DNA of 50,084 nucleotides, taken from Phycisphaeraceae bacterium. Lineage in GTDB: Bacteria; Planctomycetota; Phycisphaerae; Phycisphaerales; UBA1924. Every line of letters starts with the position of its first letter. Positions within the stretch are counted from its first letter, which is position 1. This document shows, piece by piece, positions 1 to 50,084 of the stretch. Below the pieces are notes generated by a model that had not been told where the DNA came from, did no database searches, and was given only the letters and a program-made list of their open reading frames with translations. The position numbers were made by a program, and so were the translations under genes. The stretch is from assembly GCA_021297895.1 (NCBI GenBank), contig JAJTHN010000058.1, forward strand, positions 1 to 50,084, read 5' to 3'.

Positions 1-600
1 CCGCCCGCCGCGCTGTTCGCAACCCCCGCGGCCACGCCCGCGACCCCCGCCGCGACGCCGCCACGCTCCCCGCGCGCGATCGCCAGCCGCCCACGCGGCG
101 CGAGGCCCGCCGCGGGCGATCGCGCCGCCCGGCGCGCCGCACAGCCCGCATCCGACACCGCCCAGGCCCGCTACGACGCGGTGGTCAAGCTCATGCTCGA
201 TCAGCACGGCATCCGCGTCCGACGCTGGCGGAACAGCATGTCCGGCGTGGCGTACGAGGTCGCCTATCGCGACGGCAGCACCGCCCGGTTCATCGAAAGC
301 CCGCGGCCGAAGGGCCCCATGTCCGCGGCGATCTTCCTCCACGAAATCGGCCATCACGCCATCGGCTTCAATCGCTACAAACCCCGCTGCCTTGAGGAGT
401 ACCACGCCTGGGCGTGGTCGCTCCGCGCGATGGAGGAGCACGGCCTGAGCATCACCGACGCCGTCCGCCGACGGATGCACCAGTCCCTCCACTACGCCAT
501 CGGCAAAGCCACGCGCCGGGGCATCCGCGCTGTGCCGCCGGAGCTCCACCCGTTCATGTCACGGCCGCCACGCTCGCCGCGGAGCAAAGCCCGCGGCTGA
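1..600 (+). CDS. Zincin-like metallopeptidase-related protein, 5' end outside window
   Basis: The reading frame is open from the first base of the window, so the N-terminus lies upstream. An internal GTG at 181 could start a 139-residue form. The visible N-terminal part is rich in Ala, Pro and Arg and looks disordered. The conserved part carries HEIGHHAIGF, an HExxH zinc motif, followed about 14 residues later by EEYHAWAWSLRAME. An acidic residue in an Ala-rich helix at that spacing is what ImmA/IrrE-like zincins use as third ligand. No membrane segment is visible. It ends 2 bp before the stop of the convergent kynurenine gene. I infer a small zinc peptidase-like fold. Neither substrate nor activity can be read from the sequence. 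Confidence 0.6.
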   Translation, partial: PPAALFATPAATPATPAATPPRSPRAIASRPRGARPAAGDRAARRAAQPASDTAQARYDAVVKLMLDQHGIRVRRWRNSMSGVAYEVAYRDGSTARFIESPRPKGPMSAAIFLHEIGHHAIGFNRYKPRCLEEYHAWAWSLRAMEEHGLSITDAVRRRMHQSLHYAIGKATRRGIRAVPPELHPFMSRPPRSPRSKARG

Positions 601-602
601 AC

Positions 603-2768
603 TCACAGCGCCCGCAGCACCGCACGCACCGGACTCGCATCAAAGCCCTCGAGCTTCAGCGGCGGGGCGATCAGTTCGTACCGCCCGTCGCCGACCCCCT
701 CGAGCACGAGCCCCTCAAGAATCGCGATGTCCACCCGATGGATCGCCTTGTGCGCGGGCAGATCCTTGCTGTCGAACGTGTCCACGCTGGGCGTGTCCAC
801 CCCCACCGTGATCACGCCCGCCGCGGCGAGGCGCTCGACAAGCTCGACCGAAAGCCCGGCGAATCCCTCGTCGAACACGCCGCCGGCGCGGTGCGTGTTC
901 GTGCGGATGAGCACGCGGCGCGAGGAAAGATCGGCGATCGGCACGCTCAGATCCTCCGGCCGCACACGCCCGCCGCGGGGCGTGCTCGCCGAGACGACGA
1001 TGCACTCGCCGATGTAGTGATCCAGCGGCTGTCGATCGATCGGGCGCCCGTCGGTCGCGTAGTGGTTCGGCCCGTCGGCGTGCGAGCCAAGGTGCACCGT
1101 CGCCGTCAGCGTGCTCAGCGTCACCGTGTCGCCGCGCGAGAGTTCGCACAGCACGCGGCGTGATGCGGGCGTGTCCCCCGGCCAGACGGGCAAGCTCGCG
1201 TTGACCACGGGCGAGCAGTCGTGCAGCACCGCCGCCGCCCCCCGCCCATCGAGCACGCGCCGGCCCGCCGCCGTCACCTCCTGACGCCACGCTTCCTCGC
1301 CGCGCTGCGACAGCACCGTCATCGGCACCGCCGCGGCGACCGAGGCGATGACCTTCTCCAGCCGCTCGCCGGCCTTCAGCGCCGCCGTGTACGGCTGGGT
1401 CGAGAAACTCACGAGGTTGTACCGCGGCACACACCGCTCCGGCTCGGCCGCGTGCAGCACCTGCTCGATGCGTTTGCGGTAACGCCAATCCTCCCGCCCC
1501 ACCAGATCGCGCATCTCGACGAAGTTCTCCAGCGCCATCTGCGCGATCGCGTCGGCCTGCGGCTTGCGCTCGAACTGATACGCCTCCAGCGCCGCGCGCT
1601 GATCCCCCGAATGCTCGACCAGCAGCCGCGTCATGCACACGACATCCTCGAACGCCGCGTTCATTCCCTGTCCATAGAACGGCACGATCGCGTGGGCCGC
1701 ATCGCCGACCATCGCCACGCGTCCATCCCGCTGCCACGGATAGCAACGGACCGTCACCAGCGACGACACGGGGTTGCTCGCAAAGTCCTGCTCCAGCGTC
1801 GGCATGAATGCCGCGGCGTCGCCGTACTCGCGCTCAAAAAACTTCCGCACGCTCTCGCCACCGTCCCGGCTCACGCCGACACGATCGAACGCGTGCCCGC
1901 CGGATTGCTCATCGCCGCTCATCGGCCAGAACAGCGTGCACGTGAACGAGCCATCGCGGTTCGGCAGGGCGATCATCATCGCCCCTGCCTTGCCCCCGCG
2001 GGGCCAGATGTGCAGTCCGCTGGGGTCCATCGCGTATCGCGATGCATCGACACCGACCCCACGCCCCCGCGTGCCCATGTGCGCCGCCGCGCGTGCGGCC
2101 GCGGCCGACTTCTGCCACGCCGCGACCGCCTCCGCTCCCCGCGCGATCTCCATCGCAGGAGGGATGTGCAGCTCCTTGTACCCGTGCTGCAGGTATGTCT
2201 GCTGATACTCGAAGCGGTCGGTCTTCATCATCACGCCGCGAACGGCGCTGAACGCTCCATCGGCGCTGGCGATCAAGTCCGCATCCACGCTCCGGCTCGC
2301 GCCGCCGGCATCCCGGAACGCGGCCCTTGCGTACCCCGGCGACACATCAATGTCCGTGCAGGTCTGTTCGAAGTGCATCTCCACGCCCGGCTCCCTCGCC
2401 GCGGCGTCGATGAGCGTCATGTTCAGCCCGCCTCGAGAAACCGAGTTGATCGCGTCGCCCGCGTGCGTCGAGTACGCCTGGAACACCGGCTCGCCCGCGC
2501 CGGCCGGGTGCACCACGCGTCCGTACATCGGGATCGCGTCGCGCTCCATCACCGCGCGATCAAGCCCCACGCTCGCCAGCGCGTGAATGCCACGCGCCGA
2601 GAGCGCCAGGTTGATCGACCGGCCCCCGACGTATCCGCGGGCCCGCGGATCAGGCCTTCGCTCGTACACCCGAACGCTGCACCCTTGGCGCGCCAGCGAA
2701 ACCGCCAGCAGAGATCCCGCCAGCCCCGCACCGACGATCACCACACGCTTGCCGGCGATACTGCCCAC
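603..2768 (-). CDS. kmo/kynB: Bifunctional kynurenine 3-monooxygenase / kynurenine formamidase (KMO-KynB fusion)
   Basis: A single 721-residue protein with two full domains. Residues 1 to about 475 form a FAD monooxygenase: the FAD-binding GAGLAGSLLA near the N-terminus and GDAAHAIVPFYGQGMNAAFE later, both characteristic of kynurenine 3-monooxygenase. Residues 514-721 are a complete cyclase-family kynurenine formamidase of KynB length (about 208 residues) with the metal motif HLGSHADGPNH and the C-terminal ILEGLVLEGV. KynB hydrolyses N-formylkynurenine to kynurenine, and KMO hydroxylates kynurenine to 3-hydroxykynurenine, so the fusion would cover consecutive steps of tryptophan degradation or de novo NAD synthesis. 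The GTG start at 2768 is chosen because GGAGAGGAG precedes it by six bases. An upstream extension of 24 residues is Arg-rich and poorly plausible. The MoxR gene lies 49 bp upstream on the same strand. Confidence 0.9.
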   Translation of the reverse strand: MGSIAGKRVVIVGAGLAGSLLAVSLARQGCSVRVYERRPDPRARGYVGGRSINLALSARGIHALASVGLDRAVMERDAIPMYGRVVHPAGAGEPVFQAYSTHAGDAINSVSRGGLNMTLIDAAAREPGVEMHFEQTCTDIDVSPGYARAAFRDAGGASRSVDADLIASADGAFSAVRGVMMKTDRFEYQQTYLQHGYKELHIPPAMEIARGAEAVAAWQKSAAAARAAAHMGTRGRGVGVDASRYAMDPSGLHIWPRGGKAGAMMIALPNRDGSFTCTLFWPMSGDEQSGGHAFDRVGVSRDGGESVRKFFEREYGDAAAFMPTLEQDFASNPVSSLVTVRCYPWQRDGRVAMVGDAAHAIVPFYGQGMNAAFEDVVCMTRLLVEHSGDQRAALEAYQFERKPQADAIAQMALENFVEMRDLVGREDWRYRKRIEQVLHAAEPERCVPRYNLVSFSTQPYTAALKAGERLEKVIASVAAAVPMTVLSQRGEEAWRQEVTAAGRRVLDGRGAAAVLHDCSPVVNASLPVWPGDTPASRRVLCELSRGDTVTLSTLTATVHLGSHADGPNHYATDGRPIDRQPLDHYIGECIVVSASTPRGGRVRPEDLSVPIADLSSRRVLIRTNTHRAGGVFDEGFAGLSVELVERLAAAGVITVGVDTPSVDTFDSKDLPAHKAIHRVDIAILEGLVLEGVGDGRYELIAPPLKLEGFDASPVRAVLRAL

Positions 2769-2817
2769 GAGTTGCTCCTCTCCGGCCGCCCCCGCACTTG
2801 GCACGCCCCGCCCGCGA

Positions 2818-3789
2818 TCACACGGGCACCGCGACCTCATCGAGCACCGAGCGCAGAATCCTCGCGCTCGCCTCGATCATGCCATCGAGCCCGCCCCCGC
2901 CGAGCCCCGCGCCAGCCCGCGGAATCAGCCTGTGCGCCGCGACGGGGATCACGTTCTCGACGATGTCCTCCGGCACCACAAACCCGCGCCCCGCCAGCAC
3001 CGCGCTCGCCCGCGCCGCCGCGGACAGTGCCAGCGCACCCCGCGGCGAAAGCCCGAGCTGCAACTCCGCGTGCTGCCGCGTCCGCGTCGCCAGCGCGATG
3101 ATGTACTCAACCAGCGACTTATCCATCGCCACGGAGTCCACACGCTTCTGGAGCTCGAGCACCGCCGCCGTGCTCAGCACCGGGCTCATCGCCCTCAGCG
3201 ACGTCTGCGCCGGCCGCTGCTGGAGCACCCGCGCCTCGTTCTCCGGGCTGGGATAACCGAGCGTCACACGCATCAGGAAACGGTCGAGTTGGTTCTCCGG
3301 CAGCGCGAACGTCCCGTGAAAGTCCGTCGGATTCTGCGTCGCCACAACCATGAATGGCTCGGGCAGCGGGTGCGTCTTGCCGTCGATCGTCACGGCCGAG
3401 TCGCTCATCGCCTCCAGAAGCGCCGTTTGCGTCCGCGGCGTCGCGCGGTTGATCTCATCGGCCAGCACGATGTTCGCGAAGATCGGCCCCGGCTTGAACT
3501 CAAAGCGGTCCGTCTCCCGACGATAGATACTCACACCCAGAATGTCCGACGGCAACAGGTCCGGCGTGAGCTGCAATCGCGCAAAGCCCGCATCGATGCT
3601 CCGCGCAAGGCTCGTCGCCAGGATCGTCTTGCCCACGCCGGGCACATCCTCGATCAGGCAGTGGCCCCGCGCAAGCAGGCAGCAGATCAACTGATCGATG
3701 CTCTGCTCGCTCCCAAGAAAGACCGACGCGATGGACGCACGCAGTCGCTTGATCTGCCCCGCCGTTGTTTCGTCGCTGCTCGTGCTCAT
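2818..3789 (-). CDS. MoxR-family AAA+ ATPase
   Basis: A 323-residue cytoplasmic AAA+ protein. Walker A is GVGKT within EDVPGVGKT, Walker B is LADEINRATPRTQ, and ATQNPTDFHGTFALPENQLDRF is the usual MoxR sensor stretch (key residues N, P, E and the DRF). The C-terminal lid follows. MoxR ATPases act as chaperones that mature partner proteins, often ones with von Willebrand A domains. Those partners (DUF58 and VWA genes) usually follow moxR directly. Here the next gene on the strand, 49 bp away, is the kynurenine fusion, so the partner is not obvious. The ATG at 3789 is chosen because conservation begins just after it. The frame continues upstream for 52 low-complexity residues. No strong ribosome site is visible. 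Confidence 0.88.
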   Translation of the reverse strand: MSTSSDETTAGQIKRLRASIASVFLGSEQSIDQLICCLLARGHCLIEDVPGVGKTILATSLARSIDAGFARLQLTPDLLPSDILGVSIYRRETDRFEFKPGPIFANIVLADEINRATPRTQTALLEAMSDSAVTIDGKTHPLPEPFMVVATQNPTDFHGTFALPENQLDRFLMRVTLGYPSPENEARVLQQRPAQTSLRAMSPVLSTAAVLELQKRVDSVAMDKSLVEYIIALATRTRQHAELQLGLSPRGALALSAAARASAVLAGRGFVVPEDIVENVIPVAAHRLIPRAGAGLGGGGLDGMIEASARILRSVLDEVAVPV

Positions 3790-3905
3790 GAACGCTGAGC
3801 GTACGCCCGCGTCCCGCACCCCGCACCGCACACGCCCAGCGTCGTTCCCCTCGCCCGCCGAGGGGCTCCGCCCCAGTATCGCTGGCCGGACACACGCTAA
3901 ACTCC

Positions 3906-4970
3906 GTGCGAGTGCCCGATCCGAGCGACCAACATCGCGATGCATCGATCGACCCGATCACGGGCCCGGCGGCCTCCTCCGCAACCCCGCCAGATGCAGT
4001 CGCCGCCGGCTCCAGAACCCGCGCCCTGGCGCTTCTGGACCGTTCGCTGAAGGGACGCCTCCCGTGCGTCACCTGCGGCTACGACCTGCACTCCATCTCC
4101 ATCCTCGGCGTCTGTCCGGAGTGCGGCACCGCCGTCCGCGCGACGATCCTTGCCGTCGTCGATCCGCTGGCCGAGGAACTCCGACCGATCCAGCGTCCAC
4201 GCCTGGTCGCGCTCGGGCTGCTGGTGTGGATCGTCGCGTCACTCCTGGCTGCGTTGGTGGCGTGGCGGCTGACATGGGGCTTCATCGCCGCGGTCTGGCT
4301 CGAGCAGTTCACGCCGCATCCCGGCGTTGCCTGGACAACCGTCGGTGGCGTGCTGATCTGGGTCGCCGGACTGGGCACCCTCGGGCTCGTCCGCCCGTAC
4401 GCCGACTTTGGCAAGTGGCGGGCTGTCAGCGTTCTCTGCGCGTTGCCGCTCTTTGGCGTTCTGGGCGCGATGGTCTATCTCGACACGCCGCGGCCGATTC
4501 AATCCGGCCCCGCGACCGTCGCCGACGTCTGGGCAGACACCTCCACCAGCGGGCTGCGGTTCCTGGCCTACACGATCATTCTGGCCATCATCGCGCTGCT
4601 TCGCCCTACGGCCCGAGTGCTTGTCGCACGCTCGCTGGCCATCCGCACCGGCCGCGTCGATCGACAGACGCTCATCGCCATGGCCGCCGCTGTCGGCGTC
4701 GTCGCACTCGGCGACGCCATCGGCGCGCTGGGCCAGCCCCTCGCCGGAGGCGTGAGCGAAACCGCGATGTTCATCGGCGCATCGCTCATGGTCACGGGCG
4801 GGCTGCTTTTCACCATCGGGCTCTTCGGCTCCCTGATCGACGCATTCCGCATCGCCCGCGCCATCATCGCGCCGGGTCCGAGCATGTCGGCCGTGCTCCA
4901 CGGCTCGCCACCGCCCGCCCCCGGGCACACCTTCGCGGCGAACCCGCCATCGCGAGCGCGCGACGCATGA
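3906..4970 (+). CDS. Zinc-ribbon multi-pass membrane protein
   Basis: A 354-residue protein with a polar N-terminus, then a zinc ribbon with Cys54, Cys57, Cys70 and Cys73 (CVTCGYDL and CPECG). About six hydrophobic segments follow between residue 95 and residue 320, and the C-terminus is Pro-rich. The CxxCGYDL...CPxCG arrangement in front of membrane helices is a pattern I associate with planctomycete proteins of unknown function. The GTG start at 3906 is the only early start in frame and gives the ribbon an N-terminal tail. Another GTG lies two codons in. Its stop overlaps the start of the next gene in an ATGA, so the two are probably translated together. It is divergent from moxR across 116 bp. 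Function unknown. Confidence 0.7.
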   Translation: MRVPDPSDQHRDASIDPITGPAASSATPPDAVAAGSRTRALALLDRSLKGRLPCVTCGYDLHSISILGVCPECGTAVRATILAVVDPLAEELRPIQRPRLVALGLLVWIVASLLAALVAWRLTWGFIAAVWLEQFTPHPGVAWTTVGGVLIWVAGLGTLGLVRPYADFGKWRAVSVLCALPLFGVLGAMVYLDTPRPIQSGPATVADVWADTSTSGLRFLAYTIILAIIALLRPTARVLVARSLAIRTGRVDRQTLIAMAAAVGVVALGDAIGALGQPLAGGVSETAMFIGASLMVTGGLLFTIGLFGSLIDAFRIARAIIAPGPSMSAVLHGSPPPAPGHTFAANPPSRARDA

Positions 4971-5443
4971 GCCCCGAACTTCAGGACCGATTCGACGCAC
5001 TCCTGCAGGACGCCATCGACGCGCTGCCGGATCACTTTCAGGATGCGCTGCACGAACTGCCCGTGATTGTCGAGGATCGACCCGACCCGGCCATGATCGC
5101 CGACCTCCGCAGGGAGGGTGTTCTTCCGCCGCCGGAGCAGCCCCAATCGCGCGACGGCAACCCCCGCGAACAGCCCGGCGACGAAGACAACAGTGACACG
5201 GACGACGACCTCTGCGGCCTTCACTCGGGCATCGCCATCACCGAACAATCCGTCAACACTGCCTTTGAACTCCCCCCCACAATCCACATCTTTCGCGAGC
5301 CCATCGTCCGTCTCGCCGGCGGCTGGGAACAGCCCAACGCCGACGATGAGATCTACGAGGAGGTCCGTATCACGCTTCTGCATGAACTCGGCCATCACTT
5401 CGGGCTCGACGAGGATGACCTCGACGAACTCGGCTACGCCTGA
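4967..5443 (+). CDS. Minimal zincin (metallopeptidase family resembling PF06262)
   Basis: 158 residues. The C-terminus holds HELGHHFGLDEDDLDELGY, with HELGH at 139-143. This is the hallmark of the small MMP-like zincin family, where a short alpha/beta domain ends soon after HExxH. The N-terminal part carries the family's ELPVIVEDRP stretch. It is followed by an acidic linker (about residues 47-85) absent from the shortest members, then HSGIAITE and PPTIHIFREPI. It starts in an ATGA overlap with the upstream zinc-ribbon membrane protein. No signal peptide, so it is likely cytoplasmic. Members of this family are widespread in actinobacteria and planctomycetes, with no well-established substrate that I can name. 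Confidence 0.82.
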   Translation: MSPELQDRFDALLQDAIDALPDHFQDALHELPVIVEDRPDPAMIADLRREGVLPPPEQPQSRDGNPREQPGDEDNSDTDDDLCGLHSGIAITEQSVNTAFELPPTIHIFREPIVRLAGGWEQPNADDEIYEEVRITLLHELGHHFGLDEDDLDELGYA

Positions 5444-5563
5444 GCCACCCCGCAACCAAAAGCAAACGCTTCGGAACAACCACGCAAGGGCTTGGGCCGA
5501 GAGTACTGTTGCGACACAGCGCCCACAGGCGCACGCCTCAAGTCACACCCTTCGGAGATTTCA

Positions 5564-7390
5564 ATGACCCGCTGCACACCGACCGCTCTTCTCTCCGCTC
5601 GCACGATGATCGCCGGCCTTGCGCTCGTGGCGGGGTCCGCACTTTCGGCGTTGGCCTCCAACACGGTCGCGCTGATCGAACTCGACGGACCGATTTCCGA
5701 TCGCGGCCGCGACACGGGCGGTCTGGCCCTCTTCGGCGGCGGCGGCGACAAACTCCACATGCGCGATCTGCTCAAGGCCTTCGAAACCGCCGCCAAGGAC
5801 AACGACGTCGAGGGCATCATCATCCGGGTCCTCGACGCGGAACTGACCCCGACGATGATCCAGGAACTGGGCGACGGCATCAAGCGAGCCCGCGACGCCG
5901 GCAAGAAGGTCCACCTCTTTGCCGAGAATCTCTCGACCAACGAACTGCTCCTGGGCGCACGCTGCGATGAGATCATCATCCAGACCGGTGGCGGCGTCAT
6001 GCTCCCCGGCGTGTACATGGAAGAGATGTTCCTCGCCGACACCCTCCGCTGGGCCGGCATCGAACCCAGTTTCGTGCAGGTCGGTGACTACAAGGGCGCC
6101 AGCGAGATGATGGCCAACTCCAAGCCCAGCCCCCAGTGGGACGAGAACATCAACAAACTCCTCGATCAGATGTACGGCCAAGTCCGATCCGAACTCAAGG
6201 CCGGCCGCAAACTCTCCGACGCACAACTGGACAAGGCCATGGAGACCGCATGGCTCGCCAGCGACACCGACGCCAAGGCCGTCGGGCTTGTCGACACCAT
6301 CACGGATTGGGCCGATATCGACGCGCACCTGGCCAAGACCTACGGCGATGACATGGACTGGCGCGATGACCTTCTGCCCTCGAGCGAAATCGATCTGGCC
6401 AATGCCAACCCGTTCACCGTCTTCGCCATGCTCATGAAGAAGCCGGAGGTCGAGCCCAAGCGCGACACCATCGCCGTCGTTCACATTGACGGTGCCATCG
6501 TCGACGGCGAATCCGCCCCCGCGGGCATCATGGGTGGCGGCGGCAACGTCGGCTCCCGCACGATTCGCCGAACCCTGATGGACCTCGAGGACAACGAGAA
6601 TGTCAAGGGCGTCGTCCTCCGCATCGACTCGCCCGGAGGCTCGGCCATCGCCAGCGAGATCATCCTCCAGGGTGTCAAGCGGCTCAGCAAGGTCAAGCCC
6701 GTCTTTGTCAGCGTCGGCTCCATGGCCGCCAGCGGCGGGTACTACATCGCCGTCGCCGGTCAACGCATCTACATGAACGAGTCCTCGATCGTCGGCTCCA
6801 TCGGCGTCGTTGGCGGCAAGATGTCCCTCGGCGGGCTCATGGAGAAGCTCAAGGTCAACATCGTCCCCCGCGCCCGCGGCCCGCGTGCCAGCATGTTCGG
6901 CGCCATGTCTCCCTGGTCAGACGCCGAGAAGGCGATTGTCCGCCAGAAGATGACCGAGACCTATGACCTCTTCACCAAGCGGGTCACCGAGGGTCGCCCC
7001 GGCATCGACCTGTCCAAGGCCGCCGAGGGTCGCCTCTTCTGCGGCCCCGCCGCCCTCGACCTGAAGATGGTCGACGAGATCGGCTCGCTCAACGATGCCG
7101 TGACCGAGCTGGCCTCGACCCTCAATCTCACGCCCGGGCAGTTCGACGTTTTCGACTTCCCGCCGCCACCCTCTTTCGAGGAAATGCTCAGCAACGCCTT
7201 CGGCGGGGCCTCGGCGTCGCTTTCCATGAACTCCGGCAACCCCCTCATGGCTCAAGTCAGCACCACCGCCCGGGCATTGCTCGGTGACCAGACCTTCGAC
7301 ACCGTCCGCTCGGGCGTTGAAGCCATGCTCCAACTCCGTAACGAACCCGTCATCCTCGCGACGCCTCGCGCACTGCTCTTCCGGTGGTGA
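5564..7390 (+). CDS. sppA: Signal peptide peptidase SppA, long (67-kDa) type
   Basis: A 608-residue serine/lysine protease with two tandem ClpP-like domains, as in E. coli SppA. It degrades cleaved signal peptides at the inner membrane. The N-terminus has a hydrophobic segment ([19 protein letters not shown]) that serves as signal or anchor. The catalytic lysine is Lys177 in [10 protein letters not shown], and the nucleophile is Ser390 in AASGGYY of the second domain, preceded by DSPGGSA. The ATG at 5564 is preceded by CGGAG six bases upstream. Longer readings add only implausible residues. A strong intrinsic terminator follows at 7452, suggesting a transcription unit that ends here. The preceding zincin gene is 120 bp away. 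Confidence 0.92.
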
Positions 7391-7451
7391 TCACCGGCGA
7401 ACCGTGCCGATCCCAGCTTGGCGCGGTCCGAAACTCGAGCACTCGTCACTC

Positions 7452-7485
7452 AAGCCCGCCGCGAGCCCCGCGGCGGGCTTTTTCG
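7452..7485 (+). terminator. Intrinsic terminator after sppA
   Basis: A perfect 12-bp inverted repeat (AAGCCCGCCGCG and CGCGGCGGGCTT, arms 7452-7463 and 7469-7480) with a 5-base loop, followed by TTT. It lies 62 bp past the sppA stop and before the pseudopilin gene. The GC-rich stem and T-run on the + strand make a Rho-independent terminator for sppA likely. Confidence 0.8.
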
Positions 7486-7571
7486 TGCGCCCCGCATCCC
7501 CCACTGGGTATCGGGTACTCCCGGGCAAGCGCACTCGACACATGTCAGAGCTTGATGTAGTCTCGACGGTC

Positions 7572-8486
7572 ATGCCCATCCACTCTTGGCATCGAAGCGC
7601 GTTCACGCTCATCGAGTTGCTCGTGGTGATCGCCATCATCGCGCTGCTGGTGGGCATCCTGCTCCCCGCACTGGCTAAGGGACGCGAAGCCGGCCGCATG
7701 GCGGTCTGCGCATCGAACATGCGGCAGATCGGCGTCGGCTTCGGCATGTACGCCAACGACAACAAGGAACAGATCTGGGAAGCCGGCCACAACACGCCGT
7801 TCCGCTTCTGGTACGCGGGGCCCCGCAACCCGACGAGCCCGTCCGACGCTTCCAACCCGATTGTCCTCGGCGCAGCCTTCGACTACCTCAACATTCAGGA
7901 TCGCATCTTCGAGTGCCCGTCCAACAAACGCCGCACACCGGTCGGCCTCGGTGGCCGCGGCGATCCGTACTGGTCTATGCCTCAAGGGCAGGTCCAGCAG
8001 ATCCTCTGGAACCAGTTCCTTTCCGATCGCTCGCTGAACTTCGACTACACGATGGCCACCGGCGCCAGCGGCGCTCCGCTGTCAACGTCCACTCGGGTCA
8101 TGTGGGACGCCAACTGCATCCGCCTGTCGGCGCAAGCCGAACGGCCACCCGCGCAGTTCGCGGCGTTGCGCCCGTTCCGCGGCATCCCCGTCTTCTTCGA
8201 GGAAGACACCATCTGGTACAACGCCAAGAGCCCCGACGGCATGTTCAGCAACTTCGATCAGATGTCCACTCGTCACGACAAAAAGGGACACATCGTCCAT
8301 CTGGCCGGGGATGTCGAGCTTTTCGAGTTCCCGCGCGGCAGCGATCCGGAATCTCAGGCTGACGCCGGCGACTTCACCGGCAATGACATCCTCGCCGCTC
8401 AGGGCAACGGCAACATCTGGTACCGCTACACCCCATCGTGGCCCGCAGTGCCTCGCCCTCACGGCTGGCTCAAGCGCCCGCAGTAA
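7572..8486 (+). CDS. Pseudopilin-like protein with prepilin N-terminal methylation motif
   Basis: 304 residues. A short leader [10 protein letters not shown] is followed by [22 protein letters not shown], the classic type IV pilin/type II pseudopilin helix with Glu at +5 of the mature chain. Cleavage would be after Ala instead of the usual Gly. The soluble part has [17 protein letters not shown], typical of planctomycete PulG-like proteins. Near the C-terminus [19 protein letters not shown] resembles the His/Asp-Gly motif that closes many of these proteins. Planctomycetes encode many such proteins, and their roles are mostly unknown. An in-frame ATG at 7542 is an alternative start. Neither has a good ribosome site. 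The gene follows the sppA terminator, so it needs its own promoter. Confidence 0.8.
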
Positions 8487-8504
8487 CCCGCCCCGCGCAT
8501 CAAC

Positions 8505-8936
8505 TCAGGCCGTCAGGTCCACGCCGCGGGACACCCGAGCGATCGCGGCTCGGCGCTCGGCATCGCTCGCCTGTGCACGCGCGAGCTCCGCCTTGAGCCG
8601 CTCGCTCGCCTCCGCCGCACGTTGCTCCTGCGCATCCTGCTCGGCGCGCCGACGCTCGATCCGCTGTTCCTGAGCCTCCCGCTCCGCACGCCGAGCCGCG
8701 GCCTCTTCCCGGGCTTGCGCCGAACGCTTGAGTGACTCATCGATCACGTCATCAATGACCCGCGCAGTCTGCTCCTTCACCGCGGCTCCGACAAGCCGCC
8801 CGAGCCGCGCTCGATCCTCAGCGCCCGCCCCCAACCCCTCCGCCGCCTGCGCGAGCACAGGCGAGTTGCTCAGAACACCGGCAAAGAGCGACCCGATGCT
8901 CAAATCCGACCTGTTCCCAACCGCCTCGATGGCCAT
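8505..8936 (-). CDS. Hypothetical coiled-coil protein
   Basis: 143 residues. The first third has mixed composition (MAIEAVGNRSDLSIGSLFAG). From about residue 65 it is one long Ala/Arg/Glu/Gln-rich helix with AREEAAARRAEREAQEQR-like heptads, a clear coiled coil. No signal peptide or membrane segment. The ATG at 8936 has GGAG six bases upstream, which favours it over the longer form starting at 8993. It is convergent with the pseudopilin gene, with an 18-bp gap. I recognise no family. The arrangement recalls small cytoplasmic adaptor or flagellum-associated proteins, but nothing in the context supports either. Confidence 0.6.
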   Translation of the reverse strand: MAIEAVGNRSDLSIGSLFAGVLSNSPVLAQAAEGLGAGAEDRARLGRLVGAAVKEQTARVIDDVIDESLKRSAQAREEAAARRAEREAQEQRIERRRAEQDAQEQRAAEASERLKAELARAQASDAERRAAIARVSRGVDLTA

Positions 8937-9401
8937 GGCGTTCTCCAGCCACCACGCATCACCGCGCGGCTTCTGCTGGATTCGACCGTCCACAGACGCA
9001 TCTATTGCCGATAACCGCGCACAGGCTGCCGAGCGGTCTGCCTGTACGGTTTATGCCGCCTGTAACGCGCCCCTTCGCGGCGGCGCGATGCCGAATGCCG
9101 ATCCGGCAAGGCGCAATTACGACATTTCGTAATTCCTTGGCGGCCCCTGCGCGCTCGAAAAAGCGGCACCCGCTCCCTTCATTTACCGCTTGAATCAAGA
9201 GTTCCACGATGCACGATGCCGATCACGCCTGCCTCAAAGAGGTGGGTTCATCGACTCTTCGTGTATACAGGGCCGGATTCGATCGCAAGTATGCGCAGAA
9301 GCGCTGGCTTTTGGGGGATGGAAACGTACTTTAACCCGCGTTGTTGAGGCGAACACCCAACGACGTGATCCTCGGATTTCCACGGAAGGACGGTTTGAGA
9401 G
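8937..9401. other. Intergenic region between divergent genes
   Basis: 465 bp with no convincing gene. Several overlapping short frames exist, but none has a ribosome site plus protein-like composition. Parts are richer in A and T than the surroundings. It holds a perfect 8-bp inverted repeat at 9115-9134. It should contain the promoters of the coiled-coil gene (minus) and of the small exported protein (plus). I cannot assign them. Confidence 0.5.
9115..9134. repeat. AT-rich 8-bp inverted repeat, possible operator
   Basis: AATTACGA (9115-9122) and TCGTAATT (9127-9134) are exact inverted copies separated by four bases. This AT-rich dyad stands out in GC-rich DNA and lies between two divergent genes. 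No T-run follows, so a protein-binding site is more likely than a terminator. Confidence 0.4.
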
Positions 9402-9683
9402 ATGCCCGCGATTCGTCGTCTTGTTTTTGCGGTTGGTGCCGCTGGGGCCGTTCTGGTCAGCGCCGCATGGGCGTTCCAGGAGGCCTCCTCGGTCGCTCCC
9501 GTTACCCAGGCCGCGTCGAGCACCGCCGCGGCGGCCACGTCGCCCGGTAAGGCCTCGTCGCAGCCCTTGGGGGCACTCGCCTTGGTCGGTCTTGGTTGTG
9601 CGGCTTTTGCGCTGAGCGTTCGCTCCCGAAAGGCTCGCGAGGAGTCGCGGGCCAGCGACCGAGCGGAACCGAACGTGGCCTAA
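9402..9683 (+). CDS. Small exported protein with C-terminal hydrophobic segment
   Basis: 93 residues: a signal peptide (MPAIRRLVFAVGAAGAVLVS, then AAWA), a Ser/Ala/Thr-rich spacer of about 30 residues, a hydrophobic segment LGALALVGLGCAAFAL, and a basic and polar tail with SVRSRKAREESR. The order (signal, spacer, hydrophobic stretch, positive charges) resembles a C-terminal sorting signal or a single-pass anchor. A purine-rich GGAAGGACGG lies about 9-18 bases before the ATG, with GAGAG next to it. No homologue comes to mind. It ends 27 bp before the stop of the next, convergent gene. Confidence 0.6.
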   Translation: MPAIRRLVFAVGAAGAVLVSAAWAFQEASSVAPVTQAASSTAAAATSPGKASSQPLGALALVGLGCAAFALSVRSRKAREESRASDRAEPNVA

Positions 9684-9710
9684 GTCAGACTTTTCGCCGC
9701 AGTTCGACGG

Positions 9711-10694
9711 CTATTCGCCGTTTTTCGCAGGAAGTTCCCGACTCTGCTCGATTGCCTTTTCGGCGGTCGGGGCAGGTCGTCGCTCCGGCGTCATCTGACC
9801 ATCTCGAAACGCTCGGATCGCCCTGGTCCGCTGCTCGGGCGTCAGGATCGCCATGAATCGCAGCACGTAACTCGCGCCCTGTGCCTGAGTTGGGTTACCG
9901 CCGGTCTTTTCCTGGAACTCCCGTGCAAGGTCCCGAGCCGCGGCGTTCTGATCGGGCGTGAGCCCAAGATCGCGTGTCACGATGCGGTGGACCAGGTCTC
10001 CCGACGCGACCGTCCGCTCGAACGCCTGAGCGAGTTCCTTGCCGAGGGCCTGCAGGCGGTCCTCGGCCAGCGCTTGCCAGCGAGCGCGGGGGGCGTTGAG
10101 GTTTCGCTGGGCTCGGTCGTCGTCGATCAGCGCGAGCCAGTAGTCCTCGAGTCTCGCGTTGTACGCATCGCGCAGGTGCGCCGGAAGGACATCGGCCAGT
10201 TGCTGCTGGAGCGTTCCGGAGCCGAGACTCGGCGGCAAACGGCCGGCGAGCCGGAGGATCAATCGGATCGTTTCGCGCGTGTTGCTCGTGCGCACGGCGC
10301 CGTAGAGCTCCCCGAGCGTTTCGATGTTCTCGAGGACGAAGACCTCCAAATCACGGGCCCTTTGGCCGAGGATCTCGTCGACGCGTGCGCGGTCGGCCGG
10401 CGATAGACCAAGACCCTCCAGGGCGAGCACCTCGATCGGAGTTTCGGGACGAACTACGCGGCCGGTGAAGTCGCGGTGAACGAGGCTCGGCGCGGGATTC
10501 GATGCCGCGCCGGTGTTCGGCCCGGCGAGCGGACTGGACGGTGAATTGTTCGCGGAGCTGTCGGGCGCGGTCGATGCGGGCGGTGGAGACTCCCGGGCCG
10601 AAGCGCTCGGAACAATCGCGGTCGCGACGATGCAGGTCACAATCGCGGCCGCGGCCGCCGCGGGGTGCATGAACGACATCGTGAGTTTGGCCAT
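9711..10694 (-). CDS. Hypothetical secreted helical protein
   Basis: 327 residues. A signal peptide with a hydrophobic core (AAAAAAIVTCIVATAIV) ends near SASARE. A Pro/Ser/Ala-rich spacer follows to about residue 75, then a mostly helical domain. That domain repeats a phrase like LGLSPADRARVDEIL (first half) and LGLTPDQNAAARDLA, plus ILTPEQRTRAIRAF near the end. These resemble the helix-turn units of Spy/CpxP-type periplasmic proteins (LTPEQ...). The ATG at 10694 has GAGGAG four bases upstream. It is divergent from the M16 peptidase across 99 bp. I infer a periplasmic protein, possibly stress-related. The family is not established. Confidence 0.65.
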   Translation of the reverse strand: MAKLTMSFMHPAAAAAAIVTCIVATAIVPSASARESPPPASTAPDSSANNSPSSPLAGPNTGAASNPAPSLVHRDFTGRVVRPETPIEVLALEGLGLSPADRARVDEILGQRARDLEVFVLENIETLGELYGAVRTSNTRETIRLILRLAGRLPPSLGSGTLQQQLADVLPAHLRDAYNARLEDYWLALIDDDRAQRNLNAPRARWQALAEDRLQALGKELAQAFERTVASGDLVHRIVTRDLGLTPDQNAAARDLAREFQEKTGGNPTQAQGASYVLRFMAILTPEQRTRAIRAFRDGQMTPERRPAPTAEKAIEQSRELPAKNGE

Positions 10695-10793
10695 GGCACT
10701 CCTCAAGACGCTCGAAGTCGGGGACCTGCTCGGACGAGTTTATCGGCAGGAACCGTCGGCGGTTTCCGGGCAACTGCCGGGTTAGCATTGGCC

Positions 10794-12032
10794 ATGCCTG
10801 TCACCTTCAAGCACACGACGCTCGAGAACGGACTGACCATCATCGGCGAGTGCGACGATGCCGCGCACACCGCGGCGTGCGGGTTCTTCGTCAAGACCGG
10901 AGCCCGCGACGAGGACGCCCGGGTCATGGGCGTGTCGCACTTTCTTGAGCACATGATGTTCAAGGGCACGGCCAAGCGGAACAGCGACCAGATCAACAAG
11001 GCGTTCGACGGGATGGGCGCGCGGAGCAACGCGTACACCAGCAGCGAGATGACCGCTTTTCACGCGGCGGTGCTGCCGGACAAACTGCCCCATGCCATGG
11101 AGGTCCTCGCCGACATGATGCGGCCCGCGCTGCGGCAGGAGGACTTTGCGATGGAGAAGGGCGTGATCCTCGAAGAGATCGCGATGTACAAGGACGACCC
11201 GGGCTTTGTGCTCTATGAGTCGGGGCTCGAGCGGCACTACAGCACGCATCCGCTGGCCCATCGCGTTCTGGGCACCGAGCAGACGATCACCGACCTGAGT
11301 GTCGAGCAGATGCGCGAGTACTTCGTGCAGCGATACTCGGCGGACAACACGGTGCTCGCGCTCGCGGGCAAGGTGGACTTCGACGACGCCGTGGCGCGGG
11401 CACGCGAACTGTGCGGCGGGTGGATGCGCACCGGCGCGACAAGGGTGCCGGAGAGGCCATCGTTCGCCGGCGGAACGATGGACCTCCGCGACGCGCGGGT
11501 GAGCCGCGCGTACAGGATGCTGCTGAGCGAGGCCCCGGGCGCCTCGGATGATCGGCGATACGCCGCGTTCGTGCTCGCGCTGCTGCTGGGCGGGCCGGAC
11601 AACAGCAGGCTGCACTGGTCACTGATCGAGCCGGGTCTGGCCGAGGAGGCTGAAGCCTCATACGACCCGAAGGACGGCGTCGGGGACTTCCGCGTCTTTG
11701 TCGCGTGCGAACCCGAGCGGCTCGATGAGGTCTGGGAGGTTGTGGAACGTGAGATCGAGAACCTCGCCTCTGCGATCACGCCGGAGGATGTGCAGCGCAT
11801 CCGCGCCAAGGTCGCCACGGGCGTGACGCTCGCCGGAGAGCAGCCCGAGGGGCGGATGCACCGGCTCGGACGGATGTGGCTTTGTCACGGGCAGTACACG
11901 ACGCTTGCGCAGGAACTGGAGCGCATCACGGCGGTTGGTGTTCAGGACGTGATCGATCTGATCAAGGCGCTACCGATGGCGCGATCCGCCAACAGCCCGC
12001 GGACGATCGCGACGATGCTGCCCGGCGCGTAA
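10794..12032 (+). CDS. M16-family zinc metallopeptidase (processing-peptidase-like)
   Basis: 412 residues, the usual length of a single-subunit M16B peptidase. It opens with FKHTTLENGLTI. The inverted zinc motif HFLEH lies in MGVSHFLEHMMFKGT, and the distal Glu is in EKGVILEEIAMYKDDP. The second M16 domain covers the C-terminal half. No signal peptide, so it is probably cytoplasmic. This family (YmxG/PepR, mitochondrial processing peptidase beta) cleaves peptides in a clamshell chamber. The ATG at 10794 fits the conserved N-terminus. There is no strong ribosome site. Convergent with the HDOD gene, 46 bp apart. Confidence 0.9.
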   Translation: MPVTFKHTTLENGLTIIGECDDAAHTAACGFFVKTGARDEDARVMGVSHFLEHMMFKGTAKRNSDQINKAFDGMGARSNAYTSSEMTAFHAAVLPDKLPHAMEVLADMMRPALRQEDFAMEKGVILEEIAMYKDDPGFVLYESGLERHYSTHPLAHRVLGTEQTITDLSVEQMREYFVQRYSADNTVLALAGKVDFDDAVARARELCGGWMRTGATRVPERPSFAGGTMDLRDARVSRAYRMLLSEAPGASDDRRYAAFVLALLLGGPDNSRLHWSLIEPGLAEEAEASYDPKDGVGDFRVFVACEPERLDEVWEVVEREIENLASAITPEDVQRIRAKVATGVTLAGEQPEGRMHRLGRMWLCHGQYTTLAQELERITAVGVQDVIDLIKALPMARSANSPRTIATMLPGA

Positions 12033-12078
12033 GTGGCGCGACTCACACAGTTTCCTGGGACGGAGACTCGCCCATCGA

Positions 12079-13563
12079 TCACGCCGCGGAGCGCGGGGCA
12101 TAGACCCGCAGTTGGCTGCCGGCACCCTGGCTGGCGGCGGTGAGGGCACGCTGGATGACATCAAGGAGCGTGTCGGCGTCGGAGACGCGAGCCTGCACGA
12201 TGGCGTCGTAGGTCGCCGAGCCGATGCTAATCGTCGCCGGAATGGCCATGGGCTTGAAGCCGGGCGGGGCGATCGCCAGCGGCTTGCCCGCGAATTCCGT
12301 ACGCATAGCCTCGAGCCGCTTCGTACACGCGTTGCGGTCGTTGTCCGGCAGGACGATCGCCAGGCGCGAGTCATCGAATCGGCAGACAAGACCGCCCGAC
12401 GGCGTAATGGCCTTGTTCACGACCTCGGCGAGGCTCTTCATCAATGCATCGGCCATGTGGGGGCCCTGAGACGCGGCCGCGTCGTACTGATCGCAGCGCA
12501 CCAGTGCGACGGAGAAGATCTTGTCGCCGCTCCGGGCGACTTCGACACCGGCGACAATGTTGCGGCTGAAGACCATCCGTCCCGGCAGGCCAGTGACGCT
12601 GTCGAGCACACCGCTGTTGGGGTTCTCTCCCTCGTCCGCGCCGACGGGCAGCGTTAAGGCCGAGAGTTGTGCGGTCGCGCTGGCGACGATCTCGGATGCG
12701 TTGGGAACGCTGCCGATGTCGACCTTGAGCAGGTACGCGATCTCACGCGCTCCCTGCGTCACGGCCTTCATGATCTCGTCGGCACGCGCGTTGTTGATCG
12801 CGAGCCACTCCTGAGCGCGGGCGTAGAACTTCTTGAGCGCGACAGCGGGCTCGGAGCTCTCCAGCACATCCGCCGCGATGCCGCCCAGAGCGACCGCCTG
12901 ACAGAGCTTGAGACTCTCCTGCGGGGCGGCGCTCGGACGCTCATGGAACTTGATCGGCATGCACAGTTCGGGCGGGAGCTTCCATCGCTGGGCGAGCATC
13001 GCGCCGATGTCCGCGTGGGTCATCTCCAGCTCGGCCAGCTCGAACTTGCTCAACTGCCGGTGGTCGCCCATGGTGCTGGCGATGATCTGGACATAGCTGC
13101 GGCCGAGCGTTCGGTGCAGCGCGACCATGCCGATGTCCTGCAGCAGCGCGCCGAGGAACGCTTCTTCCTCCTGCCCGATCCCCGCGGTTCGGGCGACGCA
13201 CTTGGCGGCGACGCTGGAGACCAGCGACCGACGCCAGTACGACGGATAGTCGAACTCGCGGTCGGCGGTCTCGGCGACGCTGGAGACCAGCGAAAAGCCC
13301 AGCGCAAGAGTCTTGACCGCGGAAAGGCCCAGCATCACGATCGCCTGATTGATCGTCGAGCAGGGCTTGCGCAGCGCGTAGAACGAAGAGTTCACCGTGC
13401 GCAGGACCTTGCCCGCAAGTGCGGGATCGTTCGAGATGGTTTCGGCGATCGCCTGAATCCGGACGTTCTGATCCTGCGTGAGTTCGAGAACCTTCAGCGC
13501 CACCGCGGGGAGGCTCGGGATCCTCTTGCAGGCCAACACACTTTCGACCAGATCTGGGTTCAT
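12079..13563 (-). CDS. HDOD-domain signalling protein with degenerate GGDEF domain
   Basis: 494 residues. The HDOD domain occupies about residues 12-215 (IPSLPAVALKVLEL, SNDPALAGKVLRTVNSSFY, AIVMLGLSAVKTLALG). After a helical linker, a diguanylate-cyclase-like domain begins near residue 330 with DSVTGLPGRMVF. The signature site reads RFDDSRLAIVLP at about 395-406, where active enzymes have GGDEF, so all five positions differ and catalysis is very unlikely. HDOD proteins act as regulators in chemotaxis, twitching and c-di-GMP circuits. This one could be a c-di-GMP or protein-binding sensor. The ATG at 13563 is where homology starts. It is downstream of recO on the same strand with a 144-bp gap that contains a run of eight G at 13635-13642 (minus strand). 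Confidence 0.85.
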   Translation of the reverse strand: MNPDLVESVLACKRIPSLPAVALKVLELTQDQNVRIQAIAETISNDPALAGKVLRTVNSSFYALRKPCSTINQAIVMLGLSAVKTLALGFSLVSSVAETADREFDYPSYWRRSLVSSVAAKCVARTAGIGQEEEAFLGALLQDIGMVALHRTLGRSYVQIIASTMGDHRQLSKFELAELEMTHADIGAMLAQRWKLPPELCMPIKFHERPSAAPQESLKLCQAVALGGIAADVLESSEPAVALKKFYARAQEWLAINNARADEIMKAVTQGAREIAYLLKVDIGSVPNASEIVASATAQLSALTLPVGADEGENPNSGVLDSVTGLPGRMVFSRNIVAGVEVARSGDKIFSVALVRCDQYDAAASQGPHMADALMKSLAEVVNKAITPSGGLVCRFDDSRLAIVLPDNDRNACTKRLEAMRTEFAGKPLAIAPPGFKPMAIPATISIGSATYDAIVQARVSDADTLLDVIQRALTAASQGAGSQLRVYAPRSAA

Positions 13564-13707
13564 GGGAATGAGAGCGCGCCGTCGCTTCACCGCTCCGATG
13601 ATCCATCGGCGCATTCGGCCCCGAACTTCACCCACCCCCCCCTTCCGAGAGGGTGCGGAATGGCTGGAACTTCCCCTCAATCGCCAAGATCGGACGTGCC
13701 GCCGCCC

Positions 13708-14487
13708 CTAGTGGCCCGCGGCGAGGTCCGGAAACACGGTGCGCAGTGTTGGCGGCTCGCGCCCGAGGGTCATGCGGATGATCGACGCGAGGAGGCGATT
13801 GGCTCTTGCGATGGTGGCCTTACCGGCATCGAGGATCGCCGGGTCGCTGAGCGCATCGGGGCCATCGTCGATTCGCATCGCCGCGACAGCACGCAGCAAC
13901 TCCACCGTCGCGGCGCGGACGGGCCAGGTCTGCGCATCTGGCTGAGCGGCCCGCACCAGGCCGCCCAGGGCGGGGCTGTAGTGGTACGTCGCGGCCTTCG
14001 GCAACGGCTGCGACGTGGCGGCGCACACGGTCAGTTCCGGGGCATAGCCCGCGCTGGCGATCGCGCGATGCTGAAAGACGAGCAGTTGGGCGGGCGCGCG
14101 GGTGTCGTCGGCCACGCCTCGAAGCAGACAGAGCAACGCGTCGTACAGGTCCGGGTGCGGATCGCGATCGAGAACCAGATGCTGAACAAGGTCGGCGCCG
14201 TAGCACGCGGCGACATACGCCGAGAGTCTCCGTCGCAGGTGCGGGAACGTTTCGCTGAGGTCCCACTCGGTGAGGAGACCGAGGTCGGCCGAAGGCTTGA
14301 GGATGATGCCGGCCTCGCCGCGAGTGAGCAGCTCGACCCCGCCGGAGAAGGGCGCGTTCGGGCGGCGCGAGCCCTTTGCGAGCAGTCGAAGCAGCCCGTG
14401 CTGTCGGCTCAGGAGTGTGAGCGTCTGGGAGGTCTCGGACCAGTCCCAGTGACGGATGCAAATGGCCTGATCGAAGACTGGTGGCAC
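13708..14487 (-). CDS. recO: DNA repair protein RecO
   Basis: 259 residues, close to the usual 240. The N-terminal OB-fold has the RecO signature TLTLLSRQHGLLRLLAKGSRR, and the helical C-terminal domain follows with LFQHR-like and RLLASIIRM stretches. RecO loads RecA onto SSB-coated DNA with RecR and anneals complementary strands. The four-cysteine zinc site present in some RecO proteins is not visible; I see only scattered single cysteines. The ATG at 14487 precedes the conserved QAICIRHWDWSETSQ. It is divergent from the dehydratase/ACP operon across 80 bp, which include a tandem repeat. The HDOD gene follows 144 bp downstream. Confidence 0.88.
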   Translation of the reverse strand: MPPVFDQAICIRHWDWSETSQTLTLLSRQHGLLRLLAKGSRRPNAPFSGGVELLTRGEAGIILKPSADLGLLTEWDLSETFPHLRRRLSAYVAACYGADLVQHLVLDRDPHPDLYDALLCLLRGVADDTRAPAQLLVFQHRAIASAGYAPELTVCAATSQPLPKAATYHYSPALGGLVRAAQPDAQTWPVRAATVELLRAVAAMRIDDGPDALSDPAILDAGKATIARANRLLASIIRMTLGREPPTLRTVFPDLAAGH

Positions 14488-14519
14488 GTCGGAGGGTAAA
14501 CGCGCGCCGCCGACGGGGC

Positions 14520-14555
14520 GACGTCGGGGAACGGGAGACGTCGGGGAACGGGAGA
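14520..14555. repeat. Tandem 17-bp repeat before the hotdog/ACP operon
   Basis: GACGTCGGGGAACGGGA occurs twice in exact tandem (14520-14536 and 14537-14553), then GA of a third copy. The last copy ends 14 bases before the ATG at 14568 and includes GGGAGA, the best ribosome-site candidate. The duplication therefore places two purine-rich sites ahead of the gene. Confidence 0.7.
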
Positions 14556-14567
14556 TAGACTGACCCC

Positions 14568-14978
14568 ATGCACTTTGACTTTGTGGACCGCGAACTTGAG
14601 CGCAGCCCCAATCACATCCGCACCGTGAAGCTCGTCACGCGTAGCGAGGAGTATCTGCAGGATCACTTCGCGACGTTTCCGGTACTTCCGGGCGTGTTCA
14701 TGCTCGAGTCGCTCGTGCAGGCGGCGTCGAGGCTTGTGCAGGATCGCGCGGGGGCGCAGCGGCTGGTTCTCGGCGGCGTTCGATCATTGAAGTACGGGCG
14801 GTTCGTCCGGCCGGGCGACGCGCTGGTCGTGACGGTCGAACTTGCCAAGGAGCTTGGCGAATGTTCGTGGGAGTTCAAGGGCCAGGGGCTTCGCGTCGAG
14901 TCGGGTGCCGGAGCCGCGGTTGATCCGGATGCGGTCGCCGTTTCGGGGCGATTTGTGCTCAGAACATTGCGGGCGTGA
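14568..14978 (+). CDS. 3-hydroxyacyl-ACP dehydratase-like hotdog protein (FabZ-type)
   Basis: 136 residues with a single hotdog fold. DHFATFPVLPGVFMLESLVQ matches the FabZ active-site block HFPxxPvxPGvxxxEaxxQ. The catalytic His and Glu are both kept. It would dehydrate 3-hydroxyacyl chains on an acyl carrier protein. It is the first gene of a three-gene set: this dehydratase, an acyl carrier protein 94 bp on, and a second dehydratase 27 bp after that. No ketosynthase or reductase is adjacent, so it may serve a specialised acyl chain and not bulk fatty acid synthesis. A tandem repeat sits directly upstream. Confidence 0.82.
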   Translation: MHFDFVDRELERSPNHIRTVKLVTRSEEYLQDHFATFPVLPGVFMLESLVQAASRLVQDRAGAQRLVLGGVRSLKYGRFVRPGDALVVTVELAKELGECSWEFKGQGLRVESGAGAAVDPDAVAVSGRFVLRTLRA

Positions 14979-15072
14979 AATGGCCGTGCGGGAGCGGTAT
15001 CATGCCGGCCATTGACCGAACCACGCCGATCGGCGGAGGGTGTCGGGCCGACGCATCACTCAAGGACAGGAA

Positions 15073-15465
15073 ATGCCCATGACTCGTGCAGATATTGAGG
15101 CCAAAGTTCGCGGCGTGCTGGTCGACGCGTTGGCGGTCGACGATGAGGACGTGACGCTCAAGGCGTCGTTGGTGCGCGACCTCGGCGCCGAGTCGATCGA
15201 CTTTCTTGACATAGTCTTCAAGCTTGAGCAGGCCTTCGGGTTCAAGATCGGCGAGGGGGAGTTGTTTCCCAACAGTTTCGCCCAGGATCCGAAGTTCGTC
15301 AGCGCGGGCAAGGTGACGGGTGATGGCGTCGCGTTTCTCAAGCAGCGCATGCCGAAGCTGGACCTCTCGAGCTTTGAGAAGGACCCGAGCGTGAGCAAGG
15401 TTCCAGGGCTGTTCACGGTCGAGATGATCGTGGACTTTGTCGAGAAGAAGCTCGGCACGCACTGA
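15073..15465 (+). CDS. Acyl carrier protein with internal insertion
   Basis: 130 residues against about 78 for a housekeeping ACP. Helix I, then DLGAESIDFLDIVFKLEQ with the phosphopantetheine attachment Ser41, matching the ACP consensus. After FKIGEGELFP there is an insertion of about 45 residues (roughly 63-112) before the last helix TVEMIVDFVEKKLG. The ATG at 15073 follows AAGGACAGGA. A second ATG two codons later is possible. It is flanked on both sides by hotdog dehydratases on the same strand, which makes it their likely carrier. Confidence 0.85.
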   Translation: MPMTRADIEAKVRGVLVDALAVDDEDVTLKASLVRDLGAESIDFLDIVFKLEQAFGFKIGEGELFPNSFAQDPKFVSAGKVTGDGVAFLKQRMPKLDLSSFEKDPSVSKVPGLFTVEMIVDFVEKKLGTH

Positions 15466-15492
15466 GCTGTCGGCTGATCGCGGAGCGCGGGC

Positions 15493-16026
15493 ATGCGATG
15501 GATGTGGATCGACCGGGTGATCGAGCTTGTGCCGCGGACGCGGCTGGTGGCGATCAAGAACGTCAGTCTGGCCGAGGAGCACCTGCACGACCACTTCGCG
15601 GCTGATATCGGTCGCGGGCTGCCCGCAACGCCCGTGATGCCGGCGTCGCTGGTCGTCGAGGGGCTCGCGCAGACCGGCGGCATTCTCGTCGGCCACGCAA
15701 GCGGGTTTGCGTACAACGTCGTGCTTGCCAAGGTCGGCAAGTTCGAACTGACGCGCGACGTGTTTCCCGGCGCAACGCTGCGATACACCGCGACGGCCGA
15801 GCGCTTCGACGATGCGGGGGCGAGCATCCGAGGCGAAGTCGCGATGCTCGATCACGCCCGCGCGGCCGAGGGATTCGTGACCATCGGCTCGATCGAACTG
15901 ATCTTCAGCCACCTCAACAACAGCATGGTCGCGGGTGCGGGGCTGGAGAACCTCCCCGCTCACAACTTTGTCTTCGGCGAGAGCTTCAAGAGCCTGCTTC
16001 GCAACAGCGGCTTCGGCGAAGCCTGA
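15493..16026 (+). CDS. Second 3-hydroxyacyl-ACP dehydratase-like hotdog protein
   Basis: 177 residues. HDHFAADIGRGLPATPVMPA followed by SLVVEGLAQTGG keeps the catalytic His and Glu of the FabA/FabZ family, with an insertion between the His and the PxxP loop. It begins with MWIDRVIELVPRTR, like other FabZ-type proteins. The last 30 residues extend beyond the hotdog core. Spacing of 27 bp to the ACP gene indicates one operon. It is convergent with aroDE, the two stops 17 bp apart. The two dehydratases differ clearly in length and loop, so they may act on different chains or form a heteromer. Confidence 0.8.
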   Translation: MRWMWIDRVIELVPRTRLVAIKNVSLAEEHLHDHFAADIGRGLPATPVMPASLVVEGLAQTGGILVGHASGFAYNVVLAKVGKFELTRDVFPGATLRYTATAERFDDAGASIRGEVAMLDHARAAEGFVTIGSIELIFSHLNNSMVAGAGLENLPAHNFVFGESFKSLLRNSGFGEA

Positions 16027-16043
16027 TCGTGCCGGACCGTCGG

Positions 16044-17849
16044 TCAGACGCTCGGCGGGGCGGGGTGCTCCGCGGGCGAGAGGGCTTCGCTGGCGACACG
16101 CTCGAACAGGCCCATCGGCGCGGGCCTCTGCGTCCACGCCCGGAACTGCTCCGCGGCCTGACCTAGGAACATCGCGACGCCGTCGAGGGTCGGCAGGCCA
16201 AGGTCCGATGCGGCCGCGATCAGCGGTGTACGCCGGGGGCGATAGACCGCGTCGGCGATGAGCGGCTTGACGGCGAGCGCGGCCAGAGACCGCAGAACGT
16301 CCGACGCGAGCGGCGCTCGGTCGGGATCGGGGCCGCCGGTCATGCCGACGGGCGTGCAGTTAACGACGGCCATCGGCGAGAGGTCGGCCAGAGCGTCAGC
16401 GGTTGAAGCGGCGCTCTCGAGGCCCAGAACGCGGAGTTCGCTGACAAGCGCGAGTGACTTCTCCGCCGTGCGCGACACGAAGACGGGCTTGGCGCCGGCG
16501 TCCGCGAGCGCGACGGCGAGGGAGCGGCTGGTGCCGCCGGTGCCCAGGAGGGCGATGAGTCGCCCCTTGACACTCCCGACGCGTTGCTCGATCGCGGCGA
16601 TGGCGGCGGGGCCGTCGGTGTTGAGGACCTCCAATCGCGCGGGCCGGCCGCGGGTGTCGTGGCGAATGACCAGCGTGTTGGCCGCGCCGCAGAGGTCGGA
16701 GAGGCGGTCGAGGTGCCAGGTGCGGTGCTCGTCGTGGCCGCTGTCGGCTTTGCCGTCGGCGGCGTCGAGTTCGAGTTGGCGCTGCTCGCGGGCCAGGCGC
16801 ACGAGGTGTTCCTTGTGCGGGATCGTGACCGAGCAGCCGGAAAAGTCGAGCGTCGCGTGGTCGATCAGGGCCAGGAGTGTGGCCTTGAAGTGCTCGTACT
16901 CCGGCGGCACCGGCAGCGGGAGGTACACCGCATCGAAGCCGACGGCCTCGAATCCGGCGTTGTGGACGCATGGCGAGATCGAATGCTCGACCGGATACCC
17001 CACGACGCCCAGAACGCGCGTGCTCTCACGGATGCTGCGGAAGCGATAGAGATTCAGCAGTTCGGAGATGATCGGCTGGCCCGGTGCGGTGGCCGAGTCG
17101 CGGCGGAGAGAGGCGAAGGTCAGGAACGCGTCGTACTTCGGCGCAAGGACACGCGAGAGCAGGCCGAAAGGCCCCATACCCAGCGCGATGGCACGCTTGC
17201 CCGGCGCATCGGCATCGGCCTCGTCCGGCGGCGGGGAGTCGATCGGGGGCGGGGGCATGACACCATCGCGGACCTCGCGCAGAATGTCGAGAAGTTCGAG
17301 ATTGTCGCGGAGCGATCGGGCGCGATAGGCGATCTTGACCACGCGGGCGGCGGGCTGGCTGAGCATCTGCTCGAGTTGCCGAATCAGGTCGCTGGGCCGG
17401 GAGACGAAGTCGTGCGTGGAGAGGATCAGTTCGGTCGACAGTTCGCGAACCTGGCGCGGATGGTCGACGGCGAGGTTGACCTTCTGCTTGAGATTCTCGG
17501 ATCGGCCGTAGGCCGAAAGTTCAACGTCGATGTATCGCGGCGGCTTTCGGCCTTCGCTCGCGGCGGTGCCGAGGCGCTCGAAGAGCGCGACTCGGGCCGA
17601 GTCCCCGCCTCGGTAGTGGCCACCTTCGAGAACCGGTCGGCAGGTGACGATGCAGTCGAGCGGGCACTGTTCGACCAGCGAGAGAATGGCCAGAAGTTCG
17701 TCCTCGCTGTCGGGGCCTTCGTTCCCGGAGAAGAACGGGTCGATGCGGAACTCGATGATGTCGGCACCCGCGTCGCGTGCCTCCACCGCGTCGCGGAGTG
17801 CGGCGGCTGGGTCATCGACGAGGATCGGCACGCAGAGCAGGGTGGCCAT
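16044..17849 (-). CDS. aroDE: Bifunctional 3-dehydroquinate dehydratase / shikimate dehydrogenase
   Basis: 601 residues carrying steps 3 and 4 of the shikimate pathway. The N-terminal type I dehydroquinase (about residues 1-260) has IIEFRID, the catalytic His in STHDF and the Schiff-base Lys in VVKIAYRA. The C-terminal shikimate dehydrogenase (about 290-590) has VGYPVEHSISPCVHNAGF, the catalytic Lys in VTIPHKEH, Asp in LNTDGPAA and the NADP loop GTGGTSRSL. An extra segment with about 25 mostly acidic or charged residues (near LELDAADGKADSGHDEHR) is inserted in the dehydrogenase. This domain order is also found in plants and in some bacteria. The ATG at 17849 starts the dehydroquinase core. 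It lies 32 bp downstream of the DUF418 gene. Confidence 0.92.
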   Translation of the reverse strand: MATLLCVPILVDDPAAALRDAVEARDAGADIIEFRIDPFFSGNEGPDSEDELLAILSLVEQCPLDCIVTCRPVLEGGHYRGGDSARVALFERLGTAASEGRKPPRYIDVELSAYGRSENLKQKVNLAVDHPRQVRELSTELILSTHDFVSRPSDLIRQLEQMLSQPAARVVKIAYRARSLRDNLELLDILREVRDGVMPPPPIDSPPPDEADADAPGKRAIALGMGPFGLLSRVLAPKYDAFLTFASLRRDSATAPGQPIISELLNLYRFRSIRESTRVLGVVGYPVEHSISPCVHNAGFEAVGFDAVYLPLPVPPEYEHFKATLLALIDHATLDFSGCSVTIPHKEHLVRLAREQRQLELDAADGKADSGHDEHRTWHLDRLSDLCGAANTLVIRHDTRGRPARLEVLNTDGPAAIAAIEQRVGSVKGRLIALLGTGGTSRSLAVALADAGAKPVFVSRTAEKSLALVSELRVLGLESAASTADALADLSPMAVVNCTPVGMTGGPDPDRAPLASDVLRSLAALAVKPLIADAVYRPRRTPLIAAASDLGLPTLDGVAMFLGQAAEQFRAWTQRPAPMGLFERVASEALSPAEHPAPPSV

Positions 17850-17881
17850 CGGATTCGAGGATACGCCGCGTGCGGGCGTGG

Positions 17882-19282
17882 TCAGACCGAAGGGGGAGGC
17901 GGTGAAGAATCGGACGGTGACGACGGCGACGGCACGGCGGCTGCGGCTGCGGGCGCCGTCGATGCCGCGGCGGACCATGGCCATCGGAGGTACGTGACGC
18001 TGCGGAGGACTGCCTCGAGCGGGCCGACGGCGAACACACGCGTCCAGATGCCCGCGAAGACGAGAAGCCCACCGAAGATCAGGAGGACGAGCACGAATCT
18101 CTCCGCCCAGGTCGTCTGCCCGAACATCCCCAGCCCCCAGTGCGCCATAAACACGGACATGCACAGCGTGCTGGCGAGGTAGCCCGTCAGGCCGATACGG
18201 CCGAGTCGCGCGAACGCGTCGATGACGATCGCGGCGGGGGACGAAGCGTTGCCGACTTGCTGACAGAGCCGGATGACCAGCGAGAGATACATCAGGCTCA
18301 TCAGCGGACCTCCGGCGGATGCCAGGGCGAATGAGGTCGCCTCCGCGATGCCCGGCGCGACGCTCGGCCAGGCACTGGCCTGAATCGAAACGGACGCGAT
18401 GCTCATGGGCAATCCGACGAACGCGCCGGCGGCGATGAACCGACCGGTCCAGCGAGCCGTGGCCTCTCGCTGCGCCTCGGTGTCGACGGCTCCGATTTTC
18501 GCTTTGACCATCGCCGTGCCGACGCAGAAGCACGCCAGAATGAGCGGCGCCATCGCCAGAACGATGAACGGCGCGGTGAGCATGTACTGGACCATACGGA
18601 CGAGCGCGGCCTGCCAAAACGGCCCGGTGCCGAGAATGGCCACCTCAAGCTCCGAAAGCCGCGGGTCGGCCATGCTCAGCGGGCTGGTCAGAACCTCCAC
18701 CCACTGCAGGAACAGCGGCGCGTCCGTGTCGATCTTCACCGGCTCGGCGGTACCGCCGCCAATCTGCATCAACAGGCCGACCGGCAGGCTTATCGCGATC
18801 GTCAGCAGGTACAGCGCCAGCGCGGACCATGCCAGCAGACGTGGTGAGAGGCTGACCATGAGAAACATCGCGATGCCGATGATCGCGTACACGAGCAGGA
18901 TGTCGCCGTACCAGAGCAGCGCGACGTGCAGGAAGCCGAGCGTCGCAAGGCCGGCGAGCCGGCGTGCGTACGCCGCGGCGAAACTCCGGCCGCTGCGCTG
19001 CGCACTGAGGAACATCATGGCCAGGCCCATGCCAAATAGCAGCGAGAAGAGCGGGAAGAACTTGCCTGTGCAGAATGTCGCCGTGAAGGCCCAGACGGCC
19101 ACACTAATCGGCCCCTCGGAGGAAGGCACTGTGTTGTTGACCGATTCCATGAGCGGCATGCCCATGAACGCGGCGTTGACGAAGAAGATGCCGAGCAAGG
19201 CAAGCCCGCGCGTGGCATCCATCGCGAGGATTCGGGGCGAACCTCCGACGGTGCTCTCTGGCAGGGATCGGCCGATGGTCAT
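17882..19282 (-). CDS. DUF418 (YeiB-type) multi-pass membrane protein
   Basis: 466 residues. It starts with RILAMDATRGLALLGIFFVN, the DUF418 opening motif. Many transmembrane helices follow (about ten), with KFFPLFSLLFGMGLAMM and YGDILLVYAIIGIAMFL, both typical of the family. The conserved C-terminal region (IGRIGLTGYLASTLCMS-like, FGQTTWAERFVLVLL) is present. The inner-membrane function is unknown; acyltransferase-like or transport roles have been proposed for related families. The ATG at 19282 has AAGGAAG eight bases before it, which supports it over the upstream in-frame ATGs. It precedes aroDE by 32 bp, probably one transcript. The tail is Ala/Ser/Pro-rich. Confidence 0.85.
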   Translation of the reverse strand: MTIGRSLPESTVGGSPRILAMDATRGLALLGIFFVNAAFMGMPLMESVNNTVPSSEGPISVAVWAFTATFCTGKFFPLFSLLFGMGLAMMFLSAQRSGRSFAAAYARRLAGLATLGFLHVALLWYGDILLVYAIIGIAMFLMVSLSPRLLAWSALALYLLTIAISLPVGLLMQIGGGTAEPVKIDTDAPLFLQWVEVLTSPLSMADPRLSELEVAILGTGPFWQAALVRMVQYMLTAPFIVLAMAPLILACFCVGTAMVKAKIGAVDTEAQREATARWTGRFIAAGAFVGLPMSIASVSIQASAWPSVAPGIAEATSFALASAGGPLMSLMYLSLVIRLCQQVGNASSPAAIVIDAFARLGRIGLTGYLASTLCMSVFMAHWGLGMFGQTTWAERFVLVLLIFGGLLVFAGIWTRVFAVGPLEAVLRSVTYLRWPWSAAASTAPAAAAAVPSPSSPSDSSPPPPSV

Positions 19283-19347
19283 GGCGGTTGCTTCCTTGAG
19301 CGAGCGCCGCATCATCGCACGCGACGCGGGCGTGAGGATACACGAAA

Positions 19348-20742
19348 TCAGACGCGCGGGCGATGCTCGGTGAGACCGAGCGCATCAATCGCCGCCCTCG
19401 CCGCGGCGACTCCGGCAAGGTAACCAGAGGCCCAGGCCCACTGGAAGTTAAATCCTCCGATGCGCCCGTCGACATCGCAGATCTCGCCGATGATGTGCAA
19501 TCCGGGGGTTACTCGGCTGGCCATGGAATCAAGGCGGAGTTCGCTCAGCGGCACGCCCCCGGCGGTGACCTCCGCGAACGTATAGCCGCGCGAGCCCGTG
19601 GCGGGGAGTTCGAGCGCACAAATCGCGGTGGCGAGCGCTCGGCGGGCGGTGCGTGAGAGATTCGCGCCGGTGCTGGCCGGATCGATGCCCGCGTGCGCAC
19701 AGGCCGCGCGGACCAGACGCTCCGGCAGGGCCGTTGCGGGGCGGTCGAAGACCCGGAGCATGGTCATCGAACGCGCTTCGACGAGGGCTGCATCGAGCGA
19801 CTCGACGTTCATCGCGGGCAGAAAGTTCATCACGAGCCTGCAGGCCGGATCGGCATTGGCCTGCTCGAGCCAATACCTGCTGATGTCCAGCGGCCCCGGG
19901 CCGCTGAGGCCGAAGTGTGTCAGCAGTGTGGAGTTGGTGAACGAAACGAGCTTCTTGCCCGAGCCGGAGAGCAGGGTGAGGCTCGCCGGGAGCGTGACGC
20001 CGGAGAGCTCGCGCAGGAAGCACGCGGGGTCGAGCGTGATCGGTACGAGCGCCGGCGTAACGAGCGGCGTGATCGTGTGCCCGAGGCCTCGGGCGAAGGC
20101 GTACCCCGCACCGTCGCTCCCGGACTTGGGCAGGGCCATGCCACCGGTGGCCAGTATCAGCGTGCGAGCCTGCAGCGGCGGATGGCCCGAGTCGGGCGCG
20201 GCGTGAATCAGGAACCGCGGCGCGTTGCCATCGGTCGACGGCTCGCCCGATTCGCCAAGCCGTTCGATGCGATGCACGCGCCAGGGATGGCGAAGCTCGG
20301 CGTGTACGCGGCTGCATTCGGCCAGCAACGCGTCGAGCACGGTGTGCGCATCGTCGGTCGTGGGAAAGAGTTTGCCGGTTTCCTCGCGCTTGAGTTGCAC
20401 GCCGAGTTCCGCGAAGAACTCGACGGTCCGCGCGACCGGGAAGGCCCGAAGCACGTTGCGGATCGCGTTGCGCGAGGAGCCGGCGTACGCGGACTCGTCG
20501 ACCGCGTGATGGGTGACGTTGCAGCGCCCGCCGCCGGCGACGAGGATCTTCGCCCCGAGCTTGCGGGCACCATCGAGCGCGATGATTCGCGGGTGTCGCG
20601 ACGCTGATTCGCTCGCGCCGCTCAGGCCGAGTTGGCGGAGCGTTCGACCCGCCCAGATCGCCGCGAAGAGCCCCGCGGCCCCAGCGCCGACGATCGCGAT
20701 GTCGGCCACCTGCTCCACACTTTCGCGCTGCGCGGGTTGCAC
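19348..20742 (-). CDS. BaiN/HI0933-family NAD(P)/FAD-dependent oxidoreductase
   Basis: 464 residues. The FAD-binding IVGAGAAGLFAAIWAGR lies at the N-terminus, and the family-specific ILVAGGGRCNVTH follows. ETGKLFPTTDDAHTVLDALL, ATGGMALPKSGSDGAGY and, at the end, IGGFNFQWAWASGYLAG are all conserved in HI0933-like flavoproteins. These reduce various substrates, and members act on bile acids in gut bacteria. The substrate here is unknown. A GTG at 20742 is used; a second GTG eight codons in is equally plausible since neither has a ribosome site. It is divergent from thpR with only 39 bp between starts, and follows the DUF418/aroDE pair on the same strand without clear linkage. Confidence 0.87.
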   Translation of the reverse strand: MQPAQRESVEQVADIAIVGAGAAGLFAAIWAGRTLRQLGLSGASESASRHPRIIALDGARKLGAKILVAGGGRCNVTHHAVDESAYAGSSRNAIRNVLRAFPVARTVEFFAELGVQLKREETGKLFPTTDDAHTVLDALLAECSRVHAELRHPWRVHRIERLGESGEPSTDGNAPRFLIHAAPDSGHPPLQARTLILATGGMALPKSGSDGAGYAFARGLGHTITPLVTPALVPITLDPACFLRELSGVTLPASLTLLSGSGKKLVSFTNSTLLTHFGLSGPGPLDISRYWLEQANADPACRLVMNFLPAMNVESLDAALVEARSMTMLRVFDRPATALPERLVRAACAHAGIDPASTGANLSRTARRALATAICALELPATGSRGYTFAEVTAGGVPLSELRLDSMASRVTPGLHIIGEICDVDGRIGGFNFQWAWASGYLAGVAAARAAIDALGLTEHRPRV

Positions 20743-20781
20743 GCGTCGAGCGTAGCAACACCGCGTGCGATACGCTGAGGC

Positions 20782-21384
20782 ATGGCCCGGAAGGGGACAT
20801 TGAGGCTGTTTGTGGCGATCTTCCCGCCGGCGCAGGTCGCAGAAGCGCTCGTGCGGACGCTCGATGCGTTCACGGTCCCGAGGGCATCCGAGGGATGGCC
20901 CCCGTTGCCAACGCATCGGGCGGTCGACGCTTCGAAGGTGCACCTGACGCTGGTGTTCATCGGTGAATCGCCCGCGAAGGAACTCAGGACCATCGGCGAG
21001 TCGGTCGAACGCTCGTGTGCGGGACTTGGTGGGTTTGTGCTCACGCCGACGGCGCTGGTGACGATACCGCCTGATGTGCCGCGTTCGCCCCCGGCGCTGA
21101 TCGCCGCGACGACGGACGCTCCGCCCGCACTGCTGGAGATCCAGCGTCGGCTGGCGATACGGCTTGCGCGTCCACGCAAGCCCGGGCGCGTGGAGCACTT
21201 CCTGCCGCACCTGACGCTGTGCCGATTCCCGGTCGGCACCCGCGGCGGGCCGTGGCAGCGGACGCTCAGCGGCACGGAGCAGGCGGAGACGACGTTTTCG
21301 GTCAGCCGCGTGGACCTCGTGGCCAGCGTGCTGACGCAGGCAGGGGCGGTGTACGAGGTCGTGGGCGGCGCGAGGCTCGGATGA
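20782..21384 (+). CDS. thpR: RNA 2',3'-cyclic phosphodiesterase ThpR (LigT family)
   Basis: 200 residues, near the family's 180. It has the two HxTx motifs that define the 2H phosphoesterase fold: HLTL with His54 and HLTL with His143. The opening LRLFVAIFPPA matches the usual N-terminus. It hydrolyses 2',3'-cyclic phosphates on RNA ends to 2'-phosphates. It is cytoplasmic. The start at 20782 is the first ATG and leaves 39 bp to the divergent flavoprotein. No operon partner follows. 145 bp of sequence without a gene separate it from the convergent decarboxylase gene. Confidence 0.9.
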   Translation: MARKGTLRLFVAIFPPAQVAEALVRTLDAFTVPRASEGWPPLPTHRAVDASKVHLTLVFIGESPAKELRTIGESVERSCAGLGGFVLTPTALVTIPPDVPRSPPALIAATTDAPPALLEIQRRLAIRLARPRKPGRVEHFLPHLTLCRFPVGTRGGPWQRTLSGTEQAETTFSVSRVDLVASVLTQAGAVYEVVGGARLG

Positions 21385-21529
21385 GCGCCGAGCCACGGAC
21401 CGTGCAGCACGCTTTGCGAGCGAGCGCGAACATCGAGCCCACCATCACAAGGTGTTCCGCGCCGCCGCGTTCAACCCGATGCGCTAAAGGTTCACCACCT
21501 GGTTCTGCCGGGGACGCTGGCCAGCCCGC

Positions 21530-22507
21530 TCAATAGTGCGGCGTCGGGGCGCGGAAACTGTTGATGTCGATCGAGCGGAAGTACTCGATCGTGCGCTTCA
21601 GGCCCTCGCGCAGCGGCACCTTGGGCTCCCAGTTGAGGTGCTTCTTGGCGAGCGTGATGTCCGGGCGGCGGCGGCTGGGGTCATCCGGCGTCGGCGGAAG
21701 GAACCGCATCTCGCTTTTGCTGCCGGTGAGCTCGATGACCATTTCGCCGAGTTGGCGAATGGTGAACTCGCCGGGGTTGCCGATGTTCACGGGGCCGATG
21801 AAGTCGTCCGGCCCGTTCATGAGCGCCATCATGCCGTCGAGCAGGTCATCGACGTAGCAGAACGAGCGCGTCTGCTGGCCATCGCCGAAACAGTCGATCG
21901 GCGTGCCCGCCAGAGCCTTGCGGATGAAGTTCGACACCACGCGCCCATCGAACGGGTGCATGCGCGGCCCGTAGGTGTTGAAGATCCGCATCACGCGGAT
22001 GTTGAGCTTGTTGCTGCGGTGGTAGTCAAAGAACAGCGTCTCGGCAGCCCGCTTGCCCTCGTCGTAGCACGCACGCGGGCCGATGGGGTTCACGCTGCCC
22101 TTGTAGGACTCGGGCTGCGGATGAACCTCGGGATCGCCGTACACCTCGCTGGTGCTGGCCTGCAGAACCTTGGCCCTGCATCGCTTGGCCATGCCCAGGA
22201 TGTTGATCGCCCCGATGACGCTCGTCTTCATCGTCTTGATCGGGTTGTACTGATAGTGACCGGGCGCGGCGGGGCAGGCGAGGTTGTAGATCTCGTCGAC
22301 CTCCAGCCAGATCGGGTGCGTCACATCGTGCCGGATGAACTCGAAGTTCGGTCGTTCCAGAAGGTGGTTGATGTTCGACTTCTGGCTCGTGAAGAGATTG
22401 TCCAGGCAGATCACATCGTGACCTTGCTTGACGAGCCGGTCGCAAAGATGCGAGCCAAGAAACCCGGCGCCGCCGGTAACCAGAATCCGCTTGATCGACG
22501 TGGGCAC
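21530..22507 (-). CDS. uxs: UDP-glucuronate decarboxylase (UDP-xylose synthase type)
   Basis: A 325-residue extended short-chain dehydrogenase/reductase. NAD-binding [16 protein letters not shown] at the N-terminus, the [14 protein letters not shown] block with Ser/Glu characteristic of UDP-glucuronate decarboxylases, catalytic YDEGK, and [20 protein letters not shown]. It converts UDP-glucuronate to UDP-xylose, a precursor for cell-surface glycans. The GTG at 22507 sits directly at the start of homology with GGAG nine bases upstream. The longer frame upstream is Arg-rich. It is downstream of the LysM gene on the same strand, 220 bp apart, with nothing recognisable in the gap. Confidence 0.92.
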
Positions 22508-22727
22508 GAAGTGAACTCCAGACTGGCGAGAAGTACCACAGTGCGACGGCTCGTGCGCAGAACGCGGCGTGAGTCGAGCCGAAGCCAGGGCCTCAAGCGT
22601 ACACCCGATCCGACGGGTGAATCGCCGAGGGGAGAATCGGCATTCTCGAGCCACAAGTCTCGGTCTTTGCGGCCGCGGCGGACTTGCCGATGGGGCACGC
22701 GGGGTTACTGGACCTGCCGGGCCGTGC

Positions 22728-23495
22728 TCAGTTGCGGGCCGGAATCGTCAGCACCGTTCCGGGCTTGAGCCGAGCCGGGTCGCGGATGGTGTCGCGGTTG
22801 GCCTCGAAAATGCGCTCCCACAAGGCGGAACGGCCGTAGAGCCGCTGCGAGATCGTCGAGAGCGTGTCGCCATCTCGAACAGTGTAGGTCTGGGCACCGG
22901 CGGGCGGGGAGTCGTTCGCCGCCTCGGCGCGTTCGGATCCCGCATCGGGACCGGCGATGGGCCTCTGGACCGTGACCACCTTGCCCTCGATGTTCTTCGG
23001 GTCCTCGGGAATCTTCAGGACCGTTCGACCGGCGATCAGGCGAGCAGGATTCGCCAGCGGATTGGCCTCAAGGATCGAGTCCGCCGTCAGCCCGGGCACA
23101 CGCGAACGCAGCCGGCGGGCGATGACCTGAACACTCACATCGCCCTGCTGCACGGTGTAGTTGAAGAAGCGCGGCGGGATCACGACGCGGACGGGCTCGG
23201 TGCGGGCGGGGGTCTGCGCGGGGCGCTCGCCCGATGCCGAAGCGTCGGGACGCGTGGGCTGAGGGGTCAGCGGCTGCGTCGGCGGCTGAGCCGCCCGGAC
23301 CGGCTGCGAGGGGACGACATCTTCAGCGAGGCGCGGGCGATCGCCAAAGGTGATCGGCGCAGCCAGCGGTGTGCCCGGTCCGGCCGTTCGACCGACGCCA
23401 CCCGCCTGACCAAGGGGCCACAGCCAGAACGTCACACCCCACGCGGCGAGCGCGAGCGCGAAAAGCCCGACGACCTTGCTGGGGTTTCTGGTCAC
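22728..23495 (-). CDS. Membrane-anchored protein with two LysM domains
   Basis: 255 residues. An N-terminal signal anchor ([19 protein letters not shown]) is followed by a Pro/Thr/Ala-rich spacer of about 80 residues. The first LysM-like unit runs [19 protein letters not shown] to VLKIPED, and a clear second LysM ([20 protein letters not shown] to VLTIPARN) ends the protein. LysM binds N-acetylglucosamine-containing glycans, usually peptidoglycan, so a periplasmic, wall-associated role is inferred. The GTG at 23495 has AGGAG six bases upstream and gives a typical signal anchor. The longer frame from 23561 lacks this. It is divergent from the M50 protease. Confidence 0.82.
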
Positions 23496-23833
23496 ACGAT
23501 TCTCCTGCGCACGGCCGCCGGCGGCGCGATCACTTTCGCGTCGATAGTTCGCGTATCGCATAGAAGTCTATCGCCTCAGCGCGAAGCACGCTGCACCGCA
23601 AAGGGCGGACGCGGGTATGCCCAAGACGCGATGAGGCGTTACAGATGGACAAGCGCAGCAGTTGCGCGACAGAGCCTTGCGCAGGGCTGCTTGGAGGGTC
23701 AACCACGCGAATCCCCCGCGGAGTGATCGAACGCCGGGGCGAATCTCGCCGAAGCTAGAGTTCGGATGCAGATTGCCTCGACGCGACCGCCGCGCCGCCA
23801 ATGCGCATGAATCGACGAACGCGAAGCCCGCCC
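23496..23833. other. Intergenic region between divergent LysM and M50 genes
   Basis: 338 bp. No convincing gene. A short dyad ATAGA-AG-TCTAT lies around 23560-23571, near the LysM start. Otherwise I see no terminator or clear promoter boxes. If translation of the M50 gene starts at the ATG at 23801, the region is 33 bp shorter. Confidence 0.4.
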
Positions 23834-24865
23834 ATGCCGTCAAACTTCAGTTTTGCGAACAATCCGTTGTCGTGGGCACTCCCGCTGGGCCGCGTGGCGG
23901 GGATCACCGTGCGCGTGCACGTCATTTACCTGATCTGGATCGCGATCGAGCTGGCAACATCGGGCGCGGGGGGGGCGGGCTGGACGGGGTTTCAGAACAA
24001 GGCGATCGCGCTGTCGGCACTGTTCGTGCTCGTGCTGCTGCACGAATTCGGGCACTGCTTTGCCTGTCGTCGCGTCGGGGGTGAGGCGGACGACATCTTG
24101 ATGTGGCCCCTCGGCGGACTGGCCTCGTGCAGGCCGCCGCACAACTGGCGCGCGAGTCTGATCACGACGCTGGGCGGGCCGGGCGTGAACGCGGTGCTGG
24201 CACCGCTCTTTGGCGCGGCGGTGATCCTGCTGGGCGTTCCCGCGACGACGCTGCTGTTCAACCCGTTTCTGCCGGGTGCCGCGGCGAACGTGGCGTTTAT
24301 CGAGGGCGGGTGGGCCGGGTACACGCTCTGGTGGATTTACTGCACGAACTTGTACCTCTTTGCCTTCAACATGTTCCTGCCCATGTTCCCGATGGACGCC
24401 GGGCGTGTGCTGCAGGAGGTGCTCTGGTCACGGCTGGGGTACAAGCGGTCGATGGAAATCGCTACAACCGTGGGTCTGCTCTTTGCGATCGCGGTCGGCG
24501 TCTGGGGCCTGGTCTCCGGCGCGGGCGTGCTGGTCGGCATCGCGCTGTTCGCGGGCATCACCTGCTGGCAGGAGAAGCAGCGGCTGGCCTGGACCACCGC
24601 CGCGAATCCATGGACCGGCAACACGGACGAGGAAGAGCCGTGGCGTCGCTCACTGAAACTCGACGACGGCGATGATGATCTGCCGCAGCGCGGCCCGAGC
24701 AAGAAGGAACTGCGGCGTCGGCTGGAGGAGCAAGCGAGCGCCAAGGCCCACGCGGAAGAGTTGGACAGGATCCTCCAGAAGATCTCCCGCGACGGCATGG
24801 GCAGCCTGACACGTGCCGAGCGGAAGTTCCTCGAGGCCGACACGACACGCCGGCGCGTGCAGTGA
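23834..24865 (+). CDS. M50 (site-2-like) membrane zinc metalloprotease with DUF6576-like tail
   Basis: 343 residues. It begins PLGRVAGITVRVH, typical of the short site-2 protease subfamily. The HEFGH zinc motif is at 70-74 and the distal ligand is Asp188 in MFPMDAGR. About six transmembrane segments. It would cleave membrane-embedded substrates. The cytosolic C-terminus ends in a helix block ELDRILQKISRDG then SLTRAERKFLEADTTRRR (309-341). That block is almost repeated at the end of the adjacent rhomboid. The start at 23834 suits the family; an in-frame ATG at 23801 would add 11 residues. The rhomboid gene begins 63 bp downstream on the same strand, so the two proteases are probably co-expressed. 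Confidence 0.88.
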   Translation: MPSNFSFANNPLSWALPLGRVAGITVRVHVIYLIWIAIELATSGAGGAGWTGFQNKAIALSALFVLVLLHEFGHCFACRRVGGEADDILMWPLGGLASCRPPHNWRASLITTLGGPGVNAVLAPLFGAAVILLGVPATTLLFNPFLPGAAANVAFIEGGWAGYTLWWIYCTNLYLFAFNMFLPMFPMDAGRVLQEVLWSRLGYKRSMEIATTVGLLFAIAVGVWGLVSGAGVLVGIALFAGITCWQEKQRLAWTTAANPWTGNTDEEEPWRRSLKLDDGDDDLPQRGPSKKELRRRLEEQASAKAHAEELDRILQKISRDGMGSLTRAERKFLEADTTRRRVQ

Positions 24866-24928
24866 TCCGATCCGACGCGGCCTGATGCTGATACGCTCAT
24901 TGATCGATTCCGAACAATCGGAGTCGCC

Positions 24929-26233
24929 GTGACGAACGTCTCACGGACAACCAAGCGACCAATCCGAGTCACCTCCGACATGGGTCTTGCCGATCGACCG
25001 TACATGAAGTCCACACCCGCGAGAACCGGCTCTCTGCTGCCCGGCGCCGGCTCGCCCAGAGCGTGGTCGTTCAACACGTGGCTCATCATCGTCAATGTTG
25101 CGGTGTTCATCATCGCGGTCGTGCTGCAGGCTCGCGGTGCGGGGCTGCGGGCTGTGCCGGTGGAGGTGATATGGGTCGATGGCATCTCCGCCGCGGATCA
25201 GGCGCGGGCCGTGCCGCTCGACAATGACGCTGCGATTCCGGGAACAAACGGTTTGCGACAGCGGTCGCTCGGTGTGCCGCAGACCGATCCGTCCGGACGC
25301 GAGATCGTCACGCCGCAGGGCGTGCTGATGCGCGAGGTGGGCGTGCAGCGGTTTTTGATCATGGACTGGCTCAACGCCTGGGGGCACTTCTCCACGTCGC
25401 TGGGATTCGCGGGGATGGAGGTCTGGCGCTTTGTCACGTTCCAGTTCCTGCACGCGAGCCTGATGCACCTGGCGCTGAACATGTTCGGCCTCTGGCTCTT
25501 TGGCGGGCTGGTCGAGTCGATCCTCGGCGCCCGGCGATACGCGGCGTTCTATCTGGTCTGCGGGGTGTTCGGGGCGGTGCTGTATCTGCTGCTGAACCTG
25601 ACGGGAAACGTGCTCGTGCACGGGCTGGGCATGACCGCGTTCAAGGTTCCTTTCCTGCTCTTTGACTCCCCCACCACACCGCTGGTCGGCGCGAGCGCGG
25701 GGATCTTCGGCGTGATCGTCGCCGCCGCTTACCTCGCGCCCAACGACATCGTGTACATCCTCGCGGCGATCCCCGTACGTATCCGCACGCTGGCCATCGG
25801 GCTGTTTTTCCTGGCCATCGCCAGTCTGTATCTGGGGACATCCAACGCCGGAGGCGAGGCGGCCCACATCGGCGGAGCGGTCGCGGGCTACTTCTTCATA
25901 CGCCGGATGCACCTGCTGCGGGACTTCTTCGACGTCTTCAGCGACTCGCGCAACACCGATGATCTGCCGCCGCGTACCGCGCCGGCGGGGCGGTCGCTCG
26001 GCCAGCGACTGACCGCGCCGCTCGCGGGCGGGCCGTCGCCCGCGGAACTCGATCGGATTCTCGCGAAGATCCGCACGTCCGGGCTTGAGAGCCTCACGCC
26101 CGCCGAACGCGTGGCGTTGGCACGCGACACCGAGGCCCGACGCCGCGGCGAAGGATCGAGCACGCACAGCACCGCCCGCGGCCCGGACAAGCCGTCGACG
26201 CCGACACCGCCACCCGCGGGGCCCTCGGCATGA
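24929..26233 (+). CDS. Rhomboid-family intramembrane serine protease with DUF6576-like tail
   Basis: 434 residues. The catalytic dyad is visible: Ser256 in GASAGIFG and His313 in AAHIGGAVAGYFF. HASLMHLALNMFGLWLFG is the usual rhomboid His/Asn region. Six or so membrane helices. Between the first helix and the rest there is a longer periplasmic loop of about 90 residues. The cytosolic end has ELDRILAKIRTSG then SLTPAERVALARDTEARR (373-405), matching the tail of the M50 neighbour, followed by a Thr/Pro-rich extension. A GTG start with GGAG five bases upstream is chosen. ATGs about 20-30 codons later would still keep all helices. Its stop overlaps tgt in an ATGA. Confidence 0.9.
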   Translation: MTNVSRTTKRPIRVTSDMGLADRPYMKSTPARTGSLLPGAGSPRAWSFNTWLIIVNVAVFIIAVVLQARGAGLRAVPVEVIWVDGISAADQARAVPLDNDAAIPGTNGLRQRSLGVPQTDPSGREIVTPQGVLMREVGVQRFLIMDWLNAWGHFSTSLGFAGMEVWRFVTFQFLHASLMHLALNMFGLWLFGGLVESILGARRYAAFYLVCGVFGAVLYLLLNLTGNVLVHGLGMTAFKVPFLLFDSPTTPLVGASAGIFGVIVAAAYLAPNDIVYILAAIPVRIRTLAIGLFFLAIASLYLGTSNAGGEAAHIGGAVAGYFFIRRMHLLRDFFDVFSDSRNTDDLPPRTAPAGRSLGQRLTAPLAGGPSPAELDRILAKIRTSGLESLTPAERVALARDTEARRRGEGSSTHSTARGPDKPSTPTPPPAGPSA

Positions 26234-27498
26234 GCCATGCAGTTTCGCTCTCGATCCTCGCGCGGTCGCAGCGCTTCAACGCCCGCCTTGGCAGGGTTCG
26301 AACTCCCCATGGCGAGTTCGACACGCCGGCGTTCATGCCCGTAGGCACACGCGCGAGCGTCAAGGGTGTCCTGCCGTCGCAACTGGCCAATCTCGGCGCG
26401 CAGGTGTGCCTGGCGAACACGTACCACCTGCTTCTGCGACCGGGCTCGGAACTGGTCCAGAAGATGGGCGGGCTGCACGCGTTCATGAATTGGAACCGGC
26501 CGATCCTGACGGATTCCGGCGGGTATCAGGCCTATTCGATGGCCGATATCAACAAGGTCACCGACGACGGCGTCTCGTTCCGCTCGATCCTCGACGGCGC
26601 GATGATCCATCTCTCGCCCGAGCGCGCGATCACGGTGCAGAACGAGCTCGGCGCGGACATCATCATGGCCTTCGACGATTGCCCGCCCAGCGCGCCCGAT
26701 GCCGATGCCGATGCGCCGGCGATTGATCCGGGCTCAGCACTGGCCAACGACCCTCGACTCTCTCGTGTGCTTTCTCGCGACAAGGTCAAGGGGCAGGCCG
26801 ATCACGCCAAACGCCTGCGCGAAGCCTGCGAGCGTTCGATCCGCTGGCTCCATCGCTGCAAGGCCGCTCATGCCCGATCGCACGATCAGGCGCTCTTCGG
26901 CATCGTTCAGGGCGGCACCGATCTGCAGCAAAGGACCTGGAGCGCCGAGCACACGTGCGCGATCGACCTGCCCGGCTATGCCATCGGCGGCGTTGCGGTC
27001 GGCGAGACCTCCGACGACATCGCTCGCGTCGTGCGTCACACGGCGCCGCTGCTGCCGGATGCAAAGCCGCGCTACCTCATGGGCGTCGGCTACGAGCGCG
27101 ACCTGCTCGCCTCTGTGCTCTCCGGCGTCGACATGTTCGACTGCGTGTTGCCGACGCGCAACGGACGAAACGCCAACGCCTTCACCAGCACCGGCCAAAT
27201 CCGCCTGCGCAACGCCAAGTACGCGCTCGACCAGTCGCCCATCGAGCCGGGCTGCGACTGCATCGCCTGCGCCGGCGATCCAGCCGGCCCCGAGCCCCGC
27301 CCGTTCACCCGCGGCTACCTCCGGCACCTCTTCCTCACCGGCGAGATGCTCGGCCCGATGCTCGTCACGCTCCACAACCTGCGGCACTTCCAGCGCTTCA
27401 TGCGCGATGTTCGAGGCTCCATCGCCGGCGACGACTGGGACTCGCTGCTGACACGCTGGCCGGTCGCTCGACCCGGCTACGACGCCGTTCGCGGTTGA
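26230..27498 (+). CDS. tgt: tRNA-guanine transglycosylase (queuine tRNA-ribosyltransferase)
   Basis: 422 residues, about 45 more than E. coli Tgt. It exchanges guanine 34 of GUN-anticodon tRNAs for the queuosine precursor. LANTYHLLLRPG, the DSGGYQ block with its catalytic Asp, GIVQGGTD and the nucleophile Asp in MFDCVLPTRNGR are intact. The zinc ligands are Cys342, Cys344, Cys347 and His382. The extra length is mostly an Asp/Ala-rich insertion after FDDCPP and an extended loop near CAGDPAGPEPRP. It overlaps the rhomboid stop by ATGA. The yajC and secDF genes follow, the classic tgt-yajC-secDF order, although 233 bp separate tgt from yajC. Confidence 0.95.
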   Translation: MSHAVSLSILARSQRFNARLGRVRTPHGEFDTPAFMPVGTRASVKGVLPSQLANLGAQVCLANTYHLLLRPGSELVQKMGGLHAFMNWNRPILTDSGGYQAYSMADINKVTDDGVSFRSILDGAMIHLSPERAITVQNELGADIIMAFDDCPPSAPDADADAPAIDPGSALANDPRLSRVLSRDKVKGQADHAKRLREACERSIRWLHRCKAAHARSHDQALFGIVQGGTDLQQRTWSAEHTCAIDLPGYAIGGVAVGETSDDIARVVRHTAPLLPDAKPRYLMGVGYERDLLASVLSGVDMFDCVLPTRNGRNANAFTSTGQIRLRNAKYALDQSPIEPGCDCIACAGDPAGPEPRPFTRGYLRHLFLTGEMLGPMLVTLHNLRHFQRFMRDVRGSIAGDDWDSLLTRWPVARPGYDAVRG

Positions 27499-27731
27499 TC
27501 TGATTGGCCGCACCAAACCCAAACACATGCCGCACGCAGGTCCGCAACCGCGGCGCCTCTCGAACTGATCATGGCCATCGCCGAACCCCCGCGTGATTCC
27601 CGCGCAGATGCCTAATATCCCGACTCTTCACACATCGGCCATCGTGCCGATGCGATCGGGAGGCCCACCTCGCACCCGCGGCGTTGCGCCGGCCCAGTCG
27701 AAACCCAGTCCGCACTGCAGAGCACACCCAC

Positions 27732-28250
27732 ATGAACTCCTTTGAATTGACGTCCTGGACGCTCGCCCAAGCCGCCCCCGAAGTCGTGGGCGTTCCCGCC
27801 GCGACCGCCCCTGCCCCCGCCGTCGTTGCTCCTGCCGCGACCGCAGCGGCGCCGGTGACGACGACCGCTCAGTCCGGCACCGCCGGGGCTGAAGGCACCC
27901 CGCTGCCGATGCCGGCGGCGCAACAGGGCAACCCCCTCACGTTCCTGCTGATCATCAGCCTCGCGTTTGTCGCGATGATCGTGATCAGCTCTCTCGCCGG
28001 CCGCAAGGAGCGCAAGGCACGAGCAAAGATGCTCGCGGAACTCGGTCGACGCGACCGCGTGCAGACAGTTGGCGGCGTGATCGGCGAGATCGTGGAGGTC
28101 ACGGATTCAGAGATCACGCTCATCGTCGACGAGCACACCAAGACGCGCATCCGCTTTGCCAAGTCCGCCGTGCAGCAGGTGCTCCGTTCAGAGTCGGGCG
28201 GCGCTTCGAGCAGCATCGAGCCCAAGAACGATGCCCGCGTGAAGTCGTAA
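27732..28250 (+). CDS. yajC: Preprotein translocase subunit YajC
   Basis: 172 residues against about 110 in E. coli. The YajC core is at the C-terminus: a transmembrane helix at about 70-89 (FLLIISLAFVAMIVISSL), then RKERKARAKMLAEL and RDRVQTVGGVIGEIVEV. The N-terminal 65 residues are an Ala/Pro/Thr-rich extension with an MNSFELTSWTLAQAAPE start, unusual for the family. YajC associates with SecDF in the holotranslocon. The ATG at 27732 is chosen; an earlier in-frame start at 27684 would add 16 residues and there is no clear ribosome site. secDF follows after 115 bp. Confidence 0.9.
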   Translation: MNSFELTSWTLAQAAPEVVGVPAATAPAPAVVAPAATAAAPVTTTAQSGTAGAEGTPLPMPAAQQGNPLTFLLIISLAFVAMIVISSLAGRKERKARAKMLAELGRRDRVQTVGGVIGEIVEVTDSEITLIVDEHTKTRIRFAKSAVQQVLRSESGGASSSIEPKNDARVKS

Positions 28251-28365
28251 GCCCCTCATCCCGAGACACCTCGACCGTCCTGCGGCGTTACGCCTCATTC
28301 CCCGATTGATCTCGCCCCGACTCATCGCACCGCCCGATCGCGGCGAGCCTCAGCGAAGACGACCC

Positions 28366-31300
28366 ATGCGACACCTTCTGCGAAACACGTTCATCACCAT
28401 CTTCGTGATCCTTTGGGCGATCTACATGATCGTCCCGCCGGCGGACACCCTCCGTCGCGGCAAGGACCTCGCCGGCGGCGTGTCGCTGACGTATCAGGTC
28501 GAAATCGGCCAGGGCGATACGGGCGACACGCTCGGAACGGTCGTCGAGTTGCTCAAGCAGCGCGTCGACCCCAATGGCGTGCTGGATATCGAGATGAACC
28601 CTATCGGGGGCAACCGCATCGAAATCACGATGCCGCTGGCCTCGCCCGAACTGGTGCAGCGTCGCCAGGAGTTTGAAGCCAAGCTCGAGGCGCTCGTGGC
28701 GGGGTCGGTCAAGCCCGAGCAACTCGACGAGATGATGTCGCGCCCCGCCGCGGATCGCCAGCGCAATCTCGATTCGCTCGCGGCGGGCAACGCCGAGCGT
28801 TCCGCGCTGCTGGCCCGAGCGGCCGCGGCGTTCGATGCCAAGACGGCCGCCCAAGCCGAGTTCCGCGATCGCCGTTCCGCGCTCGAGCAGTCGTTCGAGC
28901 AGGCCACCGAGGCCCTGCGCCTGGCTCTGGTCGCAAACCAGGGTGAAGAAGCTCTCAAGCCCCTTCGCGATGCCGTGACGGCCGCGAACGACGCGATCAT
29001 CGATGCATCGCGAAAGGCCGCCCTCGCTTCGATCGACTACGAGAAGGTCCGGGGCGAGGTGGTGGCCAAGAGCATCACAGGTCCGGAAATCCGGCGAGTC
29101 CTGGAGTTGCCCACGCGGCGTCCGAAGCTCGTCGATGCCTCGGGCAAACGGATGGAAGGAAAGAGCCCGCGAGATCGCGGCATCGAGCGACTGCTCGCGG
29201 CCCATCCGGCGGTTGAGAAAGAGCTGCTCGCGCTGGTCGGCGATTGGGACCAGTACCAGAGCCAGCGTCGCACGCTCGACGATCCGGGTGACCTCAAGCG
29301 CATCCTGCGCGGCGCCGGTGTGCTGAACTTCCGCATCGGTGTGCGTCCGGGCGACCTGACGGAGGAAGCATCGCTCCGCGAACAACTGCGCCAGCGCGGC
29401 CCGCGAGCGGTGCGGTTCGATCAGGCACGCTGGTTCCGCCTGCACAAGGAGGAAGGTTGGTACGAGGACGGCGATGACGCCTCCTATCGCAACCTCCGGG
29501 AGAACACCGCGGCGCACTTTGCCCAGCGGTACCAGCTCGTCGCCGAGCAGTACGACGGTCAGATCTACATGCTGCTCTGGGATGTTCCGGGCAAGCGTCT
29601 GACGCAGAGCGAGGGATCGTGGTCGGTCGAGCGGGCGTTCCCCCAGCCGGATCAGTTGGGTCGGCCGGGCATCGGCTTCCAGATGAACGGGCCAGGCTCA
29701 GTGCTCATGGGCAACCTGACGGGCCAGAACATCCGCGGCGCGATGGCGGTGCTGCTGGATGATCAGGTCTACACCGCCCCGACGGTTCAGAGCGCGATCT
29801 CCAGCCGCGGCGAGATCACCGGCTCGTTCACGCAGGCCGAGGTGAGCAACATCGTCCGCACGCTGAACGCCGGCGCGATGGCCGCGAAGCTCTCGCCCGA
29901 GCCGATCAGCGAAACGACCATCGGTCCCGAGCTCGGCCTGGACAACCTCCAGCGCGGGCTTATCGCTACCGGCGTCGCGTTCGTCGCGGTCGCGGTGTTC
30001 ATGGTTGTGTACTACTTCTTCGGCGGGCTCATCGCCGTCGTCGCGCTCATCGCCAACGGCCTGCTCATCCTCGCGCTGATGAGCCTGAACAAGGCCGCGT
30101 TCACGCTGCCCGGCATCGCCGGCATCGTGCTGACCTTCGGCATGGCCGTGGACGCCAACGTGCTGATCTTCGAGCGACTGCGCGAAGAGATCCTCCGCGG
30201 CAACGACCTGCGAACCGCGGTTCGTCTGGCGTACTCCAAGGCCCTCAGCGCCATCATCGACGGCAACATCACCAACCTGATCGTCTGCGTCGTGCTGGCC
30301 TTCACCGGAACACAGGAGATCCGCGGCTTTGCGATCACGATGTCGATCGGTGTGGTGACGACGCTGTTTGCCCAGCTGTTCATCACCCGCGTGATCTACA
30401 CCTTCTTTGTCGAGAAGCTCCACTTCCGCAACCTGGGCAACATGCTGCCGCTGGCGTTGCCCGGCCTGCAGCGGGCCATCACGCCCAACTTCGACTGGAT
30501 GAAGTTCCGGTTCGTCGCCTATGCGTTCTCGATCATCCTGACGCTCTCCCTGCTGGGTCTGATCTCCTATCAGGGTCGCGACATGCTCGATACGGAGTTC
30601 CGAGGCGGCACGCGGATCACGCTCGACCTTCGCAACCCCGACACCAAGCAGCCTCTGACGATGACCCGCGCCGAGGTTCAGGAGAAGGTCACATCGCTTG
30701 CGGACGGTCCCCTGTCCGAACTCAAGCAGGCGACCGTGCTTGCCGTGAATCCGGAGGCGGACCAGGTCACGTCGAGCACCTTCACCATCAAGACGACGAT
30801 CACCGACACCGAGACGCTCTCGGCGGCTCTGAGCCGGGCATTCGCGGGCAAGCTCATCCAGGAGCAGTCGCTGACATTCAAGGGGTCGGACGCGACCACC
30901 GGCCGCGCTGCACCGATCCGCCCGATCCTCTCACGCACCCTGGGCGAGAGCATCGACCGTCCCGGCATCCGCACGGATGTGCGCGACTTCGAGGGCGGGC
31001 TCGCCGTCGTGCTCGAGGACATCGGGCCCACGCCGCCTCCGCTCGACCAGATCCGCGACCGGCTCCTGCGGATGCGGAGCGAGCCTCAGTTCTTGGCAAC
31101 CGCAAACACGCGTGCGTTCCGCGTCGAACTTCTCGACGGCACGCCCGAGGCGGCTCGCTCGGTGGCGATTCTGGTTGCCGATCCGATCGCGGACTACCGC
31201 ACGGATCAGCTGCGCTGGCAGGGCGAACTGCGCGATCAGGAATGGAAGATCACCCGTGAAGCTCTGCTACGCGCCAGCACGCTGCCCGGCGTCGAAAAGT

Positions 31301-31917
31301 TCGACGCATCGGTCGCACGCACGTTCACCGCTCAGGCGATCATCGCGGTGGTGATCTCGGTCCTGCTGGTCGTGATCTACGTCTGGGTGCGCTTCGCCAG
31401 TTTCCGATACTCCGCCGCGTGTATCGTTTCCACGTTGCATGACTGCATCGTCGCCGTCGGCTTTATCGCCGTGGCGGAGGTGTTCTTCGCCGCCGCGCCG
31501 ACCACGGCGTCGGCGATGGGCATCCTTCCCTTTAAGATCGACCTGAACGTCATCGCCGCGGTGCTGACGATCCTGGGCTACTCGCTCAACGACACGATCG
31601 TCATCCTCGATCGCATCCGCGAGAATCGCGGCAAGCTCCCGGGGGCCACGCGGCAAATCATCAACACCTCGATCAACCAGACCTTCAGCCGGACGCTCAT
31701 GACCGGCGGCTCGGTCATCGCCGCGACGTTCGTGCTCTACTTCCTCGGCGGAGAGGCGCTGCGGTCGTTCAGCTACTGCTTCATCGTCGGCGTGCTCACG
31801 GGGACCTACTCATCGGTCGCCATCGGCGCGCCGCTGGTGTGGAGCAGGAACCTCGACCCGACGATCAATCCGGAAACCTCATCGCCTCTTCAGAGCCGCG
31901 GGCTCTCGACGACCTGA
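28366..31917 (+). CDS. secDF: Fused protein translocase SecDF with large helical insertion
   Basis: 1183 residues. SecD half: first helix at about 8-23, GKDLAGGVSLTYQV, then the P1 domain. A highly charged helical segment at about 97-312 interrupts P1 before the conserved KRILRGAGVLNFRIG. After that comes DDQVYTAPTVQSAISSRGEI and the helix block with FGMAVDANVLIFERLREE. SecF half, from about residue 705: DTEFRGGTRITLDL, an enlarged periplasmic domain of about 250 residues, then LGYSLNDTIVILDRIREN. The conserved Asp and Arg residues used for proton coupling are present in both halves. SecDF pulls translocating proteins into the periplasm using the proton gradient. An upstream in-frame start at 28306 is possible. 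Confidence 0.95.
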   Translation: MRHLLRNTFITIFVILWAIYMIVPPADTLRRGKDLAGGVSLTYQVEIGQGDTGDTLGTVVELLKQRVDPNGVLDIEMNPIGGNRIEITMPLASPELVQRRQEFEAKLEALVAGSVKPEQLDEMMSRPAADRQRNLDSLAAGNAERSALLARAAAAFDAKTAAQAEFRDRRSALEQSFEQATEALRLALVANQGEEALKPLRDAVTAANDAIIDASRKAALASIDYEKVRGEVVAKSITGPEIRRVLELPTRRPKLVDASGKRMEGKSPRDRGIERLLAAHPAVEKELLALVGDWDQYQSQRRTLDDPGDLKRILRGAGVLNFRIGVRPGDLTEEASLREQLRQRGPRAVRFDQARWFRLHKEEGWYEDGDDASYRNLRENTAAHFAQRYQLVAEQYDGQIYMLLWDVPGKRLTQSEGSWSVERAFPQPDQLGRPGIGFQMNGPGSVLMGNLTGQNIRGAMAVLLDDQVYTAPTVQSAISSRGEITGSFTQAEVSNIVRTLNAGAMAAKLSPEPISETTIGPELGLDNLQRGLIATGVAFVAVAVFMVVYYFFGGLIAVVALIANGLLILALMSLNKAAFTLPGIAGIVLTFGMAVDANVLIFERLREEILRGNDLRTAVRLAYSKALSAIIDGNITNLIVCVVLAFTGTQEIRGFAITMSIGVVTTLFAQLFITRVIYTFFVEKLHFRNLGNMLPLALPGLQRAITPNFDWMKFRFVAYAFSIILTLSLLGLISYQGRDMLDTEFRGGTRITLDLRNPDTKQPLTMTRAEVQEKVTSLADGPLSELKQATVLAVNPEADQVTSSTFTIKTTITDTETLSAALSRAFAGKLIQEQSLTFKGSDATTGRAAPIRPILSRTLGESIDRPGIRTDVRDFEGGLAVVLEDIGPTPPPLDQIRDRLLRMRSEPQFLATANTRAFRVELLDGTPEAARSVAILVADPIADYRTDQLRWQGELRDQEWKITREALLRASTLPGVEKFDASVARTFTAQAIIAVVISVLLVVIYVWVRFASFRYSAACIVSTLHDCIVAVGFIAVAEVFFAAAPTTASAMGILPFKIDLNVIAAVLTILGYSLNDTIVILDRIRENRGKLPGATRQIINTSINQTFSRTLMTGGSVIAATFVLYFLGGEALRSFSYCFIVGVLTGTYSSVAIGAPLVWSRNLDPTINPETSSPLQSRGLSTT

Positions 31918-31965
31918 CGCAGCGGGCAAGTTGACCGCAGTCAGGTCGATCGGCGCATCGCACGA

Positions 31966-33282
31966 TCACGCGGCGAGCCACACGGTCTCGCTCGGCGCGG
32001 TCCGCAGCGCCGCGACGAGTGTGACATCATCGGCCTGATGCAGCGAGCCACGCTGTCGATCCATCCGGGATTCAAGGTCCGCGAGCCTCGCGTTCACGTC
32101 GGGCTCGGCACCGAGCATGACTTCGCCCAGAATTCCGCCGACGAGCGTCGCGTCGCTCACACCCATCACGCGCTCGAGACCGTCGGTGTGAAGAAGGAGG
32201 GACTGTCCGATGTCCATGCGCGCGAGCGTCTCGGTGTACGTGACCCGCTCGTCGACGCCCAGCGGCAGGCCGCCCTCGCGGATCAGCCGCGCTACGCCGC
32301 CGTCTCCCGTTGCGCCGCTGCCTTCACCGGCGCCAGCGATGACCGCGGGCGGGCTGCCGGCCTGAGCGAGCCGAACGCGGCCGTCGCGCGTGTCGATGAT
32401 CGCGTACGCCGCGGTCACCATCGTGCACAGTTCGCCGCGGCGATCCATGAACAAACGGTTCAGCCGCGTGAGCGCCTCGCCCGGCGGTACAACGCGGTAC
32501 CCGCGAGCATCAACATCCTTGTGCGGCAGCAACCGCGTGACGATCATCATCGTCAGCGCCGCCGAGACGCCATGCCCCGCTGCGTCGGCAACAAAGATCC
32601 CGACGTGATGCTCGTCCAGGCGGAACACGTCGTACGCATCGCCGCTGACGCTCGTGCCGGGCCGATACACCGCACCGATCTCCAGCCCGGGAACGCTGGG
32701 GAGACGGCCGGGAAGCAGTTCGCGCTGCAGCAGCGTGGCCAGCCGAAGTTCCTGTTCCTGCGTTTCGATTCTCCGACCCGCGGCTTCCAGCAGCCGCTCC
32801 TCGCGATCGACAAGCTCCTGCTGCTGGCGGAACGTCGGCGCAAGAGCGATGCACGCGGTCAGCGCTCCGGCGATCGACTCGGCGCCCGCCTGTGCGCTGA
32901 CGCACATGACCAGCGAATCCCGCGGGGCGGGAATCAACGCGACAGGCGCATCGACCACCACAAGCACCGGCGCGGCTCCGATCCCCTGCAGCGACGAAAG
33001 CCGCGATCCAACCGCCTCAGCCCTGCTCGCCGAGGCAAGCACAAGGATCGCCGTCAACCGCTGGCCGATCCGCGCGAGCCCTTCGGCGGATGTGGCAACT
33101 TCGATCGGGAATCGCTCGAAGCCGCTCACGCCGCGGCTCGCTGGGACATCGGTGTTGATGCGGCCGAGGTCCGAGAATGCCCGGCGCAACGGACCGAGAA
33201 TCTCCTGCGCGCGGCTCTCGCTCAGCCCGGCGACGACAACCGCCACGCCCTCGCCGCTCAGACTGTGCAGGTTGGGGCTCAC
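31966..33282 (-). CDS. PP2C-like SpoIIE/RsbU-type serine phosphatase
   Basis: 438 residues. The N-terminal 170 residues look like an alpha/beta sensory domain with alternating hydrophobic strands but no recognisable phospho-acceptor site. A coiled-coil linker follows (about 175-210). The phosphatase domain starts at ATLLQRELLPGRLPSVPGLEIGAVYRP and has SGDAYDVFRL, VADAAGHGVSAAL, HTDGLERVM and ADDVTLVAAL, so the metal-binding Asp residues are kept. RsbU-type enzymes dephosphorylate anti-sigma-factor antagonists. No partner STAS protein or kinase is nearby. The GTG at 33282 has GGAGG nine bases before it. The DUF192 gene ends 59 bp upstream on the same strand. Confidence 0.87.
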   Translation of the reverse strand: MSPNLHSLSGEGVAVVVAGLSESRAQEILGPLRRAFSDLGRINTDVPASRGVSGFERFPIEVATSAEGLARIGQRLTAILVLASASRAEAVGSRLSSLQGIGAAPVLVVVDAPVALIPAPRDSLVMCVSAQAGAESIAGALTACIALAPTFRQQQELVDREERLLEAAGRRIETQEQELRLATLLQRELLPGRLPSVPGLEIGAVYRPGTSVSGDAYDVFRLDEHHVGIFVADAAGHGVSAALTMMIVTRLLPHKDVDARGYRVVPPGEALTRLNRLFMDRRGELCTMVTAAYAIIDTRDGRVRLAQAGSPPAVIAGAGEGSGATGDGGVARLIREGGLPLGVDERVTYTETLARMDIGQSLLLHTDGLERVMGVSDATLVGGILGEVMLGAEPDVNARLADLESRMDRQRGSLHQADDVTLVAALRTAPSETVWLAA

Positions 33283-33341
33283 CGCGCGACGCCTCCGATG
33301 GTGCGCGCCGTCGGCCTTTGGCACGCCCTTGTCGGATCGGT

Positions 33342-33977
33342 CTACCGTGCGCGCTTCTTGAGCGACTCGCGATCGAACTCGATCAGGTCGCCCTCCTGAA
33401 CCTTCAAGTCCTTCAGGCGTCCACCCGCAAGTTCGATGACATACTGCGCCGGATATCGGCTGTTGTACTGCTGCAGACGCGCCTCATACTTCGCGTTGAC
33501 CCATGCCCATCGTGGTGCGCCCGAGAACGGCGGCGAAAGCTCTCGCTCGTCGTCCGCACGCGGGGCCTCGGGCGTCATCGCGAACATCGACACCACCCGC
33601 CCGTCACGCCCGACATAGATGATGTCGATCGGGATCGGACAATCGCGCATCACAAAGCCCTGAACTCGCACCGAAGCGTCCGGAAACACGAAGAGCATCC
33701 CGCCGTTGCGCGCGATCTCGGTCCGTCCGGAGAGGCCACGAAACCGGGACTCATCGTCGAGCGCCAACTCGAGTTCGAACGTCTCTCCGGCGATGGTGAC
33801 CTTCGCCGTCCGGGTCGCCGGCTTTGCCGGGCCCTGCGCCGCTACATCACTTCCGGCCGCCGCGTTGCTCGCGCCGGTTGAGCCGCCGCGTTGATCGCAC
33901 GCGACGCCAATCGCCATCGCGGCGCACAACCCCGCCACAGCCGACACCTTCAGGTACGTGCGCAAGATCGCAGCCAT
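33342..33977 (-). CDS. Exported DUF192-family protein
   Basis: 211 residues. A signal sequence (LKVSAVAGLCAAMAIGVACD) with Cys27 as possible lipidation site, though the residue at -3 is Gly, so lipoprotein status is uncertain. A low-complexity spacer follows, then the DUF192 domain: ALDDESRFRGLSGRTEI, GGMLFVFPD, GFVMRDCPIPIDIIYV and VIELAGGRLKDLKVQEGD, all family hallmarks. DUF192 proteins are small exported beta-barrel-like proteins of unknown function. The ATG at 33977 has GGAGG about seven bases upstream. The gene's start overlaps the end of gluQ by 28 bp, so they are probably translated in sequence. Confidence 0.88.
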   Translation of the reverse strand: MAAILRTYLKVSAVAGLCAAMAIGVACDQRGGSTGASNAAAGSDVAAQGPAKPATRTAKVTIAGETFELELALDDESRFRGLSGRTEIARNGGMLFVFPDASVRVQGFVMRDCPIPIDIIYVGRDGRVVSMFAMTPEAPRADDERELSPPFSGAPRWAWVNAKYEARLQQYNSRYPAQYVIELAGGRLKDLKVQEGDLIEFDRESLKKRAR

Positions 33978-34939
33978 TGGTCATCCTCCGATGTGAACAT
34001 CGTCGATTCGCGGCTCATGCTACCCACCCTGAACCGCTCGCGGAACTCCGCGATGCCCATCTCCCGACGGTCGCCGATGATTCCGCACCACCTCGCCATG
34101 AGGCCGATCACCGCCTCCACGCGAACACCCATCGCCCGGTACATGCTCACGCGCGAGTCGCCATGACGCTTGGCCAACCGTCGACCATCCTCCCCCACGA
34201 CCAGAGGCAAGTGCAGATACTCCGGAGTCGGCCCCGCACCGAGCGCGCGATAAATCAGCATCTGCCGAGCCGCGGAATCCAGTAGGTCCGCCCCGCGAAC
34301 AACGTGCGTCACGCCCTGGCGATGGTCGTCGACCACCACCGCCAGCTGATAGCTTGGCACCTGCCGACGTGTCCAGATCACAAAGTCGCCGATGGTTTCC
34401 GACGGCACAATCGCCGTCGGCCCGTAGAAGCCATCGTCCACCAGAACGGTCTCGCCCTCAGGAACGATCAGTCGCCAGTTCGTCCCCACATCCGCGAACT
34501 GGCGCGGCGTCGCCGCGTCCGCGGGGCGAAGCGAGAGCGGAAACCGGTTCTCACCCCCACCTTCCTGCGGTGCGGAGGCCGCCGCGGCGATCTCCGACCG
34601 GGACAGCTCGCTCGGATACGCCCATCCCCCCTGAGCAAGGTGGGTCATCGCTTGTTTATATGGCTCCAGGTCATGGGTCTGGTACACCGGCCCAAGATCC
34701 CAATCAATACCCACCCATTCGAGGGTGCCCAAGATCTCCGCTGTGCACTCGGCCTTCACCCGAGGGGCATCGAGGTCCTCGATCCGCATCAAGATCCGCT
34801 GGCCTTGCTGCCGGGCAATCGCCCAGTTCACGATGAAGGTGCGGAGATTTCCCAGATGCAGTTCACCCGTCGGCGACGGTGCCAGCCGCGTGGTTGCGGG
34901 CCGGCGTGAGCTGGGCGGGCTGGCGGCGGCTTCGTTCAT
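33950..34939 (-). CDS. gluQ: Glutamyl-Q tRNA(Asp) synthetase GluQRS
   Basis: 329 residues, like other GluQRS, a truncated glutamyl-tRNA synthetase without the anticodon-binding domain. HIGH-like HLGN at 28-31 in SPTGELHLGNLRT, RIEDLD, and the KMSKS-like LAKRHGD late in the protein. It attaches glutamate to queuosine on tRNA-Asp. The zinc-site cysteines found in E. coli GluQRS are absent here: the equivalent stretch reads AYPSELSRSEIAAAA. It starts at 34939; an upstream GTG at 34951 is possible. It is the first gene of a minus-strand unit (gluQ, DUF192, SpoIIE phosphatase), and divergent from the pterin dehydratase across 63 bp. Confidence 0.9.
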   Translation of the reverse strand: MNEAAASPPSSRRPATTRLAPSPTGELHLGNLRTFIVNWAIARQQGQRILMRIEDLDAPRVKAECTAEILGTLEWVGIDWDLGPVYQTHDLEPYKQAMTHLAQGGWAYPSELSRSEIAAAASAPQEGGGENRFPLSLRPADAATPRQFADVGTNWRLIVPEGETVLVDDGFYGPTAIVPSETIGDFVIWTRRQVPSYQLAVVVDDHRQGVTHVVRGADLLDSAARQMLIYRALGAGPTPEYLHLPLVVGEDGRRLAKRHGDSRVSMYRAMGVRVEAVIGLMARWCGIIGDRREMGIAEFRERFRVGSMSRESTMFTSEDDQWLRSCART

Positions 34940-35002
34940 CGGGATTGGCACGATACACTCGAAGACCCTTCGTCGGCGCACGTGGGCAGACGGGTGGGAA
35001 TT

Positions 35003-35353
35003 ATGGCCAAATCGACAAAGAGCAAGAGTGGCAGCACCAAGAGCGCCCCGACGACCGCCGGCACCACGGGGAGCGTCGCGCGGCTGAGCGATGAGCAGGT
35101 CGCGGCGGAGTTGGCGAAGTTCCCGGAGTGGTCGCTTGTCGGCGACGCGATCCAGCGGACATTCGGGTTTGCGAACTTCGTTGAGGCGATGGCGTTTGTG
35201 AACAAGGTCGCCGCGGCGGCGGAGGCCGCGCAGCACCACCCCGATGTGCTGATCCGCTACAACAAGGTCACGATGACCCTGAGCACGCACGATGCGCACG
35301 GGATATCCGCGAAGGACTTCGCCCTCGCGTCAACAATGGACGCGATGGTCTAA
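35003..35353 (+). CDS. phhB: Pterin-4a-carbinolamine dehydratase
   Basis: 116 residues. After a Ser/Lys/Thr-rich N-terminus of about 25 residues comes the compact family domain. The motif HHPDVLIRYNKVTMTLSTHD carries the catalytic histidines His78, His79 and His96, as in PhhB/DCoH. It recycles 4a-hydroxytetrahydrobiopterin. No pterin-dependent hydroxylase is in the window. In many bacteria this protein has been linked to molybdopterin or folate metabolism instead. The ATG at 35003 follows GTGGGAATT. It is divergent from gluQ. Confidence 0.9.
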   Translation: MAKSTKSKSGSTKSAPTTAGTTGSVARLSDEQVAAELAKFPEWSLVGDAIQRTFGFANFVEAMAFVNKVAAAAEAAQHHPDVLIRYNKVTMTLSTHDAHGISAKDFALASTMDAMV

Positions 35354-35422
35354 TCCGCGGGACCGTTCCCGACGAATTCGGTCCGGAAGTTCGGCGATCC
35401 CTGCAGCAATCGGAGGTCAGAC

Positions 35423-36439
35423 ATGACGCAACGCGCGTTTCGGAGCTGCTGGTGGGTCTGCGCGGCCGCGGGTGCATGCCTCGCCGGCCTCGTGCTGGCA
35501 AGCGAACCGTCGCCGAAGGGCATCGCTCCCGCGATCGCGACGGCCTCCAACGACGCGGCCGCGGCCGACGCGAAGTCATCCGCCGCGAGCGTGACACTGC
35601 GGCTGGACAGAGCGATGGTCATCGGCGCGAGCGTGTCCGCGGGCTTCATGGCGCAGTGGAACGTGACGTTGCCGCCGCCGAAGGGCTCGCCTCAGGGAAC
35701 GCCCGGGCGCGAGCGGATGATGCCCATCAATCTCGCGGATGTTCTGGGCGCGATGAGTGCCGATCCCAGCGCACGCCCCGTCAGCGTCGCGACCGAGTGG
35801 TTCTTCAACAGCCCGGAGGAGACGGCCCGAACGCAGATCGGCGAAGTTCAGAGACGCGGTCCGGACCTGGTCTTTGCGATCGACTACCTGTTCTGGCGCA
35901 TGTACGGACTGCTGCTCGAAGACAACCACGACCAGCGGATGGCGTGGCTTGAAGAGGGACTCTCGCGTCTGAATGGCATCGATGTGCCCATGATCGTGGG
36001 CGACATCCCCGACATGCGCCACGCCGATCGGATGCTCGTGCCGATGCAGGTTCCGTCGAAGGAGACCCTGGCTCGCGCAAATGAACGGATCCGGCAGTGG
36101 GCCAGCGGACGCAAAAACGTCGTGCTCGTGCCGCTCAGCGAAACGGTTTCCGCGGTTCTCGGCGGCAAGAGCGTGACCTTTGGCGGTGTGGAAATGGACA
36201 ACGCCGATGCACGCGGGTTGTTCACGATCGACGGCTTGCACGCAACGCCTGAGGGGCTTGCGGTGATCGCTGATGACGCGTTGTGGCGCCTGCAGCAAGC
36301 GGGGCTGCTGGCGAAGGACGCGACATGGGTGCGAGACCGCGAGCGGACGCTGGCGCGGATGATCCCCGCGGAAAGGCCGACGCGCCGAACACGCGAGCGC
36401 CAACCCGTTCCGAGCGCGGCACCGGGCACCTCGCCATGA
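35423..36439 (+). CDS. Exported SGNH/GDSL-hydrolase-like protein
   Basis: 338 residues. A signal peptide (hydrophobic CAAAGACLAGLVLAS) precedes a domain with AMVIGASVSAGF, where GDS is replaced by GAS with the nucleophile-like Ser in place. DGLHATPEGLAVIA near the end matches the SGNH block V (DxxH), giving the catalytic Asp and His. The block III Asn is less clear: the segment reads FAIDYLFW. I infer a periplasmic or secreted esterase-like fold, perhaps acting on glycan or lipid acyl groups. GGAGG six bases before the ATG supports the start. Its stop overlaps the next gene in an ATGA. Confidence 0.7.
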   Translation: MTQRAFRSCWWVCAAAGACLAGLVLASEPSPKGIAPAIATASNDAAAADAKSSAASVTLRLDRAMVIGASVSAGFMAQWNVTLPPPKGSPQGTPGRERMMPINLADVLGAMSADPSARPVSVATEWFFNSPEETARTQIGEVQRRGPDLVFAIDYLFWRMYGLLLEDNHDQRMAWLEEGLSRLNGIDVPMIVGDIPDMRHADRMLVPMQVPSKETLARANERIRQWASGRKNVVLVPLSETVSAVLGGKSVTFGGVEMDNADARGLFTIDGLHATPEGLAVIADDALWRLQQAGLLAKDATWVRDRERTLARMIPAERPTRRTRERQPVPSAAPGTSP

Positions 36440-37494
36440 GTGCGGATCGCCGCCCGCTGGTCGTCGCGGCGGATTGGTCGATCGATCCGCGCAAGCGGCG
36501 GATGTGCATCGTTCGCCCGCGCGAAGGGGATGCCGGAGCGTGGGTCGCCGATGCGCCGCGCGAAGTCGGAGAGACCGCCACACTCGCCGCGCGGCTTTGC
36601 TCCTTGCACAATCACGGCCCTGTGCTGCTCGGGCTCGATGTGCCCATCGGCCTGCCGCGGGCTTATGCGCTGAGGACGGAGCTGTCGGCGATCGCCGAGC
36701 GCGAGGGCTTCCGCGGCATCCTGCGTCACCTTACCGCCGACGATCGACGACGCTGGTTCTCGCCGACGAACGAGCCCACCGTCAATCGCCCGTTCTTTCC
36801 CGCCCGGCTTACGCAGCAGTTCCCGGGAGCACGAGCGCACCTTGCAGCGGCCCTCGGCTTGAACAGCACCGAGGACCTGCTCCGACGCTGCGACCATGCC
36901 CACGCCGGACGCAACGCTCAGTCGATCTTCTTCACCTGCGGCGCCGCACAAGTCGGCAAGGCCGCGATCAGCGCGTGGCTGGAAGTGCTCCGGCCGCTGC
37001 TCGAGGCTGATGCAGCCAACCGCGTTGGACTGTGGCCCTTCGATGGAGCGCTGAACGCGCTGCTCGCCGCGCGCGAGGTCGTCGTTGCGGAGATCTACCC
37101 AGCCGATGCTGGCACACAACTGGCTCTGTCGATCGGAGGCGTCGGGACGAGCAAGCGAGATCTTGCTCACCGCCGCGCGATGGCGCCCGAGCTGCGTCGG
37201 GCGATGCGTGAGTCGGGCGTCTCGCCAACCCGCGCGCTCGCATCGGCGATCCGCGATGGCTTCGACGGCGAGGATGACCTTGACGCGTTCATCGCGGCGA
37301 TAGCGATGACACGCGTCGTTCGCGGCGATGCACCCTCAGGAGAGCCCGCGGACGATCCCGCCATTACCGCGTGCGAGGGGTGGATTCTGGGGCGATCGGC
37401 TCGAGCGAGCCATCAGGCAGTTCCGAGTCATCGTCGCTCGAAGGAGCCGGATCGACCGGCGAAGGGGACCCGCCGGCGATCGGAGCATCGGTGA
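36436..37494 (+). CDS. DUF429-family protein (predicted RNase H-like nuclease)
   Basis: 352 residues. VVAADWSIDPRKRR at the N-terminus supplies an acidic residue in the first strand, LLGLDVPIGLPRAYALR the second, and DGEDDLDAFIAAIAMTRVV followed by CEGWILGR closes the domain. These match DUF429, which adopts an RNase H-like fold and is predicted to be a nuclease. The last 35 residues are basic and low-complexity and overlap the C-terminal end of the opposite-strand gene by 131 bp. It starts in an ATGA overlap with the SGNH-like gene, indicating translational coupling. No experimental role is known to me. Confidence 0.72.
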   Translation: MSADRRPLVVAADWSIDPRKRRMCIVRPREGDAGAWVADAPREVGETATLAARLCSLHNHGPVLLGLDVPIGLPRAYALRTELSAIAEREGFRGILRHLTADDRRRWFSPTNEPTVNRPFFPARLTQQFPGARAHLAAALGLNSTEDLLRRCDHAHAGRNAQSIFFTCGAAQVGKAAISAWLEVLRPLLEADAANRVGLWPFDGALNALLAAREVVVAEIYPADAGTQLALSIGGVGTSKRDLAHRRAMAPELRRAMRESGVSPTRALASAIRDGFDGEDDLDAFIAAIAMTRVVRGDAPSGEPADDPAITACEGWILGRSARASHQAVPSHRRSKEPDRPAKGTRRRSEHR

Positions 37495-38074
37495 GCAGAC
37501 CGACGCGAAGCGGGCCGATCCAAACCCCCTCATCGCCAAATCCCCAGTACTGACGGGTGCTGCGGGCGCTGAAAGCATGATCGCAGCGTTCGCACCGACC
37601 ATGCGAGAGGAACTCTGAGAGGTCCACGCCGCACCAGACGCAGACGTGACCCTTGCGTAGTTGCACGCGGGTCATGATCTCGCGGTAGTCGTCGAAGGCG
37701 TTGGGCTGACGCGGACGAGGGCCGTTGCGGACGCGGTCGACGACCCTCTCGACGATGGAAGCGGCCAAGTGACCGATCAACGGAAGCAGCGCAAACCCGA
37801 CGAACCAGTGGATCGCGAAGGTGCTTCCCGCGTTCAACCACAATCCGACAAAGGCAACCGAAACAACCACGAGCCACGTGATCCAACGGACAACGATGAC
37901 ATCCGGAGATCTCTTCCGGCTTCGCTTGACGCTCTGGTCCTCGAAGAGTTCCGCGGGCACCAGCATCAATCGCTCGCGCACCGGCCCGCGGGCCGCCGCG
38001 AGCACTTCGGGCGGCACATTCTCCGCGGGGATCGTCATGCCGATCCCGTTCTCGCGGCGGGCGCGTGCCATCAT
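37364..38074 (-). CDS. Membrane protein with C-terminal zinc ribbon
   Basis: 236 residues from the ATG at 38074; ATGs at 38140, 38071 and 38038 are alternatives and none has a strong ribosome site. Two hydrophobic segments (ITWLVVVSVAFVGLWL, then HWFVGFALLPLIGHLAA) are followed by a cytosolic region with CVWCGVDLSEFL and RCERCDHAF, a four-cysteine zinc ribbon. QYWGFGDEGVWIGP follows, then an acidic and Pro/Ser-rich tail. The tail is encoded antisense to the end of the DUF429 gene. Function unknown. The HNH gene lies 168 bp upstream on the same strand. Confidence 0.62.
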   Translation of the reverse strand: MMARARRENGIGMTIPAENVPPEVLAAARGPVRERLMLVPAELFEDQSVKRSRKRSPDVIVVRWITWLVVVSVAFVGLWLNAGSTFAIHWFVGFALLPLIGHLAASIVERVVDRVRNGPRPRQPNAFDDYREIMTRVQLRKGHVCVWCGVDLSEFLSHGRCERCDHAFSARSTRQYWGFGDEGVWIGPLRVGLLTDAPIAGGSPSPVDPAPSSDDDSELPDGSLEPIAPESTPRTR

Positions 38075-38242
38075 CTCAGAGGCCGGGCGTCGGTGCTTCC
38101 CGGAACGTGCTGTGCCGCGTGTTGGCAAGACTTGCGTCATCGAAGCCCACCCCACATTCGGAACCCAGATCGTACTGCGGATGCACCGACCGAGTTGCTC
38201 GCCGCCGATCATCCGGACGGCGGGCGAGCGCTGCGCACGCGA

Positions 38243-39055
38243 TCACTTGAGCTCGACGCTCCAGTACGCGTTGTCGAGGAAGGCCTTCCACGACGAATAC
38301 TTGTCCTGCCCAAGCCGCAGCGCGATGAGCGGATTTCGCTTGGGCATCACCGGCTTGCGGATGAGCTTCATGCGCGCCTGCTCCGGCGTGCGGCCGCCTT
38401 TGCGGGCGTTGCAGCGGATGCACGCGCAGACGAGGTTCTCCCACGAGTCGCCGCCGCCGAGCGACCGGGGCTTGACGTGGTCGATCGACAGTTCGCTGGT
38501 CGGATAGTGCGCGCCGCAGTACTGGCACGTGTTCCGGTCGCGTGCAAAGAGGTTCCGCCGATTGAGCTTGACGATCTGCGCCGGCAGGCGGTCGTACCCC
38601 AGGAGCCGAATGATCCGCGGCACCGCGATCTGGAACCGCACGGTGCGAACCCATTCGTGCTTGTCGCGCTCGAACTGCTCCTGAAACTGGGCCAACTCCG
38701 ACCAGGACGAAAAGTCGTAGTTGACGTACCGCCCGTCCTCGACGTTGATGACCTCCGCCAGATCGCGGGCGAGCATGCAGAAAGCTCGGCGCGCGCTGAT
38801 CACACGCACGGCCATGTAGAGCTTGTTCAGAACCAGCACCTTGCTGTCGAGTGCACCGGCGAGCCGGGCGGAGCCCGCCGTGCCGGTACCAAAGCCCGCG
38901 TCGAATTGTGCGTCGATATCGCCGTCGTGCTCGCTCAGGAGCCCGTCGTCGTCAACACCGTGCAGCCGGGAAGACTCATCCATGATGGCCAATCCTGCAG
39001 TCGGATCATCCTCGCTGATCCGTACGCCAAGAGTATGCCATCTGTTCGTGGGCAT
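38243..39055 (-). CDS. HNH endonuclease family protein
   Basis: 270 residues. N-terminal part with LVLNKLYMAVRVISARRAF, typical of a subgroup of bacterial HNH proteins. The HNH core is CQYCGAHYPTSELSIDHVKP, then SWENLVCACIRCNARKGGRTP: two CxxC pairs hold zinc, and the His-Asn-His residues (IDHV, ENL, CN..K) are present. Such proteins are cytoplasmic nucleases of unclear role. Close homologues are common single-copy genes in many bacterial genomes, so it is not a mobile-element marker here. The start at 39055 is uncertain; the ATG at 38983 is a reasonable alternative with AGGAT upstream. It follows the rho terminator. Confidence 0.82.
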   Translation of the reverse strand: MPTNRWHTLGVRISEDDPTAGLAIMDESSRLHGVDDDGLLSEHDGDIDAQFDAGFGTGTAGSARLAGALDSKVLVLNKLYMAVRVISARRAFCMLARDLAEVINVEDGRYVNYDFSSWSELAQFQEQFERDKHEWVRTVRFQIAVPRIIRLLGYDRLPAQIVKLNRRNLFARDRNTCQYCGAHYPTSELSIDHVKPRSLGGGDSWENLVCACIRCNARKGGRTPEQARMKLIRKPVMPKRNPLIALRLGQDKYSSWKAFLDNAYWSVELK

Positions 39056-39143
39056 TGCCAGTGACCGGAAGCGGTGGACCCTAGCCGGTGGGCAAGGCCC
39101 CAATCGTTCCGCCAATCCTCGTGAGCCGGGGGACCCCGAATGG

Positions 39144-39173
39144 AAAAGCACCCGCCGTTCCCGGCGGGTGCTT
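39144..39173 (-). terminator. Intrinsic terminator after rho
   Basis: Perfect 12-bp stem (arms 39146-39157 and 39162-39173, AAGCACCCGCCG and its complement) with a 4-base loop. Read on the minus strand, the stem is followed by TTTT, so it terminates transcription leaving rho, whose stop is at 39220. It separates rho from the HNH gene. Confidence 0.8.
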
Positions 39174-39219
39174 GAAGTGTCAAGATCATGTCAAGACCCG
39201 AGTCGGGCCCCGCGGGGCA

Positions 39220-41322
39220 TCAACCGAGGGCCATGGACATCAGGAACTCGGTGTTGGTCTTGTACTTGGCCAGGCGGCTCTTGAGCAGCTCCATCGCCTC
39301 GACAACGTTCATGTCGGCGAGCACCTTGCGCAAGCGGTAGACCAGTTCCAGTTCCTTGCGATCGAGCAGCAACTCCTCGCGCCGCGTGCCCGAGGCCGGC
39401 ACATCGATGCAGGGATAGATGCGCTTGTCCATGAGCTTGCGATCAAGGTGGAGTTCGCTGTTGCCCGTGCCCTTGAACTCCTCGAAGATCACCTCGTCCA
39501 TCTTTGAGCCGGTGTCGACCAGCGCGGTGCCGATGATCGTGAGGCTGCCGCCGTTCTCGATCGCGCGGGCGGAGCCGAAGAACTTCTTGGGCCGCTGGAG
39601 CGCGCCGGCATCGATACCGCCGGACATGATCCTGCCGGAATGCGGCATCTCGTTGTTGTACGCGCGGGCCAAACGCGTGATCGAGTCCAGGAAGATGACC
39701 ACATGCTGGCCGAACTCGACCATGCGACGAGCCTTCTCCGCAACCATCTCCGCAACGGCGACATGGCGGTGCGCCTGCTCATCGAACGTGCTGGCGACGA
39801 CCTCGACACTCGGGTGCGTGTTGCGCTTGAAGTCCGTGACCTCTTCCGGCCGCTCATCGACGAGCAGCACGATGATCTTCACGTCGGGGTAGTTCTTCGC
39901 GATCGCGCGCGTCATCTTCTGCAGCAGCACCGTCTTGCCGGTTCGCGGCGGCGCGACGATCAGGCCGCGCTGACCCTTGCCCAGCGGCGCGACGAGGTCC
40001 ACGATCCTGCACTCGATCTCGTCGGGCGTGGTCTCAAGGATGAACCGCTCCTCCGGGTGCAGCGGTGTGAGGTCCTCGAAGTTGCTCCGCTTGGTGACCT
40101 CGCCCGGAGCCTTGCCATTGACCTCATCGACGCGCAGCAGCGCGAAGTACCGTTCGCTCTCCTTGGGCGGCCGGATGAAGCCGCGAACGGTCATGCCCTT
40201 GCGCAGCCCGAATCGCTTGATCTGCGTCGGGGAGATGTAGATGTCGTCCGGCCCGGCGAGGTAGCTCTGCTCGGCCGAGCGCAGAAAGCCGAAGCCATCC
40301 TGCATGATCTCGAGCGTGCCGTCGCCGAACATGATGCCCTGCTTGGCGGCTCGGGTCTTGAGGATCTTGAAGATCAGATCCTGCTTGGGGATCTGATTGA
40401 AGTTCTCGAGGCCTTCCTTGCCGGCGATCTTGTGCAGCGCATCGATATCCATGCGCTGGAGTTGCGAGATCGTCAGCGATTCCTTGAGCGTGTTCTTGTC
40501 GGTCTTGGCGACGATCGCCTCGAGTTCCGCGGCCTCGCGCTCGAGGTCCTCATCCGAAGGCAGGCCCTCGATGATGCGGCCCGGCCCGCCGCCACCACCG
40601 CCGGGGTTCATGCCCCCACCCATCCCGCCGCCGTCGTAACCGCCGCCGAACCCGCCGCGCTTCTTCTTCTTCTTTCGACGCTGGCCAAAGCCCTGGAACC
40701 CACCCTGGCCCCCACCACCTTGGCCTCCCCCCGGGCCGCCACCCGAACCGCCCTGATAGCCGGAGTTGCCGCCCTGACCCGAGTAGCCACCACCACCGCC
40801 ACCGCCGCCGTTTCCTTGGCCGGACGGGCCGTTGTAGCCCTGGTTCCGCGGCGGCTGGTTGCCGAGGTTCGGATTCGAGCCGCCGCCTGAGCCCTGACTC
40901 TGACCGCCATTGGTCGGCGGGGTGCTCTGGCCGCCACCTTGCGGTCCCTGCGGCGAGGACGGCCCGTTTGTTGGCCCGGCGTTCGAACCCGATGCCATCG
41001 GTGCCGGGCGCGGAATGAAGCTCGACGGTGCCGCGGGCGAACCCGAGACTGGACCGGGGCCGCCGGAAGAAGGCTGGGGCGACGGGCCTGACGGCTGCGA
41101 GGGGGGTCGGGTCATGACGGGGCTCTTGGTCTCAGGAGCGGTTGGTGCCGGCGCCGCGGGGCCGCGCGCCGGTGCTGTTGACGGTGCGGGATTGGACGCG
41201 GGGCCCGAAGCCACTGGCGAAGGCGACGCCGCCGCGGCGGGCGCGGGGGCATCGTCGGACTTGGCGCGGCTGGCCTTCTTCGCGGCGGGACGAGACTTGC
41301 TGCTCGGTCGGGATGTACTCAT
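39220..41322 (-). CDS. rho: Transcription termination factor Rho with long low-complexity N-terminus
   Basis: 700 residues against about 420 in E. coli. Residues 1-250 are disordered: first Pro/Ser/Ala-rich, then Gly/Gln/Asn-rich with runs of glycine, and a basic cluster RRKKKKKR at 215-222. The Rho core follows: [19 protein letters not shown] (N-terminal helix bundle), the cold-shock-like RNA-binding domain ([20 protein letters not shown]), Walker A APPRTGKT near residue 460, [11 protein letters not shown], and [10 protein letters not shown]. It is an RNA-dependent hexameric helicase that ends transcription. The ATG at 41322 lies in the only frame covering the tail. A strong terminator follows. 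Upstream lie about 500 bp of non-coding DNA, where autoregulation would act. Confidence 0.95.
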
Positions 41323-41824
41323 CGATTTCGCGCTTCAGAGAATTGAAAGCCTGCACGGAGCGGGCGGCACGAGCCGCGGCGGGTGCAGAGTGTTGTGGAC
41401 GATTGGGGCGACCGCACGCAGGTGAATGCGGTGTCGCGCGACGGAGAGAATCGCAATCAGGACAAGATTGAGAGGTGGAGTTTCACGGAAGAGGCGAGCG
41501 GCCGATACGGACCGCGTTTGCTCGGGCCGAGTCCTGTCTGACCATCTCTACCAGCCCGTTCGGCGCCGATCGCTCGTGGTGGATGAGACTGAGGCCGCAG
41601 ATGTCAACAGGGAGCGGAAAGTCCTGCACTGATTCGCTGGAACGGGCGGGAGGGTTGATCAGGGGAGTCGGAAAACGCTGCGTTCCGTACCATGGACGCC
41701 GAGAATTTCTCGACGGCGAGAAGCGGCTTCCGACCGTTCAGTGTAGGGCTCCCAAACCGCCAGACAAGAGCGGAGCATCAATGCGGATATAGACACCCAA
41801 GGTCGTCATCGGCGATTTGGACGG
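41323..41824. other. Long leader/intergenic region upstream of rho
   Basis: 502 bp without a convincing gene; overlapping short frames have no protein-like composition or ribosome site. It should hold the rho promoter and leader on the minus strand. A 13-base dyad CGAGAA-T-TTCTCG lies at 41700-41712. A leader this long fits the known autoregulation of rho in other bacteria, but no other specific element is visible. Confidence 0.45.
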
Positions 41825-42727
41825 TCAACTTTTCACCGCACCCGCGTCCGCTTCCTCGATCCATCCCAGGGCCAACCACACTGCTCGCGTGACCGCACTG
41901 ATCGCGGCGGCATGGTTTCGCACAAAGCCCGGGAGCTCGTCCCGTGCGACCCACGCAAGATCGCTGTACTCGCTCTCGCCCGCGCCGCCGGGGCCGCACG
42001 CCGACGATGCGCACAGGCCTCGCCGCGGATCGATCACGCCTCGCCACATCGCCCCGATGATCACATCCATCGAGGCGGCGTGGTCATCGAACGCCGCGGC
42101 GATCACCTGCTCATCCATCAGACGATCGGCGCGTTCGAGCGCGAGCTCCTCACGCATCTCGCGGTCGAGTGTGCGCAGAATCGCCGTCGGAAGCCCCTTC
42201 GTCATGCCCGCCGCCGGCCGTCGTTCGCCCTCCAGGACATCTTGTCCGACATCCACGCCGCCAGCGGGACAAACCTCCCACTGCCCGGCATACACGCGGA
42301 CCCAATGCGCCCTGCGTGCGATGAGCACATGCGGCCGGGAGTTTCGATCATTTCCAACGATGCAGGCCTTGCCCCCGAGCAGGCGGACCGCCGCGACTTC
42401 GGGCTCGCGTGCACCGAGGGCGAGGCGCCAGTATCGGTCGGGTCGAAGGACGACCTCAAGCACCGAATCCGATTCAAGAGCCGCCGAGTCGACCGACCAG
42501 ATCGGACCGTCGTGAAGGGCCGGATTGCTCGCTCGCGCCTGCGTCCACGCCCCTACGCGTGGGTCACTTTCATCGAGCTCGGCGATGCCCGGCACACGAT
42601 CCTCGTCATTGACGGCCCGCGCTTCCAACCGCAAGCCCTGCACACGCACCACCCCCACGCGCTGATCCGCGCCGGCCAGAAGCCACGACTGGCCACCAAG
42701 ATGGCGCGCGATGTCGGCGTGTGCCAT
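41825..42727 (-). CDS. Nudix-family hydrolase with split Nudix box
   Basis: 300 residues from the ATG at 42727; a more upstream GTG is possible. The C-terminal half is Nudix-like: VYAGQWEVCPAGGVDVGQ supplies the Gly-rich start of the box, and LDREMREELAL supplies the catalytic RExxEE helix. About 25 residues (with VLEGERRPAAGMTKGLP) lie between them, where the standard box has only seven, so the box is split. The N-terminal half has QSWLLAGADQRVGVVRV and RYWRLALGAREP, which I do not recognise. Nudix enzymes hydrolyse nucleoside diphosphates linked to another moiety; the substrate is unknown. It is downstream of a small membrane protein, 56 bp away. Confidence 0.6.
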   Translation of the reverse strand: MAHADIARHLGGQSWLLAGADQRVGVVRVQGLRLEARAVNDEDRVPGIAELDESDPRVGAWTQARASNPALHDGPIWSVDSAALESDSVLEVVLRPDRYWRLALGAREPEVAAVRLLGGKACIVGNDRNSRPHVLIARRAHWVRVYAGQWEVCPAGGVDVGQDVLEGERRPAAGMTKGLPTAILRTLDREMREELALERADRLMDEQVIAAAFDDHAASMDVIIGAMWRGVIDPRRGLCASSACGPGGAGESEYSDLAWVARDELPGFVRNHAAAISAVTRAVWLALGWIEEADAGAVKS

Positions 42728-42783
42728 GCACGGATGATTCGCGGCCTCGGCCACCCTCGCCGCGTTGATGGGGGCGCGTTGGC

Positions 42784-43002
42784 CTACGACATCCGCTCGG
42801 CCAGAACCCGCCGACGGTCCGCCCAGACCGACCACGCGGTCATCAATGGCAGCACCAGCAGCCCGGCCATCAGCAAGAGCTCGCCCGTGCTCAACCCGAC
42901 AAATGCACGCGGAGCAAAGGGCCACGTCAGCGCGATTCCGATCAACACCGACACAGCCACCGTCAGTCGAAGTGCCCAGCGTCGAAGCCGAAAGACCAGC
43001 AT
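42784..43002 (-). CDS. Small two-helix membrane protein
   Basis: 72 residues: a basic start (LVFRLRRWALR), helix 1 (LTVAVSVLIGIALTWPF), a short loop, helix 2 (LLLMAGLLVLPLMTAWSVW) and a basic tail (ADRRRVLAERMS). The ATG at 43002 has GGAAAGGACG upstream at suitable distance, which supports it over a longer version starting at 43155. It precedes the Nudix gene on the same strand. No family recognised; a small inner-membrane protein by inference from hydrophobicity. Confidence 0.6.
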   Translation of the reverse strand: MLVFRLRRWALRLTVAVSVLIGIALTWPFAPRAFVGLSTGELLLMAGLLVLPLMTAWSVWADRRRVLAERMS

Positions 43003-43434
43003 GCGGAGCGTCCTTTCCCTGCACGAGTCTGTAGAGTCGACCGATCCGCCGTTCACCCGTTCCCCTCGCGCCCACCGCCAGCGGCGAGGACCATCTTGGG
43101 GAAAACAAGCGGACGGCGGGAGGCAGTGATAGCCTCCAGAGGTGGGTGTCGGCAAGCGGAGGTTCGGTGGATAATGCGATTTGACGCGATTGCGGGCTTC
43201 TGCTGGACCGCCAGTCGGGGGACCCGCACAACTTTGGGGGTCCAGGCGCTTCGTCTTGGCGCCCTGCCTGCTCGGGTTGTTATTCGGGTTGGGGGTCGGT
43301 ATTGTGGCCCGTGGAACGGCATCAACGGGCCCGGCGAGTTGCCGGGTGCCGCTGGTGGTCGCGTGTCCAGATTCCTCGCGGGGTTGTCGGCATAGCCCGA
43401 CGACCGAGCTTTTGCCAAGTGAGCACTCTTCGTG
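43003..43434. other. Region upstream of bamA
   Basis: 432 bp between divergent genes. A GATAAT hexamer at 43170-43175 could be a -10 element for bamA, but its -35 match is poor. A short TTG-started frame at 43181-43435 encodes a hydrophobic stretch (LAPCLLGLLFGLGVGIV) and ends in a GTGA overlap with bamA. It may be a small coupled gene, but its ribosome site is too far (GGAGG 17 bases upstream), so I do not call it. Confidence 0.4.
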
Positions 43435-45930
43435 ATGACCAAGACAACGACAGATTCACGGGTCCATCGGACGAGCAGCATGTCGGCGGCCCTGTTGGCG
43501 TGCGCTGGCATGGCGGTGTGTGTCTCGACCGCGCTGGCCGTTCAGCCCGCGGCCCCTCAACCCCCCACTCCACCTGCCGCCGCCGCGGCGGGTGAGGCGG
43601 TGCCGGATGCCCCGACGCTGAACCCGGCACTCGCACCGTTTCAGGGCCGCGTGATCCGCCAGGTGACGGTCATCGGGCTCAAGACCGTCGACGAGACACT
43701 TGTGCGGAACCAGATCCGGGCCGCGATGGGCGAGCCCCTGGATGAGTCCGTCGTTCGTGAGGACATCCAGCGTCTCAATCGTCTGGGCCGATTCCGCGAC
43801 ATCTCGGCTCGCGTGCAGCCGTACGACGACCGGAGTGTGGAACTCATCTACGAGATGGGCGAGACGCCGATCATCGTTGACGTTCAGGCGGTGGGCAATC
43901 GCCAGATTTCCGACCAGGAACTCGCCGGCGAGGTGAACATCCTCGCGGGCACCCCGGTTGACCGGTTCCAGATCGATCGGACGCTTCGGCGGATCAAGGA
44001 GCTCTACCTCAAGAAGGGCTACTACCAGGCCGACGTGCAGGTCGAGGAGGAAACGCTCGAAAAGCAGGGCATTCTGGTCTTCCGGATCCGCGAGGGTGAA
44101 CGGCTTCGCGTCACCGACCTGCGCTTCAGCGGGAATGCCGCGTTCCCCGCGGGGCGCTTGCGGCCGAACGTCAAGACCAAGACCTGGGGCATATTCAACT
44201 CCGGCGCTCTGGATGACACGGTTCTGGACCAGGATGTCGCCGCGCTGATCCAGTTCTACAAGGACCGCGGCTACCTCGACGTGCGAATCGACCGCATCAT
44301 CCGCCCGTCGCCCGATGCGCGCGAGGCGATCATCACCTTCATCATCGAGGAAGGCTCCGTCTACACGCTGCGGACGGTGCGTGCGGAACTTGACGAAGCC
44401 GGGGCCCTCAGCGGCAAGCCACCAACAGTCTTTACCCCGGAGCAGATCGCGGGTCTGATGTCGATCAAGGCCGGTGATGTGTACTCGCTGGACAAGATCC
44501 GCAAGTCGGTGGACGCGGTGCGACAGTCGTACGAGCAACTCGGCTATGTGGACATCCAGATCCAGCGCATCGAGGTTCGCGAGCCGGATCAGCCTCGTGT
44601 CGATCTGCTGCTGGCCATTCGCGAGGGGCGGCAGTTCAACACCGGCGCGGTGATCATCAAGGGCAACGAACTGACGCAGCAGAAGGTCGTCCGTCGCGAG
44701 GTTCGCCTCGAGCCCGACCGCCCGCTGGACGCGACAGAACTCACTCGCGCACAGGAACGGCTCGAGCAGTCGCGGATCTTCGACCCGCGGGAGATCCGCA
44801 TCACGATCCAGCCCGAAGATCCCGCCAACCCCGGTACGCGCGACGTGCTGACGCAGATCAAGGAAACCAACACCGCCTCGCTCTCATTCGGCGCCGCGGT
44901 CAACTCCGATGCCGGCGTGATCGGCACAATCGAACTGCGTCAGCGGAACTTCGACCTCTTTGACACGCCGGACTCGCTCGACGAGCTTCTGCGCTTCCGC
45001 GCTTTCCGCGGCGCCGGTCAGCAGTTCAGCATTCTCGCGCAGCCCGGCACCGAGACCCAGAACTACTCGATCTCGCTGGGTGAACCTTCGCTCTTTGACA
45101 CCGACTACTCAGGCTCCATCGGCGGCGGCTTCCGGTCACGGGAGTTCGATGACTACCTCGAGGAACGCCTCGGCGCCAACACCGCCATAGGCCGCCGCTT
45201 CGGCGACCGATGGGCCGGCTCGCTGACCCTGCGCGGTGACCGGGTCACCGTCAGCGATGTGACCGCCGACGTTGTTGAACTTCAGGCCCAGCGTGGGACC
45301 AACACCATCACCGGGGCGGGCCTGCGACTCCGCCGAACGGATCTAGACAAGAGCATCCGTCCAACCCAGGGCAGCGTCGTGGACTTCGGCGTTGAGCGCG
45401 TCGGCGCACTCGGCGGTACGTATTCGTTCACCAAGCTCTCCGCGGCGGGGCAGCTGTTCGTTCCGCTCTATGAGGACTTCAACGCGCTCCGCACGGTGCT
45501 GCAGTTCCGCTCCAGCGTCGACTACATCCCCGAGGGTGAGGGCGAAGTTCCTGTCAGCGAGCGCATCTATCTGGGCGGTCGCGACCTGCGCGGCTTCGCG
45601 TTCCGAGGTGTCGGCCCGAACGGACGCCGCACCAACGGCACGATCAACGATGGAATCGTCGTCGGCGGCACCTACGGCTTCTTCCTCGGCACGCAGATCG
45701 AGCAGCCCATCGTCGGCGAGAACCTCGCCGCCGTTGCCTTTGTCGATAGCGGCACCGTGCGAAACGACCCGGGCTTCGGCGAGTATCGTGTCTCCGCCGG
45801 CGTGGGCCTGCGGATCTATCTGGCCGCGCTCGGCCCCGCCCCGCTGGCGTTCGACTTTGCGTTCCCGCTCAGCCAGCAGAAGGGCGACGAAGAGCGTGTC
45901 TTCTCCTTCGCACTTGACCTCCCACTCTGA
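43435..45930 (+). CDS. bamA: Outer-membrane protein assembly factor BamA
   Basis: 831 residues, the usual size of BamA. A signal peptide (SAALLACAGMAVCVSTALA) and a Pro/Ala-rich linker are followed by five POTRA repeats between about residues 70 and 490, recognisable by their strand-turn phrases (IRQVTVIGLKTVDE, VDVQAVGNRQISDQEL, RVTDLRFSGNAAFP, TLRTVRAELDE, NTGAVIIKGNELT). The C-terminal beta-barrel carries the RGF motif in GGRDLRGFAF and ends in aromatic/hydrophobic SFALDLPL. It folds outer-membrane proteins. GTG at 43432 directly precedes the chosen ATG and is an equal candidate. It shows that this organism has an outer membrane. A shared terminator follows. Confidence 0.94.
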   Translation: MTKTTTDSRVHRTSSMSAALLACAGMAVCVSTALAVQPAAPQPPTPPAAAAAGEAVPDAPTLNPALAPFQGRVIRQVTVIGLKTVDETLVRNQIRAAMGEPLDESVVREDIQRLNRLGRFRDISARVQPYDDRSVELIYEMGETPIIVDVQAVGNRQISDQELAGEVNILAGTPVDRFQIDRTLRRIKELYLKKGYYQADVQVEEETLEKQGILVFRIREGERLRVTDLRFSGNAAFPAGRLRPNVKTKTWGIFNSGALDDTVLDQDVAALIQFYKDRGYLDVRIDRIIRPSPDAREAIITFIIEEGSVYTLRTVRAELDEAGALSGKPPTVFTPEQIAGLMSIKAGDVYSLDKIRKSVDAVRQSYEQLGYVDIQIQRIEVREPDQPRVDLLLAIREGRQFNTGAVIIKGNELTQQKVVRREVRLEPDRPLDATELTRAQERLEQSRIFDPREIRITIQPEDPANPGTRDVLTQIKETNTASLSFGAAVNSDAGVIGTIELRQRNFDLFDTPDSLDELLRFRAFRGAGQQFSILAQPGTETQNYSISLGEPSLFDTDYSGSIGGGFRSREFDDYLEERLGANTAIGRRFGDRWAGSLTLRGDRVTVSDVTADVVELQAQRGTNTITGAGLRLRRTDLDKSIRPTQGSVVDFGVERVGALGGTYSFTKLSAAGQLFVPLYEDFNALRTVLQFRSSVDYIPEGEGEVPVSERIYLGGRDLRGFAFRGVGPNGRRTNGTINDGIVVGGTYGFFLGTQIEQPIVGENLAAVAFVDSGTVRNDPGFGEYRVSAGVGLRIYLAALGPAPLAFDFAFPLSQQKGDEERVFSFALDLPL

Positions 45931-45974
45931 CTCAGCACCCGGAACTCCGCGAAGCACAGGACGAGCAAAATGAA

Positions 45975-46003
45975 ACAAGGCCCCGGTCATGCCGGGGCCT
46001 TGT
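45975..46003. terminator. Bidirectional terminator between bamA and the PEP-CTERM-like gene
   Basis: Perfect 12-bp stem (ACAAGGCCCCGG, 45975-45986, and its complement, 45992-46003) with a 5-base loop between two convergent genes. The minus-strand side is followed by TTTCATTTTG, a T-rich tail. The + side has no T-run but the stem should still slow RNA polymerase. Confidence 0.75.
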
Positions 46004-46037
46004 CATACGGACTTCTGTTGGGCCGTTGAACCGGGGC

Positions 46038-47120
46038 TCAGGCCCGGCGACGACGCGCCGCGAGCAAGCCACCGAGGCCCAGCATCGCCGCCGCGCCGGG
46101 GGTCGGGATGACTTCGATACCACGGAAGACGCGGTTGGTGCCGGCGGTGGAGATGATCGAGAACGCCGAGCCTGCACCCGTGTCGGCAACGCGCACGATG
46201 TTGTTCGAGCTCGCGAGCGCATCGGTCGCGTAGATAAAGCCGTCGGTGCCGATCGCGATCGACCGCAGCCCCGCGGTCAGACCCGCGTTCAGCGTGTACG
46301 AATACTGCCACTGGCCCGTATTGGTGTTCAGGTCGAAGCGGAAGAGACCGCCGCCGTTCGCGGCAGACCGCTCGTCGGCGACATACGCGACCGTACCGGC
46401 GATGTGGAAGTCAACCGGAAGGGGCGTCGCGGCCGGGCCCGTGGTGCCTGAGGGGACGGTCGCGTCCATGTTGATGATCGCGGTCGCCGTCGCGGCGGCG
46501 TTGGGCAGCCCGGAGAACGCATAGATGCCGCGAGGGCCCGCGGCCAGGCTCTGCGTGGAATACATCAACTGGCCGTTGAAGATGTTCACGTTGCGGATGT
46601 TCGAACCGTTGATCGCGGTGCCGTTGTTCCCGATGCCGTTGCTCGAGCCGGTCCACGTGTTCGCGCCCGACGCGTCAGCGGTGACCGCGGAGCGGATCGA
46701 GGAACCGCTCGAGCCCGTGACGGAGTTCCACGTGATGTTGCCGGACGCGTCGAGATGAGCGACGGTGCGTGCGGTCACGCTGGTAGCGGTGGTCGCACCG
46801 CTGGCGTCGGTGTCATAGCCAGCCAGCGAGAAGAAGCCGCCGTTGGACGCCGTATAGCCCTCGCTGGTGGAGCTGCCACCGAGCGTCAGGCGAGCGCCGG
46901 CGATGCCCGTGTTGAGGTTGAACGACTGGACAGCCGCGCCGCCGGTGGTCAACTCGCGCCACGCAACCGCGGTGGCGCGATTGTTCAGGGCGCTGTTGGT
47001 ACCGAAGCCCGGACCGGCTTCGACGACCAGGAGGTTGCCGTTGGTCAGCGGAGCAGCCGCGGCGACCGAAGCCATGGTGCCGGCAAGAAGAACGACAGCA
47101 ATCGACACACTCGTGCGCAT
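46038..47120 (-). CDS. Exported protein with PEP-CTERM-like sorting signal
   Basis: 360 residues. Signal peptide (TSVSIAVVLLAGTMASVAAAA) at the N-terminus; a Gly/Ser/Thr/Asn-rich body with repeated beta-strand phrases (GGGLFRFDLNTNTGQWQY, GTDGFIYATDAL), suggesting a beta-propeller-like or beta-helix exported protein. The C-terminus reads IPTPGAAAMLGLGGLLAARRRRA: a Pro motif, hydrophobic helix and Arg tail, the layout of PEP-CTERM sorting signals. Such proteins are processed by exosortases and placed at the cell surface, but no exosortase is in the window. GAGGAGAGAG directly before the ATG at 47120 supports the start. Function unknown. Confidence 0.75.
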   Translation of the reverse strand: MRTSVSIAVVLLAGTMASVAAAAPLTNGNLLVVEAGPGFGTNSALNNRATAVAWRELTTGGAAVQSFNLNTGIAGARLTLGGSSTSEGYTASNGGFFSLAGYDTDASGATTATSVTARTVAHLDASGNITWNSVTGSSGSSIRSAVTADASGANTWTGSSNGIGNNGTAINGSNIRNVNIFNGQLMYSTQSLAAGPRGIYAFSGLPNAAATATAIINMDATVPSGTTGPAATPLPVDFHIAGTVAYVADERSAANGGGLFRFDLNTNTGQWQYSYTLNAGLTAGLRSIAIGTDGFIYATDALASSNNIVRVADTGAGSAFSIISTAGTNRVFRGIEVIPTPGAAAMLGLGGLLAARRRRA

Positions 47121-47299
47121 TTCTCTCTCCTCAAGTCCGGCTTTGGCCGGTACGGTTGCGGGCAGTCCGGATGGACCACCACCGCGACGCTCAATCAAGC
47201 GGTCTGGAAGTGTTCACCAAGATTCTGAAACGTCAACCCAGGCGCGCGTTTTCGGACCGGATTCTGGCCGGGTGGGCATTCCCCCGCCGGGGTTCGATC

Positions 47300-48466
47300 T
47301 CAACCGTTCTTGCGGGCGAACTCACCCATAAACTCCGCCAGCGCTCGGCAGCCCTCAATAGGGAACGCGTTGTAGATGGACACCCTGCACCCACCGGTTG
47401 CTCGGTGTCCCTTCATCCCCATTAGTCCCGCTGCCGCGGCTTCGTTGAGGAACCTGGCCTCAAGCTCCTCAGTCGCCAGGCGGAAGGTGATGTTCATCAG
47501 CGAGCGGGAGTTCTTCTCGGCATGCGCACGGTAGAAGCCGGCGCTGCCATCCAACGCGCCATAAATCACCGCGGCCTTCTCCTGGTTGCGCTTCTCCATC
47601 GCTCCGAGCCCGCCCTGCGACAAGATCCACCGCATCATCACGCTCGCTGAGTAAATCGCAAAGTGCGGCGGGGTGTTCGGGCGCGACTCCTCCTTGACCA
47701 TGGTGCGGTACTGCAGCATCCGCGGCACGTCAGCATTGGAGTTCTGCACCAGATCATCTCGCACAACGACAAGCGTCGCGCCCGTGATCCCCAGGTTCTT
47801 CTGCACGCTCGCGTAGACCAGGCCGTACTTGCTGAAGTCGATCGGACGCGAAAAGATGTCCGAACAGGCATCACAGACGAGATATGCGCCGTTGCTCGGC
47901 GGCGTCGGCTCGGTCCGGAACTGCGTTCCGTAGATCGTGTTGTTGCTCGTGAAGTGGACGTACGCAGGGTTCTCCGAGTACGAGATCTCGCTCGCAGCGG
48001 GGATGCGCGTGTACTTCTCGGATTTGCCGGTGAAGGCGACATGAACGCCGGCTCCGAACTGCCTCGCGTCCTCGATGGACCGGGACGACCAGAAGTCTGT
48101 ATCGATGTAGTCGGCCGTACGGCTCTTGGGCAGGAGGTTGTACGGGACGATGAAGTTCTGACTGCTCGAACCGCCGGTCATGAACAGGATGTGATAGTTC
48201 TTGGGAATGCTGCCGACCTTGCGCACCAGATCGATGGTCTCGAACAGCAGCTCGTCAAACCACTTGTCGCGGTGACTGTGCTCCAGAATCCCCAGCCCGG
48301 ATCCGCGAAAGTTCCACATGTCCCCCTGAAACGTGCGGATGACTTCTTCGGGGAGGATCGAGGGCCCCGCATTGAAGTTGAAGGCGCGGCCTCCTGCAGT
48401 GTGATAGCGGGAGGCGGTGGTGCTCGGTGAGGCAGGGATCGCGATGGGCGTGGATGCATGAGGCAT
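47300..48466 (-). CDS. serC: Phosphoserine aminotransferase SerC
   Basis: 388 residues, about 25 more than E. coli SerC because of an N-terminal extension. AFNFNAGPSILPEEV is the usual opening. FMTGGSSSQNFI binds cofactor phosphate, the PLP lysine is in YASVQKNLGITG, and SNNTIYGTQF and the C-terminal GGCRVSIYNAF are conserved. It converts 3-phosphohydroxypyruvate to phosphoserine in serine synthesis, and also serves vitamin B6 synthesis. No serA or serB is nearby. The ATG at 48466 begins with low-complexity residues; a later start is possible but no better ribosome site appears. Confidence 0.92.
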   Translation of the reverse strand: MPHASTPIAIPASPSTTASRYHTAGGRAFNFNAGPSILPEEVIRTFQGDMWNFRGSGLGILEHSHRDKWFDELLFETIDLVRKVGSIPKNYHILFMTGGSSSQNFIVPYNLLPKSRTADYIDTDFWSSRSIEDARQFGAGVHVAFTGKSEKYTRIPAASEISYSENPAYVHFTSNNTIYGTQFRTEPTPPSNGAYLVCDACSDIFSRPIDFSKYGLVYASVQKNLGITGATLVVVRDDLVQNSNADVPRMLQYRTMVKEESRPNTPPHFAIYSASVMMRWILSQGGLGAMEKRNQEKAAVIYGALDGSAGFYRAHAEKNSRSLMNITFRLATEELEARFLNEAAAAGLMGMKGHRATGGCRVSIYNAFPIEGCRALAEFMGEFARKNG

Positions 48467-48886
48467 ACGGGCTCCGTTCCTATAACTCGAATCGGCCGGA
48501 CTAGAGACTCCTCATCCGCCGGATCACGACGAAAACCATAGCACGCGGCGAACGCGCTCAGATTGCTGACACGCCATGGGAGGGCACGTGCGGCAGGTCC
48601 TAGAACCGCGGCCAGACACCGGTTGGCCGCCAAAGTCGCATCTACAGACTTTCAGCCGAATTCTACAGGCAAACGCGCACGAACAGCCTGACTCCCACGT
48701 CATTGCGCCATCAGCAGTCCCATACGCCGCCCGGGGTGTTTCGACCCTAGGACTTTCAGAACCTTGTGCGAGGACGTGGCCATCGACTGCGGAAGCGGCA
48801 CAAACAGGCCGAAGAAACGGGTCAGTGCTTGGAGGTGTGTATCCCGCCGCGCATCACGCTCCCTTTGAGAAGCAGGAAAACGACAC
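48467..48886. other. Intergenic region between divergent serC and chemoreceptor genes
   Basis: 420 bp with no convincing gene; it must hold both promoters. I see no strong dyad or hairpin. Short frames present here lack ribosome sites and protein-like composition. Confidence 0.4.
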
Positions 48887-50084
48887 ATGCTCATCTCACA
48901 TAAGTTGTACCTTGGGTTCGGCACGATTCTGGCGACGATCGGAGTCTCGGCGGTTGTCTCTTGGACGGGTACCGTCGCAACCGAGCGGGAACTTGGAGAC
49001 TTGCGCAGCGAGACTCAGCAGGCGAAGCTGGCAACGGACGTTTTCTCTACCGTCGCCGAGAACGAATCGAACGTGCTCGAGTTCCTCGTCAGCAACGACG
49101 AAACGGTCGCCGCCAAGGCCCGCGAGGCGCAGGAGCGTGCGCGGAAGCACGTCGCGGAACTTGCTCAAGCCGGTGCCAAAGTCGAAGCCGTTCAAGCAGA
49201 TCTTGAGATTCTTACCGACGCCTTCGCGAACATCACAGCAGTCATTCGCGAGCGCAACACGAAGGTCGCCGACTTTCGGCGCCGTGGTACGGAGGCTCTG
49301 GAGAAGCTCCGGGCTGACAATAAGCCCGAGTCCCAGGATCGCTCGCGTGTAGCCGCAATCCAGCTCGCGACCATGCTCTGGGCGGTCGATCGCGCAGTGG
49401 GGCGACAAGGGCGTCCAGAAGACTGGGCAACCGCCGAACGCGAACTTTCGGGGGCGATTGAGAGCATCGGCAACTCTCCCAACACCACGATCCGGGAACT
49501 GACCTCGGTCATGAGCCCAATGTCAGAGCTCATAGGGACGCTCAAGGGCCTCGCCGCGGATCGCACGCGGATCTTCAATGAGACTCTGGATCCAGCGACA
49601 GACCGCCTTCTGGAGGCCAGCGAGAGCCTGAATGAAGAGCTCGCCGCCGCGGTAACCCAGGGTACCGATGACATCGCCGCGGGCGTCCACAGCAAGCTGC
49701 TTGTCAACACGACGATGGCGATCGCCGCACTGGTAGTTGGTGCGTCCGCTTCGCTGCTGATCTCGACGTCCATCTCGCGTCGGATCTCGAACCTGATCCT
49801 CGAACTCAAGCAAATCCAGCAGACCGCCGACCTGACGCGGCGAGTGCCGAGCACCGGTGGCGATGAGATCGCCCAGGTCGCCACGTGCGCGAACTCGTTC
49901 GTGGAATGGCTGCATCAGGCGATGCGAGGCGTCGCCGAGTCGACGCGTCAGGTTGCCGCGGCCAGCACGCAGATCGCGGCCAGCAGCGAGCAGATGAGCA
50001 CGGGCCTCAAGCAGCAGCAGGGCCAGACCGAGCAGGTTTCAGCCGCCATCGCCGAGATGTCCGCCAGCGTCGTCGAGGTCGCCA
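48887..50084 (+). CDS. Methyl-accepting chemotaxis protein, 3' end outside window
   Basis: 399 residues visible, open to the last base. A first transmembrane helix (about 7-28, YLGFGTILATIGVSAVVSW), a long helical periplasmic sensor of about 240 residues with no PAS or Cache signature, a second helix (about 271-293, MAIAALVVGASASLLISTS), then a HAMP-like linker (ISRRISNLILELKQIQQTADLTRR) and the beginning of the signalling coiled coil (VAAASTQIAASSEQMS, TEQVSAAIAEMSASVVEVA). It resembles four-helix-bundle-type receptors. AGGAAAA lies eight bases before the ATG. No che genes occur on this side; any partners are downstream. The ligand cannot be inferred. Confidence 0.85.
   Translation, partial: MLISHKLYLGFGTILATIGVSAVVSWTGTVATERELGDLRSETQQAKLATDVFSTVAENESNVLEFLVSNDETVAAKAREAQERARKHVAELAQAGAKVEAVQADLEILTDAFANITAVIRERNTKVADFRRRGTEALEKLRADNKPESQDRSRVAAIQLATMLWAVDRAVGRQGRPEDWATAERELSGAIESIGNSPNTTIRELTSVMSPMSELIGTLKGLAADRTRIFNETLDPATDRLLEASESLNEELAAAVTQGTDDIAAGVHSKLLVNTTMAIAALVVGASASLLISTSISRRISNLILELKQIQQTADLTRRVPSTGGDEIAQVATCANSFVEWLHQAMRGVAESTRQVAAASTQIAASSEQMSTGLKQQQGQTEQVSAAIAEMSASVVEVA

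Follow-up and report, generated by a model that had tools for sequence, protein, structure and literature searches.

In the portions of the sources available here, the function of bacterial rhomboids is described as largely elusive and YqgP as an FtsH adaptor that works independently of its own protease activity (PMC7231995), orphan membrane proteins are reported to be cleared by GlpG and Rhom7 (PMC7232013), and remnant signal peptides to be removed by RseP (PMC10470546). Among the entries listed by literature searches there was nothing on a rhomboid paired with a site-2 protease in planctomycetes, nothing on planctomycete Ffh with rhomboids, and no paper naming DUF6576 or PF20216; neither 'planctomyc' nor 'domain of unknown function' occurs in the available text of a 2025 rhomboid review (PMC12615303).

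Such a pair is encoded in the window, by which is meant the whole stretch of DNA analysed (50,084 nucleotides of contig JAJTHN010000058.1 from a Phycisphaeraceae bacterium). Its features are as follows.

23801..24865, + strand: M50 (site-2) intramembrane metalloprotease, 354 aa, MjS2P/SpoIVFB-like core, PF02163 51.7 bits
24041..24055, + strand: HEFGH zinc motif of the M50 protease, aa 81-85
24368..24403, + strand: second S2P motif of the M50 protease, NMFLPMFPMDAG, aa 190-201
24605..24700, + strand: low-confidence linker of the M50 protease, aa 269-300, pLDDT below 50 over 269-299
24758..24856, + strand: DUF6576 tail of the M50 protease, aa 320-352, PF20216 34.1 bits (cut-off 27.3)
24929..26233, + strand: rhomboid intramembrane serine protease, 434 aa, PF01694 90.9 bits, GTG start assumed
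25688..25702, + strand: GASAG catalytic-serine motif of the rhomboid, aa 254-258
25865..25876, + strand: HIGG catalytic-histidine motif of the rhomboid, aa 313-316, within AAHIGG
25964..26035, + strand: disordered linker of the rhomboid, aa 346-369, pLDDT below 50 over 346-365
26045..26143, + strand: DUF6576 tail of the rhomboid, aa 373-405, helices 371-384 and 391-409

Results

The two genes lie on the same strand and are separated by 63 bp from the M50 stop to the assumed GTG start of the rhomboid, as the first-pass annotation of this DNA had reported, and its description of two unrelated intramembrane protease folds is borne out by the PF02163 and PF01694 matches and by catalytic motifs in both proteins. 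Judged from its sequence, the M50 protein is probably a site-2 protease with an HExxH zinc site and a second N..P..D motif; its nearest solved structure is MjS2P (3b4r; sequence 4.2e-19, Foldseek 1.4e-9), with SpoIVFB (8vjl; Foldseek 1.2e-5) also among the closest folds. The rhomboid carries the GxSx, HxxG and HxxxN motifs as GASAG, AAHIGG and HLALNM, and scores 38.7 bits against the rhombosortase/GlyGly-CTERM model TIGR03902, under its cut-off of 84. Further M50 matches in the assembly (contigs C73 and C41) and one further rhomboid match (contig C20) do not coincide with DUF6576 matches, which at E<=1 are the M50 and rhomboid tails alone.

The claim that both proteins end in a common 33-residue block was confirmed at its exact coordinates. 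Twenty of the 33 positions are identical (ELDRIL...RRR in the M50 protein), the best 33-residue match among 200 shuffles of the rhomboid against the M50 being 14 (mean 10.3), and profiles of rhomboid tails and M50 tails align with an hhalign probability of 99.6%, i.e. as one profile. The assignment of the block to DUF6576 holds for the M50 protein, which exceeds the Pfam cut-off over its full length, and probably for the rhomboid, which reaches 28.3 bits when the tail is taken alone, 26.1 in the genome search and, under the cut-off, 22.5 over its full length, with most rhomboid orthologues in relatives passing. The tail is predicted to be a portable, self-folding helical hairpin that a flexible linker joins to the host's membrane core; it is modelled in the M50 protein as helix, turn and helix (301-331 and 338-353; pLDDT 81-90 over 311-350 from an alignment of five rows) and in the rhomboid at pLDDT 93-95 over 371-400. 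Against solved structures the tail profile gave chance-level matches alone (best E 0.53). A relationship to the SHOCT domain was considered and rejected (hhalign probability 4.8%, with a shallow 12-row SHOCT profile), and a SHOCT (PF09851) profile scan of both window proteins returned no row at E<=10, a scan in which the HMMER filters drop most weak matches.

Across 127 tails seven positions are near-invariant, polar D, K and E among them, and in 125 of 128 ORFs no more than 15 residues separate the end of the tail from the C-terminus. Such terminal placement would suit a degradation signal, as had been suggested earlier, or a membrane-amphipathic localisation tag, either of which would set the abundance or location of its host. 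Both are very improbable, since a simple degron or amphipathic helix would need no near-invariant D, K and E, the predicted structure is a compact hairpin, and 29 more residues follow the tail block in the window rhomboid.

In the loci sampled the tail is restricted in its hosts. Among 129 tail ORFs in a chosen sample of 101 loci (100 selected, plus the window) the hosts are 77 rhomboids and 50 M50s, and of the two remaining ORFs one (L120) is separated from its M50 by a frame break, and the other, 59 aa long and next to a contig end, was dropped. A DNA-pattern scan of contigs from many phyla recovered at least 119 loci, with 108 rhomboid hosts and 4 M50 hosts among the matches listed, all four of the latter planctomycete by title; the rest comprise five edge-cut ORFs, one apparently frame-broken rhomboid and one locus without a tail ORF. 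In neither sample is the tail scattered at random over unrelated proteins, and orthologues of both proteases carry it; the two outcomes that the first-pass annotation had named as refuting its proposal thus did not occur. A full M50 bearing the tail occurs in at least 43 of the 119 planctomycete genomes and in 0 of the 44 from other phyla, 12 of these 44 having the tailless M50. Of 294 genomes searched from the phylum, 28 lack any DUF6576 match at E<=0.001.

A third host, new here and recognised from sequence, is a stand-alone SRP M domain, the signal-sequence-binding part of Ffh. SRP_SPB (PF02978, 58-68 bits) and DUF6576 fall on one protein at four loci, with DUF6576 over its cut-off at L291 and L300 and at 24.6 and 23.5 bits at L312 and L314. 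This host was found in all seven sampled genomes of one planctomycete GTDB family, to which it is confined in our data and in which its tail is weak in three of the seven, and it is absent from the other 192 genomes among the full-length matches listed; the gene adjoins an ffh-like gene in four of the seven.

Downstream of the pair in the window lie three genes:

26230..27498, + strand: tgt, tRNA-guanine transglycosylase, PF01702 463 bits
27684..28250, + strand: yajC, Sec translocon accessory subunit, PF02699 56.4 bits, TIGR00739 46.2 (over cut-off), start uncertain
28306..31917, + strand: secDF fusion, PF02355 and PF22599, TIGR01129 and TIGR00966 over cut-off

The adjacency of M50 and rhomboid is indeed conserved in the window's order: of 41 loci from 38 genomes, 28 have the two side by side on the same strand, in 26 cases with both tailed, and tgt is present on that strand in 28, yajC in 27 and secDF in 28. 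Because tgt, yajC and secDF form a conserved block in their own right, the proteases may simply share its promoter. In other phyla the neighbours of tailed rhomboids include an exo/endonuclease-phosphatase (46 loci), MutL (21) and a tail-specific S41 protease (14), and no Sec or SRP gene was present among the ten frequent or representative neighbour clusters annotated; thus the Sec context belongs to the window's order and could be incidental, and confidence in the Sec link is slightly lowered.

The earlier proposal was of a common cytosolic partner that recruits both proteases, perhaps in a coordinated system of regulated proteolysis. Its first half fits the host range; its second finds no support in the tgt, yajC and secDF neighbours or in the SRP M domain as third host, which points away from signalling and toward membrane-protein biogenesis and quality control. 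Departures from the usual arrangement also occur. In two genomes (G013 and G039) the pair is split and both tails are retained, the M50 tail of G039 at 24.4 bits and so under the Pfam cut-off, which argues against the likeness being due solely to gene conversion or to the genes lying side by side. One tailless rhomboid (genome G028, locus L084) adjoins a tailed M50, and in G032 a second rhomboid occupies the usual M50 place, both rhomboids being tailed.

This last arrangement would be expected if tails associate with themselves or with each other, such that those of rhomboid and M50 pair into a hetero-oligomeric protease with no separate partner. The seven operons in which an M50 without HExxH sits beside a rhomboid with intact motifs are also consistent with that explanation, as is the slightly greater likeness of the two tails within a genome, 0.499 versus 0.459 for tails from different pairs (26 operon pairs; 2 of 5000 permutations as high), although the permutation ignores kinship and base composition. 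Self-association is nevertheless rather unlikely given that the loci examined in other phyla show the tailed rhomboid alone or beside a tailless rhomboid; the outwardly similar SHOCT, for which no relationship to DUF6576 was found, did not oligomerise according to the available part of its description (PMC3581485).

Tails also persist on degenerate copies. With alignments judged by eye, HExxH is missing in 9 of 50 tailed M50s and the aligned serine in 8 of 77 tailed rhomboids. Loss of HExxH as a trait specific to tailed M50s was rejected, the difference (11 of 72 tailed versus 0 of 20 tailless, L120 dropped) being non-significant (Fisher p 0.11). Degenerate hosts that retain the tail behave as adaptors would, and the tail could conceivably be an adaptor site specific to FtsH or some other AAA protease, to which its hosts would pass cut or misfolded membrane segments by analogy with YqgP, reported in the text available to serve FtsH without its protease activity (PMC7231995). 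This is improbable: no FtsH is found among the annotated neighbour representatives, the extra domain of YqgP is given in the same text as N-terminal and metal-binding, and an SRP M domain would be an odd FtsH client.

A tree of the 33-residue tails, built to date the transfer of the tail, does not separate those of M50s from those of rhomboids (39 changes; L294, among the five tips labelled 'SRP', is a fragment of 82 residues and uninformative). Together with the adjacency of host and possible donor genes in the window's order, this pattern could reflect duplication or fusion between neighbouring genes, with the tail a functionless by-product on the M50. It is the least probable of the explanations weighed here, because of the near-invariant positions noted above, because M50 tails persist throughout the phylum and also where the two genes lie apart, and because tail presence, mapped on a 93-row tree of M50s, changes three times, versus 15 times or more when the labels were shuffled (200 shuffles).

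Discussion

The reading we favour, tentatively and with somewhat less than even confidence, is that the tail is a docking module that takes proteins handling membrane segments to one common partner at the cytosolic face, probably in the biogenesis and quality control of membrane proteins. DUF6576 would serve as a cytosolic docking hairpin that delivers its hosts to this putative partner, which may be set in Sec/SRP-associated machinery or may be an AAA protease such as FtsH. The module would be mainly a rhomboid tail elsewhere; in Planctomycetota it would also have been joined, in that presumed direction of transfer, to an MjS2P-like M50 at the end where SpoIVFB has its CBS domain, and, within one planctomycete family, to an additional SRP M domain as well. 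Tailed rhomboid and M50 would then act at the same place, possibly in one complex, and the M50 could survive as a non-catalytic subunit.

A more elaborate version, for which our expectation is low, makes DUF6576 the docking code of a dedicated bacterial complex, stationed at the Sec/SRP exit for the surveillance of membrane proteins, as a primitive ERAD-like unit with two unrelated proteases. One partner would recruit the rhomboid and the site-2 protease, the latter sometimes as a pseudoprotease subunit, and in some planctomycetes it would recruit as well a decoy SRP M domain that could hold signal sequences or membrane helices.

The tail marks rhomboids in the phyla sampled, and in Planctomycetota also a site-2 protease lineage and an SRP M domain, which suggests that two unrelated families of intramembrane protease can be wired into one unit. 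It is a concrete handle, in that its binding target would tell where and with whom these proteases work.

Several described systems resemble parts of this arrangement. GlpG and Rhom7 are bacterial rhomboids that remove unassembled membrane proteins, and the available text mentions neither a shared tail nor an M50 partner for them (PMC7232013). YqgP, also a bacterial rhomboid, has an additional domain outside the membrane, and its protease-independent role parallels the degenerate tailed rhomboids; unlike in the window rhomboid, the domain described in the accessible part of that report is N-terminal and binds Mn/Zn, and no M50 partner is described there (PMC7231995). The window M50 shares with SpoIVFB and MjS2P the HExxH and DG motifs and an accessory module behind the membrane core; in SpoIVFB the module is a soluble CBS domain at the C-terminus that makes contact with the substrate, as stated in the text available (PMC9042235), and at that end the window M50 has the DUF6576 hairpin. 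SHOCT, like DUF6576, is short, mostly C-terminal and built of two helices around a turn, but its host range is much broader (63 architectures in the part of PMC3581485 available). The window tails match DUF6576 as known in their position at rhomboid ends, length and profile, and extend it beyond rhomboids to M50 proteases and a stand-alone SRP M domain.

Two window proteases with one C-terminal block

The window's M50 and rhomboid proteases are encoded 63 bp apart on the same strand:

23801-24865, + strand, M50 protease gene
24929-26233, + strand, rhomboid gene

The first-pass annotation had claimed matching 33-residue blocks at the two C-termini with 20 identical positions, and both the placement (M50 residues 320-352, rhomboid residues 373-405) and the identity (20/33) were confirmed; in a control of 200 rhomboid shuffles against all M50 33-residue windows the best match was at most 14 of 33 (mean 10.3). 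The M50 block is DUF6576 (34.1 bits, above the Pfam cut-off of 27.3), while the rhomboid block falls short of that cut-off with 22.5 bits in a whole-protein scan and reaches 28.3 bits when scanned by itself. Both enzymes retain their catalytic motifs. The 3.48 Mb assembly has no DUF6576 match at E<=1 besides these two tails, and none of the genome's other candidates (one further rhomboid hit, and M50 hits on two further contigs) coincides with a DUF6576 match; the tail therefore marks one particular pair. DUF6576 is already catalogued, without an assigned function, and our literature search found no mention of it and, among the papers listed, no report of its marking M50 proteases or an SRP M domain, although Pfam's domain architectures may already show part of this.

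Tail structure and conservation

The AlphaFold2 model of the rhomboid (59-row alignment) predicts a tail of two helices, 371-384 and 391-409, with pLDDT of 93-95 over 371-400, and a stretch between membrane core and tail (346-365) below 50. The M50 model, built on five rows only, is weaker (mean 68.9), yet its predicted arrangement is the same, with helices 301-331 and 338-353 and pLDDT of 81-90 over 311-350. In 77 tails from rhomboids and 50 from M50s, seven positions are almost invariant, with S17 conserved less (67/77 and 38/50). Profiles made from M50 tails only and rhomboid tails only match with 99.6% probability and have nearly identical consensus sequences. No relationship to SHOCT was found, a SHOCT profile from 12 relatives giving a probability of 4.8% against the tail.

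Table. Tails carrying the conserved residue
Position, rhomboid (of 77), M50 (of 50)
D4, 73, 47
L7, 76, 50
K9, 76, 46
G14, 77, 50
L18, 77, 50
E22, 77, 49
L26, 77, 50

Host range

Of one hundred wide loci taken, 40 came from relatives (37 of the 40 searched) and 60 from the best-scoring matches in the phylum, a choice that under-represents weak matches. Together with the window they hold 129 tail ORFs: 77 rhomboids, 50 M50s, one ORF that follows a frame break within an M50 gene (L120), and one of 59 residues at a contig end (L098), which was left out. Less biased sampling, by a degenerate DNA pattern of the tail motif run against a contig collection across phyla, gave at least 119 loci. The tail sits on a rhomboid in 108 of these and on an M50 protease in four (L190, L232, L263 and L277, labelled Isosphaeraceae, Gemmataceae or Gemmata); among the remainder, five tail ORFs are truncated where the locus ends, L183 has none, and L166 holds an apparently frame-broken rhomboid. 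By record label the carriers of tailed rhomboids include Bacteroidota, Verrucomicrobiota, Gemmatimonadota, Chlorobi, Elusimicrobia, Actinobacteria, Chlamydiae and Leptospiraceae, among others, although a few labels, such as Rubrivivax (L206), may reflect misbinning.

A full-length M50-plus-tail model (A4, 348 positions; a full-length match runs from position 25 or earlier through 344 or later) found some match at E<=0.001 in all 119 phylum genomes and a full-length one, core start to tail end, in at least 43. It was also run on 50 of the 119 named pattern-scan genomes, all bearing the tail motif: five of the six labelled as planctomycetes gave a full-length match (the exception being L253), as did none of the other 44 (L197 among them labelled only 'bacterium'). 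In 12 of those 44 an M50 core was matched at E<=1e-20 with the match stopping short of the tail, and all six loci retrieved from these 12 lacked one. Among the genomes sampled, M50 plus tail was thus seen in planctomycetes only. On a tree of M50 cores (93 rows, 90 distinct; 21 tailless, of which L120 was recoded as tailed), built by a quick method without a mixture model, tail gain and loss took 3 changes, whereas none of 200 label shuffles needed fewer than 15; the tail is therefore a stable trait within M50 lineages. The tail sequences are too short to reveal the direction or number of transfers.

A third host

Sixteen multi-tail genomes gave 57 listed DUF6576 matches, of which 50 were examined, yielding 51 ORF rows: 26 rhomboids, 19 M50s (including one double count, because L281 and L297 overlap) and six others; L318 had no tail ORF. 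Two of the six are a cut copy of an already counted M50 (L297) and a contig-end fragment of 82 residues (L294). In the other four (L291, L300, L312, L314) DUF6576 (30.4, 29.6, 24.6 and 23.5 bits, the latter two below the cut-off) stands behind a stand-alone SRP signal-peptide-binding domain (PF02978, 58 to 68 bits). L300 and L291 align to Ffh positions 326-427 of 428 only (NCBIfam), and are therefore M domains without the GTPase.

An alignment of these four (A1), run on 199 genomes with at most 16 candidates scored in each, matched seven M-domain-plus-tail genes, four of which had themselves built the model, in 7/7 genomes sampled from a single planctomycete GTDB family; among the matches listed, none from outside that family was full-length. 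Three of the seven (G155, G201, G171) have weak DUF6576 tails. In four loci (L365-L368) an ffh-like gene lies within about 1.1 kb, and the RNA-binding motif, which reads SRRRRIASGAGT in the neighbouring Ffh, is altered in the tailed M domain (e.g. ERRQRIADDSES), which may therefore no longer bind SRP RNA. The tailed stand-alone M domain (L291, L300, L312, L314, L365-L368) is possibly an SRP paralogue or decoy.

Genome context

M50 and rhomboid genes adjoin on the same strand in 28 of 41 loci (38 genomes), with both tails detected in 26; of the other two adjacent pairs, the G018 rhomboid (L097) runs off the end of its contig, and that of G028 (L084:3513-4385) stops shortly past the last helix, tailless beside a tailed M50, a natural deletion. 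Same-strand neighbours in the 41 loci are tgt (28), yajC (27) and secDF (28), identities verified by Pfam in the window and representatives. The two genes lie apart with both tails kept in G013 and G039. Two tailed rhomboids adjoin in G032, where the pair (L088:5126-7009) occupies the operon position held elsewhere by M50 and rhomboid. Divergent from the window's operon is a LysM-domain protein (PF01476; 22731-23561, - strand), in place of which 22 of the order's 41 loci have a NUDIX-cluster gene in the neighbourhood.

Tailed M50-rhomboid adjacency was not found in the loci retrieved from the phylum's other classes. Ten neighbour clusters were annotated in other phyla: an exo/endonuclease-phosphatase family occurs in 46 loci, MutL in 21 and a tail-specific S41 protease in 14, and the rest are genes of metabolism, translation or repair. 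None of the ten is a Sec or SRP gene, so the Sec neighbourhood is a feature of the window's order. Bacteroidota-type loci (L164, L165, L172, L177 and others) hold tandem rhomboids with the tail on the downstream copy only, frequently near MutL and the exo/endonuclease-phosphatase family gene. In Verrucomicrobiota (L162, L188, L219, L234, L279) a same-strand S41 protease (Prc/Tsp-like) follows the tailed rhomboid; this cluster, present in 14 of the 119 pattern-scan loci, is a possible second link to envelope proteolysis.

Catalytically degenerate copies

HExxH is absent from 9 of 50 tailed M50s in the aligned set, and seven such proteins (L063, L064, L069, L074, L081, L086, L087) keep the tail beside a motif-intact rhomboid. 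Visual inspection of the alignment showed no serine at the expected position in 8 of 77 tailed rhomboids, all homologues from elsewhere in the phylum (L110, L116, L117, L119, L123, L135, L140, L144); a ninth, L150, is ambiguous. Catalysis is thus dispensable for tail retention. In a larger set, HExxH loss was not significantly linked to the tail (11/72 tailed versus 0/20 tailless M50s, p 0.11).

Proposed mechanism: docking to a shared partner

The best-supported reading is that DUF6576 is a docking module, because the tail is conserved whatever its host, the three hosts handle hydrophobic segments, the order's operon holds Sec accessory genes, and degenerate copies are kept. The tail would dock rhomboid, M50 protease and SRP M domain to a common partner. 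Judging by the membrane topology of their GlpG-like and SpoIVFB-like cores, the two proteases would hold the tail on the cytosolic side. The main rival is that the tails associate with each other: same-operon tail pairs are slightly more alike (0.499 versus 0.459, 2/5000 permutations, uncorrected for relatedness), a small excess that would fit this rival or co-evolution with a shared partner.

At its C-terminus SpoIVFB bears a soluble CBS domain (PMC9042235). Known roles of such proteases fit the docking reading: orphan membrane proteins are cleared by GlpG and Rhom7 (PMC7232013), YqgP is an FtsH adaptor that does not require its own activity for this (PMC7231995), and RseP removes remnant signal peptides (PMC10470546).
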